From NCBI GenBank assembly GCA_022600195.1, contig JAHZKX010000062.1, forward strand, positions 62,001 through 126,000: 64,000 nucleotides of DNA, in the 5' to 3' direction. The DNA is from Planctomycetota bacterium (GTDB lineage: Bacteria; Planctomycetota; Planctomycetia; Planctomycetales; Planctomycetaceae). The translations under genes and the position numbers were made by a program. Under the pieces are notes generated by a model, which had not been told where the DNA came from, did not search any database, and saw nothing but the letters and a program-made list of their open reading frames with translations. Shown here piece by piece: positions 1-64,000 of the stretch (the first letter of the stretch is position 1; each line of letters begins with the position of its first letter).

Positions 1-1543
1 ATTCTCGTCTGGCAAGAACGCAGCGCTGAATGCGAAGGTCGCTACGAAAAATCTCGCACCCTACGACGGTGTTTCCGGGCAATTTGAGGTGGCGGCCAGC
101 GACAAAGAGGGGAAAGACTTTCGAGCGCATGGATGGCTTCAGTATGTTGGCAAGCACTACCTGCAACACGCCGGATCGAAACAGTACTTTTTGAAAGTCG
201 GTGCAGATGCACCCGAAACATTGCTCGCTTACAAAGACTTCGACAACACAATCGCCGGTAAACCAAAAGGAGTCCCGTTGAAAACGTGGGGGCCGCATGT
301 GAAGGATTGGAAGGCCGGCGATCCGACTTGGAAAGACGGCAAGGGCAAGGGGCTGATTGGTGCGATCAATTACTTGTCTGGCAAGGGCTGTAATGCATTT
401 TCGTTTCTGACGTACAACGCAGGCGGCGACGGGGACAATGTCTGGCCTTTTATCCATCGCGATGACAAGCTGCATTATGACTGTTCGAAACTTGACCAAT
501 GGGGCATTGTGTTTGACCACGGAACCAACCTGGGCATGTATCTCCATTTCAAGATGCAGGAAACAGAAAACGATGACCATCAAACAAAAGGTAAAAAACA
601 AGTACCCGAATGTCTGGATGGTGGCAATCTCGGCGTGCAGCGAAAACTTTATTGTCGCGAGTTGATCGCCCGTTTTGGTCACAACCTGGCATTGAACTGG
701 AACCTCGGCGAGGAAAACACCCAAACGACAGCACAACAGCAGGCGATGATTGATTACATCGCCGACCTGGACGCTTACAATCACAATATTGTCGTTCACA
801 CGTTTCCAGGGCAACAAGATCAGGTCTATCGGTCGCTCATTGGAAAAAAGTCGAAGCTGACGGGTATGTCACTGCAAAACAGCGAACTGGAAACCACACA
901 CGCTCAAACGGTGAAATGGGTTCGCGAGTCAGCCAAAGCCGGCAAGCCGTGGGTCGTCGCCTTTGATGAATCGGGGAGTGCCGCTCACGCTCAATGCCCC
1001 GACCTCGGCTACAACGGATTCGATGGACGCGACCGCGAAGGCAAGATGATTTATACGCAGCACAAAGTCCGCAAACAAACCTTGTGGGCCGTGCTGATGG
1101 CGGGGGGAGCAGGCAACGAATACTACTTCGGTTATAAATTTGACCAGAACGATCTCAAGTGCGAAGACTGGCGCAGTCGCGACCAAAGCTGGGACTACTG
1201 CCGCATCGCTGTCAATTTCTTCCACGAGCATCACATCCCATTCTGGACGATGACAAACGCCGATGAACTGGTTGGAAATCCAAATCATGGCGTATCGCGA
1301 TTCTGCTTCGCCTCGCAGGGAAACCTCTACCTGGTTTACCTTCCACAAGGCGGAACCACGAAACTCGATCTGTCTGATGCAAAGGGCAATTTTAACGTCA
1401 AGTGGTTTAATCCTCGTGCTGGCGGCGACTTAACAACAGGTTCCGTGAAGTCAATTACTGGTGGAGGGAAAGTCAACCTGGGATCACCTCCTGTGGATCC
1501 CAAAGAGGACTGGCTAATCGTAGTTCGCAAAAAAAGTAAATGA
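1..1543 (+). CDS. DUF5060-type glycoside hydrolase / putative collagen-binding domain protein (5' end outside window)
   Basis: The frame is open from base 2 through the listed ORF start ([33 protein letters not shown]...), so the gene is truncated at the left edge. The fold looks like a TIM barrel ([38 protein letters not shown]), with a C-terminal beta domain ending [11 protein letters not shown]. Confidence 0.75.
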
Positions 1544-1592
1544 TCCGTTTTAAAAAGAGAGAAAAAGTTCAGAAGTGAGTAACCGGGGGCTC

Positions 1593-1671
1593 TATCCAAT
1601 CTAACTCAGTTTGAGCTACACAGTGCTAGCCGTCCTTTCTTTCATTGCGTGCTTTTCGTGGTAGTAAAAAA
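1593..1671 (+). repeat. Interspersed intergenic repeat, copy A
   Basis: ccaatct...cagtgctagccgtcctttctttcattgcgtgcttttcgtggtagtaaaaaa. Shares blocks with copies at 3209 and 7421. Confidence 0.75.
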
Positions 1672-1829
1672 TCAGGAACCTGTAGTCATGCTGTCATAAA
1701 AAAGCGAATTAGTTCACAGGCGATTGGCACTACGGGCACGCATGCCGTTACAATATGCGATATTCTGAGTAGGCAATGGTTCCACCACATCCCAATAGAA
1801 AATTTCGGTCCACAGATGCGAGAGACACC

Positions 1830-3173
1830 ATGACGCAACAGACTTATTGTCCCCACCGTTTACTTCTTGGTTTTTCAGCCGCCCTGCTCGCGGTGTGCTT
1901 ACTTTTCCCAAACAAGGCATTGCCCGCAGACAAACCCGGCGGGATCACATCACTCTCAGAGATCCTGCCTGGCAAGCCCTGGCCGGAGCGCAGGAAGGAA
2001 ATCGAGCGACGATGGCTCCAGCTGCTCGGCGATTTTCCGACCGAAATTCCTGACCTGCAACCCAAGATGAAGGAAGTGGAGCGAAAGGACGGAATCACGC
2101 GGTATCACGTCAGTTTCCAAACGGAATCAGACGATCGTGTGACGGCATGGCTGCTCGTGCCGGATGCCGCACGCCAGAAACCGACGCCCGCGGTGATCTG
2201 TGTTCACAGCACAACATGGGGTTCTGGCAAAGATGCCACCATTGGACTCTCCGGTCGTCGGCCCGTTGATCCTCCCCGCGATTCGCAAGTCGGAGCCGAC
2301 TACGGCCTGACGCTTGCTCAGCACGGATTCGTCACGCTCAGCATCGATCTGTTGACCGACGGCGAACGGATCGACCCCATTCACCGCGTCATGGACACGC
2401 GCCCTTTCTATTTGAAACACCCTAATTGGTCAATCGTGGGCAAGAACACCTGGGACATTATGCGCGGAGTGGATTTTCTGCAAACGCTTAACTTTGTCGA
2501 TCATAGCCAGATCGGCTGTACGGGATGGTCACTGGGCGGCCACACCGCGATCTTTGCAGCAGCCTTCGATCCGCGAATTACCGCCACTGTTTCGAACGGC
2601 GGAGTACTCGACTGGTATCGCCATGCTGACGCCTGGTCGCGAAAACCGGCTTCGTGGACACCGTGGAAAAAAGGAGACAAGCCGACGAGCAGCAAGAAAC
2701 TCGAACGTCGCTTCGGCTTCAAAACGAATAGTGGGCCCTACATCTATATCAAAAAGTTTCGACCGTATATTGAAGACCAGTCGAAGCAGATACCGGTCGA
2801 CTTCGACAGCTTGATGGCGCTGGTCGCACCGCGCCCGCTGTTGATCATTTCGACGGAACAGGAGTTTTATCGCCACAAGTTCTTTCCCAAGGCGCGTAAT
2901 ACGCTCGATGTGTATATCAACTGGCGAGACACCAAAGGGTTGCCGAGTGTTCTCAAGGCACGACAGGAGCGGTTAGGTTACGATCTGACACTGGAATACT
3001 ACAATACGCAGCACGGCATGAAACCTGACAAGATTCAGCGACAATTCAGCGAGTTCGGAGCCGGCGACTGTTTCAGCTGGTTTTCATTTCCCGGAGGCCA
3101 CGCCTTCCCCGGCGTCACACGCCGATTAACCTTCGCCTGGTACGATCGCTGGCTGGGAAGAACCCTGCATTAA
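1830..3173 (+). CDS. Secreted alpha/beta hydrolase (dienelactone hydrolase / acetyl-xylan-esterase-like)
   Basis: Signal peptide MTQQTYCPHRLLLGFSAALLAVCLLFPNKALPA; nucleophile elbow GWSLGG; APRPLLIIS motif. Internal ATG at 1830 preferred over the ORF start at 1776. Confidence 0.85.
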   Translation: MTQQTYCPHRLLLGFSAALLAVCLLFPNKALPADKPGGITSLSEILPGKPWPERRKEIERRWLQLLGDFPTEIPDLQPKMKEVERKDGITRYHVSFQTESDDRVTAWLLVPDAARQKPTPAVICVHSTTWGSGKDATIGLSGRRPVDPPRDSQVGADYGLTLAQHGFVTLSIDLLTDGERIDPIHRVMDTRPFYLKHPNWSIVGKNTWDIMRGVDFLQTLNFVDHSQIGCTGWSLGGHTAIFAAAFDPRITATVSNGGVLDWYRHADAWSRKPASWTPWKKGDKPTSSKKLERRFGFKTNSGPYIYIKKFRPYIEDQSKQIPVDFDSLMALVAPRPLLIISTEQEFYRHKFFPKARNTLDVYINWRDTKGLPSVLKARQERLGYDLTLEYYNTQHGMKPDKIQRQFSEFGAGDCFSWFSFPGGHAFPGVTRRLTFAWYDRWLGRTLH

Positions 3174-3208
3174 AGAATAGGATGACTCTAATTCACCTGA
3201 CGAGAGTC

Positions 3209-3267
3209 GCCAATCTAAGCAGCACAGCACAAGCCGCCGTCATTTCATGTTCGTGGTAGTAAAAAAA
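3209..3267 (+). repeat. Interspersed intergenic repeat, copy B
   Basis: ccaatctaagcagcacagcacaagccgccgtcatttcatgttcgtggtagtaaaaaa. Sits 36 nt after the preceding stop codon. Confidence 0.75.
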
Positions 3268-3330
3268 CGAGAACTATTCACACGCGTCATTCCCAGGGTG
3301 AAATTGTGGGGAGACAACTCTTTTGAAGTG

Positions 3331-5052
3331 TCAATTGGAGGTCGGAGCCGAGTCCGCACGTTTTCCGTATTGGTATTCGCTTTCGACTGCGCTCAGCTTT
3401 CGATCCTCCTTGCTGAGCGTCATCGCATGGAGTCGCGCGCGAGTCATATAAAACTTAAGGCGAATCTCTTTACCCAATAGCTTGCTCAAGTCGGCATTGC
3501 CCTTCCAGCGGACGGGATGGTCGAGGGCGTCCCCATGTATCTTCTGCGACTGCGCCTTCGTAAAGCCTTCAATCGGTTGCCAGTCGTCCGTTAAAGCCTC
3601 CACGTGAATAGATCCCGACATCCAGGTGGCAGCGTTGAGGAACAACTTGGGGTGCCGCACTGTAAACGGCTTCGTCACAACCCGGCACGGACCACGATCG
3701 ACATCACTTGTTTCAAGCGAGGCAAACCGGTCGCGCTTGAAAGTAGCAAGAGCCGCACCACAATGCAGAACTTCGGGCCCGATCTGGGCCTGCGCCGCGT
3801 TATGGGGGTAGTTGAGTGCGGCGTAATAAAGATACACCGTATCATCGACAATAATCGGTTCGGGTTGGGAACAAGCCATCGCCATGTAATCGTAGTAGCC
3901 CAGCGATCCGTGTGGGATAAATGGCTCCCCTCGACAGACGCGCGTAAAGTTGATTCCATCGCGGCTTGTCGCGAGATGAATATTAATCGGTTGCGGCGAA
4001 CGCAGATAAAACACACTCATATAACCGACATATGTCTGCCCGAGCTTATGGCAACCGAATTGATAGAGTTCGGTATCGGGTGGATCATCCGGATCCATGC
4101 TGAGTATGAATTGGTGGTTCTCCCATTTTTGCAGATCATCACTTTCAGCGTAGGCATAAGAGCGATAGTAACGATCGACGGCCCGCCGATCACCGTCGGC
4201 CTGGTTCGCGATCATTCGTTCGCTGAACTCCGGAATGATTCGGCGATACACAACCCATTTCTGTTTCGCTTTGTCATAGATCAAATGCATCAGACAGTCG
4301 TCTCCCTTCCCGGAGACATCATTCGGCGTCTGCCAGAAGGGAGAGCTGGCACATGACCAGTGGATGCCGTCGGGCGACGTGACAATGTGTGCTCCGCGCC
4401 GATGATCTTGAACAATCGCCAGGGCGACAAATTTCTCGCTGGCATTGCGGGGGTTGGGATGCTTGTTCACTCCCCAGAAGAAGGCCTTCTTTCCCTGCGG
4501 CTTTGCGGGTTGAGTTGGCACAACAAAACTCTGTTTCTCCTGGAAGCCTGCTGCGGGCGTTGCGGAAACCGAATCACTGGTAAAGATAATATTATGATCG
4601 CGCCGACCTGCAATCTCCATCAAGCCAAGATCGGGTTTCTCCCAGTGGACACCGTCTTTTGAGGTGAAATAGCACATGTACGCCGAGTGACCATCCACGA
4701 ACTTTGACTTCAGACCACTGCCAGTTCGAGCCCACATCTTGAAGAGCTTATCCTCCGGGTCATACATTGTGGTATAGGGCTGAATAATATTTCCATCACA
4801 CCAGCGATCACAGCGGACCACTGGGTTCAATAAATGTTTCTTTGGCTGATGCAGCTTGCGCGATACTCCTGGCGTGACTTCGATCATCTCGTTGTCGAGA
4901 AACAGCTCAGTTATGAAATCGGCGTCTGTTTCTTCTTTTGGGTTGCCGGAGGGAAGAGATGCTTTGGTCTGATTCGAAATTCCACCGAGTGCAATCAGTC
5001 CTGCCCCAGCCGCTCCTGTGAGCTTAATGAACTCTCTACGGTCTGTATTCAT
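3331..5052 (-). CDS. Tat-exported protein, probably five-bladed beta-propeller glycoside-hydrolase-like
   Basis: Twin-arginine signal MNTDRREFIKLTGAAGAGLIALGG. Repeated propeller-like blocks (SKDGVHWEKPDLGL, SPDGIHWSCASSPF, SRDGINFTRVCRGEPF). Confidence 0.75.
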   Translation of the reverse strand: MNTDRREFIKLTGAAGAGLIALGGISNQTKASLPSGNPKEETDADFITELFLDNEMIEVTPGVSRKLHQPKKHLLNPVVRCDRWCDGNIIQPYTTMYDPEDKLFKMWARTGSGLKSKFVDGHSAYMCYFTSKDGVHWEKPDLGLMEIAGRRDHNIIFTSDSVSATPAAGFQEKQSFVVPTQPAKPQGKKAFFWGVNKHPNPRNASEKFVALAIVQDHRRGAHIVTSPDGIHWSCASSPFWQTPNDVSGKGDDCLMHLIYDKAKQKWVVYRRIIPEFSERMIANQADGDRRAVDRYYRSYAYAESDDLQKWENHQFILSMDPDDPPDTELYQFGCHKLGQTYVGYMSVFYLRSPQPINIHLATSRDGINFTRVCRGEPFIPHGSLGYYDYMAMACSQPEPIIVDDTVYLYYAALNYPHNAAQAQIGPEVLHCGAALATFKRDRFASLETSDVDRGPCRVVTKPFTVRHPKLFLNAATWMSGSIHVEALTDDWQPIEGFTKAQSQKIHGDALDHPVRWKGNADLSKLLGKEIRLKFYMTRARLHAMTLSKEDRKLSAVESEYQYGKRADSAPTSN

Positions 5053-5372
5053 CTGTACGACCTCGTGTAAGTTGCAAACGAGATTTCACGCGCTGACATC
5101 AGACTATGCGATAACCGTTCGTCAAAACCGTCCACTGGCAGGCTGCCCCAATCGATAACTTTACAATGAGTCTACTGCACACTGTTTGCGAGTTCAAGCA
5201 TTTCTTGCATTGCTCCCTCGACGCACGCACGCATCGAACTGACATTGACGGGCTGTCCTGCCGGTAACGATATTCCTTCGACCTGTTGATCCCTCGTTGC
5301 GATTCGAAAAAGAACGGTGTAACATTAATACAGACCGCGATTTATTCCTGACGACTTCCTGGGAGAGGCAAC

Positions 5373-7400
5373 ATGGCCCGTTTTCATTGGATTGCTCTTA
5401 TCGTCTGGCTGGGGATGACTCAGTCTGTTTTTGCTGACGAGCCGATTCCGCCACAAATTGCGGATCTCTATCTCACCGATGTCGCACTGGAGCCGATTAC
5501 CGTCAATAAGGGAAACAGCGTCATCTATGTTCGGCAGCGAGTCGATCCCCAAACCCGTTCCCCAAAGAAGTCTCTCTGGCGGGTCGATGCGACACAGAAA
5601 CCACGGGCGATGGAAGCGGGTGAACCAGATGCCTTCGGCCTGCAGCGTTCCCCCGATGGAAAATGGATTCTGTTTCTCTCCACCGGGCCCTTTCCCGATG
5701 GCACACCCGCGTTCAAACCCGTTCCCCCGTATTCCGATACCGCCGTGGATATCTGGTTAATTCCGACTGCAGGAGGCCAGGCTATTCCACTGGGCGGACC
5801 CGGGAAACCCTATGGTCGGGTGATAACGGATCGTTTTTATGGCCGCGTCTGTTTTTCACCGGACGGAAAAAAACTGATGTTCGTTGCCGATGAAGGCCAG
5901 GATCCACGCACCGAACAGGAACGCCGAAACAACGTGCTCGTTGTGCGGGAAGATCAGGGCGAAGGTTATGAAGGCTATGGTCCCACGCAGGTCTGGGTGG
6001 CGGATCTCCTCGACGCACCTCAAGATGTGGCCGCGAAAACCATCACCCGCATCACCCCCGGCGATCATTGGTACGGCGAACCGCAGTGGTCGCCCGATGC
6101 TTCGTTCGTAGTCGTACACGCCAATCGCACGCCCGAACAGGAGTCGGTGCGTTACAGCATCAATCACGACTATGACCTCTGGAAGATTTCACTGAAAGAT
6201 AAACAACTGGAGCAGTTGACGAAGGGGCCGGGCCCCGAGTTTTCGGCGCGGATCTCGCCCGATGGCAAACGGCTGGTCTGCCTGAGCTCGCCCCGTTATA
6301 AAGGCCCGCATCAAGATATCTATAATCTGACGGTGGTGGAATTAAAAGAGGACGGAGCCAAGTCGCACGTTCTGTACGATCACCATCAACGGCAGGCAGG
6401 CAAACCTCCGCATCTTTCACCGGTCAACCCCTTACCCCAGCAGTGCTGGCTCGACAACCAGCGTGTGACGTTCAACTCGATTCAAGGCGTGAAAACAGTA
6501 CGACAGGCGGTGAATCTGAATGAAGGCCCCGAGGCCATCGATGTGGAATATCCATCCGCTCCCAGGCGGAGTCCGCTGCTTCCCGCCAGCAATCCAAAAA
6601 TCGGCAAGCGATTACGCGGGCAAGTGGACCTGATTCACTGGAAGAGTTTCGATGGCCTGGAAATCGAAGGCATTTTGACCACGCCACCGGCTTCCGTAGC
6701 CAGGCCCCCCTATAAGCTGCTGGTCATACCACATGGCGGCCCGCATCATCGTGCCGCCAGCGGTCACGGGTTTAGTACGCAATTTTTCGCTACCCGGGGT
6801 TATGCCGTCTTCCAGCCGAACTTCCGCGGCTCAACCGGTTATGGCCTGAAATTTCTGAATGCAGATCGAAATGACTTCGGGGGCGGCGACATGCAAGACA
6901 TACTTACCGGCATCGACGATCTGGTGAAGCAGGGCATCGCCGATCCGAAGCGACAATTTGTCTATGGCGTCAGTTATGGCGGTTACATGACAAGCTGGCT
7001 CGTGGGGCAGACGCATCAGTTCCGTGCCGCCGTGGCGCAAAACGCGGTAACCGATCTCAACGTCATGTGGCATCTGAGCGATCTGCAAAGCTGGACGGAA
7101 TACGACATGAGCGGCTACCCCTGGGAAGTCCCCGACCGAATGCGGAAACACAGCCCGCTGACTTATGCCCACAAAGTCCAGACACCCACGCTGATTCTGC
7201 ATTCCTTAAATGACCGCCGTTGTCCGGTGGCAATGGGTAAAATGTTTTATCGGGCGTTGAAAGAAACGGGCGTCGACACGCAGATGGTCCTCTATCCCAA
7301 CGAAGGCCATCCCATCAGACAGCTCCCCCATCGCGAAGACGTGTTAGTACGAATCCTGGACTGGTTTGAAAAACACGACATTAAGGGAAACGCACAGTAA
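5373..7400 (+). CDS. S9 family (prolyl oligopeptidase-like) serine peptidase with N-terminal beta-propeller
   Basis: VYGVSYGGYMTSWLVG nucleophile motif, GGPHHRA, C-terminal NEGHPI; signal peptide; WD40-like SPDGK repeats. Confidence 0.93.
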   Translation: MARFHWIALIVWLGMTQSVFADEPIPPQIADLYLTDVALEPITVNKGNSVIYVRQRVDPQTRSPKKSLWRVDATQKPRAMEAGEPDAFGLQRSPDGKWILFLSTGPFPDGTPAFKPVPPYSDTAVDIWLIPTAGGQAIPLGGPGKPYGRVITDRFYGRVCFSPDGKKLMFVADEGQDPRTEQERRNNVLVVREDQGEGYEGYGPTQVWVADLLDAPQDVAAKTITRITPGDHWYGEPQWSPDASFVVVHANRTPEQESVRYSINHDYDLWKISLKDKQLEQLTKGPGPEFSARISPDGKRLVCLSSPRYKGPHQDIYNLTVVELKEDGAKSHVLYDHHQRQAGKPPHLSPVNPLPQQCWLDNQRVTFNSIQGVKTVRQAVNLNEGPEAIDVEYPSAPRRSPLLPASNPKIGKRLRGQVDLIHWKSFDGLEIEGILTTPPASVARPPYKLLVIPHGGPHHRAASGHGFSTQFFATRGYAVFQPNFRGSTGYGLKFLNADRNDFGGGDMQDILTGIDDLVKQGIADPKRQFVYGVSYGGYMTSWLVGQTHQFRAAVAQNAVTDLNVMWHLSDLQSWTEYDMSGYPWEVPDRMRKHSPLTYAHKVQTPTLILHSLNDRRCPVAMGKMFYRALKETGVDTQMVLYPNEGHPIRQLPHREDVLVRILDWFEKHDIKGNAQ

Positions 7401-7420
7401 AAGCATCGTGCTCAATCCCA

Positions 7421-7495
7421 ACCAATCTGAGCGGCACGGCGCTAGCCGCCGTTACGAATGTTCGTGTCTTTCGTGCTTTTCGTGGTAGAAAAAGT
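7421..7495 (+). repeat. Interspersed intergenic repeat, copy C
   Basis: accaatctgagcggcacggcgctagccgccgttacgaatgttcgtgtctttcgtgcttttcgtggtagaaaaa. Sits 21 nt after the preceding stop codon. Confidence 0.8.
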
Positions 7496-7617
7496 TGAGT
7501 CAAAACGATCAACGCAATTCAGAATGTTACCCCTGTGGTTTCCTGCTCGCTATGCGCGGCCCGAATTGTATTCGGGCCCATCCATTCTCTTCTTTATTGA
7601 TCTCACCGGTTCAGCTT

Positions 7618-9144
7618 TTACTCCAACTCCGGCGGTACACTCCCATATGCCCAGGGGTTGTTACTAAATGCAGGAGCCCCCGGTCGCTGTAGTAGTTTGT
7701 CGGGGGTTAGCTGTTTGGAAAGTTCCATAGCCGCGTCGACCATTTGTGGACCCGCGGTGATGATCAGGTTACTGTATCCCGTCAGGCGGGTCTCATATCC
7801 ACCGCCGTTTTTGTCGAACGCTTCCTTGGTCGGCACATATCCCACACAGCCATTCGCCAGCGAAACCGGGAACGTCATCGGAAACGGGCTGCCCGCTTTG
7901 ATGTCGAGACCCAGTTGACAGAAAAACTCCGCCGGATCAGTTAACAATACAACGGGACCAATCTGCACCGCCTGGATTTCCACTTCTGCCACAGGTTCCT
8001 TTTGCAAACGGGCATCCAGCAGCACGATCTCTTTCGCGAACACCCAATCAACGGCGTTCGACTTGGCCGGTCCCGCTTTCACGGTCGCAATCGCTTTTTT
8101 CACTCGTTCCGGAGTTGGTTTCCGCCGCGGAATTTTCAGCATCTTGGTTTTACTGGCGATAGTTTCAAAGTTACCACGCGGCATCGAGAGCAGCACTTTC
8201 ACCGCTTCCGCTCCCACGCGACCACCCACAAAACGAGCCGACTCTTCACTCGGACGCCGTGCGAATTTCGACAGATTATCTACCTGCGTCACATCCCCCG
8301 AAGCACCTGCCAGAAAGACGACAATCGCATCTTTGCCATACACGCCACGGATGACCTGCTCGACATAGTAGATATAATTTGCCGAGATGCCGCCTGGATT
8401 GGTGGTGGCGTGACACACGAAATTCACAATGCAGCCCTTTAACTCTCCCTGCTCATCCCACACGCCAATCACGCCGACTTCCGGGTCAACCGGGCCCGCG
8501 GGTTTCACAATATCAGGATTACCGGGACGCGGGTGGGTAAAGGACAAACCATTCCGCATGAAAAATCGACGGTTAAAGGCAACCTGTTCTTCAATGCCCA
8601 CGCCCGCACCACACTGGGAGGCATTTCGTTTCTTGTAAGCTTCGCAGATGGCTTCCACACTCTGATCAACGACCGTTTCCAGATAGGCGGCATCAGCCGT
8701 CGATGATTTCTCGTAAGCCAGCTCTTGCACAAATTCAGAAGCATGATCGTATTCGCCGGGCAGAATCATACCCATCGGCCCCGAAGAGTGAGAGTGCGTG
8801 GCGTGCAGCAGAATCGATGTCGCGGGAATCTTACATTTGGCCTGTACGCGTTTTCTAATCTCATTCACATTAACACGACGAATAAATAACGCATCCAGAC
8901 TCACCACCGCCACCACATTCTTGCCATTATCAAAGACGCCCGCCCGCGTTTTGCACGGATCATGAAAAGAGCGATGAAACGATTTTCCATAACCGCCCGG
9001 CTGCTCCATTCCGATTTCAGGAGTAATATCCCGTTCGGCAAAACCAACTTTAATCTGTTGCGCTTCCGCCGCCAGAGTCATCGTCGGCAGAAACAACAGG
9101 AGTGAGAGTGAGATCGTTTTGCAGCAATGAGAGAGTACGTTCAT
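7618..9144 (-). CDS. Neutral/alkaline non-lysosomal ceramidase-like secreted protein
   Basis: KVGFAERDITPEIGMEQPGGYGKSFHRSFHDP, LLHATHSHSSGPMG, VNFVCHATTNPGG, FLAGASGDVTQ. Internal Met before the signal peptide (MNVLSHCCKTISLSLLLFLPTMTLAAEA) preferred over the ORF start at 9234. Confidence 0.88.
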   Translation of the reverse strand: MNVLSHCCKTISLSLLLFLPTMTLAAEAQQIKVGFAERDITPEIGMEQPGGYGKSFHRSFHDPCKTRAGVFDNGKNVVAVVSLDALFIRRVNVNEIRKRVQAKCKIPATSILLHATHSHSSGPMGMILPGEYDHASEFVQELAYEKSSTADAAYLETVVDQSVEAICEAYKKRNASQCGAGVGIEEQVAFNRRFFMRNGLSFTHPRPGNPDIVKPAGPVDPEVGVIGVWDEQGELKGCIVNFVCHATTNPGGISANYIYYVEQVIRGVYGKDAIVVFLAGASGDVTQVDNLSKFARRPSEESARFVGGRVGAEAVKVLLSMPRGNFETIASKTKMLKIPRRKPTPERVKKAIATVKAGPAKSNAVDWVFAKEIVLLDARLQKEPVAEVEIQAVQIGPVVLLTDPAEFFCQLGLDIKAGSPFPMTFPVSLANGCVGYVPTKEAFDKNGGGYETRLTGYSNLIITAGPQMVDAAMELSKQLTPDKLLQRPGAPAFSNNPWAYGSVPPELE

Positions 9145-9243
9145 GGGAAAACTCGCTATATAGTTTGGTGGGAAATGTGAGGGATTAACATCTAACAATG
9201 ATTTAAACAGAATCAAAAACGGCAGGCTACTCAATGAGCGGGA

Positions 9244-10677
9244 TTATTTTCCAAGCTGTTTCAAATTACCAAACAGGTTGTCATCGATCTGATTGTCCTT
9301 GCCGTCGATCACTTTAATCGAATAAGATTTTTCACTTCCCGGCAGATCGCTCTGAATCAGACAGTCTGAAATCCGGCTGCTCGAAACGTTCTTCAGTAAC
9401 AAACCCTCTTTGGCATAATCGAGAATCGTACAACCGGTCACATTCATCCGACGCGAATTTCGAATTTCCAGCGCGGGGGTTTCGTCACCGGTGCCTGTAA
9501 TTTGATTGCCACTGATCGTGCAGCCGTCGCAGTCGGTAAACAGCATGCCGACCTGCGCAGTCGCACCATCACGATAGTGATAGCGGGGGTTGCGATCCAG
9601 CACATTGTTCGAAACCAGAATGTTACGACAATCGTGAATGCGGACGTTGTGCTGATATCCTTTCCACATGGTATTGCCGGTAACCGTCACGCCGCGGGCG
9701 CTGGTGATCTCAATATTGGTCTGCACATCAGACAGCACATTGTCAGCGATAGTAATATTGCCATCACGGTATTCGCTGGAGTGCGGGCGGACGAACGCAT
9801 TTTCATTAATACGAATATTGGCAGAACCGGGCGCATAATGATCGTGTTGAATCGTACAGCCGACAATGGCGATCTCACCCACCATCGCCCCTTCTGAATC
9901 GATCAGTACATTCGCCGTCGGCTCCGAGTTTTCGTCTCCCATGTTGCCTTCAATATCACACGTGCCGATCTGAATGTTCCGAATATCTCCCTTCCGCACT
10001 ACCACACCACCGCCGGCGTTGTAAGAAATGTGGCAGCCGACGATATTAGACTGGTGGATATTGACATGATCATAAAAGATGCCCGCACCGCGGTTCTGAT
10101 AGATATGACAGTTGGAAACAATCACATTTCGATTGCGTTTCACAAAGTGAATTCCATGCAATGCGCGGCGGATCGTCAGGCGTGTCAGCGTAATCTGCAT
10201 CGTTCCCGTCGCCTCGATTCCGCAGGCTTCCGGGTGATCACCCACGATTTCCAGGCCGTCTACCATCGGCGAACGCTGGTTGAGCCAGACATTTTCTTTC
10301 ACGGTATGCGGGCTGGCTGTACCCGCATGCGTGCCGATAAATCGAAATGCAGGGCCTACGCCCGCCATAATAATCGTGGCGGTTCCATCCGAACTGAGCG
10401 AGGTTGGCCCCAGTTTATCCAGATCGATCGAAATCGTTTTCGTAATCCGATAGACGCCCTTGGGAAATGGAATCTGCCCCTGCCTGGAATCGACGGCTTT
10501 TTGAATCGCGTCTGTGTCATCCGCTTTTCCATCGCCGATGGCGCCGAACGATTTCACGCTCGGAGTCGCTAACGATTGAACGGGCTGAGACTGATTTTGT
10601 GAGTTACCGTCGCTTGAGGAAATTACCAGATAACCGACGACCAGGAGCGTTGAAAAACAAATCACAATTCCACGCAT
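9244..10677 (-). CDS. Right-handed beta-helix / pectate-lyase-superfamily protein
   Basis: N-terminal VKSFGAIGDGKADDTDAIQKAVDS motif, then successive beta-helix rungs (VTGNTMW, ISGNQITGTG, VTGCTILDYA). Confidence 0.9.
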   Translation of the reverse strand: MRGIVICFSTLLVVGYLVISSSDGNSQNQSQPVQSLATPSVKSFGAIGDGKADDTDAIQKAVDSRQGQIPFPKGVYRITKTISIDLDKLGPTSLSSDGTATIIMAGVGPAFRFIGTHAGTASPHTVKENVWLNQRSPMVDGLEIVGDHPEACGIEATGTMQITLTRLTIRRALHGIHFVKRNRNVIVSNCHIYQNRGAGIFYDHVNIHQSNIVGCHISYNAGGGVVVRKGDIRNIQIGTCDIEGNMGDENSEPTANVLIDSEGAMVGEIAIVGCTIQHDHYAPGSANIRINENAFVRPHSSEYRDGNITIADNVLSDVQTNIEITSARGVTVTGNTMWKGYQHNVRIHDCRNILVSNNVLDRNPRYHYRDGATAQVGMLFTDCDGCTISGNQITGTGDETPALEIRNSRRMNVTGCTILDYAKEGLLLKNVSSSRISDCLIQSDLPGSEKSYSIKVIDGKDNQIDDNLFGNLKQLGK

Positions 10678-10894
10678 AAAAATTTACCTTGCCTCAATGT
10701 TATTGAAAATCTGAGTAGGGGACTGCCCTCACTATTGTAAGCGGAATCGCAGACAGATTGCTATTGTCGATTGGATTTCCTGTTCGAGAGTCTCTGATTT
10801 CGTGGTTTTGTATTTTTACATCAGGATAAGTCTACAGCACGACTTTACTTTTTAGACTCAACTGGATTATGTTGTGCGGGACTGATAATGATTC

Positions 10895-11446
10895 ATGAAT
10901 GATAATCGTGTTGAAAGAATTGTATTTGAAATGATTGATCGACCAGACGAATCTGAATTTTCTCTCGGCGACCGGGATCTATTGCAGTTACATACCCGCT
11001 GGATGCGCTATGCTTATGATGAAGCGCGTGCTGCCTTTGAAGAGGATGAAGTGCCGGTGGGCGCAGTGATTGTCTGTCAGGATCGAATCATCGCAGCCGC
11101 CCATAATCAACGCGAAACTTTGAACGACCCAACGGCGCATGCCGAGATGATTGCCATCACTCAGGCAGCAGAGTCGCTGGGGTCATGGCGATTGTCTGAT
11201 TGCGTGCTCTACGTCACGCTGGAGCCTTGTCCCATGTGTGCCGGTGCTATTATTCAGTCAAGGATACCACTGGTGATTTATGGAACCCGTGATGAGAAAG
11301 CGGGCGCGTGTCACTCTCTGTTTCAAATTACCAGCGACCCAAGATTGAATCATCAAAGCACGGTCGTCAGTGGCGTGATGCAGGAAGAATGTCGCACGAT
11401 TCTGCAAGAATTTTTTCGAAGCAAACGGGCAGAGGGAAAAAAGTGA
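10895..11446 (+). CDS. tadA: tRNA adenosine(34) deaminase
   Basis: Cytidine/deoxycytidylate deaminase zinc motifs HAEM and [19 protein letters not shown]. Confidence 0.95.
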
Positions 11447-11692
11447 TCCTGGAAATTCGCAAAAAATAGTTTGCACGTTGATCACGTTTCACATCACTTG
11501 AAAATATTATTTTGATCGATTAAGTTGCATCTGAAAACGATCTTGGATACAGAACAAAAACGAGAAACACGTTGAAAATCTCAGACTCATCAAAAATACT
11601 CGAAATGATAAATCTGATTTTGTCAAGGGAGAATTCGAGAAAATAAACATCCTTAATAATCGTTTCATTTTTTATTTAGTTTCAGCTTGTCC

Positions 11693-11714
11693 TTCTGACG
11701 CCAGTTCGTCAGAA
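11693..11714. promoter_or_regulatory. Perfect 8-bp hairpin in the region upstream of the csrA-like gene
   Basis: ttctgacg-ccagtt-cgtcagaa, 63 nt upstream of the ATG at 11778; no T-tract follows. Confidence 0.4.
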
Positions 11715-11777
11715 TGTCCTTCACAATAACTATTCACAATCTACAGATTCAATTCTGAATATCTTTGAGGCGAGCGA

Positions 11778-11999
11778 ATGCATATTATCTCTCGTGGAAC
11801 GAATGAGAGTATCCTCATTGGGGAACATACTGTTGTTAAAGTGCTTGAAGTATTTGAGGATCATGTAAAACTGTCGATTGAGACCCCCGGTGAGACTCCT
11901 GGCGCAGAACCTGCTTACTGGGAAAAAGTGGTCTTTTTGAATCAATCTTTTGATCTTGAAGAAACAGAAGAGTTACAGTCCATTCAATTTAGTGGCTAA
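11778..11999 (+). CDS. csrA: CsrA-family carbon storage regulator, divergent
   Basis: MHIISRGTNESILIGEHTVVKVLEVFEDHVKLSIETPGE follows the CsrA N-terminal pattern. The usual VHREEI segment is replaced by AEPAYWEKVVF. Confidence 0.75.
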   Translation: MHIISRGTNESILIGEHTVVKVLEVFEDHVKLSIETPGETPGAEPAYWEKVVFLNQSFDLEETEELQSIQFSG

Positions 12000-12235
12000 T
12001 TGACCTCTTCTTGCAGAACAAACTTCCACAACAGCATCCTCTCAATGCTGTCGATGGAAGGTCCACTTCAAATTCATTCTCTAAAGAAGCTGTGCTTTTC
12101 TGCTGCGCACCCTTGGAGTTTTTGCTAAAATTTCTCACAATAGAAGGTGTCAGGGGATGAGAAAGCATCATCGCCTGTTGTGGGGTTTTCTGTAAAAAAG
12201 ACAGAGACGTCGTTTCAATATCGCAATCGTTCACT

Positions 12236-13000
12236 GTGAGGCAAATTGTGCCCGCCATATCAGAGCAGGATGGGGAATCGCTTGGCTTAGAGTCCCGGCA
12301 ACTGCCTCGGCATATTGCCATTATTATGGATGGCAATGGTCGTTGGGCGTCGCGACGTGGGTTTCCACGAATCGAAGGGCACCGCCAGGGCGTTAACAGT
12401 GTTCGTACCATCGTGGAAGAAGCAACACGTCTGGAAATCGAACAACTGACCCTCTATTGTCTCAGTAGTGAAAACTGGAAACGACCCGCTTTAGAATTAA
12501 ATTTACTGATGCAGCTTCTGAAAAAGTTTGTGATCGGTGAGCGGGAAGAGATCATGCGACAGAATATTCGCTTTAGGACTATTGGCCGTCGGAGCGATTT
12601 ACCGCAAGATGTACTCGTTGAAGTGGATAAAACGATCAGCGAAAGCCAGGGAAATACAGGCATGCAACTTTGTCTGGCACTCAATTATGGGAGCCGCTCG
12701 GAAATTGTTGACGCAGTCAAATCGATTGTCGACGAAGTCGAGCAGGGGAATCTGAACAAAGACGAAATTAACGAAGAGGTAATTTCTTCCCATCTTTATA
12801 CCGCAGGCATGTCCGATCCTGATCTGGTTTTACGCACGGCTGGCGAAATGCGGGTCAGCAATTTTCTTTTATGGCAGATCAGTTATGCCGAGCTATGGGT
12901 CACCGAGACCTATTGGCCCGACTTCTCCGTTTCCGATTTCTGGCAGGCCCTGCGCGATTTCGCTGCCCGCGACCGCCGCTTTGGCGGTTTGAAAGGATAA
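12236..13000 (+). CDS. uppS: Isoprenyl transferase / undecaprenyl diphosphate synthase
   Basis: IAIIMDGNGRWASRRGFPRIEGHRQG, LTLYCLSSENWKRP, DPDLVLRTAGEMRVSNFLLWQISYAELWVTETYWPDF. GTG start. Confidence 0.97.
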   Translation: MRQIVPAISEQDGESLGLESRQLPRHIAIIMDGNGRWASRRGFPRIEGHRQGVNSVRTIVEEATRLEIEQLTLYCLSSENWKRPALELNLLMQLLKKFVIGEREEIMRQNIRFRTIGRRSDLPQDVLVEVDKTISESQGNTGMQLCLALNYGSRSEIVDAVKSIVDEVEQGNLNKDEINEEVISSHLYTAGMSDPDLVLRTAGEMRVSNFLLWQISYAELWVTETYWPDFSVSDFWQALRDFAARDRRFGGLKG

Positions 13001-13006
13001 CTCTGC

Positions 13007-13915
13007 ATGCTGGGCTGGCGATTAATTGTCTCTGTAATCCTGATTCCACTTTTGTTCGGCCTGTTTTATTTCGATCAAGCGGCAGGAGTCGGTGCGCCGT
13101 TTCTCTTGGGCTTGTGCTGTCTTTTGATCATCCGTGGAAGCTGGGAACTCACGCACATGCTCACGGTTCGCAATCTCACACCCGCTTATCCAGTCGTCTG
13201 CCTGCTGTCACTCCTCATCTGTATCGCGGCCTGGTTTCCCTTTATGAATATGTCTTTTTTTACAACACAGGGAAACCCGCAGACGCTTTCGCTGGCATTC
13301 ATGGCGGTTGCTTATGCGATTGCCGTGCTGCTGGTTTTTCTGAAAGCGGCGATCCGATTTCAGGAACCGGGACAAAGTATGGAAACCATTGGCGCGGAAA
13401 TCCTTTCGGTTTCCTATCTCGGATTCTTATTAACAATGACCGCACAACTCCGCTGGGTTGCAGGGTCAGAAACTGGATATCTCGCCCTCGGTTCGTTGAT
13501 CATCAGCGCAAAAATGGGAGACATTGGCGGATACACATTCGGACGCTTATGGGGCAAAACAAAACTCGTTCCGCGACTCAGTCCGGGAAAAACACGCGTC
13601 GGCGGGGTGGGCGCACTCTTTGGCGCAGCCCTGGGCGCCTTCCTCTGGTTGCAGTTTACACCCTCCCTGTTCAATTCTGCATGGTCGGCCCCTGCATGGT
13701 ACTGGTCGATTTTATTCGGAGTCGTAATCGGACTGGTCGGACTGGTCGGCGATTTGTGTGAATCGCTCATCAAACGAGATGTCGGGAAAAAAGACTCCGC
13801 AGAATTATTACCCGGCTTTGGAGGTCTGCTAGATCTTCTGGACAGCCCCCTTTATGCCGGCCCGGTCGCGTTTCTAATGTGGAAACTTTTACCTTTGATC
13901 ACCGTTGTCAACTGA
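13007..13915 (+). CDS. cdsA: Phosphatidate cytidylyltransferase
   Basis: Polytopic membrane protein with C-terminal signature VGDLCESLIKRDVGKKDSAELLPGFGGLLDLLDSPLYAGP. Confidence 0.95.
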   Translation: MLGWRLIVSVILIPLLFGLFYFDQAAGVGAPFLLGLCCLLIIRGSWELTHMLTVRNLTPAYPVVCLLSLLICIAAWFPFMNMSFFTTQGNPQTLSLAFMAVAYAIAVLLVFLKAAIRFQEPGQSMETIGAEILSVSYLGFLLTMTAQLRWVAGSETGYLALGSLIISAKMGDIGGYTFGRLWGKTKLVPRLSPGKTRVGGVGALFGAALGAFLWLQFTPSLFNSAWSAPAWYWSILFGVVIGLVGLVGDLCESLIKRDVGKKDSAELLPGFGGLLDLLDSPLYAGPVAFLMWKLLPLITVVN

Positions 13916-14496
13916 GCCGGTTCGTCTTTGCAACGCAGATTACACCAACGCAGTTTTGGCAGGCTCTCTGAGAAACTCGGAAAGTGAAGATCAACGAGCC
14001 CCACTTGAGCCAATTCGGTAAGCGAATTTTCTCTCAGCAGCTCAACCGACTTCAACAAGACAAGTTCCTCAGCAGGCCAGGTAAGAGTGACCCACGCAGC
14101 GATCGAATCACTGGTGACATCCCACGATGTCGGCAATGGTGCAATTTGTGCCTCGGAAGTCTGTTTCAAATACGTGTAGGAACAGAGAACCGGGATTTTG
14201 TGTTCTTTCCAGACCTCAGTTGCTTCTGCCCGAGATGAAACAATGCGCGCATCCGGCAGCAGTTCGCACAGCAGTCGGTCATTCAGTATCAATGATTGGA
14301 TGGCGAGCCAATGGGCGGTTTCCTCACTCAGATCAAACGTTTGATCCCAACTTCGTACCAGGTTTGCCGCATCGCCACCTCCACATATGAGCAGAGGATG
14401 TGCATGTTCGAATTCATCCAGCAGTCGAGAAAGCCGCGCAGAAAGATCGGGCAAATCAAACAGACTGCCTCCGACTTTGATGACGACCGTTTTCAT
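13852..14496 (-). CDS. Amino-acid-kinase-fold protein (possibly MfnE-like kinase)
   Basis: N-terminal VVIKVGGSLFDLPDL and LLICGGGDAANLVR, typical of the amino acid kinase family. Overlaps the cdsA 3' end by 64 bp on the opposite strand. Confidence 0.75.
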   Translation of the reverse strand: MKTVVIKVGGSLFDLPDLSARLSRLLDEFEHAHPLLICGGGDAANLVRSWDQTFDLSEETAHWLAIQSLILNDRLLCELLPDARIVSSRAEATEVWKEHKIPVLCSYTYLKQTSEAQIAPLPTSWDVTSDSIAAWVTLTWPAEELVLLKSVELLRENSLTELAQVGLVDLHFPSFSESLPKLRWCNLRCKDEPAQLTTVIKGKSFHIRNATGPA

Positions 14497-14534
14497 GGAT
14501 GAGGGAACCCGAACTGTACGAATCGCGAAATCAA

Positions 14535-15413
14535 TTAGTCGATGATTTTCGAAATCTGGTATTCCACAAGCCCGCAGGCACCCGCTGATTTTAATTTGGG
14601 AACAATCGAACGTACAACGGTTTCTTCCATGATCGTGCTGATCGAAACCCAGTCTGGGTCAGACAGAGAAGAAACCGTTGGCTTCTGCAGCGCGGGAAGC
14701 AGGTTGAGAACGTTTTCCAAATCGGTGCGTTCCACGTTCATCATCAAACAGACTTTGCCTTCCGCAGCCAGACAGGATTCGAGCATCATGGCAATGTTTT
14801 CGAGTTTCTCACGTTTCCAGGGGTCTGCAAACGCATCTTTATTGGCAATGAAGCGCGTGGTGCTCTGCATCAGCTCTTCCACGATACGCAGATTGTTGGC
14901 TCGTAACGAGGAACCGGTTTCGGTCACTTCCACAATCGCATCCGCCAGTTTGGGAGGTTTGACTTCGGTGGCACCCCAGGAAAATTCGACTTGCGCTTTC
15001 ACACCGTGCTTTTCCAGATAACGTTCGGTCATCCCGACCACTTCCGTGGCAATGCGTTTCCCCTCCAGATCTTTGACGCTCTGGATTGGTGAATCTTCGG
15101 GAACACAAAGCACCCAGCGAACCGGTCGCCTGCTGACTTTGGAAAAGAGCAGCTCACAAATCTCATGTACGTCCGCGTCCGTTTCCAGAATCCAGTCATG
15201 CCCCGTAATACCGGCGTCCAATATGCCCTGATCGACATAGCGGGCCATTTCCTGAGCACGAATCAATAAACATTCGATTTCTTCGTCATCAATCGTCGGA
15301 TAATACGAGCGGGACGAAAATTTGATGATATAACCGGCCCGTTTGAACAATTCCGCCGTCGATTCCTGTAAACTTCCCGCGGGAATACCGAGTTTTAAGA
15401 CTTTTTCAGACAT
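14535..15413 (-). CDS. hisG: ATP phosphoribosyltransferase (long form)
   Basis: [59 protein letters not shown]-terminal ACT-like regulatory domain. Confidence 0.96.
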
Positions 15414-15781
15414 GGTGCTTGTTTTCTGAATTCGTTGGTTGAATGCGTAATGTGTGTAATATTAACAGTTTATGTTTTCTCGACCGACTCAGGTCTGGAA
15501 ACATTTGCCAGACCGGATCAGGGGGGCCTGCTGAAATTGCATCCTTCGCAATAATGCTGTGCGCGTACTCTAACAGTTAAAAAACCGTAGTTCCAGTAGC
15601 CCGGAACGAGAATGTTCCCAGAAAATCCCAATCGATGGACTTCCATCAAGCGGTCAGTTTCTCTAGGATCGTGCAAAGATTCACACAGGATATACGATTC
15701 CGAGTGATTTTTCACTCCAGGAATCAAAAGATAGAATTGGTTTCTACAGAGTTTTTTTAATGAGTAAGGAGAAAGTCCTCG

Positions 15782-16393
15782 ATGGCCGAGCAAAAAGCCA
15801 CTAATGTGACCTGGCATGATCACCGTGTTTCCAAAGAAGAACGTTGCAAGCAAAACGGACACAAAGGAGCCTGCCTGTGGTTCACCGGATTAAGTGGATC
15901 CGGCAAAAGTACGATTGCCAATACCGTAGATCACAAGCTGTTCGAAATGGGCAAACACACGTTTGTTCTGGATGGCGACAACATTCGGATGGGGCTCAAC
16001 AAAAACCTGGGCTTCTCTCCTGAAGATCGTACCGAAAACATTCGTCGCATTGGTGAAGTTTCCAAACTGTATACCGATGCCGGTATTCTGGTAATGACCG
16101 CGTTCATCTCTCCCTATCTTGAAGACCGTGATCAGGTCCGCGAAATTATGGGTGAAGGCGAATTTATTGAAGTGCTTGTGCAAGCGTCTCTCGAAACCTG
16201 CGAAGAACGCGATCCCAAAGGACTCTACAAAAAAGCCCGTGCGGGTGAGATCAAAGGTTTCACCGGAATCGATGCCCCTTACGAAGCACCTGAAAAACCG
16301 GAACTGGTTTTGGATTCGGATGCCAAAGGCATTGATGATCTGGCTGATGAAGTTGTGGCTTACCTTGAAGCAAACGGTTACTTAACCTGCTAA
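15782..16393 (+). CDS. cysC: Adenylyl-sulfate kinase
   Basis: [16 protein letters not shown]-loop, [60 protein letters not shown] aaggag upstream. Confidence 0.97.
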
Positions 16394-16429
16394 TACGATT
16401 GGGCACTAGTCCTAATGTTGAAGTGTGAT

Positions 16430-16467
16430 AAAACCTCAGGTGGCATAACGCTGCCTGAGGTTTTATT
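16430..16467 (+). terminator. Probable intrinsic terminator after cysC
   Basis: aaaacctcagg-tggcataacgctg-cctgaggtttt followed by att. Confidence 0.75.
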
Positions 16468-16493
16468 CGTGACGCTCATTAAAACTTCGGTTG

Positions 16494-18044
16494 TTATTCC
16501 GAATTTCTCTCTTTGATTTTATAAGGTCCCAAAGCGGGATCAGACAGGAACCAGTCTTTCGGGCGGCTTTCCAGTCGCTTGGTGTAATTGCGAATCGAGC
16601 GGTCATCCCAGAATTTGGGAATCGAAGGGGCTTCAGGAATTCGGCCTTTGTCATCAATCTCTTCGATCCACTGTTCCAGGGCCTGCGTCAGTTGTTTCCG
16701 TGTTGCCTGATGTGCCGGCGAGTCGATCAGGTTTTTCGTTTCCCAGGGATCATTCTGCAAGTCATACAGTTCTTCTTCAGGTCTGCTCTCCGCCATCAGT
16801 TTCAAAGGTGGGCCCGTTAATTGACCTTCCGCATGCAGGTGACGCATCAAACCGAGAATCGGATAAGAGGCTTCCTTATAACGGTTGATCTGCAGAAACG
16901 GGTGTTCGGGATATTTGTTGCGGAGATAGCGATAACGCTGATCCCGGACCGTACGAATATGGAACACCGTTTCGTCTCCCCGATCTCGGCCCGCAAACAA
17001 ATACTCACGCGGCGCCTCTGCTTGATCTCCCAGAAAAACCTGCCCCTGCATTTTGGCCGGTTTGGTAATGCCCGCAAGTGCCAATGTCGTGGCGCTCAAA
17101 TCGATGGATGCAATCAGTTGGTCACTTTTTTCGCCCCGTTTGAAATGTGCGGGAGCCGGAAGCCCGGCATTGCCTTCAGGCCAGTAAACGATCAGCGGAA
17201 TATGCAGGCCACTGTCATAAGGCCATTGTTTGCCGCGCGGCATCGCGCGACCATGATCGCCAAAGAAGATCACGATTGTGTTTTTATCGAGCTTGTCCCG
17301 CTTCAACAGATCCAGAATAAAAGCCACTTTCTTATCGACGGCCATCGCCGCATTCAAATATTGCGCCCACACCGCACGCGTCACGGGATGATCAGGATAG
17401 TAATCCGGAATCTTCACTTTGGCGGGATCTGCCTGATAACCAATATGTTCGTGCGACGTATTCCAGGCACCCCCCCGGTGTGTTTCCGAAAAATTGATCT
17501 GAGCATAAAACGGCTGTTGATTTTTCAGTTGGTCCCAGTCATTCACGTCAAACGGTTTCTTCCCTTTCGGATACGTAAAGTTCCAATCAGTTTTGCCCGT
17601 CCCTTTATAGAACTTGGCCAGCTTGCGATCTTTCGTCAATTTCTTAATGTTCCCCGTCGTATAGCCGGCAGGTCGCAGCCAGTCGGTGATGACACGCACA
17701 TCGTCAGGCAGAGGATTCGTTCCCTCACGGTGTGAACGATGGTTCTGCGCGTCGATCGACATCGCATACATGCCCGTCATAAAAGAAGAACGACTGGTCG
17801 AACAGACGGGAGTCACCGTAAACGCATTATTAAACAACATCCCTTTCTGAGCCAGGCGATCCAGCGCGGGTGTTTTGACTTCGGGAGTCCCATAACAACC
17901 AAGCTCCGGCCCCATATCTTCTGCGATAATCCACAGAATGTTCGGCCGCTCAGCCGCATTCAATGCCGCAAGGTTCAAACCAGACAAGAGGGCGGTAACA
18001 AATAAGAACGCACCAACACATCGATTCATGAGCAGAGACTCCAC
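16494..18044 (-). CDS. Secreted sulfatase (arylsulfatase family)
   Basis: PNILWIIAEDMGPELGCYG, candidate formylglycine site VCSTSRSSFMTG, FFGDHGRAMPRGKQWPYDSGLHIPLIVYWP. Confidence 0.93.
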   Translation of the reverse strand: MESLLMNRCVGAFLFVTALLSGLNLAALNAAERPNILWIIAEDMGPELGCYGTPEVKTPALDRLAQKGMLFNNAFTVTPVCSTSRSSFMTGMYAMSIDAQNHRSHREGTNPLPDDVRVITDWLRPAGYTTGNIKKLTKDRKLAKFYKGTGKTDWNFTYPKGKKPFDVNDWDQLKNQQPFYAQINFSETHRGGAWNTSHEHIGYQADPAKVKIPDYYPDHPVTRAVWAQYLNAAMAVDKKVAFILDLLKRDKLDKNTIVIFFGDHGRAMPRGKQWPYDSGLHIPLIVYWPEGNAGLPAPAHFKRGEKSDQLIASIDLSATTLALAGITKPAKMQGQVFLGDQAEAPREYLFAGRDRGDETVFHIRTVRDQRYRYLRNKYPEHPFLQINRYKEASYPILGLMRHLHAEGQLTGPPLKLMAESRPEEELYDLQNDPWETKNLIDSPAHQATRKQLTQALEQWIEEIDDKGRIPEAPSIPKFWDDRSIRNYTKRLESRPKDWFLSDPALGPYKIKERNSE

Positions 18045-18235
18045 AGCAGAGAGGGGACGAGATCAATAAGTGATAACAAGATTAGCAGATCATTTATCAT
18101 CAACGATGCCGGAATCATTGTCAATCGAGGGCGGAGAAAAGCCAACACATATCGGACCTGGAATTTCGGTCACTTCACGAATCAAATGCAGGGCATCGTT
18201 ATTCTCTGAAGAATGACTGTGAATTCTGTATCAGC

Positions 18236-18751
18236 TCAATGTTTTTTATTAACCTTCTTCTTAAAGGGTGGGGCCGATATTCCTGTCTGGCCATATTTGT
18301 ATCTTGATTTTCGATTTGCCAAAGCTTTAGTCCATACATCGTATAATTTCTTTCTATCCGATTTTTTATATTGTGGTTTAGGTGAAGATTCATCTTTCGT
18401 CGACAAGCCGTACCAAATCACAAGGGAATGCTCGATATCCTTGGACGGTGGTCCCCAATGCAAAACAAGGGCTACATGACAAATCGCAAATCGATCTTCA
18501 TGCAGCAGGTTTTTCAATAACCATTTTTCATCTTCTGGGGAAATCTTTTTGATCCATTTGTCGGCAGGTTTCGAAATGCGGGGTAACAATCCCAAAAAAC
18601 CTCCATTCCATCTCACGTCAGAATTGTCCAACGCAGGTTCGTTCTTTTTTAACTCTGACTTTTCTTTATCTTTGAAATTGGCTGTCGCAACCTCAGACGC
18701 AATGAATAACGTCATACAAAGAATCGATGCTACCGCAGTGATTTTGAACAT
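18236..18751 (-). CDS. Hypothetical exported protein
   Basis: ORF with signal peptide (MFKITAVASILCMTLFIASEVATA); no family recognised. Confidence 0.6.
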   Translation of the reverse strand: MFKITAVASILCMTLFIASEVATANFKDKEKSELKKNEPALDNSDVRWNGGFLGLLPRISKPADKWIKKISPEDEKWLLKNLLHEDRFAICHVALVLHWGPPSKDIEHSLVIWYGLSTKDESSPKPQYKKSDRKKLYDVWTKALANRKSRYKYGQTGISAPPFKKKVNKKH

Positions 18752-18802
18752 GACTTTTCCCGAGAATTCTGTGCCAGCATAATTGTTTTATCAGCCTTCT
18801 AC

Positions 18803-20476
18803 TCAAGGCGTTGGGATTAATTCTGTGTATTCAATCTGACATTTTGGTAATGATGTCTCGAGTTGAGCAACACCTGTCGCTGTCACTTGTGTGTCTTTCA
18901 AGTTAAGATGACGCAATCTTGTGAGCCCTTGTAGATGAATTACTCCCGCATCGCTCGTTTTTGTACCATTCAGATCAAGCCGACTTAATTTCTTGAGTTG
19001 TTTCAGATGAATTAATCCGGCATCACTCACCTTTGTATCTGCGAGGCTGAGAGTCCAAAGATTCACAAGTTCACTCAGGTAGACCAAACCAGCATCGTCA
19101 ATCTGACTACTCCCCAGATAAAGCCAGTGAAGATCCGGGTGTTCTTTTAGATAGATCAGTCCAGGACCACTTACCTGGGAGCCGAATAGATTAAGGTTCT
19201 CTAGTTTGATAAGTCCTGTTAGATAAGATAGCCCGGTGTCACTTACGTTTACGAAATCGGAGTCAAGGTCCCCAAGTTCCGTTAATCCTTTGAGTTGACT
19301 CAGTCCGGCATCGCTTAATGGAATTCCGTTGAGTTCGAGCCTTTTCAAATGAGTGAGCTTTTTCAAGTGAATCAGCCCCGCGTTGCTAATTTGTGTTTCA
19401 CTAAGATTGAGTCTTGCGAGATTCGTGAATTCTTTCAGGTAGATCAACCCCGCGTCGCTGACCTGTTTTTTTACAAGATCGAGTTTTACAAGTTTTGTAA
19501 GTCTTTTTAAGTGACTTACCCCCGTGTCACTCACATCTGTTTCATTGAGTTCAAGGTCTACGAGATTCGTGAGGTCTTTCAGGTGGGTCAGTCCTGTGTC
19601 GCTTACTTGTGTTTTGCTTAAATCGAGTGATTCCAGATTTGTTAAACCCGAGAGATGGATCAACCCGGCATCAGTTATCTGGCTACTATGGAGATAAAGA
19701 GAGCTGAGATTAGAAAGTCCTTTTAAATGAGAGAGCCCGGAATCACTTACATTTCTGAAATCAAGATCTATATGTTCGAGACTAGTGAGTCCCGCCAGAT
19801 GACTCAAACCGGCATCGCTCATTTCAAGCTGATAGCATGTGAGTTCCTTCAGATTTGTGAGCCCTTTCAGGTGTATTAGTCCTGTATCTTTCTCCACCTG
19901 CGTATATGTTAACTCAAGCCACTCCAGATTTGTAAGTCCACTCAGATGAACTAGTCCTGCCTCACTCACTTGTGTTTGGCTGAGTCGAAGTTCTTTTAGA
20001 TTTGTGAGGTCTTTCAAGCGAATCAAACCGGCATCGCTCACTTGACTCTCACTGAGATCGAGGGTTTCTAATTTAGTGAGATCTTTGATATAGATCAGGT
20101 CCGCGTCACTCACTCCTGGATATGCAAGATAGAGTTCTTTTAGATCTTTAAACTCACTTAATAGGGCAAGTTCTGCGTGACCGACAGTTTCAAAATAACC
20201 AAGGATTACCGTGACTGTTTCAAAGGGAAGAAGTCGATCATACCCTAAGTGATTGTAAAGCCAGGACTGCCAAGCCACCGGAAGCGATCCCAATAGAAAT
20301 CCAGGTTCCGTATAACTACCGACTTCTTCATATGATTCCAGTTTTTGGATTGCCCGGCCATTTTTCACGATGGGTACGATGACAGCCACAATTAAAATGA
20401 GTACTGTCAGCAAAACCAATCTCCAGATCCACCGGAAATTGGCAATTCGTCTTTGTTTGATGTCCGTTTGATCCAC
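18803..20476 (-). CDS. Leucine-rich-repeat protein with N-terminal membrane anchor
   Basis: About 16 repeats of roughly 24 aa (xxSDAGLIHLKGLTNLxxLxLxxTQV) after a TM segment (LVLLTVLILIVAVIVPIV). Confidence 0.9.
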   Translation of the reverse strand: MDQTDIKQRRIANFRWIWRLVLLTVLILIVAVIVPIVKNGRAIQKLESYEEVGSYTEPGFLLGSLPVAWQSWLYNHLGYDRLLPFETVTVILGYFETVGHAELALLSEFKDLKELYLAYPGVSDADLIYIKDLTKLETLDLSESQVSDAGLIRLKDLTNLKELRLSQTQVSEAGLVHLSGLTNLEWLELTYTQVEKDTGLIHLKGLTNLKELTCYQLEMSDAGLSHLAGLTSLEHIDLDFRNVSDSGLSHLKGLSNLSSLYLHSSQITDAGLIHLSGLTNLESLDLSKTQVSDTGLTHLKDLTNLVDLELNETDVSDTGVSHLKRLTKLVKLDLVKKQVSDAGLIYLKEFTNLARLNLSETQISNAGLIHLKKLTHLKRLELNGIPLSDAGLSQLKGLTELGDLDSDFVNVSDTGLSYLTGLIKLENLNLFGSQVSGPGLIYLKEHPDLHWLYLGSSQIDDAGLVYLSELVNLWTLSLADTKVSDAGLIHLKQLKKLSRLDLNGTKTSDAGVIHLQGLTRLRHLNLKDTQVTATGVAQLETSLPKCQIEYTELIPTP

Positions 20477-20768
20477 AATCTTTTCTCTTAGATTCTGCCG
20501 AAGTAAAATGCTTGTCGGAAGCGTATAGACAGTGATTTATCATAGAGCAATAGGTGATACTATCAAATGGAATTATGGAATTTAGTCCTACTCGCATTGC
20601 ACGGTGACTCCAGTTGTTGGGAATTACCGCTTAATACACGATGAGTGTTGTTGGAAAGGTACCAGCGATGCCGAAACCACTGCGCAGCACAACGAAAAAG
20701 TGGGCCGGTATAGATCTCTAAGCTTGGTAGAAATGAGTCAGAATCGTTTGTGCTATCGTTTCACAATT

Positions 20769-22628
20769 CTATTGACCAGCCACATGCTCTTCGTCGTCCT
20801 GAATTCCCGGTGGGCGACCAATGGCGCGGAGCAAATTCAATTGTGCCTGATTGTAGGCGATGATCGAATTCAGGTAGGTCTGCCGGGCGTTGGCCAGGGC
20901 ATCGAATGACTGCAATCCTTCCAGAGGCAGTCCCGCCAATCCGCGGATGCGGCCCATGTTTTGATCGTAAGATTCGCTGGCGCGTTTGATGTTCTCTTCG
21001 GCCAGTCGAATTTGACTCCGTTGTGCCTGAACCGTATTCCAGGCGTTGGTCACATCCGCCAACACCAGATCATAAGCGCGATTGGTGCTGATCACACTCT
21101 GCTGGTAGACGCTGTTGGACTGCTGGCGTCGTGCACGTGTCCCGAATCCCAGGTTTTCGATTGACCAGACAGCCAGCACATCCACATCGGCGCGCCCATC
21201 CAGTCCATTCAGATTGTCATTCACGCCGCCACCAAATCCACCACCCGAGGCACCCATATGCAAGTTGGGCAGAAACGGACGCCAATGCTCGGCTCGGGCA
21301 CGAATCCGATTGGCCTCCATCCGTGCCGTCTGCTCATCTAATTCCGGGCGGTAAGTCTGGCCTTGGGAAATCAGCTGTTCTAATGGCGTCGATTCCTGAA
21401 CCAGCGACACAGGCAGTGGCTGTTCTTCCAAAGCAATCAGCAGCGTTTGTGTGCCAATTTCTTCCGGGTCTAATTGTAAAACTCGAATCAGGTTGGTCGA
21501 AGCAATTTTCATCGCCAGCTCGGCGTTGATGATGGCCTGCTTTCTCTTCGTCACTTCAACAGCCGACCGAGAGACATCGGCCCGCGATCCCTTTCCTGCG
21601 TTGACAAAAGCTTCCGTCAGTTTGAACAGCTCTTCTGCATTCTCCAGATTTTTCTTCGCAATCGCCAGATCCCCTTGTGCTTTCACAAGATCATAATATC
21701 CCAGCGAGGCTTCGAGCAGAGTATCATTAAAAGCGGCTGTGTAGTTCGAGCGGCTGGCATTATACAATTGGCATTCTGCCAAAGGTTCAAAGATCGTATC
21801 GGTCAACGAAAGATCAAGCCCCAGCCGTGCCGGTCCACCTGAACCACCGGTAAGTGGAGGATTATTGGCGGAAATTGCACCGCCTCCTACAAACAGTGAG
21901 TTCCGACTGATATCCTGGATGACCCCGTTTGTTCCCTGAATCTGCCCTTCATGTTTGGTATATCCAATTCCCGCATTCAGAGAAGGAATCCACATCGCTT
22001 TCGCTTTTGCATGCCGCGCGTAGGCTTCGTTGATCTGTTCCATCGCCAGTAGAACATTCCAGTTTTGGGCACCCGCCAGCCGCAAGGTCGCAGGCAGATC
22101 GATCGGATAAGATTTCAGACCAAAGGGAATCGTATCGTCGATCGAAAATGTCGGGTCACTTCCCGTTTCATTTTCCGCGGAAATACCCGGTGCAGGGGGG
22201 ATCGAAGTTTCCGCCAGATTGACCAGACGCGTCGGCTCTTCGTTCGTGTGCCCCACTAGTCGATTCAGCGATGCTTCTTGCTGCTCGTTCTCCGCCTCTG
22301 GTTTTTTTGGTACCGTTGCTACCGGGGGATCTTCGGTCCTGTCTCTTTTTCGGGTTCTCAGTTTACGATTCTGCGCCGGGAATCGTATCAGGCGGCGTTC
22401 GTCTGCATCGGATTGATCTTCATCATCAAAACCAAGCTCGACATACAAGGGCTTTTTCTCTGAGATATATTTCTGGGACCGCTTTTGTTTGATCCCATTT
22501 CGTTGTGCGAAATCCGTTGTTTTCGATTTTTCAACAGGGGTAAAAGCCGTGTATTGGTATCCCTGACAACCTGCAACTCCCGCACTCAGGAGCAGGGTGA
22601 ATGAAGTCATAATTGACTTGAGGGACAT
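20769..22628 (-). CDS. TolC-family outer membrane efflux lipoprotein
   Basis: Lipobox LLLSAGVAGCQG; two OEP-like halves (long helices, NAEELFKLTEAFVNAGKGSRADVSRSAVEV). Last gene of an RND operon. Confidence 0.9.
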   Translation of the reverse strand: MSLKSIMTSFTLLLSAGVAGCQGYQYTAFTPVEKSKTTDFAQRNGIKQKRSQKYISEKKPLYVELGFDDEDQSDADERRLIRFPAQNRKLRTRKRDRTEDPPVATVPKKPEAENEQQEASLNRLVGHTNEEPTRLVNLAETSIPPAPGISAENETGSDPTFSIDDTIPFGLKSYPIDLPATLRLAGAQNWNVLLAMEQINEAYARHAKAKAMWIPSLNAGIGYTKHEGQIQGTNGVIQDISRNSLFVGGGAISANNPPLTGGSGGPARLGLDLSLTDTIFEPLAECQLYNASRSNYTAAFNDTLLEASLGYYDLVKAQGDLAIAKKNLENAEELFKLTEAFVNAGKGSRADVSRSAVEVTKRKQAIINAELAMKIASTNLIRVLQLDPEEIGTQTLLIALEEQPLPVSLVQESTPLEQLISQGQTYRPELDEQTARMEANRIRARAEHWRPFLPNLHMGASGGGFGGGVNDNLNGLDGRADVDVLAVWSIENLGFGTRARRQQSNSVYQQSVISTNRAYDLVLADVTNAWNTVQAQRSQIRLAEENIKRASESYDQNMGRIRGLAGLPLEGLQSFDALANARQTYLNSIIAYNQAQLNLLRAIGRPPGIQDDEEHVAGQ

Positions 22629-22800
22629 ACTACGTACCTTTTAGCCTGTATCCAGGTTGATGGTAGCGTCTCCAGAGCCATTGGGATCAAGTATAAAAGA
22701 TTGAAATCACTTTGGTTAACTTGGACGCGCTATCGGAATGAAATGATATCACACATTTTACCTGATGTATCGACCATGCCGATGCTGTCGCGTCTTATGA

Positions 22801-24195
22801 TTACTCCGTTATTGACACAATTTCCTGTCCATCCTTCAATTTGCCTGCAGGGTTTAACACAATGGAATCGCCAACCTTAATATCTGATGCAATCCCTACA
22901 GATTTTGCATTGTTGAACACAATGGACACAGGCTTTTTTTGGCAAGTAGTACCGTTTATAACCATTAGGTAAGGCTGATTCAGGTTATCAAACTGGACTG
23001 CGGAAACCGGAACAATGGGCAGGTTCTTCCAGTCATTGACGCGAACAGAAACGGTTCCGTACATGCCCGGTTTCAGCTGGAGCTTCTGTTTGGATGTTTG
23101 AACGGGGTTTTTGAATTCAATATCAACGCGCATCATACGAGATTTTTTATCCAGCGTACTCGAGGAGCGGCTGATCGTGCCTTCGATCGCCACACCGGGT
23201 AAACCACCAATATTGAAGAAGACAATTTTTTGCCCTTCCCGCACGCGCGAGGCATGTGTGTTGGGAACCGATGCCACAACGCGCACCTTGTCAATCCGCG
23301 AGACTTCAAACAATGGCATCGCGCCGGAGTTACTCGTAGCAGGACGCACAAAAGCACCATGGTCAACATGACGCTTGGTAATGATTCCATCATAGGGGGC
23401 ACGGATGGTTGCAAATTCAACCATCGTCGCCGCACGTTTGGCGACGGCCTTCGCGACCGCTAAATTGGCAGTCGCCGAAGCTTTATCTGCGACCGCTTTG
23501 ATTTCACCCGCCTGGGCAGCAGCCACATTTGCCTCAGCCGCTTTTTCATCAGCAGCCACACTCTCCAGCGCCGACTGCGCTGCTTTGACTGCGTACTCTG
23601 CTTCATCCCGATTCTCTGTTCCGATCGATCCTGTTTTTACCAGCGCCTGGATACGTTGATATTTGGTTTTTTGCAAATCCAGTAATGCCTGCTTCTCTGA
23701 TTTGTGTGATTTCGCTTGAGTGACTTCGGACATCCGCTGTCTGGTGAGTGCTTTCGACTGTGTGATGGCAGCGATAGCCTGTCCTTCTGCACTCTTCGCC
23801 TGTTCGACTTTTGCCAGCTTCTCGGAAAGTTCATCCCGCAACTCAGGAATCGCAATCACTGCCAGAGGCATCCCCTTTTTGACAAGGGAGCCGATGTCGA
23901 TCTCTTTTTTACCGATGGACTTGACCTCCTGCACATAGCCTCCCACGCGGGAAAACAGCTGTGATGTTTCCATGCCATGCACGGAGGAACCGGGCAGATC
24001 AATTTTTTCAGAATACGCGATGCCTTCAACTTTGCCAACTTCTACCCGAACCGGTCCATTACTTTTGGCAACGGGCGGTGCTTCTACTGGGGCAGATTTC
24101 CCTTTTGGACTGTTGTTAGCATTATCACAACCACTTAAAAATAGTGAGAGGGAAACGGTGATCACTAACAGAGTTGAGAAGGTTTTTACGTTCAT
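22801..24195 (-). CDS. RND efflux periplasmic adaptor (HlyD/MFP family) lipoprotein
   Basis: Lipobox SLFLSGCDN; long coiled coil; ATIRAPYDGIITKRHVDHGAFV; LKPGMYGTVSVRV. Confidence 0.93.
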   Translation of the reverse strand: MNVKTFSTLLVITVSLSLFLSGCDNANNSPKGKSAPVEAPPVAKSNGPVRVEVGKVEGIAYSEKIDLPGSSVHGMETSQLFSRVGGYVQEVKSIGKKEIDIGSLVKKGMPLAVIAIPELRDELSEKLAKVEQAKSAEGQAIAAITQSKALTRQRMSEVTQAKSHKSEKQALLDLQKTKYQRIQALVKTGSIGTENRDEAEYAVKAAQSALESVAADEKAAEANVAAAQAGEIKAVADKASATANLAVAKAVAKRAATMVEFATIRAPYDGIITKRHVDHGAFVRPATSNSGAMPLFEVSRIDKVRVVASVPNTHASRVREGQKIVFFNIGGLPGVAIEGTISRSSSTLDKKSRMMRVDIEFKNPVQTSKQKLQLKPGMYGTVSVRVNDWKNLPIVPVSAVQFDNLNQPYLMVINGTTCQKKPVSIVFNNAKSVGIASDIKVGDSIVLNPAGKLKDGQEIVSITE

Positions 24196-24256
24196 GTTTT
24201 CATTCGCAAATAATAGAAGTTGTTTCGTGATTGATGATGTTCAGCGGTGAGAATCA

Positions 24257-27200
24257 TTACTCCCATCCCGGCTCAGGCTTTTTCTGCTTGATGGGGCGTT
24301 TAATCATAACATACAAACAGGGAACAACAAATTTAGGCAATAAGGTCGCCGCGATGACACCTCCCACAATGGTTCGCGCAAGGGGGACATCTGCCTCACC
24401 TCCGGAGAGTCCGCCGAAGAGGGAAGGAAACGCCATTGGCGTTAATGCCAGAATCGTGGTGAGCGAGGTCATTAAAATCGGGCGAAACCGGACCACGGCT
24501 GCATCGATGATCGCTTCCTGAATCGAAGCGCCCTCTTCCAGACGATGGTTGGCAAAATCGAGTAGCACAATCGTGTATTCCACCACAATTCCGATCATCA
24601 TGATGATGCCCATGAATGATTGAATATTCAACCGCGTACCTGTCAGCTTCAGAATCACAGCCACGCCAATAAAGCCCAGCGGCACGGTGACCATCACAAT
24701 CAGGGGATCAAGAAACGAACGGAATTGCGCCACCATCACCAGGTAAACGAGCATCGTCGCCAGGATGAGTCCGACCGAGAAGTCGACGAACGAATTACGC
24801 ATCGACAGAATCTCGCCTTGCACATCAATCGTAAAACCTTTGGCCGAGGTTTTATATTTGGTCGGTTCATTCAACCCGATTGTCGCCAATACATTTTGAA
24901 ACCACACAGGATAGCGGGCGGCTGCAGAACGACTGTCAGGTGTGGGGACCAGCTTCAATTTGTGTTTACTGTCCTGCAGCTTGGCTTCAATCTTTGAAAC
25001 AACGGTACCCAAATCGTAACCCAGGCTCACATTCGCAAACACATCTGTCACACGTGTGATGTTGCGATGATTGATCACCGCTGGCCCAGTGGCACTCGCA
25101 TCGAAAGTCGCGACATCTTCCAGGTAAACCAGAGAGCCATCTTTCTGGTTCTTGATCGGTATCGATTTCAGTGAATCGAGTGAGTTAATATCTTTTTCGA
25201 AATACTGAGTCCCCAGAAAGTAATGATTGCCATTTTTGGGATCAATCCAGAACGCCGGATCGAAGTTGATCGAACTGTTGGTCGTACTCACCAGGCTCTT
25301 CATCACGTCTTCCACATTCACATTCAGACTGAGTGCTTTCACGCGATCAATCTCAACTTTGATCATGGGATAATCATTGCGCTGTGCAATCCGAACGTCG
25401 GTTGCACCCTCCACACTTTCGATGGTGGAAACCAGTTCTCTGGCGATCTCCTGCGCGGTATCTAATGTGTAACCGGTAACCTGCAAATGAATGGGCGAAG
25501 GTTCTCCCATGTTCAAGGCAGCGGTCAGGATCCCGCCGGTATCAAAGGCGACATCGACGCCCGCTGCTTTCAAAACGGGATCTGCATTCAAGCGTTTACG
25601 CAAACGCTCGACCACTTCGAAGACACTACCTTTCCGTTTGTCTTGTAATTGGACCAGAGTGAACGCATCCATGGGTCCGCTATTGGGAGAATAAGCCGCC
25701 GGCCAGTCGAGCAGCACGCCGATGTTCGAAATCAACATCGTACAACTCGAATCGGCCAGTGCCTGTTTGACTTCTGATTCCGTCAGTGTGCGTTCTTCTC
25801 CATTTGTATATTTTGTTTTTGTCGCAGGATAGATAGAGACTGCCGCCGGGTTGTTGGGGGCAGGGTCTCCGACATCTTCCACAATCATGTTTTCAATGCG
25901 GGCAACCAGTTCTTCGGTTTTTTGTAATTCGGTTCCCGATCGCGCGCGAATATAAATTGTGAATTGACCTGAATCGACGGGCGGAAATAATTCACTGCCC
26001 GTTCCGGACATAATCACTAGAGAGCCAATAAATAACAGCAACGAGCCAACCATAATCAGCCAGCGTAATTTGAGAGCCCCTAATAATAACTTGCGATACC
26101 CGCCCACAAGCCAGTTCAAGTCAGCAGGATTGTAACTGGAAGAGAGCCCCATGCTTTTTTCGGAATCAGCTCCGCCCTTTGACTTTCGTCTGCTCATGAT
26201 TTTCGAAGCCGCCACCGGGATAAATAAGATCGCGACTAAATAAGAGGCAATCACAGCGAATAGAACCGACATCGCCAGTGGCGTAAAAAGATATTTTGCC
26301 AGACCGGAAAGGAACATCACCGGTAAAAAGACGACGACAAAAGTAATCGTGGAAACAAACAGCGGAACGGCTACTTCAGTCGTCCCTGCCCAGGCCGATT
26401 GTAATGGTGCCTCGCCCGCATCAATATGGCGTTCCACATTATCGATCACCACAATCGCCTGATCGATTAAGATACCAACGGCCAACGCCAAACCCCCCAG
26501 CGTCATGGCGTTGATCGTGTTACCGGTAAAATACAGGCCGATCATCGAAACCATAATGGAAATCGGAATCGCCATCGTGATGATCATCGTCGCCCGCCAG
26601 TTACGCAGGAAGATGAATACGATCAAACCGGAAAAGAAGGCTCCCAAAATCCCCGCAATCCACAAAGCATCGATACTTTCACGTACTTTCACCGATTGAT
26701 CCATCACGACATCCAGCGTCAGATTTTTCATCTTGGGATCATCGTCGCCATTGGGCAGCTTACGTTCGTCTTTCAGTTTGTTCAGGATTTCCGCCATCTT
26801 GCCATGAATGCGGTCAACGATTTCAATAGTGTTCGAGCCGGGCTGTCGATAAACGGGTACATAAACCAGTGACCGGTTATTCACACGCACGATGTTCGAT
26901 TGAATCTGGTGGCTGTCCTGCACTTCCCCCACATGGCTGAAGAGAATCGGTTCTCCCCCTTCACCAATTTTGATGGGGGCATTGTTAAGGAGTTCCACTT
27001 TTTCGGGAATCGCATTTGTGTAGATATAAAATTCACGCCCCTCAATCTTGGCGCTCCCAGCCGGGATCAGAACATTCTGCTTACGCAGGGCTTCGTGAAC
27101 ATCCAGAATGGAGATATTCCGCGCACGTAACTTTTCCGGATCGACATACGCCAGAATCCGTCTGAGCTTCCCGCCATTCACAGCCGGTGCAATCACACCG

Positions 27201-27703
27201 TTGATTGACTGCAGGTTGTTCCTTAAATTTTTGTAAGCAATGTCATAGAGTTCGCTGTCATCCATATCCGGGTTGGAAACCGAAACCAGACAGAGCGGCA
27301 CAGAAGCCGTAGGGTCAAAAGGCATCACCATCGGCGGAATCGTCCCGGGAGGCAGGTAGAACATATCACTCATGGCGTAGCTACTGACCTGGCTGATCAC
27401 ATCAGCCTGTGAAACTCCTTCATGAAAGAAGTCTTTCACAATGCAGACGCCCTGCATGGCTTTCGCTTCCTGATGTTCAATGCCCGCCGATTGACCCGTC
27501 CAGCGCTGCAACCGACTCATGATGTCCCGTTCCATCACTTCGGGAGGCATACCCGGATAGAAGGTCACAATCTGCGCCGCCGACGTCCGGTATGTGGGCA
27601 GCAGGTCAGCCGGAATCCGCAGCATGCTGACGACGCCAATAATGAACACGATCAAAACGATCACAATAACCAGATACGGATTTTTAAGCGCGGCACGAAT
27701 CAT
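24257..27703 (-). CDS. RND efflux pump permease (AcrB/HAE1-like)
   Basis: 1148 aa with typical AcrB topology; GLALAVGILIDQAIVVIDNVERH, MGIIMMIGIVVEYTIVLLDFANHRLEEG, RFRPILMTSLTTILALTPMAF. Confidence 0.96.
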   Translation of the reverse strand: MIRAALKNPYLVIVIVLIVFIIGVVSMLRIPADLLPTYRTSAAQIVTFYPGMPPEVMERDIMSRLQRWTGQSAGIEHQEAKAMQGVCIVKDFFHEGVSQADVISQVSSYAMSDMFYLPPGTIPPMVMPFDPTASVPLCLVSVSNPDMDDSELYDIAYKNLRNNLQSINGVIAPAVNGGKLRRILAYVDPEKLRARNISILDVHEALRKQNVLIPAGSAKIEGREFYIYTNAIPEKVELLNNAPIKIGEGGEPILFSHVGEVQDSHQIQSNIVRVNNRSLVYVPVYRQPGSNTIEIVDRIHGKMAEILNKLKDERKLPNGDDDPKMKNLTLDVVMDQSVKVRESIDALWIAGILGAFFSGLIVFIFLRNWRATMIITMAIPISIMVSMIGLYFTGNTINAMTLGGLALAVGILIDQAIVVIDNVERHIDAGEAPLQSAWAGTTEVAVPLFVSTITFVVVFLPVMFLSGLAKYLFTPLAMSVLFAVIASYLVAILFIPVAASKIMSRRKSKGGADSEKSMGLSSSYNPADLNWLVGGYRKLLLGALKLRWLIMVGSLLLFIGSLVIMSGTGSELFPPVDSGQFTIYIRARSGTELQKTEELVARIENMIVEDVGDPAPNNPAAVSIYPATKTKYTNGEERTLTESEVKQALADSSCTMLISNIGVLLDWPAAYSPNSGPMDAFTLVQLQDKRKGSVFEVVERLRKRLNADPVLKAAGVDVAFDTGGILTAALNMGEPSPIHLQVTGYTLDTAQEIARELVSTIESVEGATDVRIAQRNDYPMIKVEIDRVKALSLNVNVEDVMKSLVSTTNSSINFDPAFWIDPKNGNHYFLGTQYFEKDINSLDSLKSIPIKNQKDGSLVYLEDVATFDASATGPAVINHRNITRVTDVFANVSLGYDLGTVVSKIEAKLQDSKHKLKLVPTPDSRSAAARYPVWFQNVLATIGLNEPTKYKTSAKGFTIDVQGEILSMRNSFVDFSVGLILATMLVYLVMVAQFRSFLDPLIVMVTVPLGFIGVAVILKLTGTRLNIQSFMGIIMMIGIVVEYTIVLLDFANHRLEEGASIQEAIIDAAVVRFRPILMTSLTTILALTPMAFPSLFGGLSGGEADVPLARTIVGGVIAATLLPKFVVPCLYVMIKRPIKQKKPEPGWE

Positions 27704-28017
27704 ATAAGCTGCTATGAATTCTGAGAGAGGGAATCAGTGGGAAGTAAAAACACAGATGATGCTAACCATTGTTTGTGAGAGAGTACCAACGGCTGCTAAT
27801 AGTAACTCTTTTACAAACTCTATGTTACAGCAAATAGCCTAAAATTATGGATTAGGCATTAACGGTTACGAGACTCGCATGAAACCCATCGACGATCAAA
27901 CGCCAGGAATTCAGGGACTTGACAGAATCTTTTATTCAGGCTTGATTCGAATCGAGTGCCATGCAAATGCAAGTCCGCAAGTGAAAGTGTCGGTAGCATT
28001 GAGGTAACCGTTGGGGG

Positions 28018-28311
28018 CTAGCTTTTTGATAATCCAGTAGTAATCCAGTAAATGAGACAGCCAGCGGAAATCATTACGATAATGTATATTATAGAATATA
28101 AGAAATCGTTTTTATTTCCAGTATTGCAATTGCCCTCATATATAGGTCGCATTGGTTCCAGATCAGGTCTCCCCGAGATAGATTCTAAAAGTGATGCATT
28201 TTCCCGAGAGATCCCATCTCCTAGTTCATGGATAAAATTTATTTTTTTTGAGATCCAGTTCATGAATAACACTAATCCAAATATAGTGAGAACTACCTGA
28301 AAGTCATTCAT
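28018..28311 (-). CDS. Hypothetical small membrane protein
   Basis: 97-aa ORF with N- and C-terminal hydrophobic segments; no homology recognised. Confidence 0.4.
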   Translation of the reverse strand: MNDFQVVLTIFGLVLFMNWISKKINFIHELGDGISRENASLLESISGRPDLEPMRPIYEGNCNTGNKNDFLYSIIYIIVMISAGCLIYWITTGLSKS

Positions 28312-28535
28312 CAGCTTTGGTCCGTATCATTGAGAACTGTCAACACAGTAAAATACGATCTGCTCTCCTGAAATTATATTCGATCTCGTTTCGAATGAAT
28401 CTGACTTTTCGATTTCTTGTCGAAGAAATAAATAAAACCCGGAAGCTGAAGTTTGCCGTCCTGGTTCATAATATAATTCTCTGAACGCAGGTAAGAGTGA
28501 TGAAGATCAAATTAAACTGATCCTGTGGTCGGCAT

Positions 28536-28573
28536 AAAAAAAGCTCTGAACCATAATGGGTCCAGAGCTTTTT
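28536..28573 (-). terminator. Probable intrinsic terminator downstream of tRNA-Gln
   Basis: On the minus strand, AAAAAGCTCTGGACCCATTATGGTTCAGAGCTTTTTTT follows the tRNA 3' end within 10 nt. Confidence 0.8.
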
Positions 28574-28579
28574 CAAAGT

Positions 28580-28649
28580 TGCCCGACTAGGATTTGAACC
28601 TAGACTAAGTGAGTCAGAGTCACTCGTGCTACCGTTACACTATCAGGCA
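28580..28649 (-). tRNA. tRNA-Gln (anticodon CTG)
   Basis: Minus strand TGCCTGATAGTGTAACGGTAGCACGAGTGACTCTGACTCACTTAGTCTAGGTTCAAATCCTAGTCGGGCA folds as a cloverleaf: 7-bp acceptor, anticodon stem AGTGA/TCACT with loop CTCTGAC, T-arm CTAGG-TTCAAAT-CCTAG. Confidence 0.95.
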
Positions 28650-28834
28650 AGAGTCGGCGATGGCCTTCGTATGCTAAGATTAGCAGATATCATCACTTGC
28701 AGCCATCTCTTGGACATTATACGAAATAATGTTCGCACGCCAAGTCGTTTCGGGAGAGAAATTTCTATTCTTTTCAGTCTGTCTGGCTCTTTTCTGATAC
28801 ATCAGAGTATGACACTATAATAAGAATGCGGGTT

Positions 28835-28857
28835 CCCTGAATGATAAATTCAGGGAC
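28835..28857. promoter_or_regulatory. Perfect 9-bp hairpin upstream of a TPR gene
   Basis: tccctgaat-gataa-attcaggga ends 29 nt before the ATG at 28887. Confidence 0.4.
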
Positions 28858-28886
28858 AACACCTTAATTATGGAAAGTGGCGATCT

Positions 28887-29669
28887 ATGAGATTTTGGAT
28901 TCACCGTGTTTTATTGGGCTGGCTCATTATCACGTCATCCTTATGGGAAGTGACTCGGGCAGAAGAACCGACTCCCCAGGCAGCGTCTGCTCAGGAGCAA
29001 GCTAGACTCAAGGGGAAACTTGAAAAGCAGATCGTCGAGTTGACCGCGCAGCTGAAGCAAAGCCCCAATGAAATTTCGTTGTACTCCCGCAGAGGAGATG
29101 CGAATTTCTTTCAAGGGAATTTCAAAGCAGCCGTTGCCGACTATGATAAAATGCTGGAGTTGAAGCCGTCTATCAAAGCCTCTCACTGGAGACGTGGCAT
29201 CGCCTGTTATTATGCCAGAGAGTACTCCGAAGCAGCAAAGCAGTTTGAAAGTTATCATTCGTTCGACAATATCGATCGCGAGAATGGTATCTGGCGCTTC
29301 TTTTCTCAGTATCGAGCCAAAGGTGCGGATGAAGCTCAGAAAGGATTGCTCAAATATGAAAAAGATGATCGTGAACCGTTTCCCGATATCTACCGGCTGT
29401 TTGAAGACAAAATTACGCCGGAAAATATACTGAAGAATATTCAGTCAGCAGAAATCAGCAAAGAGGAACGATCCAAACGTTTGTTTTATGCCTATCTCTA
29501 TATCGGTTTGAATGAGTCATTACGCGGACGAAAAGCAACCGCTCGTCAGTACCTGCAAAAAGCCGTCGATAATACATGGGGGCCAGGCGCCGGATTTGGA
29601 CCAAATTATATGTGGCATACCGGGCGGCTGGAGTTAAACTTACTGACAAAACCGGAAACGAAAAAATAA
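28887..29669 (+). CDS. Exported TPR-repeat protein
   Basis: Signal peptide; TPR-like NEISLYSRRGDANFFQGNFKAAVADYDKMLELKPSIKASHWRRGIACYYAREYSEAAKQFES. Confidence 0.85.
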   Translation: MRFWIHRVLLGWLIITSSLWEVTRAEEPTPQAASAQEQARLKGKLEKQIVELTAQLKQSPNEISLYSRRGDANFFQGNFKAAVADYDKMLELKPSIKASHWRRGIACYYAREYSEAAKQFESYHSFDNIDRENGIWRFFSQYRAKGADEAQKGLLKYEKDDREPFPDIYRLFEDKITPENILKNIQSAEISKEERSKRLFYAYLYIGLNESLRGRKATARQYLQKAVDNTWGPGAGFGPNYMWHTGRLELNLLTKPETKK

Positions 29670-29730
29670 CGTTTAACTGCAAAGTATCGTTTCAATAAAA
29701 CATTCCATTTGTTGGATGGAGACAGTGAAG

Positions 29731-31092
29731 ATGAAAACGAGTCAGCTATCATCTCTTTCGGTCTTAATGATCTGTCTGATCTTTGTTTTGGGCAACCACA
29801 CTTGGGCTCAGGAGAAAAAAGAGGAAACGACAACACTTCCAGAGCAGCAAAAAAAAGTGAAAGCCTTAGAGCATGCGAAGAAAGGACAGGAATTACTGAA
29901 ACGAAAATACTGGAAAAAGGCTGCGTCTGAATTCGAAAAGGCCATAGCGTTTCAGCCAGAGAGCAGCGTTTTACACTATCTGCTGGGGGTCAGCTATCTC
30001 GAAAATTCTCAGGCCAGCAAAGGCTGGGTGGAATTTCGCAAAGCGGTATTGCTGGACTCAACGAATAAACGGGCCGCCAATGATTTCATGAAGATCTGGG
30101 ATTTCTTTGACCGGAAAGGTTTATTGAACGTCGGCACACCTGAAGTCGAAGTCCTCAAGGTGTTGGGGAAACCGGATCGAGAGCGAAATCAAAAGAGTAA
30201 GTCTCAATTGAGTTATGGGTTTATGTGGGTCAATTTTCGTCAAGGCAGGCTGTTTGCGCTGGTTGATACCCGTGGCCTCACGGCAGAACTCACCAGAGCC
30301 TTGAATACGATGGAATTTCAGCTGCCTCCCCGCTGGAGAGAGGGATATCGGAATATGAATGCGAATAGCGCCTTGACGGAATATGTCACAGAAGAAGACA
30401 CGGTCCAGAATTATCAACAACTCTTTACAACGCAGCGATTATTGAAACAGGGAGAAAAGGGATCTGCCAAAGCGATGATGAATCACATGAAATCCTTACT
30501 GGAAAAATCACACCAGATTGAAGTGTGGAACGTGATCCAGGAAGGCGACAACGATATTCTCTATGAATGGCGGGTCGCAAAGAATGAGCAGGCACCAGCT
30601 CAACATGAGATTGCCCGACTGATCAAGGGGAAGCGAGATATGCATCGGCTCGCTTACACCAACAGAAAACTACCGTTGAGTGAGGAAACCCGCACTCAAT
30701 GGATCAAGTTGATTCAATCTGCAAAACTGATCTTGGCCCATCCAGAAAAAATGAAACTCTCGGCACCTCAAAAAAAAGAACTGGCTGACCAGTTAACAAA
30801 AAAGTCGAGAGAAATCATTAAGCTTCAATTGCAGTATATTCAAAACCTGGATGTCAAATCGATGAAGCCTTATTTCACGGAACGTGTACGAAACCTGATC
30901 ACTTCTGACTTGCTGAAGAGTGCCAGAAAGCAGGCAGAAACAGCCAGCCCTGAAGAGTTAGTTCACTCCATTCAGCTCGAAGATTCAGGAGATCAGATTC
31001 AGGCCAAAATCAAAATGAAAAATGGACGAACTTTAACGACACTGATTCTGGTCAAAGGAAAATGGGAAGCAGACACAATCTGGTTTAAATAA
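29731..31092 (+). CDS. Exported TPR-repeat protein
   Basis: Signal peptide MKTSQLSSLSVLMICLIFVLGNHTWAQ; TPR-like ELLKRKYWKKAASEFEKAIAFQPESSVLHYLLGVSYLENSQ. Confidence 0.8.
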   Translation: MKTSQLSSLSVLMICLIFVLGNHTWAQEKKEETTTLPEQQKKVKALEHAKKGQELLKRKYWKKAASEFEKAIAFQPESSVLHYLLGVSYLENSQASKGWVEFRKAVLLDSTNKRAANDFMKIWDFFDRKGLLNVGTPEVEVLKVLGKPDRERNQKSKSQLSYGFMWVNFRQGRLFALVDTRGLTAELTRALNTMEFQLPPRWREGYRNMNANSALTEYVTEEDTVQNYQQLFTTQRLLKQGEKGSAKAMMNHMKSLLEKSHQIEVWNVIQEGDNDILYEWRVAKNEQAPAQHEIARLIKGKRDMHRLAYTNRKLPLSEETRTQWIKLIQSAKLILAHPEKMKLSAPQKKELADQLTKKSREIIKLQLQYIQNLDVKSMKPYFTERVRNLITSDLLKSARKQAETASPEELVHSIQLEDSGDQIQAKIKMKNGRTLTTLILVKGKWEADTIWFK

Positions 31093-31479
31093 TCACCTCT
31101 AGGTTTTCTACTCTTTCTGCATTCCCCAATGTTCCAGCATGGATCCGCTCACCTTGCAAAACAGTGTTCGTGTGGACATTTCTTGCGCGGTTTTTCATCG
31201 CAAAATTCCGGGAATATTTTCTGAGATTTTTTGTAGAATCCTCAGCGGATCTTCCAGCAGTCCGCTCATGCAATTATTGCTATAAACCACTATTAAATAG
31301 AGGTTTATACCTCAGGGCCCTCTCCCGTTTCTGTGGACATCGATCGCAGGTTTTCTTCTCACCCTTACGATTAGCATATTTCGTCTCAACTTCTCAATGC
31401 GATTATTCCGAAAGATCAGAGTAACCGCTTGTATCAGGATAATCGGAAAAGTTTACCTTCCGAGCCTGACACAGACGGG

Positions 31480-31609
31480 GAATGGAGATGGGTTTTACCC
31501 GCCATTCAGGTCAAACAGGGTTTTCCGACTCAGGACAGGGTGTCCGGCAGCGGGAAATCAGGTGAGACCAAAGAGGACTGAAGTTGATCGTCTCAAATCG
31601 TTTGAGGCG
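31480..31609 (+). promoter_or_regulatory. Putative structured 5' leader with three consecutive hairpins
   Basis: gaatgg-agat-ggg-tttta-ccc-g-ccattc (31480-31507); ggaca-ggg-tgtcc (31533-31545); cgtctcaaa-tcg-tttgaggcg (31589-31609). All lie upstream of the ATG at 31637. Confidence 0.4.
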
Positions 31610-31636
31610 AGTACTACATCGACGTTGGAGCTTTCG

Positions 31637-34600
31637 ATGAACATATTACGTGTTAGCCTGGCCTGCTTAATCTTAGCATCTCAGTATTCACTGGCATCTG
31701 CCTATGCGGATCCAGATCAAACTGATGGCTCTCAGTCAGAGGGACGAGCAGCAATCGGCGAACGAGAGGGTTCTGCCATTGTAGGAAACGTCTCTTCCGG
31801 CATTTTCAGGCATGATTTCATTCCACAAAACAATGTGCAACGAAACGATGTTCCCGGTTTTACTTCAATGAAAGATGTCAGCTACCAGGATGTGCCGCAA
31901 GGTTACGTCCCCTATAAACAACCAGATCCACAAACAATGGTTGTGAACGAATACATCGATAACGGTGCCGGTGGTTTGCAACCACTGGGGCCACAGGCTT
32001 TCCAACCACTCTTCCGTCTGGATAAAGGCATTGGTGGGGGAATTGGTTATGACGATGGTTATTCCAATCTTGGAATCCTGCTGCCGTTTACCATTAACCC
32101 TGATCAAAGCATGCTCTTTCTGGACTTACGAGCAATGGTCACCGACCAGGGTGCCGGCGGTGTCAACCTGGGAGCGGGTTGGCGGGCCTATAGTGACGCA
32201 GTCGATAAAATCTTCACCTTCGCAGGCTGGTATGATTACGACGGCGGACATTTCCAGGACTATCATCAAATCGGTTTGAGTGGTGAAGTCATCGGCCAGT
32301 ATTTAACAGGTCGTATCAATGGTTACTTTGACATCAACAGCAATGAAGCTGTGGTTTCCAATAACCTCTCTGGTAATGCCTTCTACCAGACAAATCGAAT
32401 TGTACTCGATCGAGTCCTCCGTTCTGAATCTTCCTATGGTGGTGTGGATGCAGAAGTCGGCGGTCCACTGCCCGTACTCGGAAAATTTGGAATCGATGCC
32501 TTTGTCGGCGGTTACTATTATAATTCCGATTCGGACAAAAGCGCGACCGGTGTCAAGTTCCGTGCAGAAGCCAATATTAACGACTGGTGGCAGATGGGGG
32601 TCAGCTATGCGAAAGACTCCGTCTTCGGGTCCAACGCCTGGATGAATGTCACACTCAGCATTCCTGAAGGCAGATCTGATAAATGGATGCGACCCAAGAC
32701 GCTCAAGCAGCGTATGTATCAACCCATGAATCGTAACTACCGTATTGTCGCGAATATTAAAGAAACCACGAATACAGAACTCGCGATCAACCCCGATGAC
32801 GGCCTGCCTTACACTGTACAGCACATCGATCCCGACTTCGGGGGGGCCGGCAATGGTAACTTTGAAACACCATTCGGTTCTGTCGCCGCCTATAACGCGT
32901 CACCCCCTTCATCGGTTACAGATATCATCTTTGTCAAGGATGGTAACGCAGCGAATCTGGATGGACAGATCACACTGCTTGACAATGGTGGCGGTATGGG
33001 TAGCATCACCACCGGACAACGCCTGTTAAGTGAAGCCCGCCAGCATACTTTCAACACGTTTGACCAGGGGGGCGCACCGGTCACTCTGAACCTGCCCGGT
33101 TATAACCCCGCAGCCAGCATGCCAACTCTCAGCAACTCAGCGGGTGCTGGTGGATCACCGGGAGCCGTTGTTGTCGGTACCGGCGGTGCCTGGGAAGTGT
33201 CTGGTTTCAATATCAGCGGTGCCAGAACGGGAGGAGCACTCCCACATAACGATGGTATTTTCTCAGCGGCAACGCGCGGCTTTAACATCAACAACAATAC
33301 TTTTGTGTTGTATAACCGTGGTATTGATGTCACAAATCTGACCGCTGGCACCAGCACTGGCATCGTTTCAACCAACACCTTCTCGGGAGATGGGGCGAAC
33401 TCGCTGCATGGAGCACTCATCACACACAATGGTGGAACACTCGAACTGGCCTTCCACAATAACACGGCGACCAATAACCTTGGTGTCGTTCCACCGGGCA
33501 CTGGAACTGGTTTTGAAATCATTGCCAATGCTGGTTCCGTTAATGGTGTCGGCACAGCCACCGATGGTGTAACGACGCTCGGAATTACCGGAAATACGGC
33601 CAATGCAAACGGTACCGGTATGATTATTACCGCCAATGGTGGTGCAGTGATTACTACAGACAAGTCTAATAATACCTTCAATGCTAACATCAATCCCAAC
33701 ACAGGTTTGCATGTCAATGCGAACGGTGTAGGCAGTTCTGTGATCTTTCGCAGCTTTGATACGATTACCGCAACCGGCAACACGGGCATTGGTATCGCCT
33801 TTGATACGACAGGCGGCGGTTTGATTTCTGCCCTTTCAGAAGACCTGAACCAGGATGGAATCCTCGATCCGGGTGAAGACCTCAACGGGAACGGTGTACT
33901 CGACCTGGGGATGACCAACATCAACGCCAGCACCAATACCACAGATGGTTTTGTGGCAACATCAGACGGTGCCGGTGGCGCTTCACGAATCGACCTGAAT
34001 ATTGGAAATGCGAATTCAGCAGACAACCTGTTTAACAGCAACGGTCAGAATGGGATTAGCCTGGTTACGCTCAACGCAGGTACGATCCGTGGCAGTGTCA
34101 TCAACAATACGGCAACCGGAAATACACAGGACGGTTTTGCCAGTACTCTGACTACCGGAACCATTGATCTTTCTGTCTTAAATCCCGCAGGTGCCGCTTC
34201 CGTGGGAAGTAACATCTTCACTGGAAACACCCGCCATGGTATGAGTATTGTCAATAACACGGGTGGTGCCTTCACGACAGCCTTGATTTCCAATAATGAT
34301 TTCAGCAATAACACCGAAGCGGGCCTGTTCATCGGCGGGGATGCTCTGGGTGGGACAGATACAGCAGTCAATACACTGGGCACCCTCGATTCCAACAACT
34401 TCAATCGAGATACTTCGGGTACCGAAGGCATCCTGTTTAACAGTAGCGATGTCAGAACCACGGCAATCCTGACCAGAAACACCTTCGTAGGACGTACGGG
34501 TGCCGGTCGCGGTGTCGGTGGTGTTGTCGGTGGCACAACGACTGTGGTCGGTACTGGTGGGGTGCTCCTGACATTCGGCAGTCTGTCAGCAGTGGATAAT

Positions 34601-36496
34601 TCACTCGTCAACACCTTCATGAATAACGGTGATGCCCATATCGGCCTGGTGCTGGAAGGCAATACACTTAACGATGTAGACATCGACCAGCACGACTTTA
34701 ATACCACCCTCGATTCAACAAACACAGACTTTGATGGGCAAGGCGTCGGGTTCATCCTTCGGGATACCGCGATCATGGCGACTAGTACATTCCAACGCAA
34801 CACATTCCAGAACAATGCCGCCTCTGGTCTGTACTTCAGTGTGACTGGAAATAATGGAGCCGATTTTGCTCAACTCAATAATATTACCGTGGGTGGATCA
34901 ACGGCTCCCTTTGGAAATACCTTCACGGGCAACACGGGCAGTGGTCTGGAAGTCATTCGAACGGCCAACGGTCAAGTCAACACCTTTGATGTTCAGTTTA
35001 ATACCTTTACAGGCAACACACTGGACGGAATCAGCCTGACCGCAGCAAATGCGAACCTCACAGATACCTATACGATTAACGATAACACCATCACCGGGAA
35101 TACTGAGAATGGTATCGATATCAGTGTGCAGGCCGATGCGGTGCTGGATGCAGACATGGCACGTAACACGATTACCGGTAATACTCTGAGCGGTATCCGT
35201 ACCACGGAAATGATCAACGATGCGTCCGATCAACGCGGTGTATCAGGAAACTGGGTTGCCAACACGATCACCGGCAATGGAGCGGGTGGTATCGAGCTGG
35301 ATGCAGCCTCAAATGTATTGGTCATTGGTGGTGCGGGAGCAGATCGTAATATTATCCAGAGTAATACTGGGGACGGTGTAGCCATCACAGGAGCCGGGAC
35401 TGTCACCCTGAATAATAACCTGATTGCCAGCAACACCGGAGCCGGTATCGATATCGATGCACCTTCTGATAGCGATATCATAATCACCAATAACGATATT
35501 ACTCTGAATACGCTTGATGGTATCGAATATAGAAATGCAACTAGCGGGACATTCATTTTACTGGCAACTGGCAACACCATCGACTTCAACGATGGGCGTG
35601 GTTTCGATGTCCTGGCCCGACCGGGAGCAGCCACTGATTCAGCAATCGATATTACCTTTAGCAACAACGTCGTGAACGCCAACCTGCTGGAAGGGGTTTA
35701 TGTCGTCTACACCGCATCGAACAATCAGACGCAGGATGTGGCATCAACGACAGCACTGCTAGCCGATGGTGGTCTGTTCGACGATGTCCAACTCAGGATG
35801 ACTATGGATACGAACCAGATCCTGGCGAACGGGTTTAGTAGTGGATTCGGTACCACAGGTCTGGTGGTTCGTGTCGGTACAACCAATGGAAGTACCAGCA
35901 GTACAAACGCTGGTGGATTTGCCAGCGACGGTGTGGGCAACTTCACAAACTCCGGTGTGATTATGTCGGTGACCAATTCTACAATCACGGGCAACTTTGG
36001 ATCGGATGCCTTCTTCGAATCCTTCACTTCAACAGTGGATCCCGCGGCAACCGCGGGAACCTGGGGTGCTACCAACGACCCGACTGCACTCACAACGTTC
36101 CGCAGCGATCCATTGGCTCGACTGGACCTGGACTGGGGTAACAACACCATTATTGCGGGTGATGTCACCAACACGGGTGCCTTCTACAACAATGCAGACA
36201 CCTTCAAATCTCGTTTGAATACTACCAGTGTACCATTCGACGGACCATTTACTTCGACTTCAAGACGTCGTAATGCTCAACGTCAGGCTGCTCGTATCAA
36301 TAACCTGATAGACCCTGGTGCAGGAACCTTCCTCTACTCTGGTACAGGAGCAAGTACCTTCCGTCTTGACAGCACCGGCGATCTCTTAATCTTTACTCTT
36401 GACGGCAATCCTTACACGACAACCGGGGATGCCAATGGTATCAACTTCGGTGGAGCCATTACCGGCGAACTACCTTGGGGTTGGGGACAATTCTGA
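31637..36496 (+). CDS. Large surface protein: inverse-autotransporter-like beta-barrel followed by right-handed beta-helix passenger
   Basis: Signal peptide MNILRVSLACLILASQYSLASA. Barrel-like region GGGIGYDDGYSNLG...GGVNLGAGWRAYSD...FTFAGWYDYDGGHFQDYHQIGLSGEVIGQYLTGRINGYFDI...YGGVDAEVGGPLP...WWQMGVSYAKD. Then more than 1000 aa of NTxTGN-type rungs. GGAG RBS 6 nt before the ATG. Confidence 0.8.
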   Translation: MNILRVSLACLILASQYSLASAYADPDQTDGSQSEGRAAIGEREGSAIVGNVSSGIFRHDFIPQNNVQRNDVPGFTSMKDVSYQDVPQGYVPYKQPDPQTMVVNEYIDNGAGGLQPLGPQAFQPLFRLDKGIGGGIGYDDGYSNLGILLPFTINPDQSMLFLDLRAMVTDQGAGGVNLGAGWRAYSDAVDKIFTFAGWYDYDGGHFQDYHQIGLSGEVIGQYLTGRINGYFDINSNEAVVSNNLSGNAFYQTNRIVLDRVLRSESSYGGVDAEVGGPLPVLGKFGIDAFVGGYYYNSDSDKSATGVKFRAEANINDWWQMGVSYAKDSVFGSNAWMNVTLSIPEGRSDKWMRPKTLKQRMYQPMNRNYRIVANIKETTNTELAINPDDGLPYTVQHIDPDFGGAGNGNFETPFGSVAAYNASPPSSVTDIIFVKDGNAANLDGQITLLDNGGGMGSITTGQRLLSEARQHTFNTFDQGGAPVTLNLPGYNPAASMPTLSNSAGAGGSPGAVVVGTGGAWEVSGFNISGARTGGALPHNDGIFSAATRGFNINNNTFVLYNRGIDVTNLTAGTSTGIVSTNTFSGDGANSLHGALITHNGGTLELAFHNNTATNNLGVVPPGTGTGFEIIANAGSVNGVGTATDGVTTLGITGNTANANGTGMIITANGGAVITTDKSNNTFNANINPNTGLHVNANGVGSSVIFRSFDTITATGNTGIGIAFDTTGGGLISALSEDLNQDGILDPGEDLNGNGVLDLGMTNINASTNTTDGFVATSDGAGGASRIDLNIGNANSADNLFNSNGQNGISLVTLNAGTIRGSVINNTATGNTQDGFASTLTTGTIDLSVLNPAGAASVGSNIFTGNTRHGMSIVNNTGGAFTTALISNNDFSNNTEAGLFIGGDALGGTDTAVNTLGTLDSNNFNRDTSGTEGILFNSSDVRTTAILTRNTFVGRTGAGRGVGGVVGGTTTVVGTGGVLLTFGSLSAVDNSLVNTFMNNGDAHIGLVLEGNTLNDVDIDQHDFNTTLDSTNTDFDGQGVGFILRDTAIMATSTFQRNTFQNNAASGLYFSVTGNNGADFAQLNNITVGGSTAPFGNTFTGNTGSGLEVIRTANGQVNTFDVQFNTFTGNTLDGISLTAANANLTDTYTINDNTITGNTENGIDISVQADAVLDADMARNTITGNTLSGIRTTEMINDASDQRGVSGNWVANTITGNGAGGIELDAASNVLVIGGAGADRNIIQSNTGDGVAITGAGTVTLNNNLIASNTGAGIDIDAPSDSDIIITNNDITLNTLDGIEYRNATSGTFILLATGNTIDFNDGRGFDVLARPGAATDSAIDITFSNNVVNANLLEGVYVVYTASNNQTQDVASTTALLADGGLFDDVQLRMTMDTNQILANGFSSGFGTTGLVVRVGTTNGSTSSTNAGGFASDGVGNFTNSGVIMSVTNSTITGNFGSDAFFESFTSTVDPAATAGTWGATNDPTALTTFRSDPLARLDLDWGNNTIIAGDVTNTGAFYNNADTFKSRLNTTSVPFDGPFTSTSRRRNAQRQAARINNLIDPGAGTFLYSGTGASTFRLDSTGDLLIFTLDGNPYTTTGDANGINFGGAITGELPWGWGQF

Positions 36497-36536
36497 TCTG
36501 CAACAATGGGCCTGATTTGACGATCGGCTGAAACCA

Positions 36537-36574
36537 AAACACCATCCTGATTCACTTCAGGATGGTGTTTTTTT
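36537..36574 (+). terminator. Intrinsic terminator after the beta-helix surface protein gene
   Basis: aaaacaccatcctga-ttcact-tcaggatggtgttttttt. Confidence 0.9.
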
Positions 36575-36600
36575 AATGTCTTCAAACTTCACATTGTTGA

Positions 36601-37800
36601 TCAGGCGGGTGACAGAAATTGCTCAAGCCGATCAAGGCCTGCTTCTAAAGTCTTGAGATCTGTGGCAAATGAGAGTCTCACATAACCGGGTGCCCCAAAG
36701 GCATCGCCGGTCACCAGTGCCACATGGGCTTCTTCCAGTAACGCGGTGCAGAATTCGCTGGAGTCTTTCACGACTTTGCCACCACCCAATGGTTTATTGA
36801 AGTGCGCACTCACATTGAAAAACGCGTAAAACGCGCCCCCCGGTTCTGCAAAGCTGATCTCCGGAAATTTTCGTAAGCGTTCCAGCACATAAGTGCGGCG
36901 TTCTGTAAAGGCAGCCAGCATTTCTGAAACACACTCTTGCGGTCCATTTAATGCTGCAATCGTGGCCGCCTGGCTGACGCTGCACGGGTTTGATGTTTCC
37001 TGGCTTTGCAGCTTGGTCATTGCAGCCGTTAATTCGGTGGTAGCCAGTGTCCAGCCAATCCGCCAGCCGGTCATCGCGTACGCTTTACTGACACCACTGA
37101 CAATGATCGTGCGTTCGGCGACATCCGGCCCAAAGGAAGCAAAGCTGCGAAATTCAGAACCTTCATAAATCAGCTTTTCGTAGATCTCATCGGAAAGCAC
37201 GGGAACATCTTTTTCGACCGCAACGCGTGCCAGCGCTTCCAGAGTTTCCACAGGATAGGCAGCACCCGTCGGATTACAGGGATTGTTGAGCATCATCAGT
37301 TTGGTTTTAGGAGTGATGGCTGCCGCGAATTGTTCGGCTGTCATACAGAAGCCGCTGGCTTCACTGGTCTCCACCATCACGGGGGTCGCACCCGTCAGTT
37401 CCACCAATGCGCTGTAACTGACCCAGTAAGGCGTGGGAATGATGACTTCATCGCCGGGGCCACACAACGCCGTCAATACATTATGTATCGAGTGTTTGGC
37501 GCCATTCGAAACCACAACCTGATTCGGCTGATAAGTTAAACCGTAGTCGCGCTGGTAGACATCACAGATCGCCTGTTTGAGTTCGAGCGTGCCCGCTGCT
37601 GGTGTATAGCCGGTCTGGCCGGCATCCATGGCGACTTTCGCTGCTTCACGAATATGGGCGGGGGTATTAAAATCCGGCTCACCCAGCGTGAACTCATAGA
37701 CTTTGACTCCGGTGCTTTTCAATTCTTTCGCTTTTGCTGCAGCGGCAATGGTAGCGGAGGGCTTGAGTTTCTGGACGGTAGCGGAGAGCTGCATCGACAT
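36601..37800 (-). CDS. Pyridoxal-phosphate-dependent class I aminotransferase (aspartate aminotransferase-like)
   Basis: LGEPDFNTPAHIREAA, NPCNPTGAAYP, SDEIYEKLIYEG, SGVSKAYAMTGWRIGW (PLP lysine). Confidence 0.95.
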   Translation of the reverse strand: MSMQLSATVQKLKPSATIAAAAKAKELKSTGVKVYEFTLGEPDFNTPAHIREAAKVAMDAGQTGYTPAAGTLELKQAICDVYQRDYGLTYQPNQVVVSNGAKHSIHNVLTALCGPGDEVIIPTPYWVSYSALVELTGATPVMVETSEASGFCMTAEQFAAAITPKTKLMMLNNPCNPTGAAYPVETLEALARVAVEKDVPVLSDEIYEKLIYEGSEFRSFASFGPDVAERTIIVSGVSKAYAMTGWRIGWTLATTELTAAMTKLQSQETSNPCSVSQAATIAALNGPQECVSEMLAAFTERRTYVLERLRKFPEISFAEPGGAFYAFFNVSAHFNKPLGGGKVVKDSSEFCTALLEEAHVALVTGDAFGAPGYVRLSFATDLKTLEAGLDRLEQFLSPA

Positions 37801-38099
37801 AATCGTTTTCTTTGCCTGCGAAAGTAATGAAATAGACCGGGGCTGACAACACCGTCAGCATGGATTAATCCCTCAGCTATGACAGCCGGGAATCAATAAA
37901 GTTCGAAACCACACGATTCTTTTCACCTGCACCCGCAGCGTCAAGTCTAAGATGCCATTGTTTGAAAATCGGGCAGGATTCTGAGCAAAAAAGCAAGTAA
38001 AAGGATGACTGAGAGTGAATACGCGTGAATCAAAGCGACGAATGAGGCTTGGGAGTTCTTTGATTCATGGAGAGCCAGAAGCGAGCGATTCGATGTGAC

Positions 38100-38909
38100 C
38101 TACTCAGACGCAGGTAGTTCAGTCTCTGCGTTTTTGCCTATTTCATGGGCTGACATCGCTACATTCACCCGAGAGGTCCGTTTGAATTCTGTCCGTGCTT
38201 GAGTTCCCCCTTTGGTGTCACGTGTGACTTCAACCGTCCATTTCGCAACCCCGAAAGGAATCTTGTCAGTCCGCCAGATGGTTCCCACATTCTTGGAGCG
38301 GGTCGAAGGGCTCTCGCTCATGAAAGTCCCCTTGTATTCGCGGGCGGAAACGGCGCCTGTCGGAATATCAATGCTTGCGGGCTCTCCCTCCGAGTCCCAT
38401 TTGGTGTAATGTTCGAGCATCGTAATCATCGGATAAAACCGCAATACATTCGTTTTCAGAGGCTCAACGGGTCTGTCACCGATTTTTCGATAACCACGCA
38501 CGATCGGGAGAAAGGTGACCGGTATCTGATTCTGGTCAATAATCTTACCGTCTATCGCTTTTTCTGGGACTAATACTTTATAAATGCGAGGGCCGGAGAC
38601 ACCAGGCGCCACTCCCGATTCTGTTTCCTTGCCAGTGATGTTTTTGAACTCCAGCCAGCGACAGGCAGTTTGTTCACCTTCAAACTCGGCCATTTCGGAA
38701 CCGACAGAACTGATAATCAAATGACGCGTCCATTTCAGCTTCACAGGCTTATCATTGGATTCGGGACCAGGCATTTCTTTTTCATATGTGCCCTCAAATC
38801 TCACCCACGAACCATCGGCGGGCAGATCCCAGATCAACCCTTGCGCAAACAGCGAACTGGAAAATGTAATGACACAGAAAACAGCAAGAAATAAGGATCG
38901 GACTGGCAT
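38100..38909 (-). CDS. Hypothetical exported protein
   Basis: Signal peptide MPVRSLFLAVFCVITFSSSLFAQ; no recognised domain. Internal Met preferred over the ORF start at 38951. Confidence 0.65.
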   Translation of the reverse strand: MPVRSLFLAVFCVITFSSSLFAQGLIWDLPADGSWVRFEGTYEKEMPGPESNDKPVKLKWTRHLIISSVGSEMAEFEGEQTACRWLEFKNITGKETESGVAPGVSGPRIYKVLVPEKAIDGKIIDQNQIPVTFLPIVRGYRKIGDRPVEPLKTNVLRFYPMITMLEHYTKWDSEGEPASIDIPTGAVSAREYKGTFMSESPSTRSKNVGTIWRTDKIPFGVAKWTVEVTRDTKGGTQARTEFKRTSRVNVAMSAHEIGKNAETELPASE

Positions 38910-39236
38910 ATTGTAAAAACCAAAGAAGTGAACGAAAATGAGCAGACACACCTTGTCTCTTAAGAGACTCTACCCACCAGTGTGACAAAAGAGCCATCCC
39001 CTGACAATACTTTTTGGTTTTTCCAGCAGGAATTTTTCGAAGCGATTCATTTTCCGGGCGAATATACAGGAGCATCAGACAACTCCTTCTTGACCGTAGC
39101 TGGTTGTGTGCCTTAGACTGCTTATAGGAATTACGCTGATTTTAACGTTTTCAATTTGACCGCTTCACAAAGACGACTGAGAAAAACTGTTCTCGCTCTT
39201 CTATCAATACATACGTCCCTGTACTGGAGAATTCAG

Positions 39237-41045
39237 ATGTCGCTGTCTTTTATCAAATGTCGATGGTTCTCATTCGCTCTGGTTTTGGGATGTTCTGTTT
39301 GTCTGAGTCTGAACACAACCGTAGCTGCAGAACAAGAGGATAAGCCAACCCGCCAGAACTGGGGGCACATTATTATCAAAGGTGCCTATCCCGAAGGGCC
39401 ACAAATGCCCGGCCTGTTTGGTGATGTGACCGAATCGCTGGCCAGGGTCACTGCCCGACTGGAAAAAGCAGCCGACGATAAATCTCTCAGCGGGGTGATT
39501 CTGCACCTTAAGGGAACATCAATTGGCTGGGCAAAACTGAATGAGTTGCGCGAAGCCATTTTCAAAGTGCGCAAAAAAAATAAAAAAGTATATGCCTGGA
39601 TCGAGTCCGGCAAGACAAAAGATTATCTGATCGCAAGTGCCTGCGACAAAATTGTCATGCCCGAATCCGCAACGCTCATCCTGCTTGGTTTGAGGGCGGA
39701 AGTCAGCTTCTATAAAAATCTGTTCGATATGCTGGATGTCAAACCGGATATCTTACGTGTGGGAGAATACAAGTCGGCTGCCGAACCCTACACACGCACG
39801 GAAATGAGTAAGCCGTTTCGTGAAGAAATGGGAGCCATGCTCGATGACTATTTTCGACAGATCCTCACCATAATCTCGAAAGCGAGGGGATTGTCTGATG
39901 AAAAAGTGGAAGCAGCCATCAACGGCGGACCCTACATGGCAGCTGAGGCAAAAAAACTGGGTTTGATTGATCACCTTGCCTATGAAGATCAAATTCCCAA
40001 ACTGATCACCGGGGATAAGTCCAAGACGGAAGTCAGAGTAATAAAGAAGTATGCCAAAAAACGTCTCGACAATGATTTCTCTGGCATCGCTGGTTTAATC
40101 AAATTAATGGATCTGTTTTCTGGGATCGATTCTTCTCAGCGTATGGGTTCGGGGCCGCGTGTTGCTGTGATTTACGCCACCGGAGCCATCATGTCGGGAT
40201 CCAGTTCTCAGGGAGGTTTGATGGGTGTGAAAGTACTGGGCTCTGATACCTTTATCAAAGCCGTTGAGAAGGCAGCAAAAGACGATAAGGTGAAAGCAAT
40301 TGTTCTTCGGGTCGATAGTCCGGGGGGAAGTGCGCTGGCCAGCGATTTGATGTGGCGTTCGCTGGAAAAAGCGGACAAGCCGATCGTCGTCAGTATGGGT
40401 GATGTTGCTGCCAGTGGGGGATATTATATCTCCATGGGCGCAGATCGAATCTTTGCCGAACCTGGCACTCTGACCGGCTCAATTGGTGTTGTCGGCGGCA
40501 AACTTGCCGTGGATGGCCTCTTTAAAAAAATTGGCATTACCACCAGTGTGATCTCGCGAGGCAAGAACAGTGGTGCGTTCAGTCCCTTGACCGGTTTTAC
40601 AGAATCAGAGCGGACGGCAGTCTCTGCATTAATGTACTCGATCTACAAACAGTTTACGGAAAAAGCAGCCACAGGACGCAAAATGGAATATACCGCTTTG
40701 GAAAAACTGGCCCGCGGTCGTGTTTATACCGGGGCAATGGCACTCAAAATTGGCCTGGTGGATCAATTGGGAACACTGGATGAAGCCATCGAGCATGCCC
40801 GGAAACTGGGAAAAATCAAGGATGGCGAAAAATTTGAAAAATTAATTCTTCCCAGACCAACCAGTCCTTTTGAACAGATTTTTGGTAGTATGGATGCACA
40901 GTCAAAACAGAGTCAGCAAATTTCAAAGATGTTAAATCTGCTCTCTCCCGAACTGTCACAGCAAATACAGAAATTGGATTTGATTAACTTGCTCTCTCGG
41001 GAAAAAACACTGACGATTATGCCTTTTGATATTCGCGTGAATTAG
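39237..41045 (+). CDS. sppA: Signal peptide peptidase SppA, 67K type
   Basis: Two S49 domains; VDSPGGSALASDLMWRSL, MGDVAASGGYYISMGADRIFAEPGTLTGSIGVVGGK. ATG at 39237 precedes the signal sequence. Confidence 0.92.
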   Translation: MSLSFIKCRWFSFALVLGCSVCLSLNTTVAAEQEDKPTRQNWGHIIIKGAYPEGPQMPGLFGDVTESLARVTARLEKAADDKSLSGVILHLKGTSIGWAKLNELREAIFKVRKKNKKVYAWIESGKTKDYLIASACDKIVMPESATLILLGLRAEVSFYKNLFDMLDVKPDILRVGEYKSAAEPYTRTEMSKPFREEMGAMLDDYFRQILTIISKARGLSDEKVEAAINGGPYMAAEAKKLGLIDHLAYEDQIPKLITGDKSKTEVRVIKKYAKKRLDNDFSGIAGLIKLMDLFSGIDSSQRMGSGPRVAVIYATGAIMSGSSSQGGLMGVKVLGSDTFIKAVEKAAKDDKVKAIVLRVDSPGGSALASDLMWRSLEKADKPIVVSMGDVAASGGYYISMGADRIFAEPGTLTGSIGVVGGKLAVDGLFKKIGITTSVISRGKNSGAFSPLTGFTESERTAVSALMYSIYKQFTEKAATGRKMEYTALEKLARGRVYTGAMALKIGLVDQLGTLDEAIEHARKLGKIKDGEKFEKLILPRPTSPFEQIFGSMDAQSKQSQQISKMLNLLSPELSQQIQKLDLINLLSREKTLTIMPFDIRVN

Positions 41046-41135
41046 TCAGGAATTCTTTCAGAAGTAAGTTTTCTGCAGATTCTCTCAGTCTGATGCTGAG
41101 GGCCAGAGCAAAAGATTTTTGGTAAGGAGATCAGG

Positions 41136-43472
41136 ATGTTAGGCGGTTCACGCAAGGTAGTTTGTAGTCGATGGTTTGTTGCGCTGGCTGGTGTCATATT
41201 CTATATAGTGCCGACGCCGGTATGCTCTGCTGAAAAAATCAATCTCGCTCAATATTACGGATTCAAACCGCTTGAAATATTCAAGTTATCGAGTCGGTCG
41301 TCGAACATGCTGGCTGAAGATTTCAACGCGGATGGCAAAAAAGATCTGGTGCTGATTGATAACAGTAACAGTCGCATTGATATTTTGCTGCAGAAGTCTG
41401 ACAAGGAAATGCAAAACGCGGAAGATCCCGAGGAAGGGGTCAATCTGATTCCCAACGATGCTCGGTTCAAGCACGTGAAAGTTCCGGTCGACGTTTCCAT
41501 TTCCGCGTTAACGGTCGGCGATTTCAACAGCGATGGCCGAACCGATCTGGCCTACCTCGCACTCCCGGATCGCTTGATTATTAGGTATCAATCTGAAGCA
41601 GGAACCTGGTCAAAACGCACACGAATTCGGCTGGCCGACTTGCAGGCCATTCAGTGGACCATTGCAGCCGGTGATCTCAATTTCGATAAAAAAACCGATC
41701 TGATCGTTTTAGGGACAAATCATACTTATCTTCTGTTGCAGGATCAGAAAGGCAGTTTCGGTTCACCTCGCTCAATTTTGAATACTTCTCCCAAATTAGG
41801 GCTCGCTGCGATTGCCGACCTCGATGGCGACGGCCGAAATGATTTTACTTATGCCACCCGCGATGGCAAAAATCAGATTTTATGTGCCCGACTTCAAAAA
41901 CAGGACTCAAATCTGGGACCGGAAATCAGATTCGAACTCTCCAACCCCCGTTCCGTGACGCTCTCCAATATTGATGGAAAACCCGGGAGCGAAATCCTGA
42001 CGATCGATTCGCAAACTGGTCGTTTGAAAATGCAGCAATTAGAGAATGCACACAATCAAAATGGACATGTCCCCAAACGCCTCACATTGCATGGCTTCGG
42101 CGCAGAAGGTTCCAGCCGCAACCGTGGATTTGATCTCGGTGATATTAATGGCGACAGGTTAACCGACTTCGTTGTCTCCGATCCCGAAACAGCACAAATG
42201 CTGGTTTACAGGCAGACTAAAGAGCAGGGGCTTGATCTGGGACAGACTTATCCAGGATTGTTGGGCGTCGAACAATTACGCGTAGAAGATGTCGACGGGG
42301 ATGGACTCGCGGAAGTTTTTGTATTGAGTACGCGTGAAAAAATTATCGGCGTCAGCTCTCTGACGAATGAGAGATTATCCTTTCCCAAAATTCTCCCCAT
42401 CAAAGGAGAGCCCGTAGCCTTTGAATTGGCCGATCTGGATGGAAATTTTTCACCAGAACTCATTTACGTCGCCAAAGTCGGAGACAAACGCAATTACAAG
42501 TTTCAATTACAGGCGCTGCGACTGAATAAAGACGGCGAGTGGGGTGAATATAAATTCCCCAGTGCACCACCCAATCTCGATAGTCCAAAATCATTAATCA
42601 AACTGGATGCCAATGGAGACGGCGTTTATGAACTGATGGCATTCTATGGTCTGTCTCGCTCTCCCAAGATGATTTCGTTGAATTCTAAGCAGACACCTAA
42701 ATTAATTACGCCCTCCGGAGGCATCAATCTGGATGAGATTAAACCGGAATCGATCTTCATTGGTGGAAAAAAACGCGACTGGATCCTCACTGCCCAGAAT
42801 AATTTCGCCCGTAGATTAAGTTTGAATTCAGCCAGCCAGTGGCAGGTGGTTGATCAGTTTAATGCACCGGAAAGTAAAGCACGTGTAGCAGGTGCAGTGA
42901 ATATCAATCTGGATGGCGCACCCGGCGACGAAATTGTGCTCGTCGATCTGGGGGTGAAAAAACTGCGAATTCTGCGAAAGAAATCCGACGTCTATCGCCC
43001 CTGGAAAGAGGTCGAAATTGGAGAGTTTCCCTACCGTTCAGCACACGTGGCCGACTTAAATGGAGATCAGCAGTCAGACTTGTTGCTGTTCGGAATCGGG
43101 CAATTCGGAATTCTCTACTCGGGTCAAACTCCACCGACGTTGAAAGAAGTTTCCTCGTTTGAATCAAAACTGCCTCAGGCCTATTTTACCGATTCCGTAG
43201 CCGGTGACCTGAATGGAGACGGATTGTCTGATGTGGTGACGCTGGATACGCGGAGAAATCAAGTGGAAATATTGAATTATCGCGAGAAGCAGGGTTTAAG
43301 ACACGCTTTAAATTTCAGAGTCTTTGAAGCGAAAACATTTTCCCGTTCTAACCGAACGGGAGTCAATCCGCGTGAAGCGTTGATTGCAGATGTGACGGGC
43401 GACAATCGAAAGGATCTGATTCTGCTCTGCCATGATCGCGTCTTACTCTATCCACAAGATGATGGCAAATAA
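41136..43472 (+). CDS. Exported FG-GAP/VCBS-repeat protein
   Basis: Repeated calcium-binding motifs: DFNADGKKDLVLID, DFNSDGRTDLAYL, DLDGDGRNDFTYA, DINGDRLTDFVVS, DVDGDGLAEVFVL, DLNGDGLSDVVTL. Confidence 0.9.
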   Translation: MLGGSRKVVCSRWFVALAGVIFYIVPTPVCSAEKINLAQYYGFKPLEIFKLSSRSSNMLAEDFNADGKKDLVLIDNSNSRIDILLQKSDKEMQNAEDPEEGVNLIPNDARFKHVKVPVDVSISALTVGDFNSDGRTDLAYLALPDRLIIRYQSEAGTWSKRTRIRLADLQAIQWTIAAGDLNFDKKTDLIVLGTNHTYLLLQDQKGSFGSPRSILNTSPKLGLAAIADLDGDGRNDFTYATRDGKNQILCARLQKQDSNLGPEIRFELSNPRSVTLSNIDGKPGSEILTIDSQTGRLKMQQLENAHNQNGHVPKRLTLHGFGAEGSSRNRGFDLGDINGDRLTDFVVSDPETAQMLVYRQTKEQGLDLGQTYPGLLGVEQLRVEDVDGDGLAEVFVLSTREKIIGVSSLTNERLSFPKILPIKGEPVAFELADLDGNFSPELIYVAKVGDKRNYKFQLQALRLNKDGEWGEYKFPSAPPNLDSPKSLIKLDANGDGVYELMAFYGLSRSPKMISLNSKQTPKLITPSGGINLDEIKPESIFIGGKKRDWILTAQNNFARRLSLNSASQWQVVDQFNAPESKARVAGAVNINLDGAPGDEIVLVDLGVKKLRILRKKSDVYRPWKEVEIGEFPYRSAHVADLNGDQQSDLLLFGIGQFGILYSGQTPPTLKEVSSFESKLPQAYFTDSVAGDLNGDGLSDVVTLDTRRNQVEILNYREKQGLRHALNFRVFEAKTFSRSNRTGVNPREALIADVTGDNRKDLILLCHDRVLLYPQDDGK

Positions 43473-43483
43473 GTAGCGGCAGT

Positions 43484-44506
43484 CTAAAAGTCCGTTCTAT
43501 TTTGCGTTACGTATTTTTTCGATAACCAGTCGAGTCCCCACACAAATAACGCGGCTCCGATAATCATCAAGAGTGATGTCCAGAAAAGTCCATCTAAGGC
43601 ACCAGGCCAGACATTTTCATAGATCCGATGTTTGAAGGGTACCGTCTCAGCTGTCTGATCATTTGCGTAGGCTGTAATGTCGACCTTAAACGGCCAGATT
43701 TTCCGCAGCGAGCCGATCATCAAGCCACACAGCGCGGCCATTGTGAAATTATGATAGGAATGCAGCAACCAACGCAGCACTTTGCTGAACAGGATTAGAC
43801 CCAACAGGCAGCCCAGTATAAAAACAAATACGGTCAACAGACCACTCCAGTCGATGTGACCTTGCAGCAACTGCTTCGGAATGGTTTTGAGTAACCCTGT
43901 GATGTCATGATATTTTCCTAACAGTACCAGGATCAGTGCACCACTGATTCCGGGCAGAATCATGGCACAGATGGCGATCATGCCGCAGAGAAAAATATAC
44001 AGGTTACCGTCCGGTGCCTTCACAGAAGATTCTCCCACCAGAAGATAGATCCCCAGCAGTGCAGCCACTAACGCGATCACATTCGAAAATGACCAGCGCT
44101 CTACCATTTGTGCCACCAGAACACTGGAAGCCAGAATCAATCCGAAAAAGAGCGACAGCGTCAATTGCAGATGGTAATCCAGCAGATAATGCATCAGGCT
44201 CGCCAGACTGACGACACCTGTCAATATTCCGATACCTAAGGGAATCACAAAACGCAGATCCAGATGTTGAGCGGCCTCAGACCATTTGCGCTGTATCAGT
44301 AATTTGAATAAGCGTGAGTCACAATGACTGATGGCAGTTATCAAGCGTTGATAAATTCCCAGTATCAACGCGACTGTTCCCCCTGAAACGCCGGGAATGA
44401 TGTCTGCACCCCCCATTAATAGTCCCCGTCCCAACTGGAGCAAATCCTGTTTGGCAGGAAATTTTGGATCAGACTTGGACGCAGACTGCACGGATTCAGA
44501 CATCAA
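43484..44506 (-). CDS. DUF368 family membrane protein (PopT-type, undecaprenyl-phosphate recycling)
   Basis: LLMGGADIIPGVSGGTVALILGIYQRLI and ILPGISGALILVLLGKYHDI signatures; polytopic. Confidence 0.92.
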   Translation of the reverse strand: MMSESVQSASKSDPKFPAKQDLLQLGRGLLMGGADIIPGVSGGTVALILGIYQRLITAISHCDSRLFKLLIQRKWSEAAQHLDLRFVIPLGIGILTGVVSLASLMHYLLDYHLQLTLSLFFGLILASSVLVAQMVERWSFSNVIALVAALLGIYLLVGESSVKAPDGNLYIFLCGMIAICAMILPGISGALILVLLGKYHDITGLLKTIPKQLLQGHIDWSGLLTVFVFILGCLLGLILFSKVLRWLLHSYHNFTMAALCGLMIGSLRKIWPFKVDITAYANDQTAETVPFKHRIYENVWPGALDGLFWTSLLMIIGAALFVWGLDWLSKKYVTQNRTDF

Positions 44507-44675
44507 TCAACCTTGATTTAATGAACAAAAAGACCTTCGATTCAATTATTTCTTTGCCAGCAATTGAATAGAGGATACGGGATCAGGTATCTTTCATAGA
44601 GTAGCAGAGTGTAATGTAGTGAAGCGTTTCTGAAAAGCGTTGATTTTTGACCCCCAAAAGTAAAGAGGAAACACT

Positions 44676-45134
44676 ATGAAAGGCCCCGGATTGAAGCTGG
44701 ACCTTGATGTCAGGCGACTCTGGAAGTGCCCTCGTACGGGGGAAACAATTCGATTGAGTGGAAATGTTGCTTCGAAATCAATACAGGTTGAGGGAGAAGA
44801 GGTCTTCATGCAGCTTGTCGAAGAAAAACGGAGTCTCTATCGAGACCCCTATCATTTTGATTATTTTGAATTAGCGGAAGAAGAACAGTCATCCTCAGAA
44901 CGGGCCGCAGCCAAAGCACGTTCCGCTGATGATAATCAAAGCTCAGAAATAACGACTCCTTCAGAACAGACAGCGAGGGAAGTTTCAGCAACGACAGATG
45001 AAACGCCTGAAACGGACCTCCATCCACGGGAACATCAGGAAGTAGAAGATCAGGAACTGGAAAATAAAGAACTGGAAAAAGAAGCGGAAACGAAAGAAGA
45101 TGATGATAACAGCTTTGGAGGCGGGCTGCTCTGA
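44676..45134 (+). CDS. Conserved-looking hypothetical protein with Glu-rich C-terminus
   Basis: MKGPGLKLDLDVRRLWKCPRTGETIRLSGNVASKSIQ..., acidic low-complexity tail (EHQEVEDQELENKELEKEAETKEDDD). RBS aagaggaaa upstream. Confidence 0.65.
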   Translation: MKGPGLKLDLDVRRLWKCPRTGETIRLSGNVASKSIQVEGEEVFMQLVEEKRSLYRDPYHFDYFELAEEEQSSSERAAAKARSADDNQSSEITTPSEQTAREVSATTDETPETDLHPREHQEVEDQELENKELEKEAETKEDDDNSFGGGLL

Positions 45135-45221
45135 ATCGAATTTGATTTAATACCTTCAATTTAACCACATTTACGTTTGAGATTCTAAGTTCGGTATCAT
45201 CCGATTGGTATAACGCGGTCC

Positions 45222-48200
45222 ATGGCACAAACAGATATCATCATTACAGGTGCTCGCGAGCACAATCTGCAAAACATAAATGTTCAACTTCCTCGAAATC
45301 GACTGATTGTAATGACCGGAGTCAGTGGCTCCGGAAAAAGTTCGCTCGCTTTTGATACGCTGTATGCTGAAGGGCAACGACGCTATGTAGAATCGCTCTC
45401 CAGTTATGCGCGTCAATTTCTGGGGCAGATGCCCAAGCCGGAAGTGGATTCTATTTCTGGTCTCGCGCCTTCCATCTCCATCCAGCAGAAAATGAGTGGT
45501 CGGAATCCGCGCAGTACTGTGGGAACGATTACGGAAATTTATGATTATCTTCGGGTCCTGTTTGCCCGTGTGGGAATGGGGTCCTGCGAACAATGTGGCA
45601 AGCCGATCAGCTCACAAAACAGCGAGCGCATCATTGACTCGATTTCTCTGCTGCCAGAGAAAACCCGCTTTTCGATTTTGTCACCCTTAATTCAGCAGCA
45701 GAAAGGGGCATATAAAGATCTGTTTGACGATCTGTTGAAGCAGGGCTTTCTCAGAGCACGCGTTGATGGTCGTATCGTCCAGCTTTCCGATCAACTGCAG
45801 TTGGATCGACAGATGAGACACACGATTGAAGTCGTCGTTGATCGTCTTGTCGCAGGTAAAATCAGTCGTTCCCGCCTGGCAGAGTCTGTCGAACTGGCTC
45901 TGAAAATGTCAAAGGGCACGCTGATTGTCGCGGAAGAACTATCTGCTCAACATCCCGATAAAGAGGAGGCTGATAAAGAGAAGACCGACACGCTTCGGGA
46001 AAAACTTTATAGTTCAAACTATGCCTGTTCCGACTGTGGCATCAGTTATGAACCGCCGACACCGCAGCTCTTCAGTTTTAATAGCCCGCTTGGAATGTGC
46101 AATGAATGTAATGGCCTGGGCATGCGCTATGATTTTCCGATAGAGGCTTTGATTTCGAAAGATTCAGTTTCCATTCAAAAAGGCGCTTTCGAATTATTAG
46201 GGCCGTTATCAAAAGTCGGGAAATGGAGAAGGCACATCTACAATGGTGTCGCGCGTTCCATCGAAAAAGATTTAAAACTGCCCGCAGACAGTTTTATGAA
46301 AACTCCCTGGAATGAACTGCCCGCAGAAGCACAACAGCAGTTTCTCTATGGGACCGGTGAGCGAAATATTACTTTCAGTTGGCGTCATTCTGGTGGCGTC
46401 TGGAAGCATGGTGGTACCTGGGAAGGTTACGTCGAGGAACTTCTGGAGAGTTATCGTAAAACCAGTAACCCGATGCGACGGAAACAACTTGAGAAGTACA
46501 TGGACTTTGTCCAATGTTCCAGTTGTCATGGAGCACGACTGAATACACAGGCTCGCCATGTCCGGATTACTTCGAACAGTTTTCCCACTAAAGGCAGAAA
46601 GAAAGCCACCGCGAAAACCCTGCCTGAAGTTTGCGCATTCAGTATTGAAGAGGCGGCCACATTTTTTGAATCGCTGGAACTGGACGAAACCGGAGTACTG
46701 ATTGCAGACGAAGTCTTGAAAGAAATTCGTGGGCGCTTAGGTTTTCTCCTGCGTTGTGGTCTGAACTATCTGACCATCGACCGCACCGCTCCGACACTTT
46801 CCGGCGGTGAAAGTCAGCGGATTCGTCTGGCAGGCCAGATCGGCTGCGGACTGGTGGGCGTGGTTTACATTCTGGATGAACCCTCTATTGGATTGCATCC
46901 TCGCGATAATACGATGCTCCTGGAAAGCCTGTGTGACCTGCGCGATCAGGGCAATACTGTGATTGTGGTCGAACATGATGAAGAAACCATGCGCGCTGCC
47001 GATCATATTGTCGACTTTGGTCCCGGTCCCGGAATCCGCGGCGGACACATTGTCGCTGAAGGTTCATTTCAGAAAGTCCTGAAAGCAAAACAAAGTGTGA
47101 CGGCCCAGTTTCTTTCCGGAAAAGAAACGATCTCCATCCCGGAAGCCCGACGTCGACTGATTAAAAAAGAATCGATTACCATCAAAGGTGCGAAGCATCA
47201 TAACCTGAAAAATATTGATGCCATCATTCCCACCAAAGGTTTTATCTGTGTCACGGGCGTAAGTGGTTCTGGAAAGAGCTCACTCGTGAATGATATTCTC
47301 TGGCCCGTTTTAAATAAAAAGATTAATAAGGGAAAAGGAAATCCAGGCGAACATCTTAAAGTCACCGGACTGGAATTCATCGACAAAGCGATTGACATTG
47401 ATCAGTCTCCCATTGGTCGCACACCCCGTTCGAATCCCGCAACCTATGTCAAAGTCTTCGACTTGATTCGTGATCTCTATGCGAAACTTCCAGATTCCCG
47501 CATGCGAGGTTATAAAGCAGGCCGATTCAGTTTCAATGTAGCGGGTGGCCGCTGCGAAGCCTGTGAAGGACACGGTGCCAATAAACTGGAGATGGACTTT
47601 CTTGCGGATGTCTGGGTTCCCTGTCCCATTTGCGAAGGCCGCCGATTTCATCACGAAACACTCGAAATCCGCTATAAGGGAGCCAATATCGCCGAAGTCC
47701 TTGAGATGGATATTCAGCAGGCCATTGAACATTTTCAGAACGTTCCCAAAATCTTAAAACTCCTCGAATCACTACATAATGTCGGTCTGGATTATCTCAA
47801 GTTGGGTCAACCTTCGCCCACACTCTCAGGCGGCGAAGCACAACGCGTCAAACTCGCGCGGGAACTCGGCAAACGATCTACGGGAAGCACATTCTATCTC
47901 CTGGATGAACCGACGACCGGTTTGCACTTTGCCGATGTCAAGTTGCTGCTGAAAGTGTTACACCATCTGGTCGACGCCGGTAATACCGTACTTGTCGTCG
48001 AACATCATCTCGATGTTGTAAAAACAGCTGACTGGGTGATTGATCTCGGACCTGAGGGAGGCGAAGGGGGAGGCGAAATTCTGGTGGAAGGCACGCCGGA
48101 AGAAGTCGCCGCCTGTAAGCATTCTTATACCGGTCTGGCTTTAAGAGAGCAAACAGAACTGGTGCCTGCCAAAGCAGCAAAAGGCAGGAAAAAAACAAAG

Positions 48201-51200
48201 GCCTTAAAATTAACAAATCCGCATCTACGTTGGCAGTCCGCTCATCAAAAACAAAATGGCAAACCCAAAGGGGATAGCTCTCAAATTACCATTCGTGGAG
48301 CAGGGCAACACAATCTACAGAATCTGGATCTGCAAATTCCCCGCGATCAGATGAATGTATTCTGTGGCCCAAGCGGCAGTGGCAAGAGTTCATTGGCGAT
48401 GGATACGCTCTATGCAGAGGGGCAGCGTCGTTATGTGGAATCGTTGTCTGCCTACGCCAGACAATTTCTGGGTCAAATGCCCAAACCGAAATTCGAGCAC
48501 ATTCATGGCCTCTCTCCTGCAATTGCCATCGAACAGAAAACAACAGGCCATTCGCCTCGCTCCACCGTCGGCACGGTAACCGAAATTTACGATTATCTGC
48601 GTGTGCTGTTTGCACGACTGGGTACCATGTATTGCCCGGACTGTGATGTTCCGGTGGAAACGCAAACGACAGACGAAGTCATTCAGAGAATCCTGTCAAT
48701 CGAAGCGGGTACAAAACTTCTGATACTGGCTCCCGTCGAGATCAATGTCGGACAGGAATATGAGACACTCTGGGAGAAATTAAGAACGCAGGGTTTTCTG
48801 CGTGTACGAATCGATGGATTCACATGCCGTCTGGAAGATGTGCCCCAGATAGACCGCCGTCGTCGTCACGAAGTGGAAGTCGTCATTGATCGCATTACTG
48901 TCGCTGCCAAAAATCGTTCACGAATCGCAGATTCAGTCGAGTCTGCATTGGCGTTCGGGGAAGGGCTGATGTATGCCTGCTATTGTGATGATGAAATTCC
49001 GGAAAATGAATGGGATTTCGAAACGTTCAGCCTGTTTTATTTCTGCGAACAGTGTGGACTCAGCTTCGAAGAATTAACGCCGCACAATTATTCCTTTAAC
49101 AGCCCTTTGGGATGGTGCGAATATTGTGAAGGCCTGGGAACGGAACTGGGTACCAATCTGGCAGAATTGATTCCCGACCCGAATCGAAGTCTGAAAGAGG
49201 CTGCGATCGCAGCCTGGCCTGATCCGCGGACGAACCCGGAATTTCACCTGGTCCTGGCAGCCATCGCAAAACAATTTCGCATTCCACTGGATGTCCCCTT
49301 TAATCAACTCAGTGTCAAACAGCAGAGACTGGTTCTATACGGCGATGAAGAACGGTGGATTTCACTCGATGATTCGGGGAAAATTCAATTTCAATACAAA
49401 GGGCTTTATCCTGCCATTGAAGAAGCGTCGCGCCTTTCATTTGCATTTCGCAGCCGCCTGCAGGAAATGACCGGTGAAGTTCCCTGTTCGGTATGCAATG
49501 GCAGTAAGCTGCGCACCGATGCGGCAGCGGTTCGGTTTCAGGGAAAAACCATCAACCAGTTTTGTGAACTCCCCTTGAAAGATGCCTTGTCATTCATCAA
49601 AAAGGCAAAGCTTGACAAAAGGGAAAAACAGATCGCCGGCGAACTGATCAAGGAAGCGACCAGCCGCCTGCAGTTTCTGGTGGATGTCGGCCTGGAATAT
49701 CTTACCCTCGGTCGTGCATTGCCAACACTGTCCGGAGGGGAAAGTCAGCGAATTCGACTGGCTGGTCAAGTCGGACGCTCTTTAACGGGCGTACTCTACG
49801 TCCTGGATGAACCAACCATCGGCTTACATCCTCGCGATAATACGCGTTTGATCAATACTCTGAAAAAACTGAGGGACATCGGCAATACCATCGTGATGGT
49901 CGAACATGATCGTGAAGTACTCGAAGCTTCTGACTCGCTTTTTGATTTTGGTCCCGGAGCAGGACGGTTCGGCGGAACCATTGTAGGCAAGGGGACTCCC
50001 AAACAGTTAAAACGCAAAAAAAAATCGCTCACAGGGCAATATCTCTCCGATCAATTATCAATCCCGCTTCCTCAGGAACGCCGTCTCGTTTATGAAAAAA
50101 AGGGCCAGGAAGAAATTGCAGTCTCGCCCACAGGGCATTGGCTGGAATTAAAGGGGGCTCGACAAAATAATCTACAGTCAGTGGATCTCGCAATTCCACT
50201 TGGGTCCTTCACCTGTATCACTGGGGTCTCCGGTTCCGGTAAAAGTTCTCTGATAGAAGAAACACTGGCACGCGCCGTCACCAAAAAACTTCACCGTTCA
50301 AAAGAAGCTCCTGGCCCCTTTGATGAACTGCTGGGACTCGATCAGATTAATAAAGCCATCATTGTTGACCAGAAGCCCTTAGGAAATACACCTGCTTCAA
50401 ATCCAGCAACGTATACCGGCGTGTTTGATCAGATTAGAGAACTCTTTTCCAGGCTCCCCGATTCGAAAGTGCGCGGCTATCAACCGGGACGCTTCAGCTT
50501 TAATCGCTCGGGGGGACGCTGTGAAGACTGCGATGGAAACGGCCAGCGTTGTATCGAAATGCATTTTCTACCCGATGTCTGGGTCACCTGTGAAACTTGT
50601 AACGGCAAACGCTACAATCAGGAAACATTATCCGTCAAGTATAAAGGCAAATCCATCGCCGATGTTCTGGAGATGTCGATCGGCGACGTAGCGGAATTGT
50701 TTAAAAATATCCCCGCCATTCGTCGTACGATGGAAACCTTATGTGCCATTGGTCTGGATTATCTGACCTTGGGGCAATCTGCGCCTACTTTGTCAGGCGG
50801 GGAATCGCAGCGCGTTAAACTGGCGGCGGAACTGGCGCGACCCAGCACAGGAAAAACACTCTATCTGCTGGATGAACCGACAACAGGATTGCACTTTGAT
50901 GACATCGCCAAACTGTTGAAAGTTCTCAACAGTCTGGTCGAACTGGGAAACACGGTCATTGTGATTGAGCACAATCTGGATGTGATCAAAACAGCCGACT
51001 GGCTCGTTGATGTCGGACCCGAAGCAGGTAGTGAGGGCGGACAGATTATCGCCGCCGGTACGCCGGAAAAACTGGTGGAACATGCAGAACGCTTTCAGAA
51101 GCAGACCACTTCTACCCGTACTCGAAAATCAAAACAGGTTCCGTTGTTAAGATCTTACACCGGCGAAATATTGAAGTCGGTTCTCTCAACCGGAAAACGA

Positions 51201-52202
51201 GAGGAACGCGAACTCTTCGATGCACAAAGCCTGGGAAAAAAACAGGCGGGAGATATCGACCTGAAACAAATCGGTCGTGATGCGCAAATGCCATGGCAGA
51301 AAGATGGGAAACGCTGGCATACACAGGACCACGTTTCCATCTCTGGTGCCGCCTGCCAGTGGGAGGGAACAGCACTGGAATCCGTGATTGATGTGATCGA
51401 AAATCAAAAAGGATTTGGCGACATTAACTGGAATCATCGTAGCATTGTCGAAGTCAACGGGCCGGTTAAAAAACAGGGTTGGTTTTTACATGCAAATACC
51501 GGCGACGAGTGGCTGCTCAGACTCAGTTTTCGAGTGAAACGAAATACCTTTAAGCAGGATGAATTGCGCGAACAACTGGCACTGGAATCACTGGATAATC
51601 TGGATGAACTTCCCATTTATGGACGTTCCAACCGAGTCCGTGTCAAAAATCTGAAAGGCCCCTGGCAGGAAGTCACACTGACAGTACATTGGCAGAAAGA
51701 AATCGATACCCCTGCCTTCAAGAAATTTCTGCAAACGGCCTGTGATAAGTATCTCGCTCTGATTCATCAGGATAAAATCAATCCGGACGATATTATGCCC
51801 TGGAAAGTGCTCAAGAAGAAATGGCATCTTTCACGGAAAGGCTTTCCGAATCATAAACGCGTAGCCTGGGATGTTTCGCTGCTGGAATCGTTATTTGACT
51901 TACTGGAAAAGACTTATCCAGATTCATTGATCCAATGGGATAATAAATCCTTAGTCAATTTTATGAAATCAGGTGCCAGCAAACCGTTTCTGACGATTCA
52001 CACCAAACGACGGGAAGGAATCGATCTGACGTTTCAAGCGTCAAATGAAAAAATTACTTTAGGTAAAATAGCTGACCTTGGGGCCGAGCGCGAAATCAAA
52101 ACAGACGCCAAAGGCAAAGAGCAGGCACGAATTCGATTTACAAATAAAAAACAACTTCAGTTGAAATCATTCAAGCCTCTTTTGACAGTCATGGGTAAGT
52201 AA
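45222..52202 (+). CDS. uvrA: Tandem-fused excinuclease ABC subunit A (UvrA-UvrA) with extra C-terminal domain
   Basis: 2326 aa. Four Walker A sites ([76 protein letters not shown]); four LSGGE[SA]QR signatures; zinc-finger cysteines in both halves. Halves split near 48285. Confidence 0.96.
51288..52199 (+). other. Duplicated unrecognised domain at the UvrA C-terminus
   Basis: Two diverged copies: [16 protein letters not shown]...[32 protein letters not shown] (from 51288) and [17 protein letters not shown]...[32 protein letters not shown] (from 51795). Confidence 0.7.
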
Positions 52203-52455
52203 ATTCATCCCGGAACAAAGAGAAACTGGTTGTTTGATTCAACGGTAAATGTGCTGAAACGGGAAAAGATGTTGACGTTTTTCCTTTTAAGAGATACCAT
52301 ATCCCTGTGGCAGTAGTCATCTATATTACTGCGTCGTATTAAGATCGAAACTAAGTCAGGTCAAGTTGCTCAAATCTCCTGTCAAACTATAAATAGGGCC
52401 TGTTAAAAAAAACGATGTCAAAATCGTTTTCGTAGGAATTTTGGAAATGTGACGG

Positions 52456-53373
52456 ATGCTGTTTTCTTACTCCAGTTCGCAATCCATTACAGTTCAAACT
52501 CCTGCAAAGTTAAATTTATTTTTAAGTATCGATCAGAAGAGATCCGATGGCTTTCACGATATTACTTCGTTGATGCTTTCGGTGGGTATATACGACACTT
52601 TAGTTTTCATGGAGGAACCTTCGTCAGGAGTCAAGTTGCAAGTTGTTGAAGCAAATTCTCTTCTTCCTCAACAAGCCAATAAAAAGACGGGTATTCCATC
52701 TGGAGAAGATAATTTGGTGGTCCAGGCTATCAGGTTACTTCAAACAAAAACGGGTACACGCCAGGGAATTCGAATTCAGTTAACAAAACGAATTCCTTCT
52801 GAAGCTGGTTTGGGCGGGGGGTCAAGCGATGCCGCTGCAACTCTGTTTGCTGCCAATAAACTTTGGCAATTGGGACTGTCGCTTAACGAATTACAAAAGT
52901 TGGCGGCGGAACTGGGAAGTGATGTCCCTTTCTTTCTGACAGAAAGCAGTAGTGCCATCTGTCGTGGAAGGGGGGAAATTATAGAACCTGTTTCAGTTCC
53001 CCATTGTCTCCACTTTGTGGTTGTACGTCCCACTACGGGATTATCGACGGCTGACGTTTATCGGCAGTGTCGAGTGGGAAGCCACTCTAATAAGCAGGTC
53101 GAACTACTTGTACAAAACCTGTCTTCCGGCCAATTTCATTCTTTATACAGCCTCATATTGAATGATCTACAGATTCCTGCAGAAACACTAAATTCAGAAA
53201 TATTAACTTTGAAAGATTTTTTCTCAAAACAATCTGTTTTGGGGCATATGATGAGTGGTAGTGGGACTGCCTATTTCGGGATCTGTCATAACAGAGCTCA
53301 GGCACGTCAGATTGCTGCCCGTTTACGATCGACAATCAAAGGAAGCATCTTTGTTGTCCAAAACCGACTATAG
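52456..53373 (+). CDS. ispE: 4-diphosphocytidyl-2-C-methyl-D-erythritol kinase
   Basis: GHMP kinase motifs TPAKLNLFLSIDQKRSDGFHDITSLM, KRIPSEAGLGGGSSDAAATL, HMMSGSGTAYFGI. Confidence 0.95.
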   Translation: MLFSYSSSQSITVQTPAKLNLFLSIDQKRSDGFHDITSLMLSVGIYDTLVFMEEPSSGVKLQVVEANSLLPQQANKKTGIPSGEDNLVVQAIRLLQTKTGTRQGIRIQLTKRIPSEAGLGGGSSDAAATLFAANKLWQLGLSLNELQKLAAELGSDVPFFLTESSSAICRGRGEIIEPVSVPHCLHFVVVRPTTGLSTADVYRQCRVGSHSNKQVELLVQNLSSGQFHSLYSLILNDLQIPAETLNSEILTLKDFFSKQSVLGHMMSGSGTAYFGICHNRAQARQIAARLRSTIKGSIFVVQNRL

Positions 53374-53411
53374 ATGAACAATTCTAATTTCGGCACAAAT
53401 GGAGTGAGGCC

Positions 53412-54074
53412 ATGGAGATCAGTGAAGTTCGTATCAAGTTGATGAATGATCCGCACGAAAGATTACTTGCTTTTTGTTCAATTACTTTCGATGTCTCATT
53501 TGTCATTCGGGATTTAAAAATTATTCAAGGTGCCAAAGGGGCCTTTGTTGCGATGCCCAGTCGAAAGTTGATGGATCGCTGTCCCAAATGTCATATGAAG
53601 AATCATCTTCGGTCAATGTATTGTAATCAGTGTGGAGTGCGCCTCGACGAAAATCGGGCAGCCAAAGATGACTCTGGACGCGCACGTCTTTACGCAGACA
53701 TTGCTCATCCGATTAATTCCGAATGCCGAGAGCTGATTCAGGAAGAAGTCATCAAAGCCTACCAGGAAGAAAAAATCTCGGCCCTGAAGGAAGGCTATAT
53801 TTGCCGCTATGACGATTTTGGCGAAGAAGACTTTGCCCGTTTAAGCCCCAATGCAGAAGAGTTTAGCAGTTCGCCTCCGGTTGAAACGCAGGCTACGGAA
53901 TCGACTCAAATTCGCAAGAATAATCAGACGTTCCGCATCGATTCCGGAGCGCAGTCACAGGAATCGATTCAGCCACATCACTCTGCCTCTGATCAGTCTG
54001 AAGCAGAAAAAATTTCAGCCAATGAGCATGAACCCCGCTCCAAGGGTGATACGTTCGGTACGGGAATCGTCTGA
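53412..54074 (+). CDS. spoVG: SpoVG-family protein with inserted zinc ribbon and C-terminal extension
   Basis: SpoVG core [52 protein letters not shown]...[25 protein letters not shown], interrupted by [19 protein letters not shown]. Confidence 0.88.
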
Positions 54075-54088
54075 GTGCTTTAAGCGTT

Positions 54089-54128
54089 GATTCTGCTATG
54101 ATCGTGTTTAAAGATTCATAGCAGAATC
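54089..54128. other. 13-bp perfect inverted repeat downstream of the spoVG-like gene
   Basis: gattctgctatga-tcgtgtttaaagat-tcatagcagaatc, 14 nt after the stop codon; no T-tract. Confidence 0.6.
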
Positions 54129-54180
54129 CCAGATTGGACTGACCCGGTTTTAAGTGGCATGCTTTACCTCTCAGACCGCT

Positions 54181-54462
54181 TCACATAAAAAAGAAGCCCA
54201 CAACCATAATCGTGATGCCCGTGGCTTTCGAACTCAGCATGTTTTGCAATCGATCCATGATATTGCCATGAGAATCGAACGCCACGATTTCCTGCTTTTC
54301 AGCTTCTTTTCGTAATTCGGCGTTTAACCATTCCAGTACAGAGATACTAAAATTTTGCGAATCGTCATCGTTATCGGAAAAATTTCTCAAATTCAAAGAA
54401 TTATTGGATTGCTGGTGAGTCTTCAATTGAGCCTGACGGGAAGAGATTGCTAAATGCTGCAT
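54181..54462 (-). CDS. Hypothetical small protein with C-terminal hydrophobic segment
   Basis: 93-aa ORF ending SSKATGITIMVVGFFFM; no homology recognised. Confidence 0.4.
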   Translation of the reverse strand: MQHLAISSRQAQLKTHQQSNNSLNLRNFSDNDDDSQNFSISVLEWLNAELRKEAEKQEIVAFDSHGNIMDRLQNMLSSKATGITIMVVGFFFM

Positions 54463-54819
54463 GTTTGCCCATTTCTTTCTCGGTAAATCACCGAAATGAT
54501 TAGCTGATTGCTCAGAACGCAGGAATGGAATAATCTGGCAATGACGATAAAATCGTTATCCCTGTGATCCGAATCAGTAAAAGGAGAGTACATATTTACT
54601 ATCGGTAATTGTTAAGGTATCTACCGCAATGATTGATCAGGTAAATCAGCAAATTTGCTGCATTGCAGAAAAATGTATCGATTATATGTGTCCTGAGCAG
54701 AAGTCCGGACAGCAGGCTTTAGTGTCACTGGCGGATAATGTACGATAGGAAAATGAAGATCGCATAAGTAACACTTTCAATTCAGAATAGATTAATACTT
54801 CCAGAAAAGAGAGATTCCC

Positions 54820-55539
54820 TTGAAATACCAGCCAGTTTTTCTGATGCTCATTTCCTTAACATCCCTCCTTTGGGGGTGTAGCGATTCCGTTCCAACCGAT
54901 ACTCAAAAAGAAAAACCTCTCAGAGAGGTGTCGGCGATTGATTTACCCGAAAAAACGATAGAATCATTATTCAAAGTGGAAAATGGTTTTACACTTTTGA
55001 GTCTGGATGACTTTAATGAGTTCCAGGGCAAATCCAAAAAACCGGTCGATGGTCCGACATGGACAGAAAAATCCGACATCATCTCCTGTACCGGAAACCC
55101 CCGCGGTTACCTGTATTCGAAGAAAATCCACGGTAACTTTTCTTTACGCCTGGAATATCGCTTCCCGGAATCCAGCGAAAAAAAGGAAAATCCCAATACC
55201 GGAATATTAATTTACATTACCGGCGAAAATCGGATCTGGCCGCGTTGCCTCGAAGTTCAGGGGAAGTTTGAAGAGATGGCACACATCAAATCAAACTCAA
55301 AAGATGTAACTTTGGAAGTCACAGATAATCAGGCAGCCAGAGAAACCGCCCGCAGACCTCTGGGAGAATGGAACACGATCGAAGTCATTTCCAAAGATGG
55401 CATGCTGACTTCTGTTCTGAACGGAACGAAAATCGCTTCCTGCAAACCAAGTGAACTGACAGAAGGCTTCTTCGGGATTCAATCAGAGGGAGACGCCGTC
55501 GAGTTTCGAAATATCCGGGTTCAGAAATTGACAGATTGA
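54820..55539 (+). CDS. DUF1080 (3-keto-disaccharide hydrolase) lipoprotein
   Basis: Lipobox SLLWGCSDS; concanavalin-like DUF1080 motifs FSLRLEYRFPE, GILIYITGENRIWPRCLEVQ, EWNTIEVISKDG, EGFFGIQSEGDAVEFRNIRV. TTG start. Confidence 0.9.
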   Translation: MKYQPVFLMLISLTSLLWGCSDSVPTDTQKEKPLREVSAIDLPEKTIESLFKVENGFTLLSLDDFNEFQGKSKKPVDGPTWTEKSDIISCTGNPRGYLYSKKIHGNFSLRLEYRFPESSEKKENPNTGILIYITGENRIWPRCLEVQGKFEEMAHIKSNSKDVTLEVTDNQAARETARRPLGEWNTIEVISKDGMLTSVLNGTKIASCKPSELTEGFFGIQSEGDAVEFRNIRVQKLTD

Positions 55540-55631
55540 GCGTTTTGCTTTGCATTGACCTGCCGCTTCTCTTTAAAATAGACAGATTGAATTCACGAAT
55601 CATATTCCAACACAACCGTGGAGCGAACACC

Positions 55632-56492
55632 ATGCGATTTCCATCGATCTTTACCTGCTGCCTGCTGGCAGTTTCTCTGTTGATGACGCCCGCTGAAACT
55701 CAGGCAGAAACGGCAAAGACCCGAATTCTGATGCTGACACAGAGTAAAGGGTACACACACGGATCTGTCAAACGTGACAAACAGAAATTAGCACCCGCTG
55801 AGATCGCGATGATTCAATTAGGAAAGCAGTCAGGGCTGTTTTCAGTCGACTGTACTCAAGATGCCGCAGCCGATTTCACGAAAGAAAATCTGCAGAACTA
55901 CGACATGGTAATGTTCTACACCACGGGCATGTTACCCATCAAAGAAGCAGACATGCAATATTTTCTGAACGATTGGTTAAAGCAAAAAGGACATGGATTC
56001 ATCGGCTTTCACTCAGCCACAGATACTTATAAAACCTACAAACCATATTGGGACATGATCGGCGGCTCTTTTAACGGGCATCCCTGGAATTCTAATAATA
56101 CGGTAACCATTACCGTGCATAATACCGATCATCCGGCAATGAAACCCTTTGGAAAAGAATTCCAATTCAAAGATGAAATCTATCAGTATAAAAACTGGCA
56201 ACCTGAAAAAGTACATGTCCTGATGAGCCTGAATATGGAAAAATGCAATCCTAAAAAACCTTATCAGGTTCCCGTTGCCTGGGCAAAAGAATGGGGTCAG
56301 GGAAAAGTCTTCGTCAATAACCTGGGACATAATCCGCAGACCTGGACCAACCCTGCTTTTCAGAAATCTGTGATTGGAGCCATCAAATGGATTCGTGGCG
56401 ATGCACCAGCTGCCGTTCCCGTCAACCCTGAACTTTCCAAACAGGAAGAAGCCAAAGCTGCCGCTGCAACGAAAAAAGCAGAATCAAAATAA
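55632..56492 (+). CDS. ThuA domain-containing exported protein
   Basis: ILMLTQSKGYTHGS, GFIGFHSATDTY, MIGGSFNGHPWNSNNTVTITVHNTDHPAM, PVAWAKEWGQGKVFVNNLGH. Confidence 0.93.
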   Translation: MRFPSIFTCCLLAVSLLMTPAETQAETAKTRILMLTQSKGYTHGSVKRDKQKLAPAEIAMIQLGKQSGLFSVDCTQDAAADFTKENLQNYDMVMFYTTGMLPIKEADMQYFLNDWLKQKGHGFIGFHSATDTYKTYKPYWDMIGGSFNGHPWNSNNTVTITVHNTDHPAMKPFGKEFQFKDEIYQYKNWQPEKVHVLMSLNMEKCNPKKPYQVPVAWAKEWGQGKVFVNNLGHNPQTWTNPAFQKSVIGAIKWIRGDAPAAVPVNPELSKQEEAKAAAATKKAESK

Positions 56493-56521
56493 TTCGTAAT
56501 CTCTGAAACACAGGAATATTG

Positions 56522-57205
56522 ATGTCGAAAGTGATTGTCGTAACCGGAGTGACTCAGGGGTTAGGCCGTACTATGGCCGCCGGTTTCATTGAAGCGGGGC
56601 ATACCGTTGCAGGGTGTGGCAGATCTCAGAGTCGCATTGATGAACTCTCACAGCAGTACGGCGATGCCCATCTGTTTACGGCTGTTGATATCACAAATCA
56701 GAGCGCGGTACAAACCTGGTCAGAAAACGTACTTGATCAATTGGGAACCCCCGATTTACTCATCAATAACGCGGCATTGATTAATGAGAATGCACCGCTC
56801 TGGGAAGTTCCTGTGGAGGAATTTGACACCGTGATTGACGTCAATATCAAAGGCACTGCAAACACCATCCGAAACTTTCTACCTGCAATGATCGAACGGG
56901 AATCCGGTGTGGTCGTGAATTTCAGCTCCGGGTGGGGACGTTCAACCTCTGCAGAAGTCGCCACGTACTGCGCCACAAAATGGGCCATCGAAGGTTTAAC
57001 GATGGCTCTGGCTCAGGAATTACCACGGGGGATGGCCGCCATTCCGCTGAATCCGGGTATCATCAATACCGAAATGCTGCAGAGCTGTTTTGGCTCTCAG
57101 GCACAACATTATCCAACCGCACAAGAGTGGGCAGAGATCTCTGTACCGTTTCTACTGGGTCTCTCTGCCAAACACAATGGGCAACAGTTATCGGTTCCAC
57201 TATAA
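56522..57205 (+). CDS. SDR-family oxidoreductase
   Basis: VVTGVTQGLGRTMAAGF nucleotide-binding motif, LINNAAL, YCATKWAIEG catalytic YxxxK. Confidence 0.93.
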   Translation: MSKVIVVTGVTQGLGRTMAAGFIEAGHTVAGCGRSQSRIDELSQQYGDAHLFTAVDITNQSAVQTWSENVLDQLGTPDLLINNAALINENAPLWEVPVEEFDTVIDVNIKGTANTIRNFLPAMIERESGVVVNFSSGWGRSTSAEVATYCATKWAIEGLTMALAQELPRGMAAIPLNPGIINTEMLQSCFGSQAQHYPTAQEWAEISVPFLLGLSAKHNGQQLSVPL

Positions 57206-57336
57206 GAATTTTGAATGTGGTTGCCCTTGATCTTCTTGCAGAATGGCAATTCGATTTCAGTTTGAGTAAACTCGAATCAGTTCTCGCATGCACTCCTGAT
57301 AAACGACAGAATTCATTTTCATAAAAGTCATACCAC

Positions 57337-58782
57337 ATGGCCAAATATTATAAATATAAAACTCCTGAAGATGTGGTTGCAGATTCAGAGCGTCTGGGTT
57401 GCCCCATTCAATTGTCAGATCACTTTGACGTGTTGTATCAACCTGTCCAAATTGGTCATCTCGAAATGAAAAGCCGACTGGCCATCCAGCCTATGGAAGG
57501 CTGTGATGGAACAACCGAAGGCTTTCCCGATGAATTAACCTACCGCCGCTATCAACGATTTGGAGCAGGGGGCGCCTCGTTAATCTGGGGTGAAGCAACC
57601 GCCATCGGCCCGGAAGCGCGGATGAACCCCCGCCAATTAATGATCAATGATCAAACCGCTTCCGCTCTGGAAACCATGCTGGCAGGCTGCCGCACGGCGC
57701 ACCGGGAAGCCTTTGGCTCGGATGCAGGACTCGTAATTGGTCTGCAATTGACCCATTCAGGCAGATTCAGTTTTGAAAAACCATTGCTTGCTACACACGA
57801 TCCGATTCTTGATCCGCGAACGCTGGATAAATCAACGGGCCGTTTTGTCGACGCTGCTTATCCTCTGCTCTCAGATGACGATCTCAAACGTATCGAAGAT
57901 CAATATGTCACCGCAGCGAAATTAGCTGAGTCGATTGGCGTCCAGTTTGTTGATATCAAACAATGTCATCGTTATCTCCTCTCAGAGTTACTGGGTGCGA
58001 AAAATCGCGAGGGGCAATACGGGGGCTCGCTGGAAAACCGGACGCGACTCGTACGGAATGTCGTGACAAGAATCAAAGAAGAATGCCCCGGGTTAATCAT
58101 CGGCACTCGCATGAACGGCTATGATGGAATTCCCTATCAGGGTGTCGGCGATGATTTTGTAGGAGCGCCTTGTCCCCACGACTTGCCATTACAGACGGCC
58201 TTTGGTACCGATCCTCATGATCATTTGAAAGAAGACCTGACAGAACCAGTGCAGGTCGCAAAACTGCTTAGAGAGTGGGGCGTCAAACTGATCAATATTT
58301 CGAACGGGAATCCCTATGCCAATCCGCATATTGTGCGTCCTGCCGAATTCCCTCCGACGGACGGGTATCATGCCCCCGAACATCCGCTGATCGGGGTTGC
58401 CCGACATTTCCGGATTGCTTCCCAGATTCAGGCGGCAGTCCCGGATATTCCTGTCGTGGGAAGTGGCTACAGTTGGCTGCAGGATTTTGCCATGCACGCG
58501 GCGGCAGCCAATGTCGAACAGCAAAATATTTCGATTATCGGTATGGGGCGTGCGACGCTTTCGCAACCTGAGTTCGCCAGACAACTGCAGGAAGAGGGCA
58601 AACTCAAAAGGAAAACCGTTTGTCGCACGTTTTCCTATTGCACAAATCTCATGCGGACGAAGGACCATCCGCTGGGCCAGTATCCCACAGGATGTCCGCC
58701 CTTTGATAAAGAGGTCTATGACCCGCTCTGGAAAGAAGCCAAAGCGAAGCTGGAAGATAAAAAGAAATCGGCGTCTGAATAA
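57337..58782 (+). CDS. NADH:flavin oxidoreductase (Old Yellow Enzyme family)
   Basis: LYQPVQIGHLEMKSRLAIQPMEGCDG, QLTHSGRF, NREGQYGGSLENRTRLVRNVV. Confidence 0.93.
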   Translation: MAKYYKYKTPEDVVADSERLGCPIQLSDHFDVLYQPVQIGHLEMKSRLAIQPMEGCDGTTEGFPDELTYRRYQRFGAGGASLIWGEATAIGPEARMNPRQLMINDQTASALETMLAGCRTAHREAFGSDAGLVIGLQLTHSGRFSFEKPLLATHDPILDPRTLDKSTGRFVDAAYPLLSDDDLKRIEDQYVTAAKLAESIGVQFVDIKQCHRYLLSELLGAKNREGQYGGSLENRTRLVRNVVTRIKEECPGLIIGTRMNGYDGIPYQGVGDDFVGAPCPHDLPLQTAFGTDPHDHLKEDLTEPVQVAKLLREWGVKLINISNGNPYANPHIVRPAEFPPTDGYHAPEHPLIGVARHFRIASQIQAAVPDIPVVGSGYSWLQDFAMHAAAANVEQQNISIIGMGRATLSQPEFARQLQEEGKLKRKTVCRTFSYCTNLMRTKDHPLGQYPTGCPPFDKEVYDPLWKEAKAKLEDKKKSASE

Positions 58783-59607
58783 TCAGGCAGCGTTTTGAAG
58801 AGGCGCCTGTTCCACTCTTTCATCTGCGATGATTTCATCGACCAGACTTGCATAATCTTTGGCGCCAGGACAGGAACTGGAATAGTCGAAGACAGATTGT
58901 CCATAACTGGGCGCTTCTGCCAGTTTGATATTACGGCGGATGCGACTCTCGAATACCTTGGCAGCAGCCCAGGGCGCTTCCGGATCACTTTGATCTAAAA
59001 AGGCGCACAGGTCGTCCGTCACATCGGCTGCCAGTCTGGTTCCCGTTTCATACAGACATAACACAATGCCGGAAACTTTTAAGCCACGGTTCAGACGACG
59101 TCGAACCAGAGCAGTCGTTTCAAATAGTTTTGATAATCCCTGAAGTGCAAAAAAGTGCGGTTGCAGAGGAATAATAACCTCGTTGGCTGCCGTTAATGCA
59201 TTGATGGTTAATACCCCCAGGGAAGGGGGGCAGTCCATAATCAAATAATCAAATGGATCCGTCTCTGCCATTTTCTGGATGGCATGCCTTAACACAATTT
59301 CCCGATTTTCGGCATCTACCAGTTCCAGTTCTGTCGCAGCCAGATCAAGTGTCGCTGGCACCACCCATAAATTTTTGGCAACTAATTGACGGGTTTCTGC
59401 CAGAGTTTTCAATCCGGAAAAAACATCGTAGGCCGTCGGAATATTTCCGACCGGTTCAATTCCTAAATGTAAGGAGGAGTGTCCCTGCGGATCCAGGTCA
59501 ACCAGACAAACTTTTTTGCCTTGATTTGCCAACCCGGCTGCCATGTTGACACTCGTCGTCGTTTTGCCGACGCCCCCTTTTTGGTTCATGATTGAGATGA
59601 TACGCAT
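58783..59607 (-). CDS. ParA/Soj-family ATPase (no ParB in the window)
   Basis: [24 protein letters not shown] deviant Walker [35 protein letters not shown]. Confidence 0.93.
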
Positions 59608-59845
59608 CGGGAGTCCTTTCCCTCTTTCTTTTCAAAAATTGGGGTCATATATTGTTTCAAATGCTTTTGTTAAATCACTTTACGTTAATTGACGAAAGTT
59701 GTGATCAATGTGGGATCTGCGTCGTTTTTTATCTGAAGGTGGGGCAGTATATCGGGAAATCCCAATTGTGGAAACAGGAATTGAGAGAGCCGGAAATGGA
59801 CGGATTATACGCGAAATCAGCGGGGATCTCTGCTACAGCATGGCG

Positions 59846-60619
59846 CTAGGCCTTACGTCGCATCACACAGTCCATTTCAATCAGAATCAGCGACTGCTGG
59901 TCGCGTGAAACCGGGAACAGCCCCGTCAGCTCGAAGCCTTTTTCTCGAAAGGCGACCAGTGATTCCACATAGTCGGGCATCCCTTCGTACAGCGGAAGAA
60001 TTGCGATTTCAGACTGGAGCCCGTCGATCTGATCGAGGGACTTCTCGGCTCCTTTTAAAACCTCCTGATCAAACCCCTGTGTATCCATTTTCAGAAAGAT
60101 CTGGTGGCTGCTACCGGCACATTTTGAAATCACTTCAGAGAACAGATCATCCAGCCTTTTGACTTCCACGGTTTCCTTCTGTGCAATTTGAACCTGTGTG
60201 CTGCGGACTTCCTTACCGTATTCACTGGGGTTGAGAAAGGATGTAAATTCCGAGGCACTGGTAAAATTGATTTCCGTCGTCTCAGACACAGCTCCCAGGG
60301 CACAATTATAGGAATGCCATTTTTCGTCGTCTGCACTCGCGGATGTCAGTTTCTGATATGATTCTTGCAACGGTTCAAAGGAAATAATATATCCTGTATA
60401 TCCCGTCTCGCGGAGCAGTTTTCCAAATTGCCCGCGGTTCGCTCCCACATCCAGAACAATATCGGTTTTGAGATTCTGGAAGAGAAACTTAAGGTGAGAT
60501 TCTAGCGTAGGGTGGTTGCGTTTGATATGAATTAAATCATACCCGAACATTTGAGGAATCCTGCGATGTAATCTCATCAAAATCTTTTCACCATTTCGGG
60601 GATAAATGAGCGAAACCAC
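59846..60619 (-). CDS. FkbM-family methyltransferase
   Basis: DIVLDVGANRGQFGKLLRETGYTGYIISFEPLQESY; FLKMDTQGFDQEVLKGAEKSL. Confidence 0.92.
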   Translation of the reverse strand: MVSLIYPRNGEKILMRLHRRIPQMFGYDLIHIKRNHPTLESHLKFLFQNLKTDIVLDVGANRGQFGKLLRETGYTGYIISFEPLQESYQKLTSASADDEKWHSYNCALGAVSETTEINFTSASEFTSFLNPSEYGKEVRSTQVQIAQKETVEVKRLDDLFSEVISKCAGSSHQIFLKMDTQGFDQEVLKGAEKSLDQIDGLQSEIAILPLYEGMPDYVESLVAFREKGFELTGLFPVSRDQQSLILIEMDCVMRRKA

Positions 60620-60673
60620 AACAGAAAATTTCAGCAGAATTCAAAAGTCATCTATAGAAAAGACAGGGTTCCG

Positions 60674-61375
60674 CTAGCGAGAACTAAATTTAGGTGATTC
60701 GTGTTGACGATGCAAGATGTTTTCCTGATTCTGATTCACAAGTAACTCATCTTGACGTTGCAGGACATAGAGTACATGTTGCGCACGTAGATTGGCCAGC
60801 CAGGCATTTTCGACAGCGCGGTGATTGATGATCGGGATTTCCTGAAGAATCTCGATACCCAGCAGACGCATCAGGTCTTGAAAATCATGCATCGACATCA
60901 GATGTAAGTTCGGGGTGTTATACCATTCGTAAGGTAACACTTCAGTAACGGGAGCGCGACCCTGTTTCAGAACTTGCAGCCGAATCCGCCAGTTTCCGAA
61001 GTTGGGAACCACCACCAATGCCTGTTTTGCGACGCGCACCATTTCTTCCAGGAGTTGTTTGGGTTGCAGAACCTGTTGGAGAGTTTGACTCAGGACCACA
61101 TAATCAAAGGAACCATCGGGAATATCATGTAAACCTTCATCAAGGTCTGCCTGAATCACCGGAACTCCACGGGCAATCGTGGCATGGTGTTGCGTTAAAT
61201 CAATCTCAATTCCCAATACCGAGGCACCTCGCTCATCACGCAACCGAGCCAGCAGGCGACCATCGCCACAGCCCAGGTCCAGTACACGACTACCAGGCTG
61301 AATCTGTTCGAGTAGCAGTTTATCCGTCATTTCCAGAGACGGATCCTGCATACAATATCGACGTTGTGCACACAT
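60674..61375 (-). CDS. metW: Methionine biosynthesis protein MetW
   Basis: SRVLDLGCGDGRLLARL, QADLDEGLHDIPDGSFDYVVLSQTLQQVLQPKQLLEEMVRV, EWYNTPNLHLMSMHDF; adjacent to metX. Confidence 0.92.
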   Translation of the reverse strand: MCAQRRYCMQDPSLEMTDKLLLEQIQPGSRVLDLGCGDGRLLARLRDERGASVLGIEIDLTQHHATIARGVPVIQADLDEGLHDIPDGSFDYVVLSQTLQQVLQPKQLLEEMVRVAKQALVVVPNFGNWRIRLQVLKQGRAPVTEVLPYEWYNTPNLHLMSMHDFQDLMRLLGIEILQEIPIINHRAVENAWLANLRAQHVLYVLQRQDELLVNQNQENILHRQHESPKFSSR

Positions 61376-61432
61376 GGGAAAGGATTCACTTTCTTTACCA
61401 CAATTCTTGGTGGCAGAAAAAATTTTGTCAAA

Positions 61433-62653
61433 CTACGGTTTCTGAACACTTTCTACCAATCGGGATTGATACGCTTGTTCCAGAAAAGGAGTAATCATTT
61501 TTTGTAACTGTTTAATTTCAATCAAAAACGAATCATGGCCAAAAGGGCTTTTTAATTCAATAAAGGAGACATGTTTTCCGCACTCGATCAATGCCCGTAC
61601 CAGTTCTTTGCTCTGCGTGGTGGTAAATAGCCAGTCAGAATCGTAAGAAGCAATCAAAAACCGGGCATCCGTATTTTTGAGTGCTTTCACCAGAGAACCA
61701 TATTGCGCTTCGAGATCGAAATAGTCCATCGCACGCGTCAGGTACAGATAGCTGTTGGCGTCAAAACGTTCCACGAATCGCTTACCCTGATAGTGCAGAT
61801 AACTTTCAACCTGAAACTCCACTTCCGGAAGAGAGTCATAGCTGTAATTATCATGATCCTGCAGGCGTCTGCCAAATTTCATTTCAATCGATTGATCAGA
61901 GAGATAAGTGATGTGGGCAATCATGCGGGCCAATGCCAGACCATAACGCGGGCCTGCCCCTGCTTCATACTCACCAGATTTATATTCGGGATCAGTTTTA
62001 ATGGCACGTCTACCGACGGCGTTGAAAGCAATTCCCTGCGCAGAGAGTTGAGCCGCCGTTGCCAGACAGATTGCGCTGCGCAACTGGTCAGGAAATTGTG
62101 CAGCCCATTCTAAGACCTGCATGCCTCCCAGGCTGCCTCCAATCACTGCCAGTAACTGATCAATGCCCAGATGTCGCGTGAGTGCGGAATGGACCTCGAC
62201 CAGATCGCTGACAGTAATGACGGGGAATCCAAGTCGGTAAGGCTGACCGGTCTGTGGATTGATACTTCCCGGCCCCGTCGTTCCCTGGCACCCTCCCAGT
62301 ACATTAGCGCAAATCACAAAGTATTTATCGGTGTCCAGAGTGCGTCCCGGACCGATCAGGTCATCCCACCAACCTGGTTTCGCTTTTTCGTCATCATCTT
62401 CATAGTAACCAGCGGCGTGCGCATCTCCTGTCAGCGCATGACAAATATAGATGGCGTTATCTTTCGCCGGTGTCAATGTACCATAGGTTTCGTATGCCAC
62501 CTGAATCGGACCGAGTTCGCCTCCTCCCGCCAGTTTTAAATAATGGGGGGATTCAAACAGGGTGACCAGTTTGGTCTCTACAAAACCAACTCCCGACTGT
62601 TGGCGAATTTCACTTAGTTCCTGTTGTGTAGCCATAGAAAAAATGCTTTTCAA
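61433..62653 (-). CDS. metX: Homoserine O-acetyltransferase
   Basis: LTGDAHAAGY, GGCQGTTGPGSINPQTGQPYRLGFPVITVSD, GGSLGGMQVLEWA, PFGHDSFLIE. Start may be at an internal Met near 62635. Confidence 0.95.
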   Translation of the reverse strand: MKSIFSMATQQELSEIRQQSGVGFVETKLVTLFESPHYLKLAGGGELGPIQVAYETYGTLTPAKDNAIYICHALTGDAHAAGYYEDDDEKAKPGWWDDLIGPGRTLDTDKYFVICANVLGGCQGTTGPGSINPQTGQPYRLGFPVITVSDLVEVHSALTRHLGIDQLLAVIGGSLGGMQVLEWAAQFPDQLRSAICLATAAQLSAQGIAFNAVGRRAIKTDPEYKSGEYEAGAGPRYGLALARMIAHITYLSDQSIEMKFGRRLQDHDNYSYDSLPEVEFQVESYLHYQGKRFVERFDANSYLYLTRAMDYFDLEAQYGSLVKALKNTDARFLIASYDSDWLFTTTQSKELVRALIECGKHVSFIELKSPFGHDSFLIEIKQLQKMITPFLEQAYQSRLVESVQKP

Positions 62654-62913
62654 ATTTCCTGCAAAAAATCAGATCGCTCAAGGTTGTGAAATCAGTATAC
62701 CGCAGGTCCTTCAAAAATTCGACATGCCAGTGATCCAATACAGGCGGATCTTCCTTCATTTTAGACCGGTACTGCTCTCAAACACGTTATTTTATGAGAA
62801 TTATGCAGATCACAACGGATCGAGCGAATCTTCCCAAAGCGTTTCGAGGAAGCGTAAATATCGAAAGTGCAGAAAAAGGTTCAGAATCGAAGGCGCGTCC
62901 AATCCCCTCTGTT

Positions 62914-64000
62914 TTACTCCGACAGTTCCAGAAAGCGATCAACGCGGCGGTCGATGATATCGATACTTTTGTTCCAGAAGTCGGGTTCTCCCAATTGATA
63001 ACCAAAGGTATTCAAGACGGCGTCCTCCGTAACCTGACACCCGGTCGCCAGCAACAGTTCACGATATTTCTCAGCAAATTCCGTCTGATCTGAAAAACTG
63101 TCTGCCAGAGCGTAAACGCCGAGTGACAATAAATACCCGAAAGTATAAGGGAAATTATAAAACGGCAGTTCGCTGATATAAAAATGCAGCTTGGAGACCC
63201 AGAACAAGGGGTTCCAGCCCGCATCATCCAGTACATTGACATACGCCTCTTTTTGCGAATCCAGCATCAACTCCGAAAATCGTTCCGGCGTTAATTCCCC
63301 ATTCAATCGCTCCTGATGAACCCGGTCTTCAAACAGGAAGCGGGCATGGATATTCATCAGGAAGGCCACCGAGTCTCCCAGCATCCCATCCAGAATCTGT
63401 AATTCCTCTGCTTTGGATTTTGCAGCGTTCAATCGTTGCTCGCCCAATACGGCCTCGGCAAATGTCGAAGCAGTCTCCGCAAGATTCATCGGATAATCGC
63501 CGAGCACAAAGGGGGCATCTTTGAGAACATAAGAATGATAAGCATGCCCCAGTTCGTGTGCGAGAGTCGACATGCTATCAGAAGAATCGGTATAGGTCAT
63601 GAAAATACGTGACTGCTTTTGAATCGGGAAACCCGTACAGAATCCCCCTTGCCGCTTTCCGGGTCGATTCTCGACCTCAATCCAACGATCGCGCAGTGCC
63701 CGTTCTGAAAACTGACTCAAGTCAGGACTGAACTTTTCGAACGAATTCACAACCAGTTCACAGGCACGATCATAGGGCAGGTCAGCCGACTCTCCCCCCG
63801 CAAGCGGCAGCGGTGCGTTGACGTCGTACCAACTGAGTTTTGACAGGCCCAGCAGTTCCGCTTTCTTTTCCAGAAAACGCACCAGCTTTCCTTTGCGCCC
63901 GGCAATGACGGACCACATCGTATCAAGTGTGCTCCGCTGCATTCGGTTATAAGTCAATGGAGCATCCAGATGGTCGGTAACGGAGAGGTGTTTGTAAGTT
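62914..64000 (-). CDS. M3-family oligoendopeptidase F-like metallopeptidase (5' end outside window)
   Basis: STLAHELGHAYHSYV zinc motif HELGH; frame remains open to the right window edge (TYKHLSVTDHLDAPLTYNRMQ...). Confidence 0.93.
   Translation of the reverse strand, partial: TYKHLSVTDHLDAPLTYNRMQRSTLDTMWSVIAGRKGKLVRFLEKKAELLGLSKLSWYDVNAPLPLAGGESADLPYDRACELVVNSFEKFSPDLSQFSERALRDRWIEVENRPGKRQGGFCTGFPIQKQSRIFMTYTDSSDSMSTLAHELGHAYHSYVLKDAPFVLGDYPMNLAETASTFAEAVLGEQRLNAAKSKAEELQILDGMLGDSVAFLMNIHARFLFEDRVHQERLNGELTPERFSELMLDSQKEAYVNVLDDAGWNPLFWVSKLHFYISELPFYNFPYTFGYLLSLGVYALADSFSDQTEFAEKYRELLLATGCQVTEDAVLNTFGYQLGEPDFWNKSIDIIDRRVDRFLELSE

Follow-up and report, generated by a model that had tools for sequence, protein, structure and literature searches.

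The window analysed here, a 64,000-nucleotide stretch of genomic DNA, carries at 31637-36496 on the plus strand one open reading frame that translates into a protein of 1619 amino acids (aa). The mechanical reading frame starts at 31397; we chose the ATG at 31637 as the start codon, since a GGAG lies 6 bases 5′ of it, the signal peptide begins there and this start is kept in a relative (L014). The following features were distinguished in the gene and immediately downstream:

31637..31708, plus strand: Sec-type signal peptide MNILRVSLACLILASQYSLASAYA (aa 1-24), read by eye, with its start codon and h-region kept in L014
31709..32011, plus strand: N-terminal segment (aa 25-125), probably periplasmic, with no Pfam match and no LysM or other known domain
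32012..32692, plus strand: inverse-autotransporter beta-barrel (aa 126-352), from PF11924, a PDB profile search and hhalign to YeeJ and YchO, with 12 strands by alignment
Plus strand: barrel strands b1-b4, FRLDKGIGGGIGYDDG, YSNLGILLPFTI, SMLFLDLRAMVTDQ, GGVNLGAGWRAYS, read off alignments
Plus strand: barrel strands b5-b8, KIFTFAGWYDYDGG, YHQIGLSGEVIGQ, YLTGRINGYFDIN, YGGVDAEVGGPLPV, read off alignments
Plus strand: barrel strands b9-b12, GIDAFVGGYYYNSD, ATGVKFRAEANIND, WWQMGVSYAKDSV, NAWMNVTLSIPEG, read off alignments
32693..32770, plus strand: linker with RMYQPMNRNYRIVANIK (aa 353-378), aligned to RYDLVDRNNNIVLEY of E. coli inverse autotransporters
32789..32986, plus strand: beta-helix N-cap NPDDGLPYTVQHIDP..GGAGNGNFETPF..DIIFV (aa 385-450), the same motif following the barrel in many paralogues and relatives
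32987..36076, plus strand: right-handed parallel beta-helix passenger (aa 451-1480), from PF13229, a motif count, AlphaFold of aa 1101-1480 and Foldseek
33842..33910, plus strand: optional insert DLNQDGILDPGEDLNGNGVLDLG with one EF-type calcium-loop motif (aa 736-758), from the orthologue alignment
34943..36493, plus strand: conserved distal module (aa 1103-1619), the last beta-helix stretch plus the C-terminal cap, recurring in relatives
About 36077-36493, plus strand: C-terminal cap (RRRNAQR...STFRV...GELPWGWGQF), part of the distal module
36536..36571, plus strand: intrinsic terminator, a 15-pair stem with a T-run, the top of 9 sites in the region

Translation and Pfam bear out the reading frame, signal peptide and domain order given in an initial annotation of this DNA. 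Since the intrinsic terminator lies directly downstream, the gene probably ends its transcript alone. The surrounding genes encode TPR proteins and an aminotransferase, and no secretion genes are linked at the locus. Loci 81-82% identical to this one belong to Gimesia, and the host is Gimesia or a very near relative. Further along the window, at 45222-52202 on the plus strand, a 2326-aa protein contains two full UvrA domain sets and is a tandem UvrA fusion.

The N-terminal part of the protein had been likened to the barrel of intimin/invasin-type inverse autotransporters (IATs), with a comparison to Pfam IAT_beta (PF11924) proposed as a check. When this part was scanned alone, IAT_beta matched aa 143-368 (nt 32063-32740) with 29.4 bits, above the curated Pfam cut-off of 22.3 bits; the match is lost when the whole protein is scanned with Pfam and NCBIfam. 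A single-sequence PDB search with the barrel returned nothing. Using full genes from related genomes, we aligned 35 planctomycete barrels and ran the resulting profile against every PDB sequence. Only invasin (4E1T, 2.3e-14) and intimin (4E1S, 2e-10) were matched, and a third, weak stretch of the match spans the linker RYNLVDRNNNIVLE. Profile-profile alignment (hhalign) with YeeJ and YchO of E. coli K-12 gave 97.9-98.0% over 220-234 columns, from strand 1 through the linker, and an HMM made from planctomycete barrels only picks up E. coli YchO with 49.6 bits. Taken together, the Pfam score, the exclusive PDB match and the two routes to the E. coli proteins support the proposed kinship of the barrel. 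The motifs on which that proposal drew are real: strand 8 is YGGVDAEVGGPLP, the loop that precedes it contains NAFYQTNRIV, and WWQMGVSYAKD makes up strand 11.

As read from the alignments, the 12 strands correspond one to one, and in order, with those of intimin/invasin-type barrels, from which we infer that they would close into a 12-strand barrel; an AlphaFold model of the barrel from a three-sequence alignment, which is too shallow, reached a pLDDT of 27.6. Strand 12 is followed by the linker motif RYDxVxRNNxI (consensus across the family RM..V.R..I), and the linker is expected to thread the barrel pore. Barrel and linker are better conserved among orthologues than most of the rod. Judged by the sequence of these two elements, the window protein is a member of the type Ve family. 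Two other architectures were considered and rejected. A classical type Va autotransporter is discounted by the lack of a PF03797 match and by a C-terminus that is a beta-helix cap, and a two-partner IAT by the presence of barrel and passenger in a single open reading frame, both in the window gene and in 12 orthologues.

An even number of strands places both ends of the barrel in the periplasm, and export of the passenger is read from homology; the protein could thus combine an outer-membrane barrel with a beta-helix scaffold that stays periplasmic. However, the homology to intimin and invasin fixes both the periplasmic side of the N-terminus and a linker that threads the pore, and a long beta-helix free of cysteines, of which the mature chain (1579 residues) has none, is typical of exported passengers. 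We regard a periplasmic passenger as highly improbable.

The C-terminal part, about 1,200 aa, had been described as a right-handed beta-helix, and three lines of evidence agree with this. Pfam Beta_helix (PF13229) scores 46.2 bits in a scan of the whole protein. In aa 521-1480 we counted 14 copies of the motif N-x-[ILVFTM]-x-x-N..G[ILFVM], whereas 1000 shuffles gave 0.3 on average and never more than 3. AlphaFold, given two sequences, models aa 1101-1480 as a beta-helix (mean pLDDT 74.7, pTM 0.82) in which short strands recur approximately every 28 residues and the final 120 residues are of low confidence. The beta-helix fold is thus supported by a model for this part of the passenger. Strict hydrophobic periodicity is not significant in the window passenger, although it is significant in a paralogue (C37). 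A Foldseek search with the model retrieved beta-helix proteins, namely AlgE4, GH87, GH110, pectate lyases, tailspikes and, at rank 23, pertactin, with modest TM-scores of 0.3-0.4 and identities of 10-15%.

Since the top Foldseek matches are the mannuronan epimerase AlgE4 and the GH87 and GH110 enzymes, and planctomycetes break down sulfated and algal polysaccharides, the passenger might be an enzyme bound to the surface and acting on polysaccharides, as a lyase, epimerase or hydrolase, instead of an adhesin, with display by the barrel unchanged. The likeness at 10-15% identity is, however, one of common fold only, Pfam gives no passing match to an enzyme family, and aa 521-1400 hold almost no Lys, Trp or Tyr, which would still permit catalysis by Asp only. 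An enzymatic passenger is therefore unlikely.

The insert at aa 736-758 had been called EF-hand- or dockerin-like. It holds a single EF-type loop that is complete, DLNQDGILDPGE; its second half is degenerate, and EF-hand and dockerin models gave no Pfam match to the window protein. The insert is present in 10 of 13 orthologues and missing from the other three as a 17-residue indel. We therefore reject a dockerin, since the single complete loop is not duplicated, finds no Pfam match and varies as an indel among orthologues.

Both ends of the rod are shared more widely. The N-cap, with the consensus NPxxGxPYxxxHVDP..GGxGT.E.PF...DIIFV, lies right after the linker and is common to many family members whose passengers otherwise differ. 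The distal stretch of about 500 residues also forms the C-terminal end of IATs in other genera (L098, L099, L106), and the distal module recurs with 38% identity inside a 5835-aa reading frame that this genome also encodes and that lacks an IAT barrel (L135 12391-19900, G000:C49). Two IATs of related genera, L103 (3373 aa) and L106 (2935 aa), carry nidogen-like (NIDO) domains in the passenger between barrel and C-terminus, and L106 has a leishmanolysin-type M8 metalloprotease domain there as well. The recurrence of the distal module without a barrel and the additional domains of L103 and L106 indicate that barrel, rod and cap can be exchanged as modules. The 5835-aa protein itself begins with a QLEDRTLL-type planctomycete N-terminus and shows apparent Ig-like repeats after its beta-helix and cap module.

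A survey of paralogues, which the initial annotation had recommended, gave four IAT_beta loci in the whole genome, all at or above the cut-off, and the window barrel used as a query returned the identical four. Orthologues with 79-86% barrel identity were found in 13 of 17 other Gimesia genomes searched, the negatives being mostly incomplete assemblies, and the locus is syntenic in 12 of the 12 other Gimesia genomes checked. Across the phylum, Pfam IAT_beta detects the barrel in 28 of 392 genomes and a lineage profile in 65 of 394, among them every one of the 46 sampled genomes of the family (f1), with up to six matches each. Since the Pfam scan of the full protein misses the barrel and the two phylum counts differ in this way, automatic annotation probably under-reports planctomycete IATs. 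We counted domains in 28 representative planctomycete proteins, one of them a passenger-only fragment: Pfam recognised IAT_beta in 25 and Beta_helix in 22, and an Ig-like or lectin-like domain in none of the 28. In a tree, the window protein groups with large IATs of related genera, and a search of viral contigs found no relatives. The combination of barrel and beta-helix is a conserved architecture in this bacterial family.

Several loci have features of their own. A paralogue (L011 7968-10802, minus strand, G000:C70) has an in-frame TAG just past the barrel linker, which divides it into a 316-aa barrel frame and a 619-aa beta-helix frame; its counterparts in other Gimesia genomes are single frames of about 940-985 aa. 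The TAG may reflect a nonsense mutation of recent date, an error in sequencing or a gene that is split. One Gimesia genome (G227) holds a tandem of three IAT genes (L110 4779-13930, minus strand). Another locus (L010 9072-14413) encodes a 1321-aa paralogue followed, 68 bases on, by a gene for a BBP7 outer-membrane barrel, possibly in one operon.

The host has one Omp85 protein, BamA, in which at least four POTRA domains were detected. Pfam did not detect TamB in the host or in 40 other genomes of the family (41 in total), while the control was positive in E. coli and five others; a TamB too diverged for Pfam may be present. In E. coli, intimin and FdeC require the translocation and assembly module (TAM), with its TamB subunit (PMC8151025). 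The missing detection in the host of a factor for these proteins fits a barrel that is an anchor only, with a different machine, for example a type II system, exporting the passenger; PMC9245377 describes InvL, an invasin-like protein of Acinetobacter, as a substrate of type II secretion. Against such an arrangement, the linker motif found in the pore of intimin and invasin is retained, and the neighbours of the gene are the TPR and aminotransferase genes rather than secretion genes. We consider separate export quite improbable.

The window gene very probably encodes a type Ve protein in which a barrel inserted by BamA exports, from N- to C-terminus, a beta-helix rod that stays attached and serves most likely as a surface adhesin or spacer. 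In the type Ve mechanism as described, the chain passes through Sec, BamA inserts the barrel, a hairpin forms in the pore, export runs N-to-C and the passenger is kept attached (PMC3467248, PMC6555100, PMC8151025). By analogy, Sec would take the chain out of the cytoplasm and BamA would place the 12-strand barrel at its N-terminus in the outer membrane; as a hairpin, the linker would remain in the pore while the C-terminal chain is drawn out N-to-C. The pull would come from the beta-helix folding rung by rung, beginning with the N-cap at the membrane and proceeding outward: with this cap as the presumed first domain to fold there, the rod would grow away from the cell. The rod of about 1,200 residues, estimated at approximately 38 rungs and 18 nm, would remain attached with its conserved cap at the far end. 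The fold and length of the rod, the conserved synteny and the absence of catalytic domains of known type suggest that the genus carries it constitutively at the surface, as an adhesin or a spacer. Several observations count against this scheme: TamB is undetected in the 41 family genomes, folding-driven export was demonstrated for Ig-like passengers, a fold that this one does not have, and the low pLDDT of the barrel model, the modest Foldseek TM-scores and the low confidence of the final 120 modelled residues weigh against it as well.

More broadly, we lean slightly towards the view that the Planctomycetaceae evolved a large type Ve branch of their own, in which beta-helix rods replace Ig-like chains, BAM is needed but no TAM, the helix is built from the membrane outward (N-to-C, a mirror image of classical autotransporters) and the distal module passes between these proteins and giant surface proteins that lack the barrel. 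Little is understood of the planctomycete envelope and of planctomycete attachment, and the proteins described here offer the phylum a plausible and widespread surface-display system without a detectable TAM.

The occurrence of IATs in Planctomycetes is already known, as stated in PMC6770984, which cites Leo 2015 and Heinz 2016; what varies here is the beta-helix passenger. Passengers of type Ve are described as Ig-like or lectin-like (PMC6555100, PMC8151025), and in an earlier survey planctomycetes figure solely through Big-motif proteins that do not belong to the Int/Inv family (PMC3008723). In the literature compared, to which the text of the 2016 survey did not belong, we found neither the combination of an inverse autotransporter with a parallel beta-helix nor the beta-helix passenger, family-wide distribution or missing TamB of planctomycete IATs.

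In classical autotransporters a beta-helix folds starting at its C-terminus, and in inverse autotransporters Ig-like domains are exported starting at the N-terminus. An inverse autotransporter that naturally bears a beta-helix uncouples the fold of the passenger from the direction of export, and would allow vectorial folding, as the proposed source of the pull on the passenger, to be tested in reverse.

Collectively, our results place the window protein beside invasin and intimin (4E1T, 4E1S) in barrel sequence, strand order, the linker motif after strand 12 and the position of the barrel N-terminal to the passenger. Unlike these proteins, it carries a beta-helix instead of Ig-like plus lectin domains, has no LysM-type periplasmic domain, and has strongly diverged strands 8-12 and a longer loop between strands 7 and 8. 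YeeJ and YchO of E. coli match it in the barrel (97.9% over 220 columns, with YchO reached directly by the planctomycete HMM), but YeeJ differs in its Ig-type repeats, LysM domain and lectin cap (PMC6714894). With type Va autotransporters of the pertactin type the protein shares a long, cysteine-poor right-handed beta-helix passenger with a cap, and pertactin (1dab) is among the fold matches. Unlike in type Va, the barrel belongs to another family and lies at the opposite end, and the direction of folding is expected to be reversed.
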